Made by a program: the position numbers and the translations under genes. This document shows, piece by piece, positions 1 to 52,471 of a stretch of 52,471 bases of DNA. The notes beneath the pieces were generated by a model. It did no database searches, was not told the DNA's origin, and was given only the letters and a program-made list of their open reading frames with translations. Numbering within the stretch: position 1 is the first letter of the stretch; each line of letters starts with the position of its first letter. The stretch lies in the NCBI GenBank assembly GCA_016937995.1, contig JAFGVM010000061.1:1-52471 (forward strand), given 5' to 3'. This DNA comes from Candidatus Delongbacteria bacterium. Its GTDB lineage: Bacteria > UBA4055.

Positions 1-6
1 AACGTG

Positions 7-83
7 TGGCAAAACGCCATATGGCGGTTTGCTGTCCAGTTCGTGCGTAAGAAAGTTGGCAAAACGCCATATGGCGTTTTTTT
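7..83 (+). repeat. Twin palindromic hairpins, the second terminator-like
   Basis: The 20-base string TGGCAAAACGCCATATGGCG occurs at 7-26 and again at 57-76. The second copy sits in a perfect 20-base palindrome (61-80, arms AAAACGCC/GGCGTTTT around ATAT) followed by a T run to 83, the shape of an intrinsic terminator for a gene ending left of the window. The first copy has one mismatch in its outer arms and no T run. The sequence between the copies is unrelated, so this is a duplicated hairpin rather than a long tandem repeat. Confidence 0.6.
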
Positions 84-268
84 CTACTGTGTCAGCATAT
101 TTTATAATTTTTTAATCACTACATTGTAGTGAAAATTATTGACTTCTGCAAGTGGAATTAAATTAGAATTTAGAAATCAGAAATTTGAGTAAGAAAAAAA
201 TGTCATAAACCGTCATAATTATGTCTTAAATAGCAGGAATTCCATAGCTGTTCAGCTACAAATTATTT

Positions 269-286
269 TTGGCACACAAGTTGCAA
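269..286 (+). promoter_or_regulatory. Sigma-54 (RpoN) promoter upstream of clpB
   Basis: TTGGCACACAAGTTGCAA matches the -24/-12 consensus (TGGCAC, five bases, TTGCA), with the invariant GG at 271-272 and GC at 283-284 exactly ten bases apart. Transcription would start near 296, about 80 bases before the clpB start. No enhancer-binding protein gene or clear activator site was recognised nearby. Use of this promoter is inferred from sequence only. Confidence 0.6.
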
Positions 287-299
287 TAATAAAAAGTTG

Positions 300-362
300 T
301 GAGTCTCGGGTCTCGGGTTGTGAGTTGACCCAAAACTCAAGACTCAAGACCCATGACCCAAA
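300..362 (+). repeat. Imperfect inverted repeat in the clpB leader
   Basis: A stretch built from reiterated GAGTCT, GGGTC and GAGTT blocks on the left and their complements (GACCC, AGACTC, AGACCC) on the right. Several alternative hairpins are possible, for example 308-312 with 327-331, or 301-306 with 340-345. It ends just before the clpB ribosome binding site. A related run of GAGTT/TATGAG units lies at 37079-37112, so it is probably a dispersed repeat. The rest of the 1-377 gap shows no gene. Confidence 0.5.
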
Positions 363-377
363 ATAAAGGAGAAAACT

Positions 378-2933
378 ATGAACAGTGAAAATATGACGAT
401 TAAAGTGCAGGAGTATCTGAATGAATCAGTTAAAACAGCGAAAGAATATAATGCTGCTGAAGTAACCGAGCTTCATTTCTTTGAAAAAATACTTCAGGAA
501 GAAAATATTATCACAACTCTGATAAAAAGGATAGGAGTTGATATATCTATTATAGCTGGTAAAGTTCAGACTGAGCTATCAAAACTGGCAAAAGTTAATT
601 CTGTTGCTACAAGTCTATATCTTTCATCTCAATTCAATAATATTCTTGAATCATCTTCTAAGCTGGCAGAGAAAATGGGGGATGAGTATGTAAGTTTAGA
701 GCATATTTTTCTTTCAATACTATCTGAGAAAAAAAGCAGTCTGTACAAAATTTTTAAGGATCTTAATATAGATCATGATACAGTTCTTAAACTTTTAAAA
801 TCAGTAAGAGGAAATCAAAAAGTTAAAGATTCTGATCCTGAAGCGAAATATGAAGTATTAAAGAAATATACCAGAGACTTAAATGAATTAGCTGAAAAAG
901 AAAAGCTTGATCCTGTGATAGGCAGAGATACAGAGATCAGGAGAGTTTTACAGATATTGACAAGAAGAACAAAAAACAACCCTGTATTGATCGGAGAACC
1001 GGGTACAGGTAAAACCGCTATTGCAGAAGGTATCGCTCACAGAATAATAAGAAAAGATGTGCCTGATAATCTTAAGGATAAGAGGATCATCGCATTGGAC
1101 CTTGCAGCTTTGATAGCCGGTGCAAAGTTCAGAGGTGAATTTGAAGAAAGACTGAAAGCTGTATTAAAGGAAGTTGAAGCTTCAGAAGGAAAACTCATAT
1201 TATTTATTGATGAGCTACACACATTAGTTGGTGCAGGTGCAGCTCAGGGGTCTATGGATGCATCAAATATGCTCAAACCTGCATTGGCAAGAGGAGAGAT
1301 AAAGGTAATAGGTGCAACAACAGTTTCAGAGTATCGGAAGTATATTGAAAAGGATGCTGCTTTTGAAAGAAGATTTCAACCTGTTATGATCGATGAACCT
1401 TCTATAGAGGACACAATATCTATATTAAGAGGAATAAAGGATAAATATGAAGTTCATCACGGTGTAAGGATCGCTGACAGTGCCCTGATATCTGCAGCAA
1501 AATTGTCGGCTAGATATATTTCAGACAGGTTTTTACCTGATAAAGCAATTGATCTTATTGATGAATCAGCTGCAAAATTGAAACTTGAAATAGAATCAAT
1601 GCCTGAAGAAATTGAGATCATACAAAGAAAGATCATTCAGCTGGAGATAGAGAAACAAGCGGTAAGCAAAGAAAAAGACAAAAGATCTAAGGACAGATAT
1701 GAACATATTAAGGAAGAGATAGCGAATCTTAAAGCTGAAGCTGATGAATTGAAAGTTCACTGGGAACAGGAAAAGAAATTTATCTCTGTTATTAGAGAGG
1801 GTACAAAGAAGATAGATGATCTTAAGAATGAGGAATCTATTGCAGAAAGGAACGGAGAGCTTGAAAAAGTTTCAAAATTGAGATATCAGGAGATACCGAA
1901 GATCAAGAAAACCATCGATGAAGCTACTGAAAATCTTGAAAAGTTTCAATCCGGTAAAAAAATGTTAAGAGAAGAGATCGGAGAGAATGAGATCGCTGAA
2001 ATTATATCAAGATGGACTCATATCCCTGTGAATAAACTTCTTGAAAGTGAGAAAGATAAACTCTTGAAAATGGAAGAACTTCTTACTTTGAGAGTAAAGG
2101 GTCAGGAAGAAGCTGTTCAGACAGTTTCGGAAGCTCTAAGAAGGAACCGGGCAGGTCTTCAGGACCCTAACAGACCGATCGCATCATTTATATTCCTCGG
2201 CTCGACAGGCGTGGGTAAAACTGAATTAGCTAAAGCTCTGGCTGAATTTATGTTCGACAGTGATGAGGCTATGGTAAGAATAGATATGAGTGAGTATATG
2301 GAATCTCATTCTGTAAGCAGGTTGATCGGTCCTCCTCCGGGATATGTCGGATATGATGAAGGAGGTCAATTGACAGATGCTGTCAGAAAAAAGCCGTTCT
2401 CTATAGTCCTATTTGATGAGATCGAAAAAGCTCATCCTCAGGTTTTCAATATTTTACTGCAGGTACTGGATGATGGGAGATTGACAGATAACAAAGGAAG
2501 AACTGTTAATTTTAAAAATACCATAATAATAATGACATCTAACTTAGGTTCAGAACTTTTTGCTAATATTGATTCAGTCACCGATGAGAAAAAAAAGGAA
2601 CTTGAAAAACTGATCAAAGGTCATTTAAAGCCTGAATTTGTGAACAGGCTTGATGATATCATTGTTTTCAATAAGTTGAACAGGGATATTATTTATGAAA
2701 TAGCTGAGAGATTGCTCAGTGATGTAAACAGGAGACTTGCTGACAGAGATATCAAAATAACTATAGATGAAGAATCAAAGAAATTGTTAGCTGAGAAGGG
2801 ATATGACAGCACATACGGGGCAAGACCTCTTAAAAGGCTCATAGAAAAAACTGTACTGAATAATCTTTCTGTGAAAATACTGAAAGGTGATGTACGTGAG
2901 GGGCAAATAGTAAACCTAATAGATCTGATCTAA
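378..2933 (+). CDS. clpB: ATP-dependent disaggregase ClpB
   Basis: Hexameric AAA+ chaperone that, with DnaK, extracts polypeptides from aggregates in the cytosol. At 851 residues it has the normal family length and order: Clp N-terminal repeat domain (about 1-145), first AAA+ module with Walker A GEPGTGKT (206-213), a long charged coiled-coil middle domain (about 400-530), second AAA+ module with Walker A GSTGVGKT (608-615), and the C-terminal small domain. The long middle domain separates it from ClpA and ClpC, and no ClpP-binding loop was noticed. The ATG is preceded by AAAGGAG. It lies behind a sigma-54-type promoter (269-286), which is an unusual control for clpB. The next gene is an envelope protease, so the start of the window is a protein quality-control block. 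Confidence 0.95.
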
Positions 2934-3038
2934 TATCTAAGTAATTCGGGTAAATTGAAGAAAAATATGAGGAACAATCTTAATTTGAAAATTGTATAAT
3001 TTCGGAATTGATAATAAAAATCAACAAAGGAGTTCAAA

Positions 3039-4535
3039 ATGAAAATTCTAAAAAATCTTACCATGGTAATAATATTTATTATGCTTGGTGTTTTATTGAC
3101 GGCAAAGTTTGATCTAACTGATGATGTTTCTGCGGGAATCTCAACTAATGACAATGTGTACAGTGATGAAAACGGTCACAGTAAATTTGCAGTTATAGCA
3201 AAATCGGTTATGCCGGCAGTAGTAAATATTAAGGTTGAAAGAAGTTTTGAATACAATTATACATCTCCATTTGACAGATTTTTTAATTCCGATCCTTTTC
3301 TGGATGATTTTTTTGGAGGGCGGAGAGCTCAACCTAGACAAAAAACAAAAAAGCAGATACAAAAAGCCGAAGGGTCCGGATTCGTTTATTCAACCGATGG
3401 TTATATAATGACAAATAATCATGTTGTTGAAAAGGCTGATAAAATAGTTGTGAGATTTAGTAATGGTGATGAGGTAGAGGCAAAAATAATCGGTACGGAT
3501 CCTGAAACCGATCTTGCAGTAATTAAAGTTGATAAGGAATTTAACAAGGAAAATATTCTTGAATTGGGAGATTCCGATGAACTGTGGGTCGGTGACTGGG
3601 TAATAGCAATAGGTTCTCCTTACAGTCTTGAAAAAACCGTAACAGTCGGAGTAGTAAGTGCAAAAGACAGATCAGGTCTGGGAATAATGGGTGGTCCGGT
3701 ATTCCAGGATTTTATACAAACAGATGCTGCTATTAATCCGGGTAACAGTGGAGGACCTTTATTGAACATCAGTGGAAAGGTGATAGGTATCAATGCAGCT
3801 GTAAATTCTCAAGCTCAGGGTATAGGATTTGCGATTCCGATTAACCTTGCCAGAAAGATAACAACAAATCTGAAAGATGACGGTATAGTTAAAAGAGCTT
3901 ATCTGGGAATACTTCCTAAAGATATTTCAAATGGAGAAAAAGAGATACTTGGATTGAATGAAGATCAAAACGGCATACTGGTAGCAACTGTTGAAAAAGA
4001 TACACCGGCTGAAGAATCAGGTCTTCAGGCTGATGATATTATTATAGAGATGAATGGTAAACCTATAGAGACTCTGGATAAGTTCAGATTCGAACTTGCT
4101 GCTTTTAAACCGGGAGAAAAGATCAAATTTTTGGTATTGAGAGATGGAAAAGAAAAATCCTTCAGTGTAAAACTTGGAGACAGAAGTGAATTACTCGGAT
4201 TGAATAAGGATGACGGTGATAATTCAGAAAAAAATGAAAGTGAGGATTTGTTAGGTCTTTCTTTGCAAAATGTTGATGACCAGATAAAAGATAAGTATAA
4301 ATTAAGAATCGATAATGGTGTCATTGTTACTAATGTGGATGATAACTCACAATTATATGGAAAGTTAACAGCCGGTGATGTTGTCACTAAAGTAATAATT
4401 GCAGGTATACAATATAAGATAGATTCGATAAAAGACTTTAAAAAAGTGGCAAAAATAATAAAAGATAAAAATGTAAATTATATAATAAAGTACTTGAGAA
4501 ACGGAAGAAAAGAGTATATACTGATAAAGCAATAA
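3039..4535 (+). CDS. Periplasmic serine protease, HtrA/DegP family
   Basis: Envelope protease/chaperone that degrades misfolded exported proteins. The 498-residue product starts with an uncleaved anchor or signal segment (about 7-22). It then has a trypsin-like domain with triad His128 (TNNHVVEK), Asp158 (ETDLAVIK) and Ser237 (GNSGGPL), and two PDZ domains (about 285-385 and 405-495); the second is divergent. A basic, Phe-rich insert (about 75-110, FFNSDPFLDDFFGGRR) precedes the catalytic His, as is usual for the LA loop of DegP/DegQ-type enzymes. AAGGAG precedes the ATG. The 105-base gap after clpB shows no clear terminator, so cotranscription is possible. The sigma factor gene follows 36 bases downstream. 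Whether it is DegP-, DegQ- or DegS-like cannot be decided here. Confidence 0.92.
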   Translation: MKILKNLTMVIIFIMLGVLLTAKFDLTDDVSAGISTNDNVYSDENGHSKFAVIAKSVMPAVVNIKVERSFEYNYTSPFDRFFNSDPFLDDFFGGRRAQPRQKTKKQIQKAEGSGFVYSTDGYIMTNNHVVEKADKIVVRFSNGDEVEAKIIGTDPETDLAVIKVDKEFNKENILELGDSDELWVGDWVIAIGSPYSLEKTVTVGVVSAKDRSGLGIMGGPVFQDFIQTDAAINPGNSGGPLLNISGKVIGINAAVNSQAQGIGFAIPINLARKITTNLKDDGIVKRAYLGILPKDISNGEKEILGLNEDQNGILVATVEKDTPAEESGLQADDIIIEMNGKPIETLDKFRFELAAFKPGEKIKFLVLRDGKEKSFSVKLGDRSELLGLNKDDGDNSEKNESEDLLGLSLQNVDDQIKDKYKLRIDNGVIVTNVDDNSQLYGKLTAGDVVTKVIIAGIQYKIDSIKDFKKVAKIIKDKNVNYIIKYLRNGRKEYILIKQ

Positions 4536-4571
4536 ATTATTGCCTACCATAAATCAGTAGAGGAATGCTCT

Positions 4572-5432
4572 GTGTCAAAAAATAACGGACTTGGTAAGAC
4601 CAGTCATCTTTTGGACAAGTATTTACAGGAGATCGGCAGAGAAGATCTGATCTCTGCCGAAGAAGAAGTGATTCTTGCTCAAAAAATGAAAATTGGCGGT
4701 AAGCAGGGAGAGATGGCTTTAGAGAAGATGGTCAGAGCCAACTTGAGATTTGTAGTTTCAGTTGCAAAACAGTATCAGAGTCAGGGTTTAAGTTTAAGTG
4801 ATCTGATAAATGAAGGAAATATGGGACTGATAAAAGCTGCAAAAAGGTTTGACGAAACTAAAGGTTTTAAATTTATTTCTTATGCAGTTTGGTGGATCAG
4901 ACAGGCAATTTTACAAGCCTTAGCTGAGCAGTCAAGAGTTGTAAGGTTGCCACTTAACAAGGTCGGAGCTTTGAATAAGATCAGTAAGATAAAAGCTGAT
5001 CTTGAGAAAAAGTATGAACGGGAACCAACATCTGAAGAGATAGCTCAGGCACTTGAGACAACGGAGTTAGAGATCAGTGACACTTTGAAGATCTCAGGGA
5101 AGCATTTATCGATCGATGCCCAGTTCAATGATACTGATGATAATACTTTACTCGATATTTTGAAAGATGACAAAGAACCTCTGCCTGATAAAGAATTGTT
5201 CGATGATTCTTTGAAAGAGGAGATCGAGAGTGCTTTGGATTCGCTCACAGTAAGAGAGAGAGAAGTTATTGTTCTGTATTTTGGTATTGGTCAGGACAAT
5301 TCGATGACTTTAGAGGAAATAGGAATGAAATTCGGACTTACAAGAGAAAGGGTGCGACAGATAAAAGAAAAAGCGATTAGAAGATTGAGGCATGCTTCTA
5401 GATCAAAAATGTTAAGGGATTATTTGGGATAA
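4572..5432 (+). CDS. rpoD: Primary-type sigma-70 factor (RpoD/SigA-like)
   Basis: RNA polymerase sigma factor for promoter recognition. Region 1.2 is near the N terminus, region 2 spans about 50-120 ([18 protein letters not shown], then [13 protein letters not shown] at 101-113 for -10 melting), region 3 about 125-200, and region 4 carries the -35 helix-turn-helix (about 245-272, [17 protein letters not shown]). At 286 residues it lacks region 1.1, as primary sigma factors of Bacteroidota do, which supports an FCB host. The start is a GTG preceded by GAGG; the nearby ATG at 4565 is in another frame. It probably shares a transcript with the HtrA gene before it and the small membrane protein after it. 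A group 2 (RpoS-like) role cannot be excluded from this window. Confidence 0.88.
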
Positions 5433-5452
5433 TAAACATAGGATGAGTAATT

Positions 5453-5710
5453 ATGGAAGAGAAAAAAACAAAAAAGAAAGTAGATATGGTGACAGTTATT
5501 TCTGTTATTCTGGTTACAACAATAATTTGTTTATTCAATTCATGGCTATACTACAACAAAAGGATCGAAAATATTAAAAAGAATAATGAAGTAAAGTCAA
5601 GGGTACTTAAAACTACTATAGAGCAGCTTAATAAAAAGAATCAGGACCTTCAGTTAACTCTGGATAAACTGAATGCCGATGTTCAAAAAGCTCTGGAAGA
5701 GAATCAATAA
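5453..5710 (+). CDS. Small membrane protein with a coiled coil
   Basis: An 85-residue protein of unknown function. After a Lys-rich start (EEKKTKKKVD) there is one membrane span (about 12-33), then a charged heptad-like helix rich in Lys, Asn and Leu (about 38-82). The topology suggests a bitopic protein with its coiled coil outside the cytoplasm, like FtsL/DivIC-type proteins, but there is no sequence match strong enough to name it. It starts 20 bases after the sigma factor gene with a weak Shine-Dalgarno (GGATGAG). Its 3' end overlaps the convergent pseudouridine synthase gene by 7 bases. Confidence 0.7.
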   Translation: MEEKKTKKKVDMVTVISVILVTTIICLFNSWLYYNKRIENIKKNNEVKSRVLKTTIEQLNKKNQDLQLTLDKLNADVQKALEENQ

Positions 5711-6420
5711 GTAATTATGTCTTCGAGCATTATGTTCATATTTGGGGAGAAATCTTTTCGATCAGGATTTTCTTTATAAAAGAATGTGTGGTCGTTACCA
5801 TCCATATCAGAGAATTTGAGAATAATACTTTCCAGATAGAAGTTTTCGTTAAGCCGGTCTTTTTTACCGGCTTTTTTATTATAAATGTGATCCCCTGTTA
5901 ATGGTAACCCAAGATCAGCAAGCATAACTCTGATCTGATGCATACGACCGGTAATAAGCCTTACAAGAATATTATATCTGTCCTTTTTGTTATCGGTCGG
6001 TTCAATACATAAAATATCAAGAAATGAAGGTTTCCCACCACTTCTTACAATTACTGCTTTATTTCCATCTACCTTTAAAAATCGTTTATGTGTTCCCTGT
6101 AAAGTACCGATCTCTTTGTTATGGTTATCAATGCAGGCAACATAATATTTTTGAAAATTGATACTTTTGATCTGCTCGTTATAGAAAGCTATTGACTCAC
6201 TGTTCAATGCAACTAATAATAATCCTGATGTGATCCTGTCCAATCTGTGTGGGAAATACAATTCATTCACTCCGAGATGTTCTTTAAGCATGCTTTCTAA
6301 AGAAGAACCCTTTACATCATCACTGAGCTGCGTAGCTATACCCGATGGTTTGAAGACAACTATCTCATTTTCAGTTTGATGCAGTATTTTTATTTTGTTT
6401 TTTTGCATTTTCATTCTCAT
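5704..6420 (-). CDS. RluA-family pseudouridine synthase
   Basis: Isomerises specific uridines in rRNA or tRNA to pseudouridine. The signature PHRLDRITSGLLLVA contains the catalytic Asp61, and RLITGRMHQIRVMLADLGLPLTGD is the usual RluA-type C-terminal RNA-contact and GxxR-H-Q-I-R region. It is a short form (238 residues) without an S4 domain. Three Met codons lie within the first five residues (positions 1, 3, 5) and no Shine-Dalgarno distinguishes them. The coding DNA also holds a plus-strand terminator hairpin (5851-5880). Its target (RluA-, RluC-, RluD- or TruC-like) cannot be assigned. Confidence 0.85.
   Translation of the reverse strand: MRMKMQKNKIKILHQTENEIVVFKPSGIATQLSDDVKGSSLESMLKEHLGVNELYFPHRLDRITSGLLLVALNSESIAFYNEQIKSINFQKYYVACIDNHNKEIGTLQGTHKRFLKVDGNKAVIVRSGGKPSFLDILCIEPTDNKKDRYNILVRLITGRMHQIRVMLADLGLPLTGDHIYNKKAGKKDRLNENFYLESIILKFSDMDGNDHTFFYKENPDRKDFSPNMNIMLEDIITY
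5851..5880 (+). terminator. Intrinsic terminator lying inside the opposite-strand gene
   Basis: A perfect 8-base stem AAGCCGGT (5851-5858) / ACCGGCTT (5866-5873) with a 7-base loop and a following T-rich run (TTTTATT). On the plus strand this is a canonical terminator for the sigma factor/small protein transcript, but it lies about 140 bases inside the coding part of the convergent RluA-family gene. Confidence 0.6.
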
Positions 6421-6438
6421 TTACATAAGCAGGGATAA

Positions 6439-6513
6439 TGTCATATTCGGACTTGATCCGGATATCTACAACAATAGATATAGATCCCCGTGTCAAGCAC
6501 GAGGATGACAGCA
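6439..6513. repeat. Dispersed palindromic repeats (family E)
   Basis: Two stacked palindromic units fill the gap between the pseudouridine synthase and epimerase genes: GTCATATTCGGACTTGATCC followed by GGATAT, and TAGATCCCCGTGT/AGCACGAGGATGACA. Similar units recur at 14424-14453 and 22795-22831. The layout (GTCAT, inverted arms, ATGAC) resembles short intergenic repeats known from many bacterial genomes. Confidence 0.6.
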
Positions 6514-6520
6514 AATATTA

Positions 6521-7537
6521 TTAAAACAGGCGGTTCTTCCATGTTTCAGGTGTCTTTTCGTTTATTATTTCAAGGTCAAGATGATATTTGAAGGGTTTTA
6601 CACCTCTTTGTTTTATATGATCTATCATACTTTGAAGACCGTCTTTAAGTTTTATCTTAGGGTCATAATTGAACATATTACGGGCTTTATCTGCAGAACA
6701 ATTTGCTAATAGGACTTCCTGAGGTCTTGATCTCTTATATAAAGGTTCAAGTTTGAAATCTAATAGACCGGCAATTGTTTGTGCAAGTTGATTAATTGAA
6801 ATAAATTCGTCATCAGGGCCAATATTTATAACTTCTCCAACGGCTTCATTCTCAAAGGCTAACCGATATAAAATATCTATATCATCCTGAATAAAGCTGA
6901 AACACCGTTTTTGTTCACCGTCACCATAGATTATCGGCTGCCGTCCCTGAAGCATCAGGTTTATCATGATGCTTGCCACATTTCTGTAAGGGTCATCATA
7001 TTTTTGTCTGGGACCGATGATATTATGCGGTACGGCAATTACATATTCCATACCGTGAATATCACATAGATTTTTCAGGAACAACTCGGTAGAATGTTTC
7101 CCGATACCGTACGGATCCTGAGGTGAAGGTGTCATATCTTCTGTAAATGGAACGAATTCCTGTGTTCCGTACCTCGCCATAGAGGAACAGAAAACAAATC
7201 GTTTTGCTTTATTCGCAATGGCTGCAGTGATCAGTGAAACAGATGACTGAACAATATTCTTAGTTATAAAGAAGGGGCTGAATACACTTAGTCCTTCATA
7301 GGCAGTAGCTGCACAATGAAAAATGATGTCACAGTCTCTGGTGATCTTGACTATAGAATTATGAAAGTTGAGATCATACTGGTAGAATTCCACTTCAGAA
7401 GGTACGTTATCAAGGTAACCTCCGAGAAGATTATCACAACCGACAACTTTGTAACCGTCAGATATGAATCTATCTGCCAAATGACTTCCAAGGAAGCCAG
7501 CTACTCCGCTGATGAATATTTTAGGTTTCTTTTTCAT
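6521..7537 (-). CDS. NAD-dependent sugar-nucleotide epimerase/dehydratase (extended SDR)
   Basis: Probably interconverts an NDP-sugar for surface glycan synthesis. It has an N-terminal Rossmann motif GVAGFLG (11-17), an acidic residue for the adenine ribose (VVGCDNLLGG), the Ser118/Ser119 region (VFCSSMARYG) and the catalytic pair Tyr143/Lys147 (DPYGIGK). Its 338 residues fit GalE/WbpP-like extended SDRs, and the YGDGEQKRCFSFIQDD stretch is typical of that group. The substrate cannot be read from sequence. It is followed by the pseudouridine synthase gene and preceded by the GT8 glycosyltransferase on the same strand, with repeats in both gaps. Confidence 0.85.
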   Translation of the reverse strand: MKKKPKIFISGVAGFLGSHLADRFISDGYKVVGCDNLLGGYLDNVPSEVEFYQYDLNFHNSIVKITRDCDIIFHCAATAYEGLSVFSPFFITKNIVQSSVSLITAAIANKAKRFVFCSSMARYGTQEFVPFTEDMTPSPQDPYGIGKHSTELFLKNLCDIHGMEYVIAVPHNIIGPRQKYDDPYRNVASIMINLMLQGRQPIIYGDGEQKRCFSFIQDDIDILYRLAFENEAVGEVINIGPDDEFISINQLAQTIAGLLDFKLEPLYKRSRPQEVLLANCSADKARNMFNYDPKIKLKDGLQSMIDHIKQRGVKPFKYHLDLEIINEKTPETWKNRLF

Positions 7538-7549
7538 AGTGCCTCTTCT

Positions 7550-7617
7550 GTCATTGCGGTCTCCGATCCGGAATCTAATCCCGATTTATCGGGAGAATCA
7601 AGTTCAGAATGACGGGT
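7550..7617. repeat. Dispersed palindromic repeat
   Basis: TCATTGCGGTCTCCGATCCG at the left and GTTCAGAATGACGGG at the right surround AATCCCGATTTATCGGGA. It occupies the whole gap between the epimerase and GT8 genes. The same CCCGATTTATCGGG core appears inside repeats at 39527-39542 and, reversed, at 40315-40330. Confidence 0.55.
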
Positions 7618-8646
7618 TTAGATAACTTCTAATCTTAATATTTTCTTCCTGATACTCGCAAGTCTTGGTATTTCCATCATTTTCGGATAATCTTTTTCAA
7701 CCATGGACAGATAGCTTTTATACCAGAAAAGGAAATCTTCATGCTCCATATAATTCTTCAGTCCTTTTTTATTGAAATACCAGGGTTTAAATCCGGAGTA
7801 ATGACATCCGCAAAGATACTTCAATCCGGGATATCCGTTGAATGAACTGAATTTTATATCAATACTTTTCCACTGTCCCGACCATCTGATAGTGAAATAC
7901 TGCATGTCTGGCCATTTGAAAAGATCTCCGACAAGTTTTTTTATCTCAGGTCGTTCAACATCTTTCACTATACTTTCAAGTTCTTTCTTCGAAGTATCAA
8001 ATACATAGATAGATCCATTCAGTCCAAGATTTGCAACATCATACAGAGGTCTGTCAGTTATTTCTTTAGGAATATCAGCACCGTGAGGAGCATCAGGTTC
8101 ATATCTTTTATGCCAGTTCCATTTGCCTTCATTTTCAATTGACTCAGGATAGACATACTTCCCGTTCTCGTCCCATTCAAGACAATTTGATTTTTTTTCA
8201 TTCAGCATACCTGCAGGAGCTCCGATATTGAAGAGTGAATCATAATGTCTCAATGGATAAACATCTGCATCCAGGATACATATCCTTTCATAGTTCAAAC
8301 CATATCCACCATCAGGACCAAGCAGTAAAGAATTAAGTCTTGTAAACCATAGAGGTCTGTCCTCTCTTCCTTTTCGTTCTTTGTGAGGAACGAATATTCT
8401 TTTCACTCTGATAACATGATCATAGATCATTTTCAAAGGTTTTATAGTTTCTTCATCTATCTCTTCAGTGACCATGCAAACAGTATCAGCCTGTGAATTC
8501 TGTTTTTTCAAACCATAAGCTAATAACAATGTTGAAGCAAGATAGCTGTCATTCATCATCAGGAATGTAACGAAAGCGAACCTTGATGAACCATCAGGTC
8601 GCTTCATGTTTTCTGGTGCTTTGAATTGTGAGAAGAAGTCTTTCAT
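7618..8646 (-). CDS. Glycosyltransferase family 8, glycogenin-like
   Basis: Retaining GT-A fold transferase that would use a UDP-sugar. It opens with FAFVTFLMMNDSYLASTLLLA, has the metal-binding DAD motif (116-118, CILDADVYP) and the later NGYPGLKYLCGCHYSGFKPW stretch, with the His that completes metal binding in GT8 enzymes. The ATG at 8646 (342 residues) is chosen although an in-frame ATG exists at 8700. The extra 18 residues would be encoded by a dispersed repeat (8671-8758) and the family domain begins after them. Neither start has a clear Shine-Dalgarno. It sits beside a sugar-nucleotide epimerase, so a role in surface polysaccharide or protein glycosylation is likely; acceptor and donor are unknown. 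Confidence 0.8.
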   Translation of the reverse strand: MKDFFSQFKAPENMKRPDGSSRFAFVTFLMMNDSYLASTLLLAYGLKKQNSQADTVCMVTEEIDEETIKPLKMIYDHVIRVKRIFVPHKERKGREDRPLWFTRLNSLLLGPDGGYGLNYERICILDADVYPLRHYDSLFNIGAPAGMLNEKKSNCLEWDENGKYVYPESIENEGKWNWHKRYEPDAPHGADIPKEITDRPLYDVANLGLNGSIYVFDTSKKELESIVKDVERPEIKKLVGDLFKWPDMQYFTIRWSGQWKSIDIKFSSFNGYPGLKYLCGCHYSGFKPWYFNKKGLKNYMEHEDFLFWYKSYLSMVEKDYPKMMEIPRLASIRKKILRLEVI

Positions 8647-8670
8647 ATTGTATTTTTGTCTTTTATAAAA

Positions 8671-8758
8671 GTCACATTGAGTTTGCCTGCTCCGATTCAT
8701 CGGAGAAATGTCAGACTTTTGAAATCAAGTCTTAGTCTTCGATTAACTCAGACTGACT
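8671..8758 (-). repeat. Dispersed repeat, family F, copy 1
   Basis: Read on the minus strand it begins GTCAGTCTGAGTTAATCGAAG and ends with AACTCAATGTGACTTTTAT. The copy at 40653-40735 on the plus strand has the same ends, with a single mismatch over the first 29 bases, around a different middle. It occupies the gap between ruvX and the GT8 gene. Confidence 0.75.
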
Positions 8759-8763
8759 TGATT

Positions 8764-9174
8764 TTATCCTATCGATCGTAAGTAATCTTCAAGTATTACC
8801 TGAGCAGCCAGGGCATCTATTCTTTCTTTATTCTTTCCTGTTTTCTGTCCCATTTCGTGAATTATCTGATGGGCTCTTACAGTTGAAAAACTTTCATCGA
8901 AAAGAACTATTTCTAATCCAAGTTCTTTCAACTTCTCTGCAAATTTCTCAACGTGTTCAGTTTTTTTTGTTTTCTGACCATCTAATCCCATAGGGTGACC
9001 AAGAATTATCAATTCCACTTCATTTTCAATGATAATTTTTTTAAGTTCTTTTATAATATTATCATCACCCATATTCTTTATTGTTTTGAAAGGTGATGAA
9101 ATTATCTGCATAGGGTCAGTCATAGCTAAACCTATACGAACTTCACCGTGATCTATTGAAAGTATTCTGGACAT
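8764..9174 (-). CDS. ruvX: YqgF/RuvX-type putative Holliday junction resolvase / pre-16S rRNA nuclease
   Basis: RNase H-like nuclease; family members mature the 16S rRNA 5' end or cut Holliday junctions. The 136-residue length is normal. Acidic catalytic residues lie in ILSIDHGEVRIGLA (Asp8), the FDESFSTVRAH segment (Glu) and IDALAAQVILEDYL (Asp). The ILGHPMGLDGQ segment is also typical. A possible promoter on the minus strand (TTGTAA, 17 bases, TATATT; -35 at 9228-9233) lies 50-odd bases upstream. The GT8 gene follows after a repeat-filled gap. Confidence 0.9.
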   Translation of the reverse strand: MSRILSIDHGEVRIGLAMTDPMQIISSPFKTIKNMGDDNIIKELKKIIIENEVELIILGHPMGLDGQKTKKTEHVEKFAEKLKELGLEIVLFDESFSTVRAHQIIHEMGQKTGKNKERIDALAAQVILEDYLRSIG

Positions 9175-9230
9175 TTTGTTTTCTAAGTTTATTAATACAA
9201 GCGGAATATATTAAAAAAAGACATTTTTTA

Positions 9231-9321
9231 CAACATCCAATATTCAACAAGGAATGTTCAATATCCAAGGGGTTGTGTCAACTACACCCGAAAAAGACGC
9301 GATAAATCGCATCTGTACGGA
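9231..9321. repeat. Stacked dispersed repeats (families C and D)
   Basis: A family C unit (ATCCAATATTCAACAAGGAA) is followed by a G-rich unit and then a family D hairpin, AGACGCGAT/ATCGCATCT (9295-9303 with 9306-9314, one G-T pair). It lies between the divergent ruvX and secreted-protein genes. The same CGCATCTRTAC end recurs just after the next gene (11533-11543). Confidence 0.55.
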
Positions 9322-9341
9322 AAGTATACGATTTATTTTTG

Positions 9342-9370
9342 TTGATTAATTCAAGAATTATTGCTACTTT
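9342..9370 (+). promoter_or_regulatory. Sigma-70-like promoter for the secreted protein at 9429
   Basis: TTGATT (9342-9347), a 17-base spacer and TACTTT (9365-9370), placed about 60 bases before the start codon. It is a match by eye only. Confidence 0.35.
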
Positions 9371-9428
9371 AGAAGTGAGTTATTATATAAAAAAGATTTT
9401 TTATTCTACAAATATTTCGGAGGCTAGC

Positions 9429-11531
9429 ATGAAAAAGACATTGTTTATTCTTGTTTTAATCTTTATTGTATTGCTACATTCACAAAAGAAAATACTCATA
9501 GATAATATTCATGGAGCTGATTTTATTGGAGATGTCGGGAATGAGAATAGTGTAATAGATTTTTACAGTGTATTCCCTGATGATGATCTAACTATTCTAA
9601 CACCTGACAGTTTACCTTTTGACAACATTTTGATTGAAGAGACAATTTCTAGTATTTCAGAGAAAACTTACATAGTTGATCTGCCTGACGGATATTATCC
9701 TGAAACACCTCACTGCCTTTATGTTTATGCAAAATGTTCATCAGAAGATTTTTGGACAAGAGCAAAGGGTATTGTGAGAAATCCAGCCAGTGATATTGTC
9801 GCAGAATTGTTTGAAGGTTCAGGTCATGTTGATGTTGCGTGTGGTCTAGGATGGTTAGTTGAACTTGAATTAGATTCCCTACTTTCTTATGACATAAAAA
9901 TTGGTTACGGTAAATTGTTGTTTGATTCACAAGGTGTTTTAGGTAAATACGACCTAATTGATTATGATATTGTAATAAGAATTAAAGATAATTGTTATTA
10001 CGCTATTGAAGGCAATCCTCCATTATACGAAAACTATGATCTGATAGCGATTGGAAATGCTTTATCAAATGGACTCTCATTTATCAATACTGACCATTAT
10101 TCAGCCTCTATGGCAGACAAACCATTCATTCATTTTTATTCTAATGAAGATACCCAAATTGATATAAATATTGAATTCCCCGGTAATTATACATTACTAT
10201 CTTCAAACCCCCAATTAATCATGAATAAGAGTGAACAGGTAATAAATTCGCTGTGGAAAGATCATAAATTAAATGAAAAAAGTGACAATGAAATAATTTA
10301 CGAAGGGAGTTTTAAAAATAAACTCAATTTTATAGACTTTGAATTTTTTGGAGATCAAGTTACTGTTAAAAATAGATTGAATAATAATATTGACGACCTT
10401 TTTATTTTAAAATATGAATCTGAAAACCAATATAGATTTATGAATATCAGTGAAATGCAACCATTTGCTACTGAAGAGATCTCGGAATGGGAGTATCTCA
10501 ATACAGATCAGGTTCTGAAAAGAATTAAACAAATTTTTTACGAAAGAGGGATAAAAGAAGGGTTATTAAATGAAGAGATCGATCATTTAGTGAATGATTT
10601 TCACTGGATTGAAAGTTTGCTTTACCGGGCAAGAATAAATAAAGATGAATATTTCGGATTCTACCATTTTGGAAAAGAAGTTTATGATAAATTAATTGGT
10701 TTTAAAAGTAATCCGTACCCAGAAGAACTTAATAGGACTATGTGGGTTATGCTTTCATTTATCAAAGATAGAGATTCTGAACCTATTATCACTTTAGACA
10801 GAGAAGCTACAAAAAATCGAATAAAAGCAGGATTGAAAGTTAATGAATATGGAATTGTTGATGAATATTATACGAATAGCTATTTTACAAGTGAGAATGA
10901 TCTTTTCGGTATAGATATTTATACATATGCATATTATTGGTATACTGATTATCTGTACTTTTATAACAATCCAATTGCATTACAGATTGCACATGAACAA
11001 ACATACAATTACTCACTTCAAGGTTTCTACCATTATAATTATCCTGATTATCAAAATTCAGGAATATTATACCGTGATGGGTATGAAGAATATCCTGTAG
11101 TTTATGGCAAAATTATAAATGATAATGGGCAATTAGTTGTTATTGGCACATCATATTTCTTTAAGAGTGGAAATACTCTTGGGAACGCTTTCTTGAATAA
11201 TATAATTACAGAGCTTGTTGACAACAGGATTCTTACAGGGATAGACAATGAACGATTAATAATTGACAATTATGAACTGCACCAAAACTACCCGAATCCA
11301 TTTAATCCTGAGACTACGATCAGTTATTCTCTGCAAAATAATGCTCAAGTGAGTTTGAAAGTATTTAACATTGCAGGTAAGGAAGTTTGTAATTTAGTAG
11401 ACCAGAAGCAGAATAAAGGTTTGCATAAAGTAAATTTTAATGGTTCAGAACTTACAAGTGGAATGTATTTATATAGATTAAGTATTGATGGAAAAGTGGT
11501 ACAAAGTAGAAAAATGATGTTACTGAAATAA
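9429..11531 (+). CDS. Secreted protein with T9SS-type C-terminal sorting domain
   Basis: A 700-residue exported protein of unknown activity. The ATG at 9429 is chosen because GGAGG precedes it and a signal peptide begins there (MKKTLFILVLIFIVLLHSQ); the frame runs 90 bases further upstream without such support. The last 85 residues form a type A sorting domain: NYPNPFNPETTISYSL, VSLKVFNIAGKEV, SGMYLYRLSIDGK, SRKMMLLK. In Bacteroidota this sends proteins through the T9SS and is removed on attachment at the surface. The middle is rich in Tyr, Asn and Asp, and no catalytic signature was recognised. It is a single gene closed by a terminator (11557-11582). Of the proteins here only this one clearly carries the sorting domain, which fits the PorX-like regulator at 21177. 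Confidence 0.8.
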   Translation: MKKTLFILVLIFIVLLHSQKKILIDNIHGADFIGDVGNENSVIDFYSVFPDDDLTILTPDSLPFDNILIEETISSISEKTYIVDLPDGYYPETPHCLYVYAKCSSEDFWTRAKGIVRNPASDIVAELFEGSGHVDVACGLGWLVELELDSLLSYDIKIGYGKLLFDSQGVLGKYDLIDYDIVIRIKDNCYYAIEGNPPLYENYDLIAIGNALSNGLSFINTDHYSASMADKPFIHFYSNEDTQIDINIEFPGNYTLLSSNPQLIMNKSEQVINSLWKDHKLNEKSDNEIIYEGSFKNKLNFIDFEFFGDQVTVKNRLNNNIDDLFILKYESENQYRFMNISEMQPFATEEISEWEYLNTDQVLKRIKQIFYERGIKEGLLNEEIDHLVNDFHWIESLLYRARINKDEYFGFYHFGKEVYDKLIGFKSNPYPEELNRTMWVMLSFIKDRDSEPIITLDREATKNRIKAGLKVNEYGIVDEYYTNSYFTSENDLFGIDIYTYAYYWYTDYLYFYNNPIALQIAHEQTYNYSLQGFYHYNYPDYQNSGILYRDGYEEYPVVYGKIINDNGQLVVIGTSYFFKSGNTLGNAFLNNIITELVDNRILTGIDNERLIIDNYELHQNYPNPFNPETTISYSLQNNAQVSLKVFNIAGKEVCNLVDQKQNKGLHKVNFNGSELTSGMYLYRLSIDGKVVQSRKMMLLK

Positions 11532-11556
11532 ATCGCATCTATACCTGAAGGATTTA

Positions 11557-11582
11557 GGCGGTCAGATGACCGTCTTTTTTTA
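11557..11582 (+). terminator. Intrinsic terminator
   Basis: Stem GGCGGTC (11557-11563) / GACCGTC (11568-11574) with one G-T pair, loop AGAT, then eight T. It closes the transcript of the secreted protein gene. Confidence 0.8.
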
Positions 11583-11673
11583 TTGTTTTACAATTGATTA
11601 TAGTCTTATAAATTCTTATTAATGTGTAAGTAATATAAAAGAAGCAAAAAGATATTTTAACCGGAGACATTTG

Positions 11674-14364
11674 ATGTCAAAGAAACTTTTTCTAATAGAT
11701 GGATATGCATTGATATACAGAGCATTCTTTGCATTCGGAACAAAACCGTTAATTACAAAAGAAGGATTCAATGTTAGTGCATTATATGGTTTTTTCAACT
11801 CGCTTTTCACATTAATAGAAAAAGAAGATCCTGAATATATGGCGATAGTACTTGATACAAAAGCGCCAACATTCAGGCATAAAATATATCCTCAGTACAA
11901 GGCTACCAGAGAAAAAATGCCGGAAGAATTAAGTAATCAGATCCCTCTTCTCTATGAAATAATTGAAGCAACAAATATCACTACTATTTTCAAAGATGGT
12001 TTTGAGGCGGATGATCTGATAGGTGTAATAGCAAAACAGGCATCAGAGGAAGGATTTGAAACTTACATTTATTCTTCGGATAAAGACCTTGCCCAATTAG
12101 TGACTGAGAATGTGTTCCTCTATGACCCAAAAGAAATATCTGTTCTGGACCGCGAAGGAATTAAAAAGAAATTCGAACTTTATCCTGAACAGATAATAGA
12201 TTTTTTATCTCTGATGGGAGATAACTCCGATAATATTCCCGGTGTTCCAAAGATAGGGAAGAAGACCGCGATAAAACTGCTACTGGAATTTGGGACTTTG
12301 GAAAATATTTACGAAAATCTGGATAATATCAAAGGCAATGCAATAAGAGAATCGCTGGAGAATAATAGACATTTAGCAGATCTGTCTAAGAAACTTGTAA
12401 CAATAGACACGACCATAGAAATTGATATTGATATTGAAGATACTCATGTAAAGACTCACGATTATGAAAAATTATCCGATTACTTTTTCAAGCTAAATAT
12501 GAAAAAACTTCTGAGATATCTCGAAGAATACAAGGGAGTTGAAACTAAACTGGAAAAAGTTCTAGAATATGATCCTGAAGTTCAGAAATATACTGAGATA
12601 AAAAGCAAAGAAGAGATAGAAGAATTGATAAAAGAGGTAAAAACTAAAAAAAAGTTATCAGTTTTTGCTGAACTGACAGGAAATAATCCATTGGATTTCA
12701 GAATAAAAGGACTGGCAATCTCTACAAAAGAAAATGAAGTGTCATATATAAAAAGTATAGAAAATACCAATAATGAAAGTCAATTAAGCTTATTTCAAGA
12801 AAAAGTAGACAGCATTGAAGATACTCTGTTACTGCTGAAACCTCTTTTCGAGAATCAGAATATTAAATTTATAGGCTATAATTTAAAACCGATGATCCAT
12901 GCTTTGTATAATCACGGTATATCATTTGACGGAAAGATATTTGATCTTCTAATAGCGGACTATATAATGTACTCATCGAACTTCAATCATAGTTTATCTG
13001 CAAGAATATATAAGCTTTTGAACTATAAGATGATCGACCCTAGATCAGATTCTTACAGTGAAGATATCAAAAGTTGTGAAAGAGCTGAGCTGTTGTTCAG
13101 GCTATACTTCAGATCAAAAGAAAAATTTGTCATTGAAAAGGAATTACACTCGGTTTTCGCAGATATAGAAATACCATTAGTTCCAGTTTTAATAGAAGCT
13201 GAGAGAAATGGAATAATCGTTGACCGTGACTATCTGCAGAACATGTCCAATGAGATCAAAGAAGAAACAAAAAAGATAGAGGTCGGTATTTATGAACTAT
13301 CAGGAGAGAAATTCAACATTGATTCTCCAAAGCAGTTAAGTGAAGTTCTTTTTGAAAAATTAAACTTCAAGCATGGCAGGAAAGGAAAAAGTGGAACCTA
13401 TTCCACTGATCAAAGTGTTCTCTCAAAGCTTGCCTCAGAGGGAAATGTAATCGCAGAACATTTATTGAAATACAGAGAGCTGACAAAGTTAAATAACACT
13501 TATGCTGAGGGATTGTTAAAATATATCAACGATAGTACAGGCAGGATACACACTTCATATTTACAATACGTTGTATCTACAGGAAGATTATCCTCGGTGA
13601 ATCCTAATCTTCAGAATATTCCGATCAAGAATGAAGAAGGTGAAAAGATCAGAAAAGCATTCAAGTGTAAAAAAGGATATAAATTGCTGGCAGCCGATTA
13701 TTCACAAATAGAGTTACGTATACTTGCCCATTTCTGCGGAGATGAAAATTTGATCGAAGCTTTCAATAATAACATTGATATTCACACTGCTACAGCGTCA
13801 AAGTTATTTAATGTGCCTTTAGAAGATGTTGATAAAGAGTTAAGATCAAAAGCAAAGACAGCAAATTTCGCTGTACTTTACGGTAAATCGAAATTCGGTC
13901 TCAGTGAGGACATGAATATAAGCTATGAAGAAGCTTCTGAGTTCATTGATAATTATTTTTCTCAGTTCATAAAGATAAAAGAATACATCGACGATACTAT
14001 CGTATATCTTAAGCAGAACGGTTATGTTAAAACACTTTTCGGACGGAAAAGAGAATTCCCGGAAGCCAGATCTTCAGATAAAAATGTTCTTAATGCTGCG
14101 AATAGAGCTGCAGTGAACGCTCCTATTCAGGGTACCTCAGCAGATATAATCAAGATAGCAATGATAGAAATTCATAAAAAGATCGCAAAATTTAGTGCCA
14201 GGATGTTACTGCAGGTCCATGATGAATTAATATTTGAAGTTAAAGAAGAAGAGATCGAGTCATTTTCATTGTTCGTGAAGGATATCATGGAAAATGTTAC
14301 CAAACTTCGTGTACCGTTAACTGTCAACATTGGAGTGGGAGATAATTGGCTCGAAGCACATTAG
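11674..14364 (+). CDS. polA: DNA polymerase I
   Basis: Repair and Okazaki-fragment polymerase with a 5' nuclease domain (about 1-290: LFLIDGYALIYRAFFAF, GFEADDLIG, GDNSDNIPGVPKIGKKTA), a central 3'-5' exonuclease-like domain, and the polymerase (motif A AADYSQIELR with Asp675; motif B RSKAKTANFAVLYG; motif C LLQVHDELIF with His849-Asp850). The exonuclease residues are lost: the expected DxE reads FAELTG, the exo II Asp falls on GYNLKPMIH, and the exo III YxxxD is replaced around SCERAELLF. Proofreading is therefore unlikely, as in Thermus and Bacillus Pol I. The ATG at 11674 is taken rather than a TTG just before it, with CCGGAGA upstream. Length (896 residues) is normal. Confidence 0.95.
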   Translation: MSKKLFLIDGYALIYRAFFAFGTKPLITKEGFNVSALYGFFNSLFTLIEKEDPEYMAIVLDTKAPTFRHKIYPQYKATREKMPEELSNQIPLLYEIIEATNITTIFKDGFEADDLIGVIAKQASEEGFETYIYSSDKDLAQLVTENVFLYDPKEISVLDREGIKKKFELYPEQIIDFLSLMGDNSDNIPGVPKIGKKTAIKLLLEFGTLENIYENLDNIKGNAIRESLENNRHLADLSKKLVTIDTTIEIDIDIEDTHVKTHDYEKLSDYFFKLNMKKLLRYLEEYKGVETKLEKVLEYDPEVQKYTEIKSKEEIEELIKEVKTKKKLSVFAELTGNNPLDFRIKGLAISTKENEVSYIKSIENTNNESQLSLFQEKVDSIEDTLLLLKPLFENQNIKFIGYNLKPMIHALYNHGISFDGKIFDLLIADYIMYSSNFNHSLSARIYKLLNYKMIDPRSDSYSEDIKSCERAELLFRLYFRSKEKFVIEKELHSVFADIEIPLVPVLIEAERNGIIVDRDYLQNMSNEIKEETKKIEVGIYELSGEKFNIDSPKQLSEVLFEKLNFKHGRKGKSGTYSTDQSVLSKLASEGNVIAEHLLKYRELTKLNNTYAEGLLKYINDSTGRIHTSYLQYVVSTGRLSSVNPNLQNIPIKNEEGEKIRKAFKCKKGYKLLAADYSQIELRILAHFCGDENLIEAFNNNIDIHTATASKLFNVPLEDVDKELRSKAKTANFAVLYGKSKFGLSEDMNISYEEASEFIDNYFSQFIKIKEYIDDTIVYLKQNGYVKTLFGRKREFPEARSSDKNVLNAANRAAVNAPIQGTSADIIKIAMIEIHKKIAKFSARMLLQVHDELIFEVKEEEIESFSLFVKDIMENVTKLRVPLTVNIGVGDNWLEAH

Positions 14365-14365
14365 A

Positions 14366-14455
14366 ATATCCAATGATGAAGATCAATTCCGTAAAGACGT
14401 GATTTATCACGTCTCTATTTATGCCTCGATTCCCGTGTCTAGCACGAGAATGACT
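14366..14455. repeat. Stacked dispersed repeats (C, D and E)
   Basis: Between polA and the cyclase gene: a family C-like piece (AATATCCAATGATGAAG), a family D hairpin AGACGTGA/TCACGTCT (14395-14402 with 14407-14414) and a family E unit (ATTCCCGTGTCTAGCACGAG, AATGAC). The stack ends shortly before the ribosome binding site of the next gene. Confidence 0.6.
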
Positions 14456-14478
14456 AAAAGAAATACAAGGACGAAATT

Positions 14479-17400
14479 ATGTTATCAAAATACTTACCGG
14501 CACATTTTACTGAGATCTATAGTGAGATCAGGAAAAAAAAATTCGTAAGGAAGAACGGTAGTGTAATGTTCGCAGACATTTCAGGTTTTACTAATATGAG
14601 TGAAAAACTTACTTCAAAAGGTAAGGAAGGTAGCGAAGAAATCTCAAGGATCATCAATGAAGTTTTTGAGAAACTGATCACAATTGTCAGTTCATCTGGA
14701 GGATCGGTATATAAATTCGGTGGTGATGCGATAACTGTATTTTTTCCGGATAGTATTGAGAAGAAAATTGTATTAGATACTGCTATAGAAATGCAGAAAT
14801 CTATAGATGAATTTTCAAATATCAAAACAATAGCAGGTATTTTTTCTTTAAAAATGAAAATAGGTCTGGCTTATGGCAGTTCTCTGATCGGTCAACTCGG
14901 AAAGGAGAGTAAAGGATATTTTCTAGTAGGAGGAACACTTGACACTGCCTGTGATTGCGAGCACAGTGCGATCCAGGGTGATATTGTTGTCACCAAAGAA
15001 TTCTTCGGTATTTTAGAAAAAAGCAATTACGAGAAAGTTAAGAAATTTTACAAAGTGAATTATAACTTAAAAACTTCTACGGGGATAAAACTTAAAAAAA
15101 TAAAAAGAACACAGGCAAAATGGCACAATGAATTTATCCATGAAGTGTTAGTTAATAGAGAAATGTCAGGTGGTGGTACCAAGTCCGGAGAATTGAGGAA
15201 TTGTACAGTGGTATTCCTCAATTTCACAGGTGTAGAATATGGAAATAAATTCAACTATGATTCACTTAACAGTTTTTATACTTTAGCGGTATCCACAGTA
15301 GGCAAATATAATGGTTTTATAAATAAGATCGACATGGGGGATAAAGGAAATAAGCTGATAATCCTGTTTGGCGCTCCGGTCTCAACCGAGAAGAACGAGG
15401 AATATGCCTTAAGAGCTATGGAAGAACTAAGAAATCTATGCCCAGAAGAGATAGATGTTAGGATCGGAATTAATGCCGGAAATATATATTTCGGTGTCAT
15501 CGGAGCTTCTCATAGAAGAGAGTTCACTGTTATGGGGAATGCTGTTAACTTAAGTGCCAGACTAATGGCTTCCGCTGATAAAAACGAGATAATAATTTCA
15601 TCACCGATTTGCAAGAAAGTTCCTGAGATTGAAATAGAGAATACAAGAAAACTTAAACTAAAAGGTGTGAAAGAATTATTTGAAGTATCATCTTTTAATC
15701 GTATTTTGGAAACGAGGAAGAGTAAAAGATTTAAATTGATCGGCAGAGAAAAGGAACAGAAGCAGTATAATGATGTTATTGACAAAGGAAAAGCTTTCCT
15801 GATCAATATCAAAGCAGAAGCAGGATTAGGTAAGTCAGTTCTTGTAAATAAATTTTTTGAAGATAGAATAAAGAAATGTAAATGTTATCTTGTCAACTGC
15901 CTAAGTTATACAAAAAATAATTCATTTTATGTAGTTAAAGAATTTATCTCAATATTCTCAGGAATTAAAATATTTGATGATCAAAATACAAAATTGTTAA
16001 AATTAAAGTTGCTGTTAAAAAAAATTGGAGAAGAAGAGATTACTGACCTATATGCTTCTTTTCTTTCCTGGAAAGATTTTGAGGGAAATAGAGCTGATCC
16101 GGGATTAAAAGATTTTTTTAAGGATGTCACAACAACAATTTTCTATAAACTTATTAATGACGAAAAAGTATCACTTTTTGTCGAAGATACTCACTGGATG
16201 GATTCCGCATCAGTTGATTTTTTTAAGACGCTTTTAAGTATATTTGATAAAAAGGTTAATGCTGGACAGCTTCATTTTGTTTTCAGACCTGATAGTCAGA
16301 TGGTGCAGTTTGAGGAAAATGAAAATGCATTCACAATAAATTTGGACAATCTTGAATATAATGACGGGAAGGAATTTCTTTTACAAAAGTTTAATTTAGC
16401 ATCTATATCTAAAAGAATTTATGATCAGATATATTTGAAGACAAAGGGGAATCCTTTTTTTATTGAGGAAATAATGCTTTCTCTGAAAAATGACGGTAAC
16501 TTTATTGAAATTTCAGAGAGGTCTGATGAAGTAAAGATCAAAGACATGTATATGTCTGAAAGAGACAGAGAATTAGCTATTCTTGAAAAACAGGATGTTA
16601 AGTATAAGCTTAAACCTTCGGTAAAATCAATAAATATACCTGATAACGTAAATGATATGGTACTTGCAAGAATCGACAAACTTGATGAGAATAGCAAGAC
16701 TATCTTAAAGATATCATCAGTGATCGGAAGAGTATTTCAATTTGATATATTAAAGCAATTGCAAAATCTTAAGGAAATAGCAGAGAAACTTAATATCAAA
16801 GACAGTCTATTTGATCTTACTAAATTCGATCTAACACTTTTTGAGGAGACAAGTGAGAATGAATATCTCTTCAAACATGCAATTACACAAGAAGTTGCCT
16901 ACGAAACGCTGTTATTTTCGATGAGAAGAAAATTCCATTCAAGTATTGCAAAGCTTTACGAAGAGAATTATAAAGGGAATATAGCTGATGCTTACGAACT
17001 TTTAGCTTATCATTACAAACATACAAACGATAAAGATAAAGCAAAATACTATCTGTTAAAGTCAGCAGTCTCAGCTAAAAATAAATTTTCTTACAAAGAA
17101 GCATTTGGTTATTTAAAAGAATACAGAAAGTATAAAATGACTCAAGAAGATAAAGCAGAGAGTTATTTTTACGATATAGAGATGTACACCTTATTGGAGA
17201 AAAATAAAAAAGGAATGCAAATATGTGACAAATTAATACAAAAATTTCAAGAAGGAACTGTATATAATCAAAAAGCCAAAATAAAGAGGATAAATCTTTT
17301 AAGAAAAAATGCAGAATATGAAAATGGGATCAAAGAATATGAAAAATTAGGATATTTTTTAAATCCAGATCTTGAGATAGAAGCAACAATTGAAAATCTG

Positions 17401-18381
17401 CTTTGCAAAATTTGGCAACGAAAAAATGAAAATTTGGATAAGTATATTTTAAAGCTCGATAAAATGATCCAAAAGTCCGAAATAGAACGATTTAGAGTTA
17501 ATTTACTTGAAGTGAAAGGTTTAAGCTTATTTTATTCTAGAGAATTTAATAAGGCTATAAAATTGTATAAATCATTGGTGAAGATAACAGATAATTTGAA
17601 ATTATATAATGAAAAATTTATGGCTTTACAAAATATCGCATCTTCTTATGGTCAATTAGGGAATCTTGAAAAAGCTTCCGAATATTATGAAAAAGTATTT
17701 TTGGAAGCTAAGAAAATTCACAATTTCAGACTTATTATGCGAGCAACTGACGGACTTGCTAAAATCTGTTATGTTAAAGGTGATTTTAAAAATGCAGAGA
17801 AATACATTAATGATGGCATTAAACTTACAGATCGAACAGGTAAAATTAAAATTAAAGAATTATTGCTTGAAAGTCTCAGCAATATTAGACTTGCACAAGG
17901 AAGATATGACAATGTTTTAAAAATCTGTGAAGAAAGAGAAGAACTTGCTCGAAAATTCAGTGATGATACTAGACTGGCAATAATATGGGATATTAAAGGT
18001 GATACGATCTATAAAAAAGGTCAGTTTAAGAAAGCTTTAAAGATATATAAGGATAATTTAGCTTTTTCAAAAAAGATCAACTATGCTGTAGGAATAGGAC
18101 ATTCATACGGAAATATAGCTAATTGTTATGCTGAATTAGGGAATATTGATGAGAGTATTGATTATTATAAGAAACAGATCGAATACTCTAAAGAGCATAA
18201 TGATATTTTCTCTGAAGGTAAAGCCATGTTCAATCTGGCGTATACATATTACGAGGACCTTAAAGATATTGTGGTTGCAAGAGAGGCTTTTCAAATTGCA
18301 AGGGACATTTTTGAAAAAATCGGGTTTAAATCAGGTTTGGACCAGGCAATTGAAATGCTTAATACAATTGATAAGGAATAA
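14479..18381 (+). CDS. Tandem class III adenylyl cyclase with AAA ATPase and TPR domains (soluble-AC-like)
   Basis: A 1300-residue predicted cAMP-making sensor. Domain C1 (about 22-200) keeps both metal-binding Asp (Asp33 in FADISGFT, Asp83 in FGGDAI) but lacks the transition-state pair. Domain C2 (about 235-400) lacks the first metal Asp (Asn248 in FLNFTG) but has the complementary residues: Lys289 (GDKGN) and Thr350 (FTVMG), which suggest ATP, plus Asn357 and Arg361 (VNLSAR). C1 and C2 should thus form one catalytic site, as in mammalian soluble adenylyl cyclase. Next come a STAND/AAA ATPase (Walker A AEAGLGKS at 446-453, Walker B LFVEDTHWMD) and a long helical TPR-rich C terminus (about 850-1290). 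There is no signal peptide or membrane span, so it is cytosolic. AAGGACG precedes the ATG. The porX operon follows. Confidence 0.85.
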   Translation: MLSKYLPAHFTEIYSEIRKKKFVRKNGSVMFADISGFTNMSEKLTSKGKEGSEEISRIINEVFEKLITIVSSSGGSVYKFGGDAITVFFPDSIEKKIVLDTAIEMQKSIDEFSNIKTIAGIFSLKMKIGLAYGSSLIGQLGKESKGYFLVGGTLDTACDCEHSAIQGDIVVTKEFFGILEKSNYEKVKKFYKVNYNLKTSTGIKLKKIKRTQAKWHNEFIHEVLVNREMSGGGTKSGELRNCTVVFLNFTGVEYGNKFNYDSLNSFYTLAVSTVGKYNGFINKIDMGDKGNKLIILFGAPVSTEKNEEYALRAMEELRNLCPEEIDVRIGINAGNIYFGVIGASHRREFTVMGNAVNLSARLMASADKNEIIISSPICKKVPEIEIENTRKLKLKGVKELFEVSSFNRILETRKSKRFKLIGREKEQKQYNDVIDKGKAFLINIKAEAGLGKSVLVNKFFEDRIKKCKCYLVNCLSYTKNNSFYVVKEFISIFSGIKIFDDQNTKLLKLKLLLKKIGEEEITDLYASFLSWKDFEGNRADPGLKDFFKDVTTTIFYKLINDEKVSLFVEDTHWMDSASVDFFKTLLSIFDKKVNAGQLHFVFRPDSQMVQFEENENAFTINLDNLEYNDGKEFLLQKFNLASISKRIYDQIYLKTKGNPFFIEEIMLSLKNDGNFIEISERSDEVKIKDMYMSERDRELAILEKQDVKYKLKPSVKSINIPDNVNDMVLARIDKLDENSKTILKISSVIGRVFQFDILKQLQNLKEIAEKLNIKDSLFDLTKFDLTLFEETSENEYLFKHAITQEVAYETLLFSMRRKFHSSIAKLYEENYKGNIADAYELLAYHYKHTNDKDKAKYYLLKSAVSAKNKFSYKEAFGYLKEYRKYKMTQEDKAESYFYDIEMYTLLEKNKKGMQICDKLIQKFQEGTVYNQKAKIKRINLLRKNAEYENGIKEYEKLGYFLNPDLEIEATIENLLCKIWQRKNENLDKYILKLDKMIQKSEIERFRVNLLEVKGLSLFYSREFNKAIKLYKSLVKITDNLKLYNEKFMALQNIASSYGQLGNLEKASEYYEKVFLEAKKIHNFRLIMRATDGLAKICYVKGDFKNAEKYINDGIKLTDRTGKIKIKELLLESLSNIRLAQGRYDNVLKICEEREELARKFSDDTRLAIIWDIKGDTIYKKGQFKKALKIYKDNLAFSKKINYAVGIGHSYGNIANCYAELGNIDESIDYYKKQIEYSKEHNDIFSEGKAMFNLAYTYYEDLKDIVVAREAFQIARDIFEKIGFKSGLDQAIEMLNTIDKE

Positions 18382-18442
18382 TTGATTACGCTGATCATAA
18401 TTTTCTTACAATGGATTCTTGTTATAAAAATAAATAGAACTT

Positions 18443-18480
18443 TTAGACAAAAAATTAGTAAATTGTATACTGTTATACAA
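18443..18480 (+). promoter_or_regulatory. Promoter with overlapping palindromic operator before the porX operon
   Basis: -35 TTAGAC (18443-18448), 17-base spacer, -10 TATACT (18466-18471). An inverted repeat TTGTATA (18463-18469) / TATACAA (18474-18480) with a 4-base centre covers the -10 box and likely start site, the usual place for a repressor. The lipoprotein start codon is at 18505. Confidence 0.45.
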
Positions 18481-18504
18481 CAATTTAAACATAAGGAAAA
18501 AATA

Positions 18505-19017
18505 ATGAAATTGACCAACATTTTAATTATCAGTATACTGAGCACATTTTTGATCACAGGCTGTACACTTACCCCAACTATCAATCCAGGCAAAGTTACA
18601 GATGATGCTGATATGAAAAAAGTTGAAATTCCAACAGTTGAAACGGATTACAAACCAAAACTTGATAAAAATATAGCTAAAGAAAAAGCAATATTAGCCA
18701 ATTCATATATCCTTGATAAAGTTCAGGTATCTAAAAAGAAAAACGGGATACTCATCAGATTCAAGTACGACGGAGAAGATCCTAAAGAAAATATTTCTAC
18801 ATTCTTTAGTGGTGACAGATTTTTCAATATAACTTTTTTTAAAGGTAAATTCAGTTCAAATATAAAAAACAGTCTTTATAATGGATCTATAATTCAGAAT
18901 TTGCAATTCTTTGAATTCGAAGAATCAGTTCAAGTTACAGTAAGACTGAAAGATGATCACAAATCCACTTTTATCCAGACAGATGATGAATATATTACTA
19001 TCTCAGTGTTCAGTTAA
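18505..19017 (+). CDS. Lipoprotein with an AMIN-like domain
   Basis: A 170-residue lipoprotein. The ATG at 18505 is chosen because ATAAGGAA lies before it and a lipoprotein signal peptide starts there (ILSTFLITGC, Cys about 20); the frame stays open for 41 codons further upstream. After a charged linker, the C-terminal half (about 75-168) alternates beta-strand-like segments (LDKVQVSKKKNGILIRFKYD, FFNITFFKGKF, VQVTVRLKDD, DEYITISVFS). This recalls the AMIN domain that localises envelope proteins to peptidoglycan; the resemblance is by eye. It is the first gene of a tight operon with a TPR protein, a second lipoprotein and porX. Confidence 0.65.
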   Translation: MKLTNILIISILSTFLITGCTLTPTINPGKVTDDADMKKVEIPTVETDYKPKLDKNIAKEKAILANSYILDKVQVSKKKNGILIRFKYDGEDPKENISTFFSGDRFFNITFFKGKFSSNIKNSLYNGSIIQNLQFFEFEESVQVTVRLKDDHKSTFIQTDDEYITISVFS

Positions 19018-19033
19018 CAATGGTTAAGGAATA

Positions 19034-20440
19034 ATGAAAAAAAAACTGATAATATTTTTAATAGTTCTATTTGCTTATTTGAGTTTAAATGGCAATACTA
19101 CGAAAAAGTATGAAAAATATGACAGTATTGCGACCCATTACCTTCTCAATGCCCTTATGTTTGAAGAATTTACTGATTTTGAAAGAGCTATCATTAATTA
19201 TGAAACAGCTTACAACCAGAGTAATTCGAGCACATTTCTGATAAATAAGGCAGTGGATGAATATTATCTGGGAAATGATGAAAATGCACTAAAGATATTT
19301 GAAGATATTGATGATATGCCAAAGCATTTATTGAAATATAGATATTATCAATATATTATGAGTAGTTCTGTCAGAAATGAAAATATCAGCAAGGAAGCGC
19401 TTAATGACCTGATAAAATTATATTCCGAAAAAGATTCAAAAAGTAAAATAAAGGAGGGGATGTTCCTCCTTGAAAAATTACTGAGTAATTATAAAAAATA
19501 TAACAAAGCTTCATATTTTGAACTTTTTCTAAAGAATGCTTTACTTAGAGATATTTCACAGGTGCACAGAGAGTTTTTCTCTGCTGTATTATTTAAGTTT
19601 TATTCAAGTGTTGAAGTAAATAATGAAAAAGTTATAAATTATGTGGACAGTCTCCTTGAAAACTATAAAGAGAGTGATTATAATCAGCTGGTATTTGTGT
19701 ACGATGAATTGATAGCTACAAAAAGATTGGAACTTGCGGAGAAAGTGCATGATGTTTTAAACAAAGTAAGATATTTGGATCCCGAGTATTATATTTTTAG
19801 TTACACAATGGAAAAAGCTAAGGGGAATTCAAAGAAAACCAGAAAGATAATCAGTTCTGCCCAGGATAGTTATCCGGGTGTCTATTTTGAACTGATGTCA
19901 CTTCAGCAGTTCGTAAATGATAAGGAATTTAAGAACGCTAACATAGTTTATAATAATTTAGTGGCTGAACATCCAGAAGACAAGAACATTTACTATAGAT
20001 ATATTATGTCATTGATTGAAAACGATCAAATAGATAAAGCAATTGAAATTTACGAAACAGCGATTAATAAATTTCCTGAAGAAATATCTATGAGGAACAA
20101 TTATGCATATCTTTTGGTTGAGCATAATAAAGATATCGAAAAAGCATTAGAATTATCAAATTATGCTGTTGAAAAAGAGCCTGAAAATATTTCTTTCCTT
20201 GATACTTTAGCATGGATATATTTCATAAAAGGTGATTATATAAATGCTGAAATTTATATTGATAAAGCTTTTGATCAGTCCGGAGTGCTGGCAGACCCCA
20301 ATTCAATGGAATTATTCGATCATTATAAAAAGATAAAGACAAAATTAATAAAGTATGATGATATTCAAAAGATAAAAATAAACGAACTGACTATAGCTTT
20401 GAATGAGTGCATTACTTCAGCAATGAATCTATTAAAATGA
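19034..20440 (+). CDS. Exported tetratricopeptide-repeat protein
   Basis: A 468-residue protein with a signal peptide (KKLIIFLIVLFAYLSLNG) and then helical TPR-type repeats along its whole length. The clearest are about 300-400: KNIYYRYIMSLIENDQIDKA, IEIYETAINKFPEE, NNYAYLLVEHNKDIEKALEL, and LDTLAWIYFIKGDYINAEIY. TPRs scaffold protein complexes; here they would act in the periplasm or at the outer membrane. It starts 16 bases after the lipoprotein gene with TAAGGAATA before the ATG, and overlaps the next start (ATGA). A TPR gene followed by a DUF4292 lipoprotein gene is an arrangement I recall from Bacteroidota; there the usual third gene is a cell-wall hydrolase activator, here it is porX. 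Confidence 0.8.
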   Translation: MKKKLIIFLIVLFAYLSLNGNTTKKYEKYDSIATHYLLNALMFEEFTDFERAIINYETAYNQSNSSTFLINKAVDEYYLGNDENALKIFEDIDDMPKHLLKYRYYQYIMSSSVRNENISKEALNDLIKLYSEKDSKSKIKEGMFLLEKLLSNYKKYNKASYFELFLKNALLRDISQVHREFFSAVLFKFYSSVEVNNEKVINYVDSLLENYKESDYNQLVFVYDELIATKRLELAEKVHDVLNKVRYLDPEYYIFSYTMEKAKGNSKKTRKIISSAQDSYPGVYFELMSLQQFVNDKEFKNANIVYNNLVAEHPEDKNIYYRYIMSLIENDQIDKAIEIYETAINKFPEEISMRNNYAYLLVEHNKDIEKALELSNYAVEKEPENISFLDTLAWIYFIKGDYINAEIYIDKAFDQSGVLADPNSMELFDHYKKIKTKLIKYDDIQKIKINELTIALNECITSAMNLLK

Positions 20441-21180
20441 GACTGATAAAAATAAAATATATGATACTCCTAGTATCGTTCTTTTTCAGTGGATGTATGT
20501 TGTCTTTCGGGGTTAAAGAATTTGATACACAGTCTGTTGATATGGAAGTTGTTAAAAACCGGGTCAAGAAAAATTACAGTAATCTGAATTCACTGGTTTC
20601 AGGCTTTGAATTTTCATATACTACTACCACAGACAGATTACAGTCGAGTGGTTTTTTGTACTTTACCGGTGATGATACTTTATATCTTGAGATAAATGGT
20701 GCTGTCGGAGAGACAGAGGCAGTATTGTTTCTTACCAAAGATTCAGTTAAAGCAGTGAATTATATACAAAAACTTAATATCAGTGATACTTCTGATGATA
20801 ATAGTTTTAACAGGATAACAGGAATAAATATAACCGCTGAAAAGTTCAAAGAATCTTTATACGGGTATGAAAAAATTACTCCGGATGTTTCTATAATAAG
20901 AAGAGATGAGCTTCATATAGAATTGAAAAAGATCATCAGTGATTTCGAACATAAAATTATCAAATTGAATAAGAATCTGCTTATTGAAGAGATAGACGAA
21001 TATATGAATAACATCATACAGATGAAAAAGCAGTATGACTATTTTTATGATCAGGATGGAATAATAATACCTAAAAGGATCAGGATTAGAACATATGACC
21101 CTAACACAAAGCTGACAATATTTTATAACAGAATTAATATAAATGAAAACTATTTAATCGATTTCAGGATGAGTGAATGA
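20437..21180 (+). CDS. Outer membrane lipoprotein, DUF4292/LolB-like
   Basis: A 247-residue lipoprotein. The ATG at 20437 overlaps the TGA of the TPR gene (ATGA) and begins the signal peptide with lipobox (LVSFFFSGC); the frame continues 30 bases upstream inside the previous gene. The region NLNSLVSGFEFSYTTTTDR, SSGFLYFTGDDTLYLEINGA, GETEAVLFLTKDSVKAVNY resembles the LolA/LolB-like beta half-barrel of DUF4292 proteins, thought to carry lipoproteins or lipid at the outer membrane; the assignment is by eye. Its stop overlaps the porX start (ATGA), so translation of the two is probably coupled. Confidence 0.65.
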   Translation: MRLIKIKYMILLVSFFFSGCMLSFGVKEFDTQSVDMEVVKNRVKKNYSNLNSLVSGFEFSYTTTTDRLQSSGFLYFTGDDTLYLEINGAVGETEAVLFLTKDSVKAVNYIQKLNISDTSDDNSFNRITGINITAEKFKESLYGYEKITPDVSIIRRDELHIELKKIISDFEHKIIKLNKNLLIEEIDEYMNNIIQMKKQYDYFYDQDGIIIPKRIRIRTYDPNTKLTIFYNRININENYLIDFRMSE

Positions 21181-22730
21181 ATAATATCCTCTGGGTAGAT
21201 GACGAGATACAACTGCTAAAACCTCATATCCTCTATTTGGAGAAAAAAGGTTTTAAAATGACGACTGCAACAAACGGTTATGATGCTGTGAAATTGGTTG
21301 AAGAACAACATTTTGATCTTGTTGTACTTGATGAAATGATGATAGGAATGGATGGTCTGGAAACATTGGAAAAGTTAAAGGTCGTAGATGAGGAAATTAA
21401 AGCTATCATGTTAACAAAATCTGAGGAGGAAGGTATTTTCCTTCAGGCCGTAGGAAACATGATCAATGATTATTTAACAAAACCTGTTACCCCGCTTCAA
21501 CTTTACCTTACAATTCGAAAAAATTTAGAAAGAGAGAATTTAATTTCAGAGAACTTATCGAAAAAATATATTAAGGATTACAATATTTTGAGAGGAATGA
21601 TCGATTCAACAAACAGCTACGAAGATTGGATCGGGATAAACGAAAAGATTTCTTATTGGGGAATTAAATTAGACGAGATAAATGATGAAAACCTGATCTC
21701 GACATTTAACGATCTTAAATCTGATGCAAATAAGATATTTGGAGATTTTATCCAGAGTAATTACAAGAACTGGATAGACGGTGAAAGTGAGAGACCCGTT
21801 TTCTCAGTTAACATTATTGATAAATATATTATCCCCGATCTTGAAAAACAACAGCTCGCACTCATAGTTATTGATTGTTTTCCTTTCGATCAGATGACTA
21901 TGATCGAGGATACTTTGAAAAACAGTTTTTCAATCATCAAAGATTCTTATTATTCGATCCTTCCTACTTCAACTGAATTTGCCCGGAATGCTATTTTCTC
22001 AGGATTATTTCCCGATGAAATAGAAAAACGTCACACAGATGTTTATTTCGATAATTACGAGGATGATGATAGTAATAACAGGAATGAGGATATTTTACTT
22101 GAAAGACAACTACTGGCAAAGGGTTATGATCTTGGCAAGAAACTGAAGTACTTTAAAATGTACAAAGTTGATGAATTTGCAAAATTTGAAAGCAGGATAG
22201 GTGAATTAAAGGATTCCAGTTTAGTATCAATAGTTGTTAACATGGTTGATTTTTTAATACACGATAAAAAGAAGGATGAGCTGATCAATGAAATGATGGA
22301 TAGTGAAAGTTCATACAGAGCAACTATTAAAAACTGGTTTATCAATTCTCATCTCAATAAGATAATCGAAAAACTGGGAGATCTTGGATTTAAAATAATT
22401 ATTACAACAGATCATGGTGCAAAATTAATAAATAAATTTACAAAAGTGAAAGGTGATGGAAGGTCCAGCAGCGGATTAAGAATGAAATATGGCAAAAACC
22501 TTTCAACCTCGAATAAGAAGCAAACATTTTTCTGGCAAAAACCGTCTGATTATAAAATGCCGAGTTTTTTTGAAGGAAAGAATATAATTCTTGCAAAAGA
22601 AGATCATTGTTTTGTTTTTGAAAAGGGATTAAGTGATTTCTATTCCAAGATAAAAAATACATATCAGCATGGTGGAGTAAGTTTGGATGAGATAATATTA
22701 CCGGTATTGATATTGACAAAAAAAGTGTAA
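21177..22730 (+). CDS. porX: PorX-like response regulator with PglZ phosphatase domain
   Basis: A 517-residue regulator, the same length and domain order as PorX of Porphyromonas gingivalis, which controls the T9SS with the kinase PorY. An N-terminal receiver (1-120) has the acidic pair (WVDDE), phosphorylatable Asp52 (VVLDEMMIGMDG), a switch Thr (IMLTKSEEE) and Lys (YLTKPVTP). A linker precedes an alkaline-phosphatase-superfamily PglZ domain. Its motifs include LIVIDCFPFDQM, a likely nucleophile Thr in LPTSTEFARNAIFSG (Thr264 or Thr266), TTDHGA and YQHGGVSLDE for metal binding. It has no DNA-binding domain. Translation starts inside the stop of the lipoprotein gene (ATGA). No histidine kinase lies in the window. 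Confidence 0.85.
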   Translation: MNNILWVDDEIQLLKPHILYLEKKGFKMTTATNGYDAVKLVEEQHFDLVVLDEMMIGMDGLETLEKLKVVDEEIKAIMLTKSEEEGIFLQAVGNMINDYLTKPVTPLQLYLTIRKNLERENLISENLSKKYIKDYNILRGMIDSTNSYEDWIGINEKISYWGIKLDEINDENLISTFNDLKSDANKIFGDFIQSNYKNWIDGESERPVFSVNIIDKYIIPDLEKQQLALIVIDCFPFDQMTMIEDTLKNSFSIIKDSYYSILPTSTEFARNAIFSGLFPDEIEKRHTDVYFDNYEDDDSNNRNEDILLERQLLAKGYDLGKKLKYFKMYKVDEFAKFESRIGELKDSSLVSIVVNMVDFLIHDKKKDELINEMMDSESSYRATIKNWFINSHLNKIIEKLGDLGFKIIITTDHGAKLINKFTKVKGDGRSSSGLRMKYGKNLSTSNKKQTFFWQKPSDYKMPSFFEGKNIILAKEDHCFVFEKGLSDFYSKIKNTYQHGGVSLDEIILPVLILTKKV

Positions 22731-22743
22731 AAGATAGTTGAGA

Positions 22744-22833
22744 GTGTAGGGGACGCCCAACGATCGACCCCGAAACTGATTAACAAACATAAAAATAGAT
22801 CCCCGTGTGCCCGATGAATCGGGAAGGATGACA
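22744..22833. repeat. Stacked dispersed repeats (A-like and E)
   Basis: GTAGGGGACGCCCAACGATC starts an A-like unit; TAGATCCCCGTGTGCCCGAT and GGAAGGATGACA form a family E unit. Together they fill the gap between porX and lpxD and stop just before the lpxD Shine-Dalgarno. Confidence 0.55.
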
Positions 22834-22854
22834 AAATATAAAGAGGAGAATAAT

Positions 22855-23868
22855 ATGGCAATTAATATTAAGAAGATCGCTGAGATAATAGATGCGGAAA
22901 TCATTAATCACAAAGATATAGAAATAAAAAATGTTAATAAAATCGATGAAGCTGTTGAGTTTGATATTTCCTTTCTGCATAATGAAAAATATTTTTCTCA
23001 TATCAGGACTACAAAAGCATCAGCGGTAATAGTTCCCAGAGATTTTACTACAGATGTGGATATAATTTTATTAAGAGTTAAAGACCCGTATGTTTCTTTT
23101 GTTAAAATAATGTATGAGTTCTATCCTGTCGAGCCGGTAGCAAAACCCGGAATAGACAAAATGACATCCATAGATGAAACTGCTGTAATAGGTGTAAATC
23201 CTTCTATAAATCCGTTTGTATTCATTGGGAAAAATACAAAGATCGGTATAAACGCTCAAATACAGTCAAATGTTACGATCGGTTCGAATGTTAAAATCGG
23301 CGATAATGTAATAATATATTCAAATGTTTCTATCAGAGAAGGTTGTATTATCGGAGATAATGTGATACTTCAGAATGGAGCAATAATCGGTAGTGACGGT
23401 TTTGGTTTTGCTCCGGGGCAGGGAACATATGAAAAGATTCCTCAGGTTGGAAATGTTATTCTTGAAGATAATGTGGAAGTTGGAGCAAATACAGTTATTG
23501 ACAGGTCAACAATGGGTTCTACTATTATTCGTAAAGGCACTAAACTTGATAACCTGATCCAGATTGGTCATAATGTCGAGATCGGGAAGGATGTTGTAAT
23601 AGCAGGCCAGACAGGTATTGCCGGAAGTACTAAGATCGGAGATAATTGTATGATAAGTGGACAGGTCGGATTTGTCGGTCATCTAAATGTCGGTAAAGGT
23701 GTTATGATCGGTGCTCAGGCTGGTATAGTTGGTAACATCAAAGATGGTAGTGTTATTACAGGTACACCTGCTAGAGATCTAAGAAAAATGAGAAAAATTG
23801 ATGCTGCACTTGGTAGACTGCCTGATCTGATATATAAAGTAAGAGAGCTTGAAAAAAAACTGAAGTAG
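22855..23868 (+). CDS. lpxD: UDP-3-O-acylglucosamine N-acyltransferase LpxD
   Basis: Third step of lipid A synthesis: transfers a 3-hydroxyacyl chain from acyl-ACP to the 2-amino group of UDP-3-O-acylglucosamine in the cytosol. The 337-residue protein has the N-terminal uridine-binding domain (about 1-100), a left-handed beta helix of hexapeptide repeats (about 105-315, [20 protein letters not shown] onward), and the catalytic His239 ([10 protein letters not shown]), which falls at the E. coli number. The ATG at 22855 follows AAAGAGGAG. A longer in-frame start at 22807 would translate a dispersed repeat. It is isolated from other lipid A genes here and shows that the cell makes lipid A. Confidence 0.95.
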
Positions 23869-23895
23869 AGAAGTTGTAGTACTACGTCTCTACAT
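23867..23895. repeat. Hairpin of family D between convergent genes
   Basis: AGAGAAGTTGTAGTACTACG followed by TCTCTAC: an imperfect hairpin around the palindrome GTAGTACTAC, beginning at the lpxD stop codon and reaching to the end of the convergent yjbQ gene. It could act as a bidirectional transcription stop. Confidence 0.5.
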
Positions 23896-24312
23896 TTATT
23901 CGCCGATGATCTTTACGAGTACCCGTTTACGGCGTTTGCCATCAAATTCTCCATAGAATATTCTTTCCCATGGACCAAAGTCTAGTTGTCCTTTTGTGAT
24001 CGCACAAACAACTTCACGGCCCATGATCTGTCTTTTCATGTGTGCGTCAGCATTATCTTCAAAACCATTATGTCTATATTGGGAATGGGGTTTTTCAGGA
24101 GCAAGCTTCTCCAACCAAACTTCGTAATCGTGGTGAAGTCCAGATTCGTCATCATTGATAAAAACCGAAGCTGTAATATGCATTGCGTTTACAAGAACAA
24201 ATCCTTCTTTGATCCCGCTTTCATCTATGCAGTTCTCTACATCAGTTGTTATATTGATAAATTCTCTTCTCTGTGTAGTATTGAACCATAGTTCTTTTCT
24301 GTATGACTTCAT
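23896..24312 (-). CDS. yjbQ: YjbQ family protein (UPF0047)
   Basis: A 138-residue protein of the YjbQ/UPF0047 family, whose members show weak thiamine phosphate synthase activity and can rescue thiE mutants. Family landmarks are [19 protein letters not shown], the following HHDYE, and [17 protein letters not shown], whose His residues line the pocket. [19 protein letters not shown] closes the fold. The native reaction is unsettled. A full thiE-containing operon lies 11 kb away, so this would be a backup or unrelated activity. AAGAGGAAA lies before the start on the minus strand. Confidence 0.9.
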
Positions 24313-24383
24313 ATTCTTTCCTCTTTTGATCCACAGTTTTAAACCTTTTGTTATCTGAGTTTAGCCCCGCTGCGATAACTAAT

Positions 24384-25484
24384 TTAGTCATCAAGGTCCA
24401 TAAGCCAATTCACCGACAAGCTGTAAGAATTTATATTATCGTAATCAACATAACCGGAATTATTGCTTTCAGGATATTTCATATTGGAATAATCAAATTT
24501 AATATTCAAAGGAATTTTACCTTCATAAAATCTGAACAGAGGGATGTATATCCCAAAACCGTAAGTAAACTCTTCAATGTATTCAAACTCTTTATATGTA
24601 TCTCCAGATATAATATCAGTTACAGTTTCATCATTGTCGTTTACCCTGTCCCAGTAATATCCGCATCTTAAAGCCAGGATTTCAGCAATATGTAATTCGG
24701 ATCCGAATTTTAATCCTGAATGGTAATCAGAGTCCCACTGTTTCTGATATTCACCTGTGAAAGTAATTAAGACAGTATTTATGTGAGGAATCATAGTACC
24801 TACTCTTGGAATAAACGAAAAATTAACACCGGTATTCATTATTCTTGGCAGTTTAGAATCTCCAATATCTCCTGAAAAAAGATTTATAAATGAAATTCCA
24901 ATGCTTGTCCTTTGCCTGAAATTTCTATTTCTTGAAACACCTACGATCTGTCTTATACCAATATCCAGATCATAACCCTTTTCAGTGTCATCCAACAGGA
25001 TACCGTTCTCTGTATTCGTACTCACATACTTTCCACTTAAACCAAGACTGAAAGCACGATTTGGATTAAAAGATATCGTAATCTTATAATCATTACTTTC
25101 GGATGCTAGATATCTTCCATCTGGATAAAGAATTGAAACTGTTTCGAACGCATCTCCGGAATAATTATAAAAACTAAATCCAAATGAAAATTTTTTAAAA
25201 TGGTATCCAATTCCCAGAAAAGAGAATTGTGAATCATCTAAAAAAGAGTATGGTGAGACTATTGAGGAAGAAACGGTAACTCCATTTATGTTCGAAATAA
25301 GTGCCGGATTATAGAACACTGAGAACATTCCATCAGGAACTGAGACTCCACATCTACCCATAGACTCTATCTTTGTACTTGGTTGTCTATCTACATATAG
25401 CATATCAAAGAATTCGTTAGCAGTTTTATCCTGTGATAAAAGTATTGTGTTTAAAATTATTAGTGCAAAAATGATTTTTTTCAT
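24384..25484 (-). CDS. PorV/FadL-like outer membrane beta-barrel protein
   Basis: A 366-residue protein with a signal peptide (KKIIFALIILNTILLSQ) and alternating hydrophobic strands to the end, as in a 14-strand FadL-type barrel. The N-terminal SMGRCGVSVPDGMFSVFYNP followed by ALIS matches the (A)MGGAGVA..D....YNPA signature of PorV/PorQ and UPF0164 proteins. In Bacteroidota PorV shuttles T9SS cargo to the attachment complex; many paralogues have no known role, so a T9SS link is inference. AAGGAATTG precedes the start on the minus strand. The nitrilase-like gene lies upstream across a repeat-bearing gap. Confidence 0.7.
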   Translation of the reverse strand: MKKIIFALIILNTILLSQDKTANEFFDMLYVDRQPSTKIESMGRCGVSVPDGMFSVFYNPALISNINGVTVSSSIVSPYSFLDDSQFSFLGIGYHFKKFSFGFSFYNYSGDAFETVSILYPDGRYLASESNDYKITISFNPNRAFSLGLSGKYVSTNTENGILLDDTEKGYDLDIGIRQIVGVSRNRNFRQRTSIGISFINLFSGDIGDSKLPRIMNTGVNFSFIPRVGTMIPHINTVLITFTGEYQKQWDSDYHSGLKFGSELHIAEILALRCGYYWDRVNDNDETVTDIISGDTYKEFEYIEEFTYGFGIYIPLFRFYEGKIPLNIKFDYSNMKYPESNNSGYVDYDNINSYSLSVNWLMDLDD

Positions 25485-25506
25485 TTATCAATTCCTTGTT
25501 TATTTT

Positions 25507-25563
25507 TGACCCTGAAATAAATTCAGGGTGACAACTTTTTGCATGAGATGCGCAAATTAGACG
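25507..25563. repeat. Dispersed repeats (families G and D)
   Basis: GACCCTGAAATAAATTCAGG followed by GTGACAAC is a family G hairpin (CCCTGAA/TTCAGGG), and ATTAGACGTCTTTAC is a D remnant. The family G frame (GTCACCCTGA...AGGGTC) recurs at 39517-39549. Confidence 0.55.
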
Positions 25564-25570
25564 TCTTTAC

Positions 25571-26353
25571 TTAAAATAGATCCAGAGCCGAATCTTCCAG
25601 ATTGAAAACATCATCCGAATTGTAATATATTATTCCGGGTTTAAAAACATAGAGATGTTTTTCAACTATGCCTAATTCATCCAGTACCCATCCTCCACCA
25701 AATATTTTACGGCCTTCAGAGTTGTCTAATCCATTTATCATAAAAGTTCTTTTTCCGATCATCTGTATTCTTTCTCTGTATCTTTCGAATTCCTCTTCCC
25801 ACCAGTAAGCTTTGAATTTAGGATATGAATCTCTCAACATAGGATAGATCAAATAGTCGGCATCAGTGTTCCTGGCCTGTTTAACTATATCATCATCGAA
25901 CAGGTCACCGCAAAGAAGTATCGTAAAAGTGCCTATAGTCGTATCGATCCTTTTCAATTCGGTTCCATGTCCGTAAAAGTTGGGACTAACTGCAGGACCA
26001 TGCCAGCCTCTGGAGATCCTTCTGTAAGTATCAACCGTAATACTTTTACTGTGTATAACTATGCAGGAATCATAGATCTTCCCATCATACAGTTCCAGAA
26101 AACCTAAAACAACGATTATATTAAGTTCACGTGCCAGTTCTCTGACTGTCAATATCTCAGTTGAACGTATTGTAAGAGCAAGTTTTATATCATGTTCTGG
26201 ATCATCATTATTTCTGAGACCTGTAATACTATCTTCTGGGAATATGATCATATCAGCTTTGTTTGAGGCAGCTACTCTTATAAGTTGAAGTATGGTCTTA
26301 ATATTTTTTTGAATGTTTGTCCCGATCTCAAAATTTGCCAAAGCGATCTTCAT
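25571..26353 (-). CDS. Nitrilase-superfamily (carbon-nitrogen hydrolase) protein with altered active site
   Basis: A 260-residue protein of the nitrilase fold, which normally hydrolyses amide or nitrile C-N bonds with a Glu-Lys-Cys triad. Here Glu40 (IIFPEDSITGL) and Cys148 (ILLCGDLFDDD) are present, but the catalytic Lys position reads Arg112 (VDTYRRISRGW). It may therefore be inactive or unusual. The ATG at 26353 is preferred (AAGGAAT before it, and the family N terminus MKIALANFEIG); the frame extends 40 codons further upstream without support. The substrate is unknown. Confidence 0.75.
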   Translation of the reverse strand: MKIALANFEIGTNIQKNIKTILQLIRVAASNKADMIIFPEDSITGLRNNDDPEHDIKLALTIRSTEILTVRELARELNIIVVLGFLELYDGKIYDSCIVIHSKSITVDTYRRISRGWHGPAVSPNFYGHGTELKRIDTTIGTFTILLCGDLFDDDIVKQARNTDADYLIYPMLRDSYPKFKAYWWEEEFERYRERIQMIGKRTFMINGLDNSEGRKIFGGGWVLDELGIVEKHLYVFKPGIIYYNSDDVFNLEDSALDLF

Positions 26354-26595
26354 TTTTAATTCCTTGAATAATTTTCGGAACTCATTACTACGTTCCGTAC
26401 ATAAATATAATTTGAAATAATTCTTTAGGCAAAAGTAAAAGTGAAAATAATTAGAAATGATGGATTTCAGCATTTAAAATGTGCATTTCATATATCATAT
26501 AATACTTTCTATATAAAATTTCAGGTATGTCGAGATATTTGTTATTAAATTGAAAATGACATGAAGAAACAATTTAAATCAAAAAGGAGCTTATT

Positions 26596-27696
26596 ATGAA
26601 AAAAATTATATCTATTGTGATCATTGTGATCTTGTTTACAGGCTGTAACAATTCCACAACTGCTACATATACCGTTGAGAACAAAGATGGTATAGAAGTA
26701 ATTAAAAATGATAATATTCCGGCAGACCCGGATTATAAGATCAAAATGAGATTATCTGCTGACCTGAATTTTGATGAGATAAGTCAGAAAGATACATCTA
26801 ATGCAGTTCAATTGAATAATATTGAATTGGATCAGTATGGCAACATGTATGTGCTTGATGCGAGAAAATCAAAGATCCATAAATTTGATAAATACGGGAA
26901 AAGACTTGTAACATTTGGAGAAAGAGGGCAGGGGCCGGGAGAATTCATTGGTGCCGGATTCTTTGTTGTATGGCACGATACAGTTTATGTGCCGTTCAAT
27001 CAGCAGTTCAAAATATTAAAATTTGATACGGATGGAAACTTTATAACTGATAAAAGATATGAAGATCCAAGGGATTTTCCTCGTGCATTCTGGAAAACAA
27101 GAAATTTCGTGACTGGCATCAGTATGATCCCGCTTCCTGAAGAAGGGGAGGCTGTTTTTAAGAGGAATCTGAATCTTTTCAATGATAAATTTAATAAATT
27201 GAAAACATTTATGGAAGACAGAGTAGATTTTGGGACAAATATATTTGATCTTAATCTTGTAAGAAATCCATGTGTTGCAGTTTCAAGTGACAGCCTGGTA
27301 TATCTTCCAAGATACAGCTATAATGATTATATCATTGATGTATACGATTTTTATGGTAATAAGAGGCAGGTCATCAAAAAGAAATACAGAAAGATAGCTT
27401 TTACAGAAAATGAAATCAGTCAGTTTCAGGTTTTTTTAGACAGGAATGGTCTCACTGCAAAAGGTAAATTTAAGAACTCAATTACTTTGATCTCAATGGA
27501 TAAATATGACAGGTTATGGGTCCTTGCTGCACAACCGGAATCAGAGAAACGTAAATTGTATGATATCTTTGAAAAAGGTATTTATATCAACACTGTGGAA
27601 ATTGAGGCTGACAGTACTGATATTGTAGATTTTGTGGAGAATAAGCTGGTTGCTTTTGATGCGGTTAATAATAAGATGAAGTATTATGACTATTAA
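26596..27696 (+). CDS. Lipoprotein with a six-bladed beta-propeller (NHL-like)
   Basis: A 366-residue lipoprotein: signal with lipobox (IIVILFTGC, Cys about 17), then repeated beta-propeller blades. The most readable is ELDQYGNMYVLDARKSKIHK, then FDKYGKRLVTFGERGQGPGE. The GQGPGEF turn is the mark of the six-bladed-propeller lipoproteins frequent in Bacteroidota and relatives. It would sit at the outer membrane or in the periplasm, and the ligand is unknown. AAAAGGAGC precedes the ATG. It is a single gene closed by a strong hairpin shared with the convergent PRPP-synthetase-like gene. Confidence 0.8.
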   Translation: MKKIISIVIIVILFTGCNNSTTATYTVENKDGIEVIKNDNIPADPDYKIKMRLSADLNFDEISQKDTSNAVQLNNIELDQYGNMYVLDARKSKIHKFDKYGKRLVTFGERGQGPGEFIGAGFFVVWHDTVYVPFNQQFKILKFDTDGNFITDKRYEDPRDFPRAFWKTRNFVTGISMIPLPEEGEAVFKRNLNLFNDKFNKLKTFMEDRVDFGTNIFDLNLVRNPCVAVSSDSLVYLPRYSYNDYIIDVYDFYGNKRQVIKKKYRKIAFTENEISQFQVFLDRNGLTAKGKFKNSITLISMDKYDRLWVLAAQPESEKRKLYDIFEKGIYINTVEIEADSTDIVDFVENKLVAFDAVNNKMKYYDY

Positions 27697-27698
27697 TA

Positions 27699-27724
27699 AA
27701 AGCGAGTCTTAAAAGACTCGCTTT
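27699..27724. terminator. Bidirectional terminator between convergent genes
   Basis: Perfect 12-base stem AAAGCGAGTCTT (27699-27710) / AAGACTCGCTTT (27713-27724) around AA. It begins 3 bases after the stop of the propeller lipoprotein and lies 16 bases from the end of the opposite gene. Confidence 0.7.
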
Positions 27725-27739
27725 ACAGATCTTATTTTT

Positions 27740-28963
27740 CTAGAATGGTTTTCTAACCGAATAGAGTCTACCTATCCTTTCAATATCTGCAGAAGACTGT
27801 ATTGAATAAAATTCATCATAATCATTACCATCTTCAAGAATATTCAATACAGCATTTGCGAAGTATTTCCCTATTTTGATCACTGTAGTTCTTCCAAACA
27901 GCTGATGTTCATAGTAGGGATCTTCCAGGTTACTTTGCATAGTATTCGTAAAAATGATCTCCTTTATTCTTTCACTTCTAAGAAGGTTCTGTGACCTGCC
28001 TGTAAGATGAGCATGAGTTGCGAACATAGTAAAGTTCTCCCCGCCCATTTTTTCAATAACACCGTACATAGAAGCAAAACTTCTGACAATATCGTCACAT
28101 ATGAATTTATCTTTTCCTTCATGCCCTGTATAGTTTTCAGAACATTCAGCTTCTTCAATATTTTTAAGATAACCTGTAACTGGATCACGTTCCTTCTTGA
28201 ATTTAACCCAGCTTATACCTGATAAATTAGGTTCAAGTCTCTGCAGATTCCTCATAATATCAGTTCCCAGCTCTTTTGATCCCTCATCTGTTGAAACAAA
28301 AACTGCTTTACTACCGTCACCTTTGATCCTTCCGCTTGTAAAAAGATAATGTGCCAGTATCGGAGCAATAGGCAGATCGATAAATACTTTAGAACCTTTT
28401 TTTATATCATTAAAATAAACTTCACCAAATGCCTCAATGAGATTTTTTGAGTGAGCATGAACAGTCATGATTTTTGATATACCTTCAGCTTTGAACCTTC
28501 TAGCCAATCTCATAGTAGATAAAGATTTACCGTCATATTTTTTTATATCCTTTTCGGTAAATTTGTTATCTGTTCCGGGTCTTAGATGATTTCCGCTTAG
28601 TCTAACATTCGTCCATATCAAATTAACTTCCTTTGCCCCGTTCTCAACACATAATGATGCAGTATGACAGATTCTTTCTAATAAAACTGAAGGTTCCCAA
28701 TGTTTATGACTGGCAATGAGATAAACGAATTTGCCCTCTAATCTATTTCTGGGTTTATCAGAAAATCCGATCTTACCTTCAAGTAGAAGTTTAGGATCAT
28801 AATCATCATCCTCGTGAAAAAAATGAGCTAATAAACTGTCAACTTTCCAGGGCTGATTCAGTTCTTTACCGATCTTTCTTGCAAATCTGTCTAAAGGTTC
28901 AACAGGTATTATTACTCTGTCAAATGGTTCTATTTTTCCTAACAGGTCCATCGATATCTCCAT
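27740..28963 (-). CDS. Divergent ribose-phosphate pyrophosphokinase-like protein
   Basis: A 407-residue protein with the two-domain phosphoribosyltransferase fold of PRPP synthetases. DRVIIPVEPLDRFARKIGKE resembles the N-terminal phosphate-binding part, SKIMTVHAHSKNLIEAFG takes the place of the usual TVDLH...Q segment, IDLPIAPILAHYL matches the PVDNL.A.PLL region, and FICDDIVRSFASMYGVIEKM takes the place of the PRPP loop (VDDmIDTgGT). Its two acidic residues remain but the small residues are changed. It is about 90 residues longer than bacterial Prs. It may make PRPP (guaB is close by) or be a regulatory relative like PRPP-synthetase-associated proteins. Confidence 0.65.
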   Translation of the reverse strand: MEISMDLLGKIEPFDRVIIPVEPLDRFARKIGKELNQPWKVDSLLAHFFHEDDDYDPKLLLEGKIGFSDKPRNRLEGKFVYLIASHKHWEPSVLLERICHTASLCVENGAKEVNLIWTNVRLSGNHLRPGTDNKFTEKDIKKYDGKSLSTMRLARRFKAEGISKIMTVHAHSKNLIEAFGEVYFNDIKKGSKVFIDLPIAPILAHYLFTSGRIKGDGSKAVFVSTDEGSKELGTDIMRNLQRLEPNLSGISWVKFKKERDPVTGYLKNIEEAECSENYTGHEGKDKFICDDIVRSFASMYGVIEKMGGENFTMFATHAHLTGRSQNLLRSERIKEIIFTNTMQSNLEDPYYEHQLFGRTTVIKIGKYFANAVLNILEDGNDYDEFYSIQSSADIERIGRLYSVRKPF

Positions 28964-29005
28964 AGTACATTAGTTTAAAAGGGACGAGTTAATGAATCGT
29001 TTTTA

Positions 29006-30526
29006 CTAATATGATTTTGCAAAAATAACTCGTTTCTTACTTTCTTTACCGCAAATGATACAGTTTCCGTTTTCTTCTACTGCAGATGAAGGAATATTTC
29101 GGATAGTGACCTTGATCTCTTTAGCCTTTTCCTCACATTCTTTTGATCCACACCAGTGACAATTTGCAAATCCGCCATGAATTTCAGGATTATCTTCATT
29201 CTTTGGAGTAAAAAAATTAACAAATTCAGCATTATCATCAATGTTAAAAGTATTTTCATCCAACAGTTTCTTTGCTTTATTATACAAATTATTCTGAATG
29301 TCATCAAGTGTGTCGATCAAGTTGGATATGAACTCCTCAACACCTATGAAAGTTTTTTTCAATTCAGGTTCATCTCTACGTAAAACTGCAATAGTACCTT
29401 TTTCAAGGTCTTTAGGTCCTATCTCAACCTTTAAAGGAGCACCCTTTTTTATCCAGTACCAGTTTTTTTCTCCGCCTTTGATATCCCTGTCATCGATCTT
29501 TATTACTATCCTTCTTTCGTGGTATCTAAGTTTAGATACTTTTTCATTAATTTCATTGACCACAGCAAATATTTTTTCTCTTTCCTCGTCGTTCTTGTAT
29601 ATTGGTAAAACAACGACGTGTGCTGGTGCAACCCTAGGAGGGATGACCATTCCGTTATCATCAGCATGTGTCATGATCAATGCTCCGATCAATCTGGTAG
29701 ATACACCCCATGATGTAGTCCAGGCAAATTCTTCCTTACCTTCTTTACTCTGAAATTTAATCTTAGATGCTTTTGCGAATTTTTGGCCGAGGAAATGTGA
29801 TGTTCCTGACTGAAGAGCTTTTCTGTCCTGCATCATTGCTTCAATTGAATATGTTGCCAGTGCTCCCGGGAATCTTTCAGATTCAGACTTTTCTCCCTCG
29901 ATCACAGGTATAGCAAGAACTTCCTCAGCGAATTTTTTATAAACATTCAGCATTTTAAAAGTTTCTTCTACAGCTTCCTCTTCAGTCGCATGAACCGTAT
30001 GTCCTTCCTGCCACAAGAACTCTGTGGTCCTCAAGAACAGCCTTGTTCTCATTTCCCAGCGAACAACATTTGCCCACTGATTTATCAGGATAGGAAGATC
30101 TCTATATGAATTAACCCATTTAGCATATGATTCACCAATTATGGTCTCACTTGTAGGTCTGACAACCAGAGGTTCGTCCAGCTTTCCATCTGGTAATAAT
30201 TTACCATCCTCGTTCTGTGTTAATCTATGATGAGTTACTATAGCACATTCTTTTGCAAAACCATCCACATGGTCCGCTTCTTTCTGTAAATAACTTAATG
30301 GAATGAATAGTGGAAAGTATGCATTGGTATGACCTGTTTCCTTGAACATATCATCCAATTCTTTTTGCATATTCTCCCAGATCGTATAACCCCATGGCTT
30401 AATGACCATACAGCCACGAACATCGCTGTTTTCAGCCAGTTCAGCCTCTCTTATCACTTCCAGATACCACTGAGAATAATTTTCCTCTCTTATATTTTGC
30501 ATTGCGGTTCGTTTAAATTTTTCCAT
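29006..30526 (-). CDS. proS: Prolyl-tRNA synthetase, archaeal/eukaryal type
   Basis: Class II synthetase charging tRNA-Pro. At 506 residues it lacks the insertion domain of the long bacterial form and has the C-terminal extension of the short archaeal/eukaryal form (ProS type 3), ending in a zinc-ribbon-like region ([16 protein letters not shown] ... [11 protein letters not shown]). Class II motif 2 is around [20 protein letters not shown] and motif 3 near [19 protein letters not shown]. The anticodon-binding domain follows ([11 protein letters not shown]). TAAT-rich DNA, without a strong Shine-Dalgarno, precedes the ATG. Short-form ProRS occurs sporadically in bacteria, including several FCB lineages. 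Confidence 0.95.
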
Positions 30527-30552
30527 GTATATTACCTTGAGTTATGTTAATT

Positions 30553-30627
30553 TTTACGAGACGTGAAATCACGTCTTTACGGAATACTTGATATTTGGAT
30601 ATTCCGTGTTGATCATTGAATATTGGA

Positions 30628-30628
<1 letters not shown>
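30553..30628. repeat. Dispersed repeats (D and C) between proS and guaB
   Basis: A family D hairpin AGACGTGA/TCACGTCT (30559-30566 with 30569-30576) and a family C unit (GATATTTGGATATTCCGTG, CATTGAATATTGGAT), both in reverse relative to the copies at 14366 and 42417. They fill the gap between the two minus-strand genes. Confidence 0.6.
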
Positions 30629-32082
<1,454 letters not shown>

Positions 32083-32108
32083 TTATCCTTGTGCTATTTA
32101 TATTTTTT

Positions 32109-32137
32109 AACAAAAAGCCGCCATGAATGGCGGCTTT
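32109..32137 (-). promoter_or_regulatory. Terminator-like hairpin in the guaB leader
   Basis: On the minus strand AAAGCCGCCA, loop TTCA, TGGCGGCTTT, then TTG: a perfect 10-base stem whose 3' arm ends in a T run. It lies about 35 bases before the guaB start and downstream of the predicted guaB promoter. It may be an attenuator, a processing site, or a repeat-derived hairpin. No purine riboswitch consensus was found in the leader. Confidence 0.5.
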
Positions 32138-32237
32138 ACAGTTTATATAAGACCTATTATGTACAAGATATGATTATTTTTCCCTACCATTCTAATTTCT
32201 GCTAAGTTCCTGTTCATCTGAATTTTAATTTCGCAAA

Positions 32238-32266
32238 AAATAACATAACGTACAGCTTTTGTCAAG
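32238..32266 (-). promoter_or_regulatory. Sigma-70-type promoter for guaB
   Basis: Minus strand: -35 TTGACA (32266-32261), 17-base spacer, -10 TATTTT (32243-32238). It predicts transcription start near 32231 and a leader of about 150 bases. The same TATTTT -10 is seen at 48459 and 52098. Confidence 0.55.
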
Positions 32267-32318
32267 TATATTATAAAGAAAATTAAATGACTTAATTACT
32301 TATTACTTTAATTCAGGT

Positions 32319-34694
32319 TTGCTTAAATTTTATCTAACTGTTATATTTGTATTTATGAAATTTTCAGCCTTATACATATTCCCGGAACTTATAGTGCTTA
32401 CTATAATTCTTAGATTCTCAGTTATTTCTGCTGAGGAAATAAAACAATCTCCAAAAGTGGGACTTGCATTATCAGGTGGAGGGATCAGAGGTATTGCACA
32501 TATCGGAGTTCTCAGAAGGCTTGAGCAGGAGAACATTGAACCGGATATTATTTCGGGTTCAAGTATGGGATCTTTGATCGGTGGACTTTATGCTTTAGGA
32601 TATGACAGTTATGAAATTGAGAAAATTCTAAAAAATATTGAATTGAAAGATCTATTTAACAACAGCCCTGAAAGAGATAAAACAAAAAATTATTTGAAGA
32701 AAATTTCAGACAGGACAAGCATAGAACTGGATCTAACGGATGATGGCATTAAATTACCGAATGCTTTGAACAATGGTCAGGAATTATTGAATGAGTTGAC
32801 AATGTCAGTAAATTCATCTCCTTATCTCAGTAATGATTTTGATAGTTTGAAGTATAAATTGAGAATCGTGTGCTCAGATATTCAAAATGCAAGGAAAGTT
32901 GTTTTTAAAGAAGGTGATATACCAAAAATAATTTTAAGCTCCATGTCTTTTCCAGGACTCTTCAGACCGGTTTCATACAAAGGAATGAAACTTCTGGATG
33001 GTGGATTAACCGACAATATTCCGTCTGATATACTTGAGAATTGTGATGTGATACTAACATCCAATACAACACATGATGCTGATTCAAGTAATGCTGATTA
33101 TAATTTTATAGAGCTGCTTGATAGAATATCACTTACTATGACCGACGATAAAATGAAAAATAATTTGAAGATTTCAGATATCGTTTTCACACCGGACATA
33201 AAAGACATCACACTTGATAATGTAGAAAATATTGATTCCTTAATTGTACTCGGATTTGAATCTGTTGATAAGAAGATAACTGAACTTAATAATTTAGTTA
33301 AGCCCAGAATTGAACTGGATCAAGCACAGTATAATGAACTTGGATTTAAGTACGAAATCTCTGGAAATACTAAATTTTTCCCGAAAGACATTTTAAGTGA
33401 AATTGAAAATACACACTCCCCTCAAAAAGCAAGAATGATAATTTTATCAAAATACAAGAGATCAGGATTATTTTTAGCAGATGTGAAAGTAAATAGAATG
33501 GACGGGCATATTGATCTTGTTATTGACGAAGGTGTTGTTGAAAAGATAAATATTGTAGGTAATAAAAAGACAAGCACCAGCTTTATAAAAGATGAACTCA
33601 GTATCAAGGTCGGAAAAATATTAAGAAGCTCTGATCTGTTAAAAAGCATAGATGCACTGTACGGAACTGATCTATTTTATAATGTTTCTTACAGCATCGA
33701 TAATACCAATAACTGTGTTTGTATAAGTGTGGAGGAAAAACCTTACAACGTACTTAGGATTGGCGCACATTATCAAACCGACAGAGGATATCTGGGTCTT
33801 TTTGAGATAGCAAATAAAAATATGCACGGTAAAAGATCAGAAATGTATTTAAGTTTCTTATACGGAGAAAAATTTAACAGACTGGAATTGTCTTATTACA
33901 ACATTTTTATGAAAAAGTCATCTTTGTTTTATGAATTACTCCCTTATTATCAGGTTGAAGAGAGATATGTTTATGAAGATCATGATATTTTAGACAGTTT
34001 GAAGTTTTATGATAGAAGAGCGGGGGTCAGTATTAATCTGGGGTTCCAGATGTTCAATAATTACCTTGGAGTTGTAGTTGCAAATACAGAGCATTTAAAC
34101 ATTGATGGTGCGATAAATGATGAAATTAAAACATCAATAGGCTTCAATATACTCGCAGATAATCGTGATGATCCTATAGTACCGAGCAAAGGTATATTTC
34201 TGGCAGTAAATTCCTTGAGAGGATGGATGAACAATAATTCTGATATAAACTATCATAAGCTCTGGGGTGAATTAAATTTTTATTCAAACCTGTCAAGAAG
34301 ATTGTTTTTCAGTCTGGGAATAAAAGCAGGTACAGGTGATAACCTTGTGCCGGCAATAGAAAAATATAACATCGGTGGAATGTCAATGATGCCTGGAACC
34401 TTTTACGAGGAATATTCCGCATTACAGTATTTAAGACTGAATGTTGATCAAAATTATCTTTTATACTCTGATTCGATCATGGATCTGTATTATTCTCTTG
34501 ATTATACTTTCAACGGTTTCTGGGACAGACCCGATATTGAATGGGAGAACAGGGATTTTTTGAACTCGTTCTATGTAGGATTGTTAATGAATACTGTGCT
34601 TGGACCTGCAGAGCTTGGATGGGGAATTACAACAGGGAATGCGGAAATTAAAACTAACTCCAAATTCTATCTTTCGATCGGTTATAAACTTTAA
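32319..34694 (+). CDS. Patatin-like phospholipase fused to POTRA and outer membrane barrel (type Vd autotransporter)
   Basis: A 791-residue surface lipase. After a hydrophobic signal, the patatin domain (about 45-315) has the oxyanion loop SGGGIRGIAHIGVL, nucleophile Ser82 in GSSMGS and catalytic Asp227 in LDGGLTDNIP. A POTRA domain follows (about 395-480: VVEKINIVGNKKTSTSFIKD), then a BamA/Omp85-type barrel to the end (VLRIGAHYQTDRGYLG, RDDPIVPSKGIFLAVNS). This is the PlpD/FplA architecture, in which the barrel helps export its own enzyme. Two starts are possible, TTG 32319 or ATG 32355. The second gives a better signal peptide, but neither has a clear Shine-Dalgarno; from ATG 32355, subtract 12 from residue numbers. 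Single gene. Confidence 0.88.
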   Translation: MLKFYLTVIFVFMKFSALYIFPELIVLTIILRFSVISAEEIKQSPKVGLALSGGGIRGIAHIGVLRRLEQENIEPDIISGSSMGSLIGGLYALGYDSYEIEKILKNIELKDLFNNSPERDKTKNYLKKISDRTSIELDLTDDGIKLPNALNNGQELLNELTMSVNSSPYLSNDFDSLKYKLRIVCSDIQNARKVVFKEGDIPKIILSSMSFPGLFRPVSYKGMKLLDGGLTDNIPSDILENCDVILTSNTTHDADSSNADYNFIELLDRISLTMTDDKMKNNLKISDIVFTPDIKDITLDNVENIDSLIVLGFESVDKKITELNNLVKPRIELDQAQYNELGFKYEISGNTKFFPKDILSEIENTHSPQKARMIILSKYKRSGLFLADVKVNRMDGHIDLVIDEGVVEKINIVGNKKTSTSFIKDELSIKVGKILRSSDLLKSIDALYGTDLFYNVSYSIDNTNNCVCISVEEKPYNVLRIGAHYQTDRGYLGLFEIANKNMHGKRSEMYLSFLYGEKFNRLELSYYNIFMKKSSLFYELLPYYQVEERYVYEDHDILDSLKFYDRRAGVSINLGFQMFNNYLGVVVANTEHLNIDGAINDEIKTSIGFNILADNRDDPIVPSKGIFLAVNSLRGWMNNNSDINYHKLWGELNFYSNLSRRLFFSLGIKAGTGDNLVPAIEKYNIGGMSMMPGTFYEEYSALQYLRLNVDQNYLLYSDSIMDLYYSLDYTFNGFWDRPDIEWENRDFLNSFYVGLLMNTVLGPAELGWGITTGNAEIKTNSKFYLSIGYKL

Positions 34695-34747
34695 AAAATT
34701 ATAAAATTTAATTACAATTTAACGAATTCATTTCGTATATTAACAAT

Positions 34748-34832
34748 TACCCTGGGGGTGCGTTAAGCTGAGAGAGACGATGTCTCAACCCTTGGAACCT
34801 GATTCGGACAATTCCGACGTAGGGAAGCGGTG
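34748..34832 (+). promoter_or_regulatory. TPP (THI-box) riboswitch
   Basis: Complete thiamine pyrophosphate aptamer: CCTGGGGGTGCGTTAAGCTG with GCTGAGAGA (P2/P3 core), ACCCTTGGAACCTGATTCGG, and the 3' core GACGTAGGGAAGCGG. P1 forms between ACCCT (near 34750) and AGCGGT (34826-34831), with one bulge. The same AGCGGT can instead pair with ACCGCT (34850-34855) of the downstream terminator, so TPP binding should favour termination. It controls the thi operon starting at 34886. Confidence 0.95.
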
Positions 34833-34847
34833 AAAATTATTGGACTT

Positions 34848-34872
34848 ATACCGCTTTGTAGCGGTATTTTTT
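34848..34872 (+). terminator. Riboswitch-controlled terminator
   Basis: Stem ATACCGCT (34848-34855) / AGCGGTAT (34860-34867), loop TTGT, then a T run to 34872. It ends 14 bases before the thiS start. Its left arm is complementary to the P1 3' strand of the aptamer. Confidence 0.85.
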
Positions 34873-34885
34873 ATTTGGAGAATTA

Positions 34886-35083
34886 ATGAAGATCGTAGTA
34901 AATGGAAAAGAAGAAAGTACTGGTTCGAAGACAATATTGGACTTTATTTTAGATAAGGAATTGGAACCTAAGACAATAATAATTGAATATAATCTTAAAA
35001 TCGTAAAAAAGGATTCTTGGGATTCAATTGAACTTCAAGATGGTGATAATCTGGAAATATTGAACTTCGTAGGCGGTGGGTAA
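34886..35083 (+). CDS. thiS: Thiamine biosynthesis sulfur carrier ThiS
   Basis: A 65-residue ubiquitin-like protein whose C-terminal Gly is converted to a thiocarboxylate that donates sulfur to the thiazole ring. It begins MKIVVNGKEE and ends NFVGGG with the required terminal Gly-Gly. TTGGAGAA precedes the ATG. It directly abuts thiG. The adenylyltransferase ThiF that normally activates it is not in this operon. Confidence 0.93.
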   Translation: MKIVVNGKEESTGSKTILDFILDKELEPKTIIIEYNLKIVKKDSWDSIELQDGDNLEILNFVGGG

Positions 35084-35854
35084 ATGAGTGATATATTGAA
35101 ATTAGGAAATAAAGAGTTTTCGAACAGACTTTTAACAGGAACAGGTAAATTTTCTTCAAAGAAGCTTATCACAGAAATGCTTAATGCAAGTGGTTCTGAA
35201 ATGATAACTGTAGCACTAAGAAGAGTTGATTTTGCAGCTGGTAATGAGAATATATTAGAATATATTCCTAAAAATGTAACATTATTACCTAATACATCAG
35301 GTGCCAGAACAGCAGAAGAAGCTGTCAGGATCGCAAGGATCGCCAGAGAAACTGGATGTGGAGATTTTATTAAGATAGAAATAATCACTGACACAAAATA
35401 TTTAATGCCGGATAATGAAGAAACTTTGAAAGCAACAAAGATCTTAGCAGACGAAGGTTTTCTAGTACTTCCGTATGTTATGCCTGATCTAACCTATTCC
35501 TATAAACTTGTAGAAGCCGGTGCGGCAGCAGTAATGCCATTAGGTTCTGCGATAGGTTCTAACCGAGGAATAAGATTAAAAGAGATCATAAGAATATTGA
35601 TTGAAAACATAGATATCCCTATAATCGTAGATGCCGGGATTGGAAGACCATCACAGGCTGCTGAAGCAATGGAAATGGGTGCAGATGCTGTTTTGGTTAA
35701 TACTGCGATCTCTGCTGCAGAAGATCCAGTGTTAATGGGAAGAGCTTTTTCCTTAGCAGTTGAAGCTGGAAGATTAGCATATATTTCAAAATTAGCTGAG
35801 GAAAGCAGGACTGCGAACGCTTCCTCACCGTTAACAGGATTCTTAAGGGAATGA
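35084..35854 (+). CDS. thiG: Thiazole synthase ThiG
   Basis: TIM-barrel enzyme joining deoxyxylulose phosphate, dehydroglycine and ThiS-thiocarboxylate sulfur into thiazole phosphate. The 256 residues have normal family marks: LLTGTGKF, the [11 protein letters not shown] strand, [50 protein letters not shown] and [13 protein letters not shown]. The Schiff-base Lys expected in KIEIITD is present. The ATG directly follows the thiS stop. The next gene, thiH, is separated by a repeat stack (35853-35960). Confidence 0.96.
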
Positions 35855-35960
35855 ATATCCAACAACCAACACGGAACATCCAATTATGAAGTAGGGGCGT
35901 AATTCATTACGCCCATAAAAAAAAGATTGCCACGGATTTATCAAATCCTCGCAATGACAA
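35853..35960 (+). repeat. Composite dispersed repeat C-A-B, copy 1 (before thiH)
   Basis: Order: family C (ATATCCAACAACCAACACGG), family A hairpin GGGCGTAAT/ATTACGCCC (35895-35903 with 35906-35914), family B with outer arms ATTGC (35926-35930)/GCAAT (35951-35955) and inner arms GGATTT/AAATCC. It stops about 5 bases before the thiH Shine-Dalgarno. Copies 2 and 3 (40245, 42416) have the same order and strand with different but still complementary arms. Confidence 0.8.
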
Positions 35961-35971
35961 CAAAGGAAAAC

Positions 35972-37078
35972 ATGTCATTCATAGATTTATTAAAACGATA
36001 CGAAAATTTTAATTTTAAAGAATATATATCAAAGGTCACTTTAGAAAAAGTTGATAATAGTTTGAGGAAAGATAAACTGACAGAGAATGATCTTCTGAAT
36101 CTTCTTTCTCCAGTTGCAGCTGAAAGGATTGAAGAAATGGCTCAGCTTTCTCACAAAAAGACTGTTCAGTATTTTGGAAGAACTATCTCACTTTATATTC
36201 CTTTGTATATCTCAAATTACTGCAGTAACGAATGTACATACTGTGGTTTTCATGCTGGAAACAAAATGAAACGAAGAAAGTTATCTATCGAAGAAATTGA
36301 GATAGAAGCTAAAGAAATTGCAAAAACAGGTATTAAGCATATTCTTGTTCTCACCGGTGAAGCTGAAAAAGTTACTCCGATGGAATATTTGGTCGAAGTA
36401 ATTGAGCTTCTAAAAAAGTATTTCCCTTCGATATCTATAGAGATGTTCCCAATGTCAGTAGAAGATTATACGATATTGAAAGAAGCCGGAGTAGACGGAT
36501 TAACAGTTTATCAGGAAGTATATAACAGAGATATTTACAAAGAAGTGCATACCTTCGGAAGAAAAAGTGATTACGACTTCAGAATTGAAACACCTGAAAG
36601 AGGAGCAAAAGCAGGTTTCAGGCTCGTGAATATCGGTCCTTTATACGGTCTGGGTGAAATTGCTCCCGAGGCTTTTATCACTGCAGTTCATGCAAAATAT
36701 CTTGATGATAAATATCCCGATACAGAGATCGCAGTATCATTTCCAAGGATAAATTCAGCTGAAAATGAATTCAAACAAAAGTACAGACTTGATGACAGAA
36801 CTTTTGTTCAATATATGACGGCTTTCAGATTATTTCTTCCTAGAGTTGGAATAAACATTTCCACCAGAGAAAAAGCAGAATTCAGAGATAATGTTATACC
36901 TTTGGGGGTTACAAGATTTTCTGCAGGATCAAGAACAGAGGTAGGAGGGTATACTGACCATCACATTGATGACGTTCCTCAATTTGATATCTCTGATACA
37001 AGGACAGTTGCTGAGACAGTAAAAGTGATAGAGGAAAGAGGATTTCAGGCAGTAATGAAGGACTGGGAGTTGATTTAA
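35972..37078 (+). CDS. thiH: 2-iminoacetate synthase ThiH (tyrosine lyase)
   Basis: Radical SAM enzyme that cleaves tyrosine to dehydroglycine and p-cresol, giving ThiG its glycine imine in anaerobes. The cluster motif is C84-SNE-C88-TY-C91 (CxxxCxxC), and VLTGEAEKV, GLTVYQEVYNR and FRLVNIGPLYGLGE are family features. The ATG at 35972 follows AAAGGAAAA. An in-frame TTG 45 bases upstream would translate a dispersed repeat and is rejected. 368 residues is the usual length. Use of ThiH rather than ThiO suggests an anaerobic or low-oxygen life. Confidence 0.95.
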   Translation: MSFIDLLKRYENFNFKEYISKVTLEKVDNSLRKDKLTENDLLNLLSPVAAERIEEMAQLSHKKTVQYFGRTISLYIPLYISNYCSNECTYCGFHAGNKMKRRKLSIEEIEIEAKEIAKTGIKHILVLTGEAEKVTPMEYLVEVIELLKKYFPSISIEMFPMSVEDYTILKEAGVDGLTVYQEVYNRDIYKEVHTFGRKSDYDFRIETPERGAKAGFRLVNIGPLYGLGEIAPEAFITAVHAKYLDDKYPDTEIAVSFPRINSAENEFKQKYRLDDRTFVQYMTAFRLFLPRVGINISTREKAEFRDNVIPLGVTRFSAGSRTEVGGYTDHHIDDVPQFDISDTRTVAETVKVIEERGFQAVMKDWELI

Positions 37079-37112
37079 GTATGAGTTATAAGTTATGAGA
37101 TATGAGTTCGCT
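37079..37112 (+). repeat. GAGTT/TATGAG repeat tract
   Basis: TATGAGTTATAAGTTATGAG ATATGAGTT: short imperfect reiterations of ATGAGTTAT between thiH and the thiD2-thiE fusion, similar in style to the tract at 300-362. No hairpin strong enough to stop transcription. Confidence 0.4.
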
Positions 37113-37142
37113 GGTTACAACGCTCAAGGTTAAAGGGGAATT

Positions 37143-38174
37143 ATGAATAATACGTATAGAATAATTGATGCGAATATAAATCGAATGGCTGAAGGGATTC
37201 GAGTTCTGGAAGATCATTCAAGATTTATTTCGGAGAATAAAGAGATAAATGAAAAACTCAGAAATATAAGACACAATTCAAGAAAGATACTAATAGAACT
37301 GGACAGTGATCTTATCTCAGCAAGAGAATCTTTGAGTGATAACGGATTGGAAATTTCTGGGAAATCTAAGCTGGATAATAAAACAACTGATAAAGAGCTT
37401 ATAATTTCAAATTTCAAAAGGATCCAGGAAGCTGTAAGAAGTATCGAAGAAAATCTTAAGGTCATTGATGAATATGACAAAGGTAAGCAGTTCGAACAGA
37501 TCAGATTTGAAGTCTATGATATTGAAAAACAGTATTTGTCATCATTGAAATTTCAACTTCCTAAAGGAATTTATGGTCTCACAGCAGAAAAGTATTCCAA
37601 AGGACGATCAAATATTGAAGTTGTAAAAGAAATGATCAAAGGTGGAATCAAGATCATTCAATACAGAGAAAAAGAAGAAGACAGATCCAGGAAAGAAATG
37701 CTTATAGAATGTCTCAAAATAAGAGAGTTGACGAAAGAAAAGAATGTTGTTTTCATAGTTAACGATCATTTGGATATTGCTATTCTTTCAAAGGCGGATG
37801 GAATACACTTAGGTCAGGATGACCTCTCAGTTCAAGAAATCAAAAAAATTAATGGGAACCTGATAATTGGAGTTTCAACCCATACGCCTGAACAAGCTCA
37901 AAAAGCGATTGCAGATGGTGCAGACTATATAGGTGTAGGACCGATATTTAAAACAAGTACAAAGAAGAATGTTTGTGATCCAGTCGGTTTAGAATATTTA
38001 GATTACGTAGTAAAAAATACTGATATTCCTTTTGTAGCTATTGGAGGTATTAAAGAGGATAATATTCATCAGGTGATTGAAAAAGGTGCTAAGAGTATTG
38101 CTTTGGTAACTGAAATCGTTGGATCTTACGATATTGGGGATAAAATCAAAAAATTAAATAATAAATTAAAATAA
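37143..38174 (+). CDS. thiE: ThiD2-ThiE fusion: HMP-P kinase-like domain plus thiamine phosphate synthase
   Basis: A 343-residue fusion. The N-terminal helical domain (about 1-130: [28 protein letters not shown]) belongs to the ThiD2 family, a monofunctional HMP-phosphate kinase found fused to ThiE in several bacteria. The C-terminal half (about 140-343) is ThiE, the TIM barrel joining HMP-PP and thiazole phosphate: [70 protein letters not shown]. It would carry the last two cytosolic steps to thiamine phosphate. AAAGGGGAATT precedes the ATG. thiC starts 14 bases after its stop. Confidence 0.9.
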
Positions 38175-38188
38175 ATGTGAGAATTAAA

Positions 38189-39475
38189 ATGAATTACACA
38201 ACTCAGATGGACGCAGCATCAAAAGGGATAGTAACTCCTCAGATGAAAGATGTTCTAAAAAGAGAAAGTATCAGTCAGGAGAAACTTTTGCAGCTGATGA
38301 GCGAAGGTAAGATCACATTACCTGCTAATAAGAATCACAAGAATCTAAAAGGTATAGCCATTGGAACAGGATTAATTACCAAAGTTAATGTTAATCTCGG
38401 AGTCTCAGAGGACTGCTTTAATATTGACATGGAAATGAAAAAGGTCAATGCCGCTATTGAAATGAAGACCGATGCGATAATGGATCTGAGTACTTTCGGT
38501 GACACACAGACTTTCAGAAAGAAACTTGTAGAAGTATCACCTGTAATGCTCGGAACAGTACCAATTTATGATACTGTTACTCAATTTAAAGATAAACCGA
38601 TTAAAGATATTACTGTAGATGAATGGTTCGAGATAGCTGAAAGACATGCATCTGACGGTATTGATTTTCTTACGATCCATGCGGGATTGACTAAAGTTGT
38701 TGTAGAGAGAATTAAGAAAAATATGCGTCTGACACATGTAGTAAGTCGTGGTGGTTCTATTTTGATGGAGTGGATGGAAGCAAACAATGCAGAGAATCCG
38801 TTCTACGAATATTTTGACAGATTATTGGATATTTGTGTAAAGTATGATGTTACTATCAGTATCGGTGACGGATTAAGACCAGGTAGTTTAAAGGACAGTA
38901 CAGATGCTCCTCAGATACAGGAATTAATTTTCTTAGGTGAGTTAACAAAACAGGCATGGTCAAGAAAAGTTCAGGTTATGATAGAAGGACCTGGACATGT
39001 TCCTTTGAACGAGATCGTTACGAATATGCAGATACAGAAGAAATTATGTCATGGGGCACCATTTTATGTATTAGGTCCATTGGTTACTGATATTGCTCCG
39101 GGTTATGATCACATTACTTCAGCTATCGGTGGAGCTATTGCCGCTTCGAACGGTGCTGATTTTCTTTGTTATGTTACTCCGGCAGAACATCTTAGACTTC
39201 CAGACCTGAACGATATGAAAGAAGGTATCATAGCATCAAGAATTGCTGCTCACGCTGCTGATATTGCTCTTGGAATTCCGGGTGCAATGGATTGGGATAA
39301 TGCTATGAGTAAAGCAAGACATGATATGGATTGGAAAGCTCAGATAGATCTTGCTATTGATCCGGTTAAAGCAAAGGAATATCGTGAATCTGCGGCACCA
39401 TTGGACGAAGAAGTATGTTCAATGTGCGGTGATTTCTGTGCGATTAAGAGAAGCAACCGTGTGTTGGAAAAATAA
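38189..39475 (+). CDS. thiC: Phosphomethylpyrimidine synthase ThiC
   Basis: Radical SAM enzyme that rearranges aminoimidazole ribotide into HMP phosphate. The start [13 protein letters not shown] is that of the short (about 430-residue) ThiC group of anaerobes; a GTG 12 bases upstream (38177) is less likely. Landmarks are [66 protein letters not shown] and [20 protein letters not shown]. The C-terminal cluster ligands are Cys410, Cys413 and Cys417 (CSMCGDFC, C-x2-C-x3-C), one residue tighter than in the E. coli form. It is the last gene of the riboswitch operon, followed by a terminator-forming repeat. Confidence 0.96.
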
Positions 39476-39482
39476 TTGATAA

Positions 39483-39560
39483 TGTAGGGGCGTATCGCCA
39501 TACGCCCGAACAAATTGTCACCCTGATCCCGATTTATCGGGACAGGGTCTTTCTTTTTAA
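39483..39560 (+). terminator. Repeat-derived terminator after thiC
   Basis: A family A hairpin GGGCGTAT/ATACGCCC (39488-39495 with 39500-39507) is followed by a family G hairpin. That stem runs ACCCTG (39520-39525), then TCCCGA/TCGGGA, closing with CAGGGT (39543-39548), with one bulged A and a T-rich tail. Dispersed repeats appear to serve as the end of the thi operon. Confidence 0.6.
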
Positions 39561-39655
39561 AATGAAGAAAATATCAAAATAATTCTTGCTTTATATTTCT
39601 TAATATACTATATTGGATAAGTGCTAAATATGGTATAATGAAACAAGGATGGAAA

Positions 39656-40234
39656 ATGAAAAGTATCAAGAATTATACAGAGTTAAAGAGCAACCTGTCA
39701 CTAACAGAGAAAACCTATCTTCTTCTTTACAAGAATGGTTCTGAAATAAGTGATTGTGCATTGAAAAATATTACAAAAGTTTCGAAAGGCATTTCAGGAA
39801 TTACATTTTTGAAGTCTGATGTTTCACAGGTAAAAGATATTCACGGAAAATATAAGATCAGTTCGGTTCCTTCATTGTTATATTTTGAGAAGGGAAAATT
39901 CATTAACGTGATCAAAGGATGCCATGAAGAATCTTTCTTTAACCTTCATTTTACAAATAATGTAGCTGTTGTAAAAAAGAAAGTTGAAGCTGCTCAGAAA
40001 AGAGTTATTGTTTATAGCACTCCAAGTTGTTCATGGTGTACAAAGATCAAAAATTATTTTAAAGAAAAAAATATCAGATATACTGATGTTGATGTTTCAA
40101 AAGATCAGAGAAAGATGGATGAACTGGTTAAAAAAAGTGGACAAATGGGAGTTCCTCAGACTGAGATCGGAAGCACGATCGTTGTAGGATTTGATAAAGC
40201 AAAGATCAACAAATTACTGAATATCTTCCGATAA
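39656..40234 (+). CDS. Thioredoxin-fold / glutaredoxin-like fusion protein
   Basis: A 192-residue protein of two thioredoxin folds. The N-terminal one (about 1-95: TYLLLYKNGSEISDCALKN, YKISSVPSLLYFEKGKFI) keeps the cis-Pro segment but has a single Cys and no CxxC. The C-terminal one (about 115-192) is a glutaredoxin/NrdH-like domain with C125-SW-C128 (YSTPSCSWCTKIK), MGVPQTEIG and a GF near the end. It is probably a cytosolic disulfide reductase. The ATG at 39656 is chosen because AAGGA lies 6 bases before it; an upstream in-frame ATG (39638) lacks this. Single gene between repeats. Confidence 0.8.
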   Translation: MKSIKNYTELKSNLSLTEKTYLLLYKNGSEISDCALKNITKVSKGISGITFLKSDVSQVKDIHGKYKISSVPSLLYFEKGKFINVIKGCHEESFFNLHFTNNVAVVKKKVEAAQKRVIVYSTPSCSWCTKIKNYFKEKNIRYTDVDVSKDQRKMDELVKKSGQMGVPQTEIGSTIVVGFDKAKINKLLNIFR

Positions 40235-40244
40235 ATCGGAACAG

Positions 40245-40345
40245 GCACAACACGGAATAACCAATATCCAAGCAGGGGCGTTATTCATAACGCCCGACTA
40301 AAAAAGATTGCCACTCCCGATAAATCGGGATCGCAATGACAACAC
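40245..40345 (+). repeat. Composite dispersed repeat C-A-B, copy 2 (before groES)
   Basis: Family C (ACACGGAATAACCAATATCC), family A hairpin GGGCGTTAT/ATAACGCCC (40276-40284 with 40287-40295), family B with outer arms ATTGC (40307-40311)/GCAAT (40333-40337) and inner arms TCCCGAT/ATCGGGA (40315-40321 with 40324-40330). It ends directly before the AAGGAG of groES and leaves little room for a groES promoter. Confidence 0.8.
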
Positions 40346-40357
40346 AAGGAGAATAAA

Positions 40358-40642
40358 ATGAAAGAGCTAATACCATTAAATGAAAATGTTTTAATTTCAC
40401 CTGAAAAAATTGAAGAGAAGACTGCTGGTGGAATTATTTTACCTGATACTGCTTCAGACGAAAAACCTTTGATAGGAGTTGTGAAAGCTATAGGTAATAT
40501 CGAAAATCTTGAAATATCTATTGGTGATAGAGTTATTTTCAAGAAATATTCCGGCACAGATATTGAGTTCGAGAAGGAAGAATTTGTTGTAGTGCCTTAT
40601 GCTGATATTTTAGTAAAGATCGTTGAGATGGAAGAAATTTAA
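40358..40642 (+). CDS. groES: Co-chaperonin GroES
   Basis: A 94-residue lid of the GroEL chaperonin. It begins LIPLNENVLISPEK, has the mobile loop EEKTAGGIILPDTA, and later VGRVIFKKY-like DRVIFKKYSG and VVVPYADILVKI. ACAAGGAGAA precedes the ATG. Unlike most bacteria there is no groEL next to it: the gene is followed by a terminator (40749) and lnt. No CIRCE element is visible upstream, where a repeat stack occupies the gap. Confidence 0.93.
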   Translation: MKELIPLNENVLISPEKIEEKTAGGIILPDTASDEKPLIGVVKAIGNIENLEISIGDRVIFKKYSGTDIEFEKEEFVVVPYADILVKIVEMEEI

Positions 40643-40652
40643 ATTTTAATAA

Positions 40653-40735
40653 TGTCAGTCTGAGTTTATCGAAGACTAAGACCTTATGGTTTGATCAAGA
40701 GTCTAACACTTCGATGAACTCAGTGTGACTTTTAT
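40653..40735 (+). repeat. Dispersed repeat, family F, copy 2
   Basis: Starts GTCAGTCTGAGTTTATCGAA and ends AACTCAGTGTGACTTTTAT. Ends match the minus-strand copy at 8671-8758; the middle differs. It lies between groES and its terminator. Confidence 0.75.
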
Positions 40736-40748
40736 GTTTCCAAATATT

Positions 40749-40775
40749 AAGCCCTGTAATTCGGGGTTTTTTTTA
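40749..40775 (+). terminator. Intrinsic terminator after groES
   Basis: AAGCCCTG (40749-40756), loop TAATT, CGGGGTTT (40762-40769) with G-T pairs, then a long T run. Confidence 0.7.
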
Positions 40776-40813
40776 TTACAAAAAGCCAAAAAATACCTTA
40801 AATTCAATTCATT

Positions 40814-42409
40814 ATGAAAATGAAAGACATAACGGTAAAATATCAGGATCAATTGAAAGTAATTGCATCAGCGATCATTATTGGATTATTCTACCCACCA
40901 ATGAGTAGCAGCTATATTGTATTGTTCTTCCTTGTCCCGTTCATATGTGTGTTGAACAAAAAGGATAGTAATGGTATAGTAAATGGTTTTATTTTCGGTT
41001 TCTTCATTTCTCTTTCTTCATCATACTGGATAATGTCAAATGCAGGAGCTCCTGTCTGGCTCAGGATCGTGAGCGGTATCGGTTTCTTTTCTTTCTCGGG
41101 ATTTTACTATGCAGTAATGGGTGGAGTATTTTCACTGGTCAAGAAAGCTTTTCCAAATAAGGCTATATGGTTTCTGCCGCTAGTATGGGGTGGAATGGAA
41201 CATCTGATGCTCTACAAAGAGTTCGCATTCCCATGGACCCTTCTGGCCAATGCTTTTACTACCAAGATTGAATTTATTCAGATATCAGAATATTTCGGTG
41301 TGATATTTGTTTCAATGACCCTGGTACTTTTCTCAGTCTTAATTTACAGGATATCTGAAAATCTTCGTACATCTAACAAGGATAAAGCTCAGAAAGCTTC
41401 AGTAATTAAATTTGTATCAATTCATGGATTATCACTAGTTGTTCTATTTTCGACAGTCTATCTCTGGGGAAGTTCGCGGTATAAATATTTCTCAGAGAAA
41501 GGTAAAGATCTTCCTGTAGTCAAAGTTGCAATGATACATGCAGGTTTGGATATTGATTATAAATGGCAGAAATCTAATTTCCGAAAGATAGTAGAGGGTC
41601 AGTATGCTCAAACTGATTCAGTAATGATTTTCAAGCCTGATCTTGTCCTTTGGGGAGAAACTAATTTTCCAAAGTATCTGGAAAATTATCCAGGTTCGGT
41701 CAAGAAATTCAAAAAATACAGTATTGATAATGATGTAGATATTTCTACAGGTGCACTCGGATTTAATTATTACGAAGATACAGAAAAAATTGAAAAATTC
41801 AATAGTGTTTTCTTTTTCTCCGGAGATAAAGAATATACCCGTTACGACAAAACAATGCTGGTTCCTTTCGGAGAGGCTTTCCCTTATTCTAACATACTCA
41901 CTTTTCTTAAGGATATTTCTCTCGGTCAGGCAAACTTTGACAGGGGAGATAACAAAGAATTATTCGAGATGAGATCCGGTAATAAATTTATTACAACGAT
42001 CTGCTATGAGGGTATTTTTCCTTACTACAATGCAAGATTCGTTTCTATGGGTGCTGAATTTCTCACAAATGTTTCAAATGATGCCTGGTATGAGAACACG
42101 GATGAAGTTTACCAGCACAGCAGATTCAATATTTTCAGATCCATTGAGAATCGAAGAACCACTGTGAGGTTGGCAAATAAAGCTGAAAGTTCAATTATTT
42201 ATCCATCTGGAAAACAGGAAATATTATTTGACAACGAAGGACCATTTTGCAAAGTAATTGATGTTCCTGTTAATTCAGAACAGACATTTTTCACAAAGAA
42301 CTATAAGATCATTGCAGGATTCATAATAGGATTAAATTTAATGTTGATCGGATGGTCGATTATAATCATAAAGATTAGAAGAAAAAAATATTTAACCACA
42401 GAGAGGTAA
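40814..42409 (+). CDS. lnt: Apolipoprotein N-acyltransferase Lnt
   Basis: Inner membrane enzyme that adds the third acyl chain to lipoproteins after signal cleavage. Hydrophobic spans occupy about 10-225, followed by a periplasmic nitrilase-fold domain with the triad Glu282 (LWGETNF), Lys346 (YDKTMLVPFGE) and Cys397 (TTICYEG), and a final span (about 500-522). 531 residues is the usual size. The ATG at 40814 has no strong Shine-Dalgarno. Its presence fits the several lipoproteins in this window (18505, 20437, 26596). Confidence 0.93.
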   Translation: MKMKDITVKYQDQLKVIASAIIIGLFYPPMSSSYIVLFFLVPFICVLNKKDSNGIVNGFIFGFFISLSSSYWIMSNAGAPVWLRIVSGIGFFSFSGFYYAVMGGVFSLVKKAFPNKAIWFLPLVWGGMEHLMLYKEFAFPWTLLANAFTTKIEFIQISEYFGVIFVSMTLVLFSVLIYRISENLRTSNKDKAQKASVIKFVSIHGLSLVVLFSTVYLWGSSRYKYFSEKGKDLPVVKVAMIHAGLDIDYKWQKSNFRKIVEGQYAQTDSVMIFKPDLVLWGETNFPKYLENYPGSVKKFKKYSIDNDVDISTGALGFNYYEDTEKIEKFNSVFFFSGDKEYTRYDKTMLVPFGEAFPYSNILTFLKDISLGQANFDRGDNKELFEMRSGNKFITTICYEGIFPYYNARFVSMGAEFLTNVSNDAWYENTDEVYQHSRFNIFRSIENRRTTVRLANKAESSIIYPSGKQEILFDNEGPFCKVIDVPVNSEQTFFTKNYKIIAGFIIGLNLMLIGWSIIIIKIRRKKYLTTER

Positions 42410-42415
42410 TGAATT

Positions 42416-42531
42416 TCCAATATCCACCAAGGAATATTCAATGACGAAGGAGGGGCGAATCAATATTCGCCCGTAGATTGCCACACACCGAAGGTGTTCG
42501 CAATGACAAACAGTAAAGACGCTCCACTTTG
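42416..42531 (+). repeat. Composite dispersed repeat C-A-B, copy 3 (before thiI)
   Basis: Family C (ATATCCACCAAGGAATATTC), family A hairpin GGGCGAAT/ATTCGCCC (42453-42460 with 42465-42472), family B with outer arms ATTGC (42477-42481)/GCAAT (42500-42504) and inner arms ACACC/GGTGT (42485-42489 with 42493-42497). A partial family D unit (GTAAAGACGC) follows. It stops shortly before the thiI Shine-Dalgarno. Confidence 0.8.
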
Positions 42532-42554
42532 CGTATCATAAGAAAAGGAAATAA

Positions 42555-43730
42555 ATGAATACAATATTTTTATTAAAATACGGTGAACTCACTTTAAAAG
42601 GTAAGAACAGAAGAGATTTTGAAAATAAAGTGATCAGAAATGCAAAATACGTTCTTAAAGATCATAATATTGAAGTAGAAAAGATCTTTGGAAGATTTGT
42701 TATTAAAACAGATTCTGTGAATGAGGAAGAGATCAAAGAGATCGGTCATAAATTATCAAATTATGTCTTTGGATTAGCCAATGTTTCTATAGGAGTTACT
42801 GTTGATAACGAACTTGACAAGATCAATGAAGTAGCTTTGGAACAGGCGAAGAAATATGTTGACAAATATCATCCGGAAACTTTTAAAATTGAAGTTAGAA
42901 GACCATTCAAGAATATGCCTGGAACATCTACAAAGATAGCTGCTGATATAGGAGCTTATGTATGGAATGCATTACCTGATCTTAAAGTAAAACTTGTTGA
43001 TCCAGATATGACAATAATGGTCGAGATACTTGAGGATTTTACGATAATATCATCAGAGAAATTACAGTGCCTTAAAGGTCTTCCTGTAGGAACTTCAGGG
43101 AAAGTGGGTCTTTTACTTTCTGGTGGTATTGATTCTCCTGTTGCAGGTTATATGGCTCAGAAAAGAGGTTGTTATCTTAACTGCATATATTTCCACTCAC
43201 CACCTCATACTCCTCAAAAGACCAAAGACAAGGTTTTTGCTCTGGCAGAAAAACTAAAGCAATATCAGCAGGGGATCAGAATTTTTACTGTAAATTTTAC
43301 AGAGATTCAGTTAATGCTCAGAAAAACTACAGATATGCAATACTTCGTGCTCCTAGGTCGAAGAATGATGATCAGGATATCAAATGAAATTGCAAAAAGA
43401 TATAAATTTAAAGCTTTCATAACAGGCGAAAATCTTGGTCAGGTATCGAGTCAGACCATAGAGAATCTTCACTGTATGAACATTCTTGCTAAAATACCCA
43501 TCCTGAGACCATTGATCACCTACGATAAAAATGAAACCATGGAAATAGCTCGAAAAATTGGAACATACGAAACTTCCATTTTGCCTTACGATGATTGCTG
43601 CACGTTATTTCTTCCACCAAACCCTAGAACTAAAGCAAAAGTTAGGCAGCTTGAATTTGAAGAGGCAAAATTAGATTTTCAGAGTCTTGTTGATAGGGCT
43701 GTCGAGACTGTTGAAATGGTTGATCTGTAA
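42555..43730 (+). CDS. thiI: tRNA 4-thiouridine synthase ThiI (no rhodanese domain)
   Basis: Uses persulfide sulfur and ATP to make 4-thiouridine at position 8 of tRNA. It has an N-terminal ferredoxin-like plus THUMP domain (about 1-165), then a PP-loop ATPase (LLLSGGIDSPVAGYM, with SGGxDS). The conserved Cys region DDCCTLFLPPNPRTK is present. At 391 residues it lacks the C-terminal rhodanese domain of the E. coli enzyme, so its sulfur route and any part in thiazole synthesis differ. AAAAGGAAA precedes the ATG. The small ywbE gene follows by 4 bases. Confidence 0.94.
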   Translation: MNTIFLLKYGELTLKGKNRRDFENKVIRNAKYVLKDHNIEVEKIFGRFVIKTDSVNEEEIKEIGHKLSNYVFGLANVSIGVTVDNELDKINEVALEQAKKYVDKYHPETFKIEVRRPFKNMPGTSTKIAADIGAYVWNALPDLKVKLVDPDMTIMVEILEDFTIISSEKLQCLKGLPVGTSGKVGLLLSGGIDSPVAGYMAQKRGCYLNCIYFHSPPHTPQKTKDKVFALAEKLKQYQQGIRIFTVNFTEIQLMLRKTTDMQYFVLLGRRMMIRISNEIAKRYKFKAFITGENLGQVSSQTIENLHCMNILAKIPILRPLITYDKNETMEIARKIGTYETSILPYDDCCTLFLPPNPRTKAKVRQLEFEEAKLDFQSLVDRAVETVEMVDL

Positions 43731-43734
43731 CTTT

Positions 43735-43929
43735 ATGAACGGAACAGATAGATCAAATATAAAAGAAGGTCTTAAAGTTAATATAGTTTTAAAACAAGAT
43801 CAGAGAAGTGGGAAATTAACTGAAGGGATCGTTAGAGATATTCTTACAAAATCACCTTCTCATCCTCATGGTATCAAAGTAAGATTAGAAAGTGGTGATG
43901 TTGGTCGAGTAAAAGAGATCATATTATGA
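43735..43929 (+). CDS. ywbE: YwbE family protein
   Basis: A 64-residue protein of the YwbE/DUF2196 family, whose function is unknown. The whole sequence fits the family: NIKEGLKVNIVLKQDQRSGK, LTEGIVRDILTKSP, HPHGIKVRLESGDVGRVKEI. It looks like a small beta-barrel (KOW/OB-like) nucleic-acid binder by composition only. The ATG at 43735 lies 4 bases after the thiI stop; the frame continues upstream inside thiI. It overlaps the next gene (ATGA), forming a thiI-ywbE-yaiI unit. Confidence 0.88.
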   Translation: MNGTDRSNIKEGLKVNIVLKQDQRSGKLTEGIVRDILTKSPSHPHGIKVRLESGDVGRVKEIIL

Positions 43930-44372
43930 AACTTTATATTGATGGGGATGCACTCCCCAATGTGCTTAAACCAATTTTGAATAGAGCAATAGATCGTTTA
44001 AATATCCAAACTATCGTGATTGCAAACAAACCTGTTAATGTTGGTAGATCAAAATATATTGAATATATACTGGTCGGTGCAGGAGCTGATATTGCAGATG
44101 ATAGAATTGTTGAAATGGTTAAGGAAGGGGATCTTGTTATTACAGCAGATATTCCGCTTGCTGACAAGATCATTACGAAGAATGCTCATGCTTTGGATCA
44201 TAGGGGAAAGTTTTTCACGGAGGATAATATTAAACATTATCTTTCGATAAGGAATGTGATGCAGGAATTTCGTGATGTCGGGGTTCAGACACAGGGTCCA
44301 CCACCTTTTAAGCAGAAAGATGCACATGAATTTGCAAATCAGCTGAATAACTTTTTAGCAAAGAATTGTTAG
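43926..44372 (+). CDS. YaiI/YqxD family protein (UPF0178)
   Basis: A 148-residue member of UPF0178, related to PIN-type nucleases. It starts KLYIDGDALPNVLKPIL with the conserved Asp, then VGAGADIADDRIVEMVKEGD, LVITADIPLADKIITKNA, and FTEDNIKHYLSIRNVMQEFR. The acidic residues in IDGDA, ADIADD and TADIPLAD are those expected of a metal-dependent PIN-like active site. The substrate is unknown. Its start overlaps the ywbE stop (ATGA). Confidence 0.9.
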   Translation: MKLYIDGDALPNVLKPILNRAIDRLNIQTIVIANKPVNVGRSKYIEYILVGAGADIADDRIVEMVKEGDLVITADIPLADKIITKNAHALDHRGKFFTEDNIKHYLSIRNVMQEFRDVGVQTQGPPPFKQKDAHEFANQLNNFLAKNC

Positions 44373-44709
44373 GATAAAAATATATTTTCACGTTACTTTT
44401 ACATGGCAAAAAGTAACCATCCCGATACATCGGGACAAGTCTGCCATTAACACTCCTGGCAGGGTGGGAAGAGACGTAGTCCGTCTACGTCTTTACTAAC
44501 TCACATATCTTTTATCCCGAGAATCAGGACAAATGGTTTATTTTCCTAAATACAACACATCCAGAGTAAATGCACTAATTGCTTTAATTTGAGGGAATTC
44601 AAATATTTTTAATTTGAATATAATTTTATAACCTTGACAATTTTAATACTAAATGCTTTATTTATCTTTGATTTAAAAAAATGAAATAGTGTTTTTTTTA
44701 AGGTAAGTA
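44373..44709. other. Gene-free gap filled with hairpin repeats and a possible promoter
   Basis: No coding region seen. Hairpin GTTACTTTT (44392-44400)/AAAAGTAAC (44409-44417), a TCCCGATACATCGGGA palindrome, a TGCCA/TGGCA hairpin, and a family D hairpin AGACGTAG (44472-44479)/CTACGTCT (44485-44492) occupy the first half. The second half is very AT-rich and holds TTGACA (44634-44639), with TATTTA 19 bases on (44659-44664) as a weak promoter candidate for the gene at 44710. Confidence 0.55.
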
Positions 44710-45591
44710 ATGAGTTTTAAGTACAGAAAGATATTCAGTTTGTTATTTATATGTTTTTTACAGACAATTATAGCATCAAACGATTCTTTAAGTCTACAAT
44801 TAAATGTTCAACATTGGTATGATAATATTGATGGTCAGTTTGAGATCGAAAATATCTCATATGAAACTCAAAAAAGAGAATTTAAAGTTGAGGTAGAATT
44901 AGAAATTTCAAATTCGGATCAAACTACTTTTAGAAACGATCTAACAGGATCATATGAATATGACATCAGTATTGATCCATATGATAAATCTAAAGTTGTA
45001 GATATTGATATTGAAACAAAATATGTGTTTGGTATATCTGATCTATTTAGTAACAAGTTCGATTATTCATCTTATTATCGATATAAGTATGAAAAGAGCA
45101 ACTCCGAATATACTGAAAAGAACAATTTAGACATTGCACCCCTAGGTATTACATATCAGTTTTTCAAGTCAGATGATATTCAAGAGCTGTCAATCAGCTA
45201 TTATCCGGTATATAATTATTATAAATACTATCAGTTGGACGAATATTTTTTATTATTGTCGGCAGAGAGTAAACCCGAAATTGAGCAAATTATACAACAC
45301 AATATAACTTTTAAATTTGAAGCTACATTATTCAAAAATAGAATCGATATTAGTAATGAAACTATCTATAAACATGCTCAACTTTTAACTGATTTTTTCG
45401 GTTTAAATGATGACATAAAGGATGTCTATATAAACAACGAATTTGATATTAGATATAATTTGACAAACAATTTATCGTTGGGTTACAAATATGAATTTAC
45501 TAAAGATGATCGTTTGAATAGAACTCATCATCAACCAAGTACGAATCATACTAATTCGATCACTCTCTTGCTTCAATGGGGAGATGATTAA
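44710..45591 (+). CDS. Predicted outer membrane beta-barrel protein of unknown function
   Basis: A 293-residue protein with a signal peptide (IFSLLFICFLQTIIAS) and then alternating aromatic strands rich in Tyr, Asp and Asn, ending in a strand (SITLLLQWGDD). The pattern is like DUF481-type or other small barrels: TFRNDLTGSYEYDISIDPYD, ISDLFSNKFDYSSYYRYKYE, ITFKFEATLFKNRIDISNET, NLSLGYKYEFTKDDRLNRT. No catalytic motif. The next gene starts 37 bases downstream in the same direction, with a strong Shine-Dalgarno, so they are probably cotranscribed. Gaps on both sides of the pair contain hairpins. Confidence 0.6.
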   Translation: MSFKYRKIFSLLFICFLQTIIASNDSLSLQLNVQHWYDNIDGQFEIENISYETQKREFKVEVELEISNSDQTTFRNDLTGSYEYDISIDPYDKSKVVDIDIETKYVFGISDLFSNKFDYSSYYRYKYEKSNSEYTEKNNLDIAPLGITYQFFKSDDIQELSISYYPVYNYYKYYQLDEYFLLLSAESKPEIEQIIQHNITFKFEATLFKNRIDISNETIYKHAQLLTDFFGLNDDIKDVYINNEFDIRYNLTNNLSLGYKYEFTKDDRLNRTHHQPSTNHTNSITLLLQWGDD

Positions 45592-45628
45592 AGCAATATA
45601 TTTCTGGATATTTAAGGGAGGAAAATAA

Positions 45629-46897
45629 ATGAAGTATTTCAAATTTATACTGTTACTACTAGTATTGATATGCAGTATTACAGCTTATTCACAGCCAGGA
45701 ACTAGTAGTCAGGATTTAACTGATACCAGAGAAACCTTAGGTGGAATGGGAGAAGCTATAGAAGGAGAAGCTGCTGAAACAGAAAGTGCTGAAGGTGTTG
45801 TAGAAATTGTAGGAGTAACCTTAGATGATCTTCAACCAATTTCGGGTGCAATAAGTGAAATCTCAGCCGTATTAGCAGAGATGCGCAGAGAGATTGGAGA
45901 ACTTCGAGAAGCTCAACGAGTTGCTAATGCAGCTGATGAAGCTATTGATGCAATTCCTGGAGCTGATGCTGTATCAGCTGGTATGGAACCAGTTATTGGA
46001 GTGCTAGGGACCCTAATACAAGCTGCTGAGGATGTTGTTGATCCTGTGCAGGATACAGTAGCAGAGGGTAAGAGTTTCTTAGAAAAAGTGAAGATAGCAG
46101 GAGAGGTGATTTTAACATTGAATGTGATATATGAAGTAGTTAAAGAAATTCCTCATTGGATCAAAGAGATTGAAAAAAAGATTGAAGATTCGACTTCACA
46201 ATCAAATACTTCATCGGATATTGATTACAAATGTGTAAACGGTAAATTAAAGCAATTTTCCAGAGATTTTATTCCTCTTCTCAAAGCTTCGAATTCAACA
46301 CTAAAAAACTTAAAAGCCCCAACTAAAGAGTTGAATGATCTATTGAAAAGTATTAAACCTGTTGTTTCTGATCTTGAGAATGTGACAAAACCAATTAAAA
46401 AGTTTATGGATGATATGGATCCACTAAAAAAAGAATTGCAGAAATTTGAGAAAGCTCTAAATAAAAAAATATCTTTTAAATTTAAAGTTCAGATACTGAT
46501 GGTAAATAAGACTTTCCACATTCATATTATTAGTGTTAAAGATGCAATGAGAGGTGTATCTCACATCGAGAAAGTTATGAAAGATGAATTAAGTGGGGAA
46601 GTTGTCGAAGCTCTTAAATTATTTGGGATGGAAAAAGCTGCAAAAGAAATAAAAAAGCTAGCAGAAGATCCTTTTAAAGATGCCACAAAACTATTGATAA
46701 AGGAACTTGATAAAGTTAATATCCCTGGTGTAAAGGACTTTTTGCATACACTCAACAAAACAGAAACTTTATTTAATGGTATAGTTACAAATGCTAAAAC
46801 AATTATTCATAATGGAATTCCAGATTTTAACACTAATGAATATAAAGATATAAAATCTCAAGGAATGAAATATTACGAAAGTAAATGTGCAGAATAA
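45629..46897 (+). CDS. Secreted alpha-helical protein of unknown function
   Basis: A 422-residue protein I do not recognise. A signal peptide (KYFKFILLLLVLICSITAYS) is followed by an Ala/Glu/Val-rich part (about 25-150) with an amphipathic helix (ISAVLAEMRREIGELREAQR), a hydrophobic stretch (about 155-175, KIAGEVILTLNVIYEVVKEI), then long Lys/Leu-rich helices (about 205-422). Two Cys remain after the signal, Cys202 (DYKCVNGK) and Cys420 three residues from the end, which could bridge the two ends of the helical part. GGGAGG precedes the ATG. The hydrophobic-plus-helical layout recalls pore-forming or membrane-tethering helical proteins, but this is only a resemblance in composition. Confidence 0.55.
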   Translation: MKYFKFILLLLVLICSITAYSQPGTSSQDLTDTRETLGGMGEAIEGEAAETESAEGVVEIVGVTLDDLQPISGAISEISAVLAEMRREIGELREAQRVANAADEAIDAIPGADAVSAGMEPVIGVLGTLIQAAEDVVDPVQDTVAEGKSFLEKVKIAGEVILTLNVIYEVVKEIPHWIKEIEKKIEDSTSQSNTSSDIDYKCVNGKLKQFSRDFIPLLKASNSTLKNLKAPTKELNDLLKSIKPVVSDLENVTKPIKKFMDDMDPLKKELQKFEKALNKKISFKFKVQILMVNKTFHIHIISVKDAMRGVSHIEKVMKDELSGEVVEALKLFGMEKAAKEIKKLAEDPFKDATKLLIKELDKVNIPGVKDFLHTLNKTETLFNGIVTNAKTIIHNGIPDFNTNEYKDIKSQGMKYYESKCAE

Positions 46898-46920
46898 GAA
46901 TTAAATAGTTAAAAAACAGG

Positions 46921-46958
46921 GGATATGCAACCCGAGATAAGATAAGGGTTGTATATCC
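46921..46958. terminator. Long hairpin between convergent genes
   Basis: GGATATGCAACCC (46921-46933) pairs with GGGTTGTATATCC (46946-46958), one G-T pair in 13, loop 12 bases. No T run follows on either strand. Its place between two converging genes suggests a transcription barrier or mRNA 3' end. Confidence 0.45.
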
Positions 46959-46975
46959 TGAATATTCCCAACCCC

Positions 46976-47563
46976 CTACTCCTTCAAAACCATATCAATA
47001 CACATAACAGCAGCAAGAATAAGCAGTCGTATTAGGTTGTCAGGTTGAACATTTTGATCAATACTAAGCATATAATTATCAGCAGAAGTGAACAATTCCT
47101 TCCCAAGACCAGCCCATTTCTTACTGACATGAGCAAATTCCATTTCATCTTTCATGAATTTAAAATCCCAGCTTGTCCACTTTCCTTTCAGAGTACACAA
47201 GAAATTCTCATTAGGATCAAGAACATCAAACTTTCCACCAATAGAAAATAACTTTTGTTTAAAGATCCCTACCAAGTTGTCATTTTCATCTAAAACTTGA
47301 ACTTTAGAAAGAAAAATTGAAATTCCACGCTTAACAGTTAGAACTTTTTCTCCTGATGCAGTTTTTATCTCCACCTCAAAAGGAGTCATACGTTTATAGT
47401 CAGTGAACCTGAGCATTTTAGTGAAAAATCCAAGTTTTTCTTCTCTGCAAACCATTATCATTTCCTGAGTGTAAGGGTCAATAATATCGTAGTTGTTTGC
47501 AGCTTTAAATATTCCCAAATGCTCTTTTACAAAAAATAAATTTCTCTCTAAAATAGAATTCAC
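46976..47563 (-). CDS. Phospholipid scramblase / LURP-one-related family protein
   Basis: A 195-residue protein with the Tubby-like fold of scramblase and LOR proteins. Strand pairs such as LFFVKEHLGIFKAANNYDII, YTQEMIMVCREE, FEVEIKTASGEKVLTVKRG, VQVLDENDNLVGIFKQKLF, IGGKFDVLDPNENFLCTLKG and WTSWDFKFMK follow the family pattern. The C-terminal helix (PDNLIRLLILAAVMCIDMVL) could anchor it in a membrane or fill the barrel. No activity is established for bacterial members. The start is a GTG with CGGAGA before it. It lies 14 bases after the SDR gene on the same strand. Confidence 0.75.
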   Translation of the reverse strand: MNSILERNLFFVKEHLGIFKAANNYDIIDPYTQEMIMVCREEKLGFFTKMLRFTDYKRMTPFEVEIKTASGEKVLTVKRGISIFLSKVQVLDENDNLVGIFKQKLFSIGGKFDVLDPNENFLCTLKGKWTSWDFKFMKDEMEFAHVSKKWAGLGKELFTSADNYMLSIDQNVQPDNLIRLLILAAVMCIDMVLKE

Positions 47564-47577
47564 GATCTCTCCGTTTA

Positions 47578-48345
47578 TTATTTTCTATGAACAACTGTCC
47601 CTGATGCCTGAGAAGCCGGAGTAACTGTAACTTCACATATCTGTACATGATCTGGTGCCTGAACAGAGTATAATACTATGTCAGCAATATCATCCGCAGT
47701 TAAAGCTTTTAAGCCTTTATAAACATTATCAGCTTTCTTTTTGTCACCGTGAAATCTTACGACACTGAAATTTGTTTCTACCAGACCAGGTTGAACATTT
47801 GTAACTCTTACCGGTGTATCAACAGTATCCATTCTCAAACCGTCACTGATGGCTTTTGCGGCAGCTTTTACACCGCAATATACAGCTCCTTTCGGATAAG
47901 CTGCAACACCTGCAATAGAACCGATATTGACCACATGTCCCTTACTGTTACTTATCATCAAAGGAACTATCGCTTTAGACAGATAAAGTAGACCTTTTAT
48001 ATTTGAATCGATCATTTCATCCCAGTCATCCAAACTCCCATCCTGGAACTTATCAAATCCCAAAGCACCTCCCGCATTGTTAACCAGAACACTGATCTTC
48101 TGCCATTTTTTAGGTAACTCATTTATTACAATTGATACCTTTTTTCTGTCTCTCACATCCAGTTGGTAAGTAAGTATTTCAGTATCATATTTTTTATTTA
48201 TTTTCTCAGCTACTTTAATAAGCTTATCAATATTTCTGCTGCAAAGAATAAGTTTTGCACCTTTTTCTGCAAATTGTTCTGCACATGCCTGACCGATACC
48301 GCTATTTGCTCCGCTTATGAATACTATCTGATTTTTTAATTTCAT
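47578..48345 (-). CDS. SDR-family oxidoreductase (YdfG-like)
   Basis: A 255-residue classical short-chain dehydrogenase, probably NADP-dependent (Arg in ILCSRNIDKL). It has the cofactor motif SGANSGIG (10-17), NNAGG, the catalytic Ser in VVNIGSIAGVAAYPKGAVYC, and Tyr-x3-Lys (YCGVKAA). LLVETNFSVVRFHG is near the substrate lid. It resembles YdfG-type 3-hydroxy acid/serine dehydrogenases; the actual substrate is not known. It has its own gap upstream (48346-48532) and is followed by the scramblase-like gene, forming a two-gene unit. Confidence 0.88.
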   Translation of the reverse strand: MKLKNQIVFISGANSGIGQACAEQFAEKGAKLILCSRNIDKLIKVAEKINKKYDTEILTYQLDVRDRKKVSIVINELPKKWQKISVLVNNAGGALGFDKFQDGSLDDWDEMIDSNIKGLLYLSKAIVPLMISNSKGHVVNIGSIAGVAAYPKGAVYCGVKAAAKAISDGLRMDTVDTPVRVTNVQPGLVETNFSVVRFHGDKKKADNVYKGLKALTADDIADIVLYSVQAPDHVQICEVTVTPASQASGTVVHRK

Positions 48346-48435
48346 TTTATCCCCCGGTAAAGTTTTGACTACGTATAATTTAGAAAAGCAAAATCACAAA
48401 TTCAATATATATTGTTAAAATATTAATATAGGATA

Positions 48436-48464
48436 TTGACTATTATGTTTCCTAGGTGTATTTT
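48436..48464 (+). promoter_or_regulatory. Promoter for the C25 peptidase gene
   Basis: -35 TTGACT (48436-48441), 17-base spacer, -10 TATTTT (48459-48464). The -35 and the start of the spacer (TTGACTATTATGT) match the promoter at 52075 (TTGACTATCATGT), which serves another secreted-protein gene. A second -10-like TATAAT lies at 48495-48500. Confidence 0.5.
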
Positions 48465-48532
48465 CTACGGTGTGTATTAAAAGCTGAAAGTATGTATAAT
48501 AGAATAGTTAATGTATAAATGTCGGAGAATGT

Positions 48533-51500
48533 ATGTCAAAATTAAAGCTGTACGTATTTGCGTTATTTTTAGTGTTCTCTCTAGTGTTCTCGAAGAAAAT
48601 TAAATTCGAAGATAACTGGGGTTCTCAGGGATTCAATCTTTCAAAATCAGCAACATCAGGGGTCTCAATAACTTATTCGGTCAATGAATTTTCAATGACT
48701 GAAAACTTGATCAATAATGAAATGAAAACCACTGTTCAGCTATCCGGTGTTTTCCTTCCAAATGACGAAGGTGCTCCTGACCTTCCCGGATCAGCCAGAT
48801 ATATCGCGATACCTCAGGGTGCAACAGCAAAATACGTGATCACTGATATGAAAAAGGAAGTTTATCAGAATATTGATCTTGCTCCGGCACCAAATATTCC
48901 GATCGATACCGACAGTTCTCCGATAAGATACGAAGAAAATTCACTAATATATTCTACTAATGCTTATTATCCTGAATCACCCGTAATTCTGTCAAAACCC
49001 TCTAAGATAAGAGGTCTGGACGTTGTTTTGCTTGGAATTACTCCTTTTCAATATAATCCAGTGACCAAGGAGCTGATTGTCTTCAGAGATATTAAGGTTG
49101 ATGTTCAATATGAAGGTGGTAACGGACACTTTGGTGAAGACAGACTTCGAAACAGCGAATGGGATAAAATATTGAAGAATACTGTGATCAACAATTCAGT
49201 TATCGAGGATGTTGAATATCAACACTCCTCAAGTTCAAAAGGTATAGACTACGAGTACATTATAATTTGTCCCGATAATCCAACATTTATTAGTTACGCT
49301 AATCAACTTAAAGATTTCAGAACAAAGCAGGGAATAAGAACAGGAGTGGTTACTATCACTGAAGTTGGAGGCAACACCGAAGCGGCAATTGAAAACTATA
49401 TTAACACTGCTTACAACACATGGACTATTCCACCTTCAGCAGTATTATTACTTGCTGACTACGGACTTGAAGGAACTTCAGATGCTATTTTCTGCCCTAG
49501 GTTCATGGATACTTATTATCCCATGGTCTCTGATAATTTCTATGCGGATGTGGATACTTCTGACGGAAAAGCTCTTCCCGAAATAGTTTTTGGACGTATA
49601 GTTGCTCAGAATGAAGCACAACTCCAGGTAATGATAAGCAAGATAATAAATTACGAGACAAATCCACCTACAAGTTCTTCTTTCTACGCAAATCCTATAA
49701 CTGCTTTGGGCTGGCAAACTGAACGTTGGTTCCAGATATGTTCTGAAGCACTCGGTGGATTTATGAAGAATGAGCTGGGAAAAACACCTGTCAGAATAAA
49801 TGAAGTTTACGAAGGGAATCCAACATCAGATCCATGGTCATCTGCATTAAATACTTCTCAAGTTACAGATTATTTTGGACCATCAGGTAGAGGTTATATA
49901 CCATCAACACCTCAGGAACTGGGATTTTGGACCGGTGGTGATGCTAATGATATCGCAAATGCACTTAACGATGGGGCATTTATTCTTGTCCACAGAGATC
50001 ATGGGATAACTTACGGTTGGGGAGAACCTGCTTTCACAACAACTAATATTGGTATGCTTACTAACACAGATCTTTCTTTTATTTTTTCTATGAACTGCCA
50101 GACAGGAATGTTTGATGATGGTTCTGAAGTATTTTCAGAGAGATTCCATAGATATACATACAATGGTGAGAATGCGGGGGCACTGGGTGTTATAGCTGCT
50201 ACTCACAATTCGTACTCCTTCGTTAATGATGCATTAGCCTGGGGTACATTTGATTACATATATCCTCAATTTATGCCAGATTACGGACCATCACCTTCAA
50301 ATAACGACGAATTTATGCCTGCATTTGCTATGGTGAACGGTAAATATTTCCTTGATTATTCAAGCTGGCCGTCAAATCCTACTGAGAAGGAAGAAACAAA
50401 TTATCTCTTCCATATGCTGGGAGATCCTTATCAGGTCGTTTATTCTGAAGTCCCACAATACCTGACAGTGAACACTCAGGAGATATTTGAAGGTGAAACC
50501 GTTCTCTACGTAACAGCTGATATTGGTGCTAAGATCGCTTTAGTTGCGAATGGTGAAATTTTAGGTACAGGTATAGGCACGGGTGGTGTGACTGGTATAA
50601 CAATTCCACCTCAGCTTTTTGAAACAGAGATAATTCTCACTGTTACAAAGCAAAATTATTTCAGGTACGAAACAATTATTGAGGTTGGTGTTCCTTTGAC
50701 AGATATCGGTGGAGATTTCTCAGTTGATAATCCAAGTATTGATTACGGATATACGACCGTTGGAGCAAGTACAGATCAACAATTCACGATTACAAATTCC
50801 CACTCGATAGATTATCTTATAGGAGATATTACAACTATCCCGGGCTATTCAGTGAATTATGCGGTTAAAGATATTAAGAATACATTACATTATACGATTC
50901 CACCTAGTTCAAGCAGGACATTTGATTTGATCTTTGAGCCTACGGCAGAAGTTGTTTACAATGGTAATATTACTATAACTTCTTCCGATACAGCTCACGC
51001 TACTGAATATATTTCAGTAACAGGTGAAGGCGCATTACCTGACATCAATTTACCTTTAAATACTTCAGCAACGGCGGAACCGGATGCAAATGTAGCGGAT
51101 TCTTTTGAGATACAGAATACAGGTCTATCAGCACTTAGCTATAGTCTAAGTAACGCTTATGTTGGCTTTCTTATTCAGGGAGGTGCTTATACCACCAATG
51201 ATTTCTCATCATTCCCCGGAACAGGATGGACAAACTCAGGCTGGGTAGAAAGTTCAGGAGCTGCAAGAGCAACTGGAAGCGGGGCTACATCTACTTTAAC
51301 ATCACCTGCGTTCGATACTTCAGGAGCGGGAAATCCGGTCTATCTGGAATTTACTCAGAATTATTATGCAAGAACCGGTAGCTGGACAAAAGTCGAGTAT
51401 TATACGGGAAGTGCTTGGGTTGAAGTGTACAATGTGACTTCATCTACAACTTCAGCCCAAAATATTGAACTACCGATAAAATCAGCAACTACTCAGGTAA

Positions 51501-51997
51501 GATTTACAGGTTATACTACAAGATCACAGGGGATGACAGCTTACTGGGATATAGACAATATTGTTGTATCTTCTGAAGAAGTTCCTTTTAACTGGTTGTC
51601 ATTTAACAGTTCAACTACAGGACTTGTATCCGGATCAGGAAGTGACACCATTAATATGACTTACGATGCCACAGGACTTCCAGAAGGGGTTTATCAAGCG
51701 AATATCACCGTTACTTCAGATGATCCTGATGAACCTGCCGAAGTTGTTGCAGTACAGTTTAATGTGATAATTGGAGGACCAGTCGTTCCTTCAGTTCCGG
51801 AAAATATTGTAACCAGCATAACAGGAACAGATCTTGTGATAGACTGGGATGTTTCTGCCAACGCGACAGGTTATGATGTTTACTCATCAGATGATCCTTA
51901 CGGAACATATACATTGGCAGCTTCAGTTGTAACAAATCAGTACACTGTTCCTGCTGATCAGGCAAAACTGTTCTATTATATTGTTGCTAAAAACTAA
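48533..51997 (+). CDS. Secreted C25 (gingipain-like) cysteine peptidase
   Basis: An 1154-residue exported protease. It has a signal peptide (about 1-20, LYVFALFLVFSLVFS), a propeptide (about 30-235, with LPGSARYIAIPQGA), then the C25 domain (about 245-640). Within it, YEYIIICPDNPTFISYANQL opens the domain, His490 lies in VHRDHG and Cys522 in SMNCQTGMF, 32 residues apart as in gingipains. Next come Ig-like modules, a choice-of-anchor D-type domain (about 725-840, FSVDNPSIDYGYTTVGAS), a MAM/choice-of-anchor J-like domain (about 890-1020, FSSFPGTGWTNSGW) and a fibronectin III-like end. It has no type A sorting domain at the C terminus, unlike the protein at 9429. CGGAG precedes the ATG. A terminator follows. 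Confidence 0.88.
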   Translation: MSKLKLYVFALFLVFSLVFSKKIKFEDNWGSQGFNLSKSATSGVSITYSVNEFSMTENLINNEMKTTVQLSGVFLPNDEGAPDLPGSARYIAIPQGATAKYVITDMKKEVYQNIDLAPAPNIPIDTDSSPIRYEENSLIYSTNAYYPESPVILSKPSKIRGLDVVLLGITPFQYNPVTKELIVFRDIKVDVQYEGGNGHFGEDRLRNSEWDKILKNTVINNSVIEDVEYQHSSSSKGIDYEYIIICPDNPTFISYANQLKDFRTKQGIRTGVVTITEVGGNTEAAIENYINTAYNTWTIPPSAVLLLADYGLEGTSDAIFCPRFMDTYYPMVSDNFYADVDTSDGKALPEIVFGRIVAQNEAQLQVMISKIINYETNPPTSSSFYANPITALGWQTERWFQICSEALGGFMKNELGKTPVRINEVYEGNPTSDPWSSALNTSQVTDYFGPSGRGYIPSTPQELGFWTGGDANDIANALNDGAFILVHRDHGITYGWGEPAFTTTNIGMLTNTDLSFIFSMNCQTGMFDDGSEVFSERFHRYTYNGENAGALGVIAATHNSYSFVNDALAWGTFDYIYPQFMPDYGPSPSNNDEFMPAFAMVNGKYFLDYSSWPSNPTEKEETNYLFHMLGDPYQVVYSEVPQYLTVNTQEIFEGETVLYVTADIGAKIALVANGEILGTGIGTGGVTGITIPPQLFETEIILTVTKQNYFRYETIIEVGVPLTDIGGDFSVDNPSIDYGYTTVGASTDQQFTITNSHSIDYLIGDITTIPGYSVNYAVKDIKNTLHYTIPPSSSRTFDLIFEPTAEVVYNGNITITSSDTAHATEYISVTGEGALPDINLPLNTSATAEPDANVADSFEIQNTGLSALSYSLSNAYVGFLIQGGAYTTNDFSSFPGTGWTNSGWVESSGAARATGSGATSTLTSPAFDTSGAGNPVYLEFTQNYYARTGSWTKVEYYTGSAWVEVYNVTSSTTSAQNIELPIKSATTQVRFTGYTTRSQGMTAYWDIDNIVVSSEEVPFNWLSFNSSTTGLVSGSGSDTINMTYDATGLPEGVYQANITVTSDDPDEPAEVVAVQFNVIIGGPVVPSVPENIVTSITGTDLVIDWDVSANATGYDVYSSDDPYGTYTLAASVVTNQYTVPADQAKLFYYIVAKN

Positions 51998-52020
51998 CGA
52001 CAAATAATTTTCACTGTTAA

Positions 52021-52044
52021 AGCCGGCATCATGCCGGTTTTTTT
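52021..52044 (+). terminator. Intrinsic terminator after the C25 peptidase gene
   Basis: Stem AGCCGGC (52021-52027) / GCCGGTT (52033-52039), loop ATCAT, then a T run to 52044. Confidence 0.85.
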
Positions 52045-52074
52045 AATTATATATGAAAAATGTAATATAATAAT

Positions 52075-52103
52075 TTGACTATCATGTCTTTTTATATTAT
52101 TTT
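52075..52103 (+). promoter_or_regulatory. Promoter for the secreted protein at 52167
   Basis: -35 TTGACT (52075-52080), 17-base spacer, -10 TATTTT (52098-52103), same spacing and boxes as the promoter at 48436. Distance to the start codon is also similar (92 versus 97 bases from the first base of the -35). Confidence 0.5.
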
Positions 52104-52166
52104 ATACTCGTGTGAAATAATGAGAATGAAAAGTAAAATATAACGTAGAAAATGTGGAGGAGAAGT

Positions 52167-52471
52167 ATGAGGAATCTATTAATCGCGGTTTTAGTAATGG
52201 TAGGGATCATGTTCGCGCATGCTCTTAAAGAAGAGGATACATCGAACAGACCGCTGTTCAATCAGGGTACTGTCAAAATCCAGCTCAAAGAATCTGTGAT
52301 GACATCAAAAGATTTTCAAGTAAAAGAGTTCGGAAAAGAATACGTGCAAACAGGGATCTCTTCACTGGATGAGATCGCAATAAAAATTAAAGCTGTTAAT
52401 CCTAGAGTAACACACATTGACGCAAAGAATAAGGAATTGGCTAAAAAACTCGGTCTTGACAGATGGATCAC
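52167..52471 (+). CDS. Secreted protein, 3' end beyond the window
   Basis: The first 101 codons of a protein that runs off the right edge. It has a signal peptide (NLLIAVLVMVGIMFAHA) and then a short region, NQGTVKIQLKESV and KLGLDRWI, that recalls the propeptide start of subtilisin-like secreted peptidases in FCB bacteria. The catalytic part is not visible, so this is a guess. GGAGGAG precedes the ATG. It shares its promoter type with the C25 peptidase just upstream. Confidence 0.6.
   Translation, partial: MRNLLIAVLVMVGIMFAHALKEEDTSNRPLFNQGTVKIQLKESVMTSKDFQVKEFGKEYVQTGISSLDEIAIKIKAVNPRVTHIDAKNKELAKKLGLDRWI

Follow-up and report, generated by a model that had tools for sequence, protein, structure and literature searches.

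The window analysed here, a stretch of 52,471 nucleotides from Candidatus Delongbacteria, carries on its forward strand, at positions 14479..18381, an open reading frame that starts with ATG and encodes 1300 amino acids. This is a real gene, which we annotate as a soluble adenylyl cyclase-like (sAC-like) adenylyl cyclase with the layout C1-C2-P-loop(STAND/AAA_16)-TPR. Pfam recognises two Guanylate_cyc (class III cyclase) stretches in the protein, and the two corresponding domains are C1, at amino acids 27-200 (14557..15078, + strand), and C2, at amino acids 238-405 (15190..15693, +). A P-loop ATPase module of the AAA_16/STAND-like kind follows at amino acids 418-600 (15730..16278, +), and a TPR/MalT-like repeat arm, recognised by Pfam, fills about amino acids 900-1300 (17176..18378, +). 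The AAA_16 match itself, at amino acids 419-587, scores 31.0 bits, slightly below the Pfam cut-off of 32.6; the Walker A motif AEAGLGKS and the Walker B motif LFVEDTHWMD of the module are conserved across orthologs. When the single protein was scanned against the genome_contigs set, one locus matched: the closest relative, from Candidatus Delongbacteria GH31, is 77% identical over the whole length.

The gene stands in a run of genes on the + strand. Upstream lies polA (11671..14364), a conserved neighbour that is followed by a terminator-like hairpin at 14395-14414. Downstream come a putative lipoprotein without a Pfam match, conserved beside the cyclase in the family (18505..19017), a TPR protein (19034..20440), a DUF4292/LolB-like lipoprotein (20407..21180), porX (21177..22730), which encodes a response regulator of the type IX secretion system (T9SS) with a PglZ phosphodiesterase domain, and lpxD (22807..23868), the last gene of the conserved run. 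The identity of porX is clear: the product scores 544 bits with the NCBIfam PorX model, for a cut-off of 300, and its zinc-site motifs PTxTxxARNA, VDxLxH and TTDHG match those of the solved PorX structures (8ted, 7pv7), so that the neighbour is a true PorX of type IX secretion. The genome of the window also contains SprA/Sov, the T9SS translocon. Two genes upstream of the cyclase, at 9339-11531, lies a gene whose product carries a C-terminal sorting domain of type IX secretion.

The adjacency to porX, noticed in a preliminary description of this DNA, is strengthened by comparison with related genomes, where it proves to be more than a chance arrangement. In the members of the Delongbacteria-like family that bear an ortholog, the order sAC-lipoprotein-TPR-DUF4292-porX-lpxD is kept on one strand wherever the contig permits, usually with polA before the cyclase. 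The complete run from cyclase to lpxD is found in five genomes (G000, G002, G005, G006 and G008, locus L014 being the same contig as G002 and counted once), and in two others (G010 and G012) the run is preserved from the cyclase's rear half onward. Two family members, G004 and G007, have the TPR-DUF4292-porX genes with no cyclase in the run. Outside the family, comparison of contigs shows that the pairing is not kept: porX and the cyclases are mostly on different contigs; in G251 the two genes lie on opposite strands with about 7 kb between them, and in G298 and G324 the distance is some 23-35 kb. Consequently, any link between sAC and T9SS is local to the Delongbacteria-like clade. Moreover, since polA and lpxD are housekeeping genes, the neighbourhood alone is no proof of a common pathway.

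The same preliminary description had proposed a counterpart of soluble adenylyl cyclase with the domain plan of ADCY10, and both the Pfam domains and the comparisons with the human enzyme bear this out. In a single-sequence search of all of PDB, the best match of the cyclase region is human ADCY10, C1 and C2 aligning in the same order (E 4e-27). A profile built from 14 bacterial tandem proteins aligns, from position 16 to position 407, with residues 31-471 of ADCY10 in one run, with an E-value of 7.5e-64 against about 1e-29 for the second-best family. The bacterial protein shares with ADCY10 (PDB 4clf, 4cm2, 4oya) the tandem C1-C2 pair, an identical split of the active site, a DKG loop in C2, and a P-loop/STAND module after the cyclase pair; a STAND/P-loop domain is also predicted in full-length sAC (PMC12802110). 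It differs from the human protein by its short C1-C2 linker, its clear TPR arm and its position beside porX, and by a Cys in place of R176, the Arg of the bicarbonate switch. Judged by these sequence comparisons, the protein is a genuine member of the sAC type, and the C1-C2-P-loop-TPR plan is supported. Bacterial adenylyl cyclases with the sAC type of domain structure, P-loop domain included, were reportedly described by Roelofs and Van Haastert in 2002 and by Kobayashi, Buck and Levin in 2004. Since sAC-like enzymes of bacteria are thus already known, the present protein adds one more member to a known kind, and the fresh points are its gene order and a Cys motif discussed below. The TOMM kinase/cyclase fusion family (NCBIfam TIGR03903) resembles the protein in having a cyclase beside an ATPase region of like kind, and matches amino acids 289-893 with an E-value of 8.4e-45; membership was rejected, the score of 153.1 bits being far under the cut-off of 705.75, and no protein kinase domain was seen.

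Alignment with the human enzyme places D33, D83, K127, T350, N357 and R361 at human D47, D99, K144, T405, N412 and R416. As had been claimed from the sequence of the window, the metal-binding Asp33 and Asp83 are found only in C1, the corresponding positions of C2 being occupied by N248 and N291. The companion claim, that Lys289, Thr350, Asn357 and Arg361 are found only in C2, stands for the last three residues, with D155 and D159 at the positions of the catalytic Asn and Arg in C1, and fails for the lysine. The equivalent of human K334, the base-recognising Lys of the motif 'INK', is K283; K289 sits in the G-D-K-G loop 287-290, which matches the human F-D-K-G at 338-341; and K79 stands at the symmetric position of C1, which corresponds to K95 of the human bicarbonate site, so that a Lys confined to C2 is wrong. 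By analogy with known enzymes, the Lys and the Thr of the base pocket argue for ATP as the substrate.

The split is not a quirk of one gene. Among 48 bacterial tandem proteins, taken from the family of the window and from other lineages and thus related sequences whose counts are not independent events, the metal Asp pair of C1 and the catalytic Arg of C2 are present in 48 of 48, the catalytic Asn in 46, and the complete split pattern in 44. Of the 386 genomes searched, more than 30 that do not belong to the family of the window have full-length tandem matches, as counted from the match list. Single-domain cyclases keep all active-site residues in one domain, whose front half aligns with C1 and whose rear half aligns with C2. 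Taken together, these comparisons make the split the norm of a widespread family. The residue split, the ADCY10 alignment and the pattern of the 48 proteins also support what had been anticipated for this chain, that C1 and C2 would form one composite ATP-type active site. An AlphaFold2 model of C1-C2, computed from two alignment rows, has a mean pLDDT of 36, too low for it to be of use. Single-domain cyclases from viral contigs were considered for deepening the C1-C2 alignment and rejected, MAFFT having put their first half on C1 and their second half on C2.

In a single-domain tree, all the bacterial C1 domains cluster with human C1 (100) and all the bacterial C2 domains with human C2 (97). 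The two-residue insertion that gives the D-K-G motif is found in the C2 of human sAC and in 34 of 37 bacterial C2 domains; it is absent from all 28 single-domain cyclases, and no C1 has an insertion at that place. Assuming one shared duplication at the origin of the C1 and C2 of the human and bacterial proteins would account for this grouping, and it is the scenario that we favour; since an AU test does not reject a tree in which human C1 and C2 are grouped together, as expected from an independent duplication in eukaryotes (p 0.43), it is favoured rather than shown.

In the reading that best explains these data, C1 would provide the two metal-binding Asp, and C2 the adenine-recognising Lys and Thr together with the catalytic Asn and Arg, so that the pair, within one chain, would form a single site converting ATP to cAMP. 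The symmetric second site would be degenerate and, without R176, would hold no mammalian-type bicarbonate switch. The most likely role of the STAND-like P-loop module and the TPR arm would be to read a signal, either a protein or a nucleotide, and to gate the C1-C2 pair in response; the cAMP produced would act through the CRP-type and stand-alone cNMP-binding proteins of the genome. Since, in this family, the cyclase gene shares its run with porX and with genes for envelope lipoproteins, the enzyme probably helps to set secretion or envelope output. The protein thus probably functions in the cytosol as an adenylyl cyclase that is gated by a signal and co-expressed with a regulator of T9SS, both its catalysis and its gating being predicted. 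We hold the whole reading, a cytosolic class III adenylyl cyclase of sAC type with a single C1-C2 site, P-loop/TPR gating and a place in one run with PorX, with good though not full confidence; taken alone, the functional link between the cyclase and T9SS is more tentative, and we would put it at somewhat less than an even chance.

Several other readings of the locus deserve to be weighed. The cyclase pair could be catalytically idle or regulatory, binding a nucleotide and passing its output through the P-loop/TPR module; indeed, the equivalents of K334, T405 or N412 have been lost in some members of the wider family, part of which, for that reason, may not consist of active adenylyl cyclases. 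In the ortholog group of the window, however, the known catalytic residues are all intact and do not vary among the orthologs with sequence there, and C2, with 48% invariant positions, is among the most conserved parts of the protein. We consider idleness very improbable here, and the protein very probably an active adenylyl cyclase. The cyclase and PorX could also form a local second-messenger pair, in which cAMP would be made upon a signal from the ATPase/TPR arm and a Cys-x-Cys-x-His motif, and PorX would read or remove the nucleotide. PorX proteins belong to the zinc phosphodiesterases, and cleavage of both linear and cyclic oligoadenylates has been reported for them (PMC11320123); the PorX literature searched does not mention hydrolysis of 3',5'-cAMP, nor does it describe an adenylyl cyclase beside porX. 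Such a pair is improbable in our estimate; if it did exist, type IX secretion would have cAMP as an input. In any case, the conservation of the run with porX suggests that a cyclic nucleotide may feed into the T9SS regulator, a testable idea that is not described in the literature searched.

The remaining alternatives concern what controls the enzyme. The preliminary description suggested a link to CO2 or bicarbonate, and one can imagine a bicarbonate-sensing cyclase that works as ADCY10 does in mammals and couples CO2 to type IX secretion: the position of human K95 is K79 in all orthologs, and a Thr-type active site has been regarded as a mark of bicarbonate response. In human sAC, bicarbonate is held by K95 and R176; before it binds, D99 is kept locked by R176 (PMC12250328, PMC12867704). 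Here this pair is incomplete, the position of R176 being C158 in all orthologs tested, and an Arg at that position is found in none of the 48 bacterial tandem proteins, which, apart from the orthologs, mostly have Ala. Published sACs in which the Lys is kept and the Arg is lost respond to pH and not to bicarbonate, as does that of the sea urchin, which is controlled by pH rather than by bicarbonate (PMC12867704). Consequently, bicarbonate sensing by the known mechanism is unlikely, the suggested CO2/bicarbonate link is weakened, and we give the ADCY10-like reading little credence. The same observations raise the possibility of a cyclase tuned by pH or redox state, in which K79 and the motif C158-x-C160-x-H162 (amino acids 158-162, window 14950-14964), located at the former bicarbonate site, would make of the degenerate site a sensor of protons, thiols or metal. 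All three motif residues are invariant in the orthologs with sequence there, and the class of sequences that keep the Lys and lose the Arg is the one found to be pH-controlled in the sea urchin. However, the sea urchin enzyme has Asn at position 176, and pH control is a result obtained on that protein; the Cys is specific to the orthologs, and no structure shows the two Cys side by side. This form of tuning seems to us rather unlikely, less so than control by bicarbonate, and the reading that we retain remains the sAC-type cyclase gated by its P-loop module and TPR arm. More generally, the sAC layout and the split active site are the rule in this large bacterial set, of which no sampled member has the Arg of the bicarbonate switch. 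This agrees with the view, recently put forward, that control by bicarbonate is mainly a mammalian trait, and it allows the question to be tested on enzymes from bacteria.

A search for CRP or cNMP-binding proteins, proposed as a check of the preliminary description, finds five cNMP-binding proteins in the genome of the window. Two of them, L001 and L005, have a helix-turn-helix of CRP type, and by inspection a GE...R-A cassette, which we take to be the CRP-type cNMP-binding cassette, is present in L001, L002, L003 and L004 and not in L005. At locus L004 (1381-3035), the gene for a stand-alone cNMP-binding protein adjoins that of an apparent potassium channel with a TrkA-like domain, possibly a cAMP-related pair. 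The genome of the window contains at least five tandem cyclases of the sAC-like type. It is thus probable, from these predicted proteins, that cAMP signalling is broad in this genome, and that the porX-linked cyclase is one input among several.

Other cyclases were met in the course of the searches. In G000, the genome of the window, at least four further tandem sAC-like proteins have lengths of 1226-1334 amino acids (C15:3953-5212, C9:35655-36833, C93:7414-8670 and L049), and the rear half of another lies at a contig end (C37:8-1948). A 1255-amino-acid protein of the same genome (L048 1219-4986, G000:C67) has one N-terminal cyclase domain, an apparent membrane segment and then TPR-like repeats. 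Many contigs labelled as viral in IMG/VR (L114-L193) carry single-domain class III cyclases, mostly proteins of about 590 amino acids with the cyclase at the C-terminus, which are candidates for viral cargo or host contamination. Finally, the 2.1 Mb genome G042, from another lineage, encodes about ten long sAC-like proteins (L052-L061), an unusual expansion.
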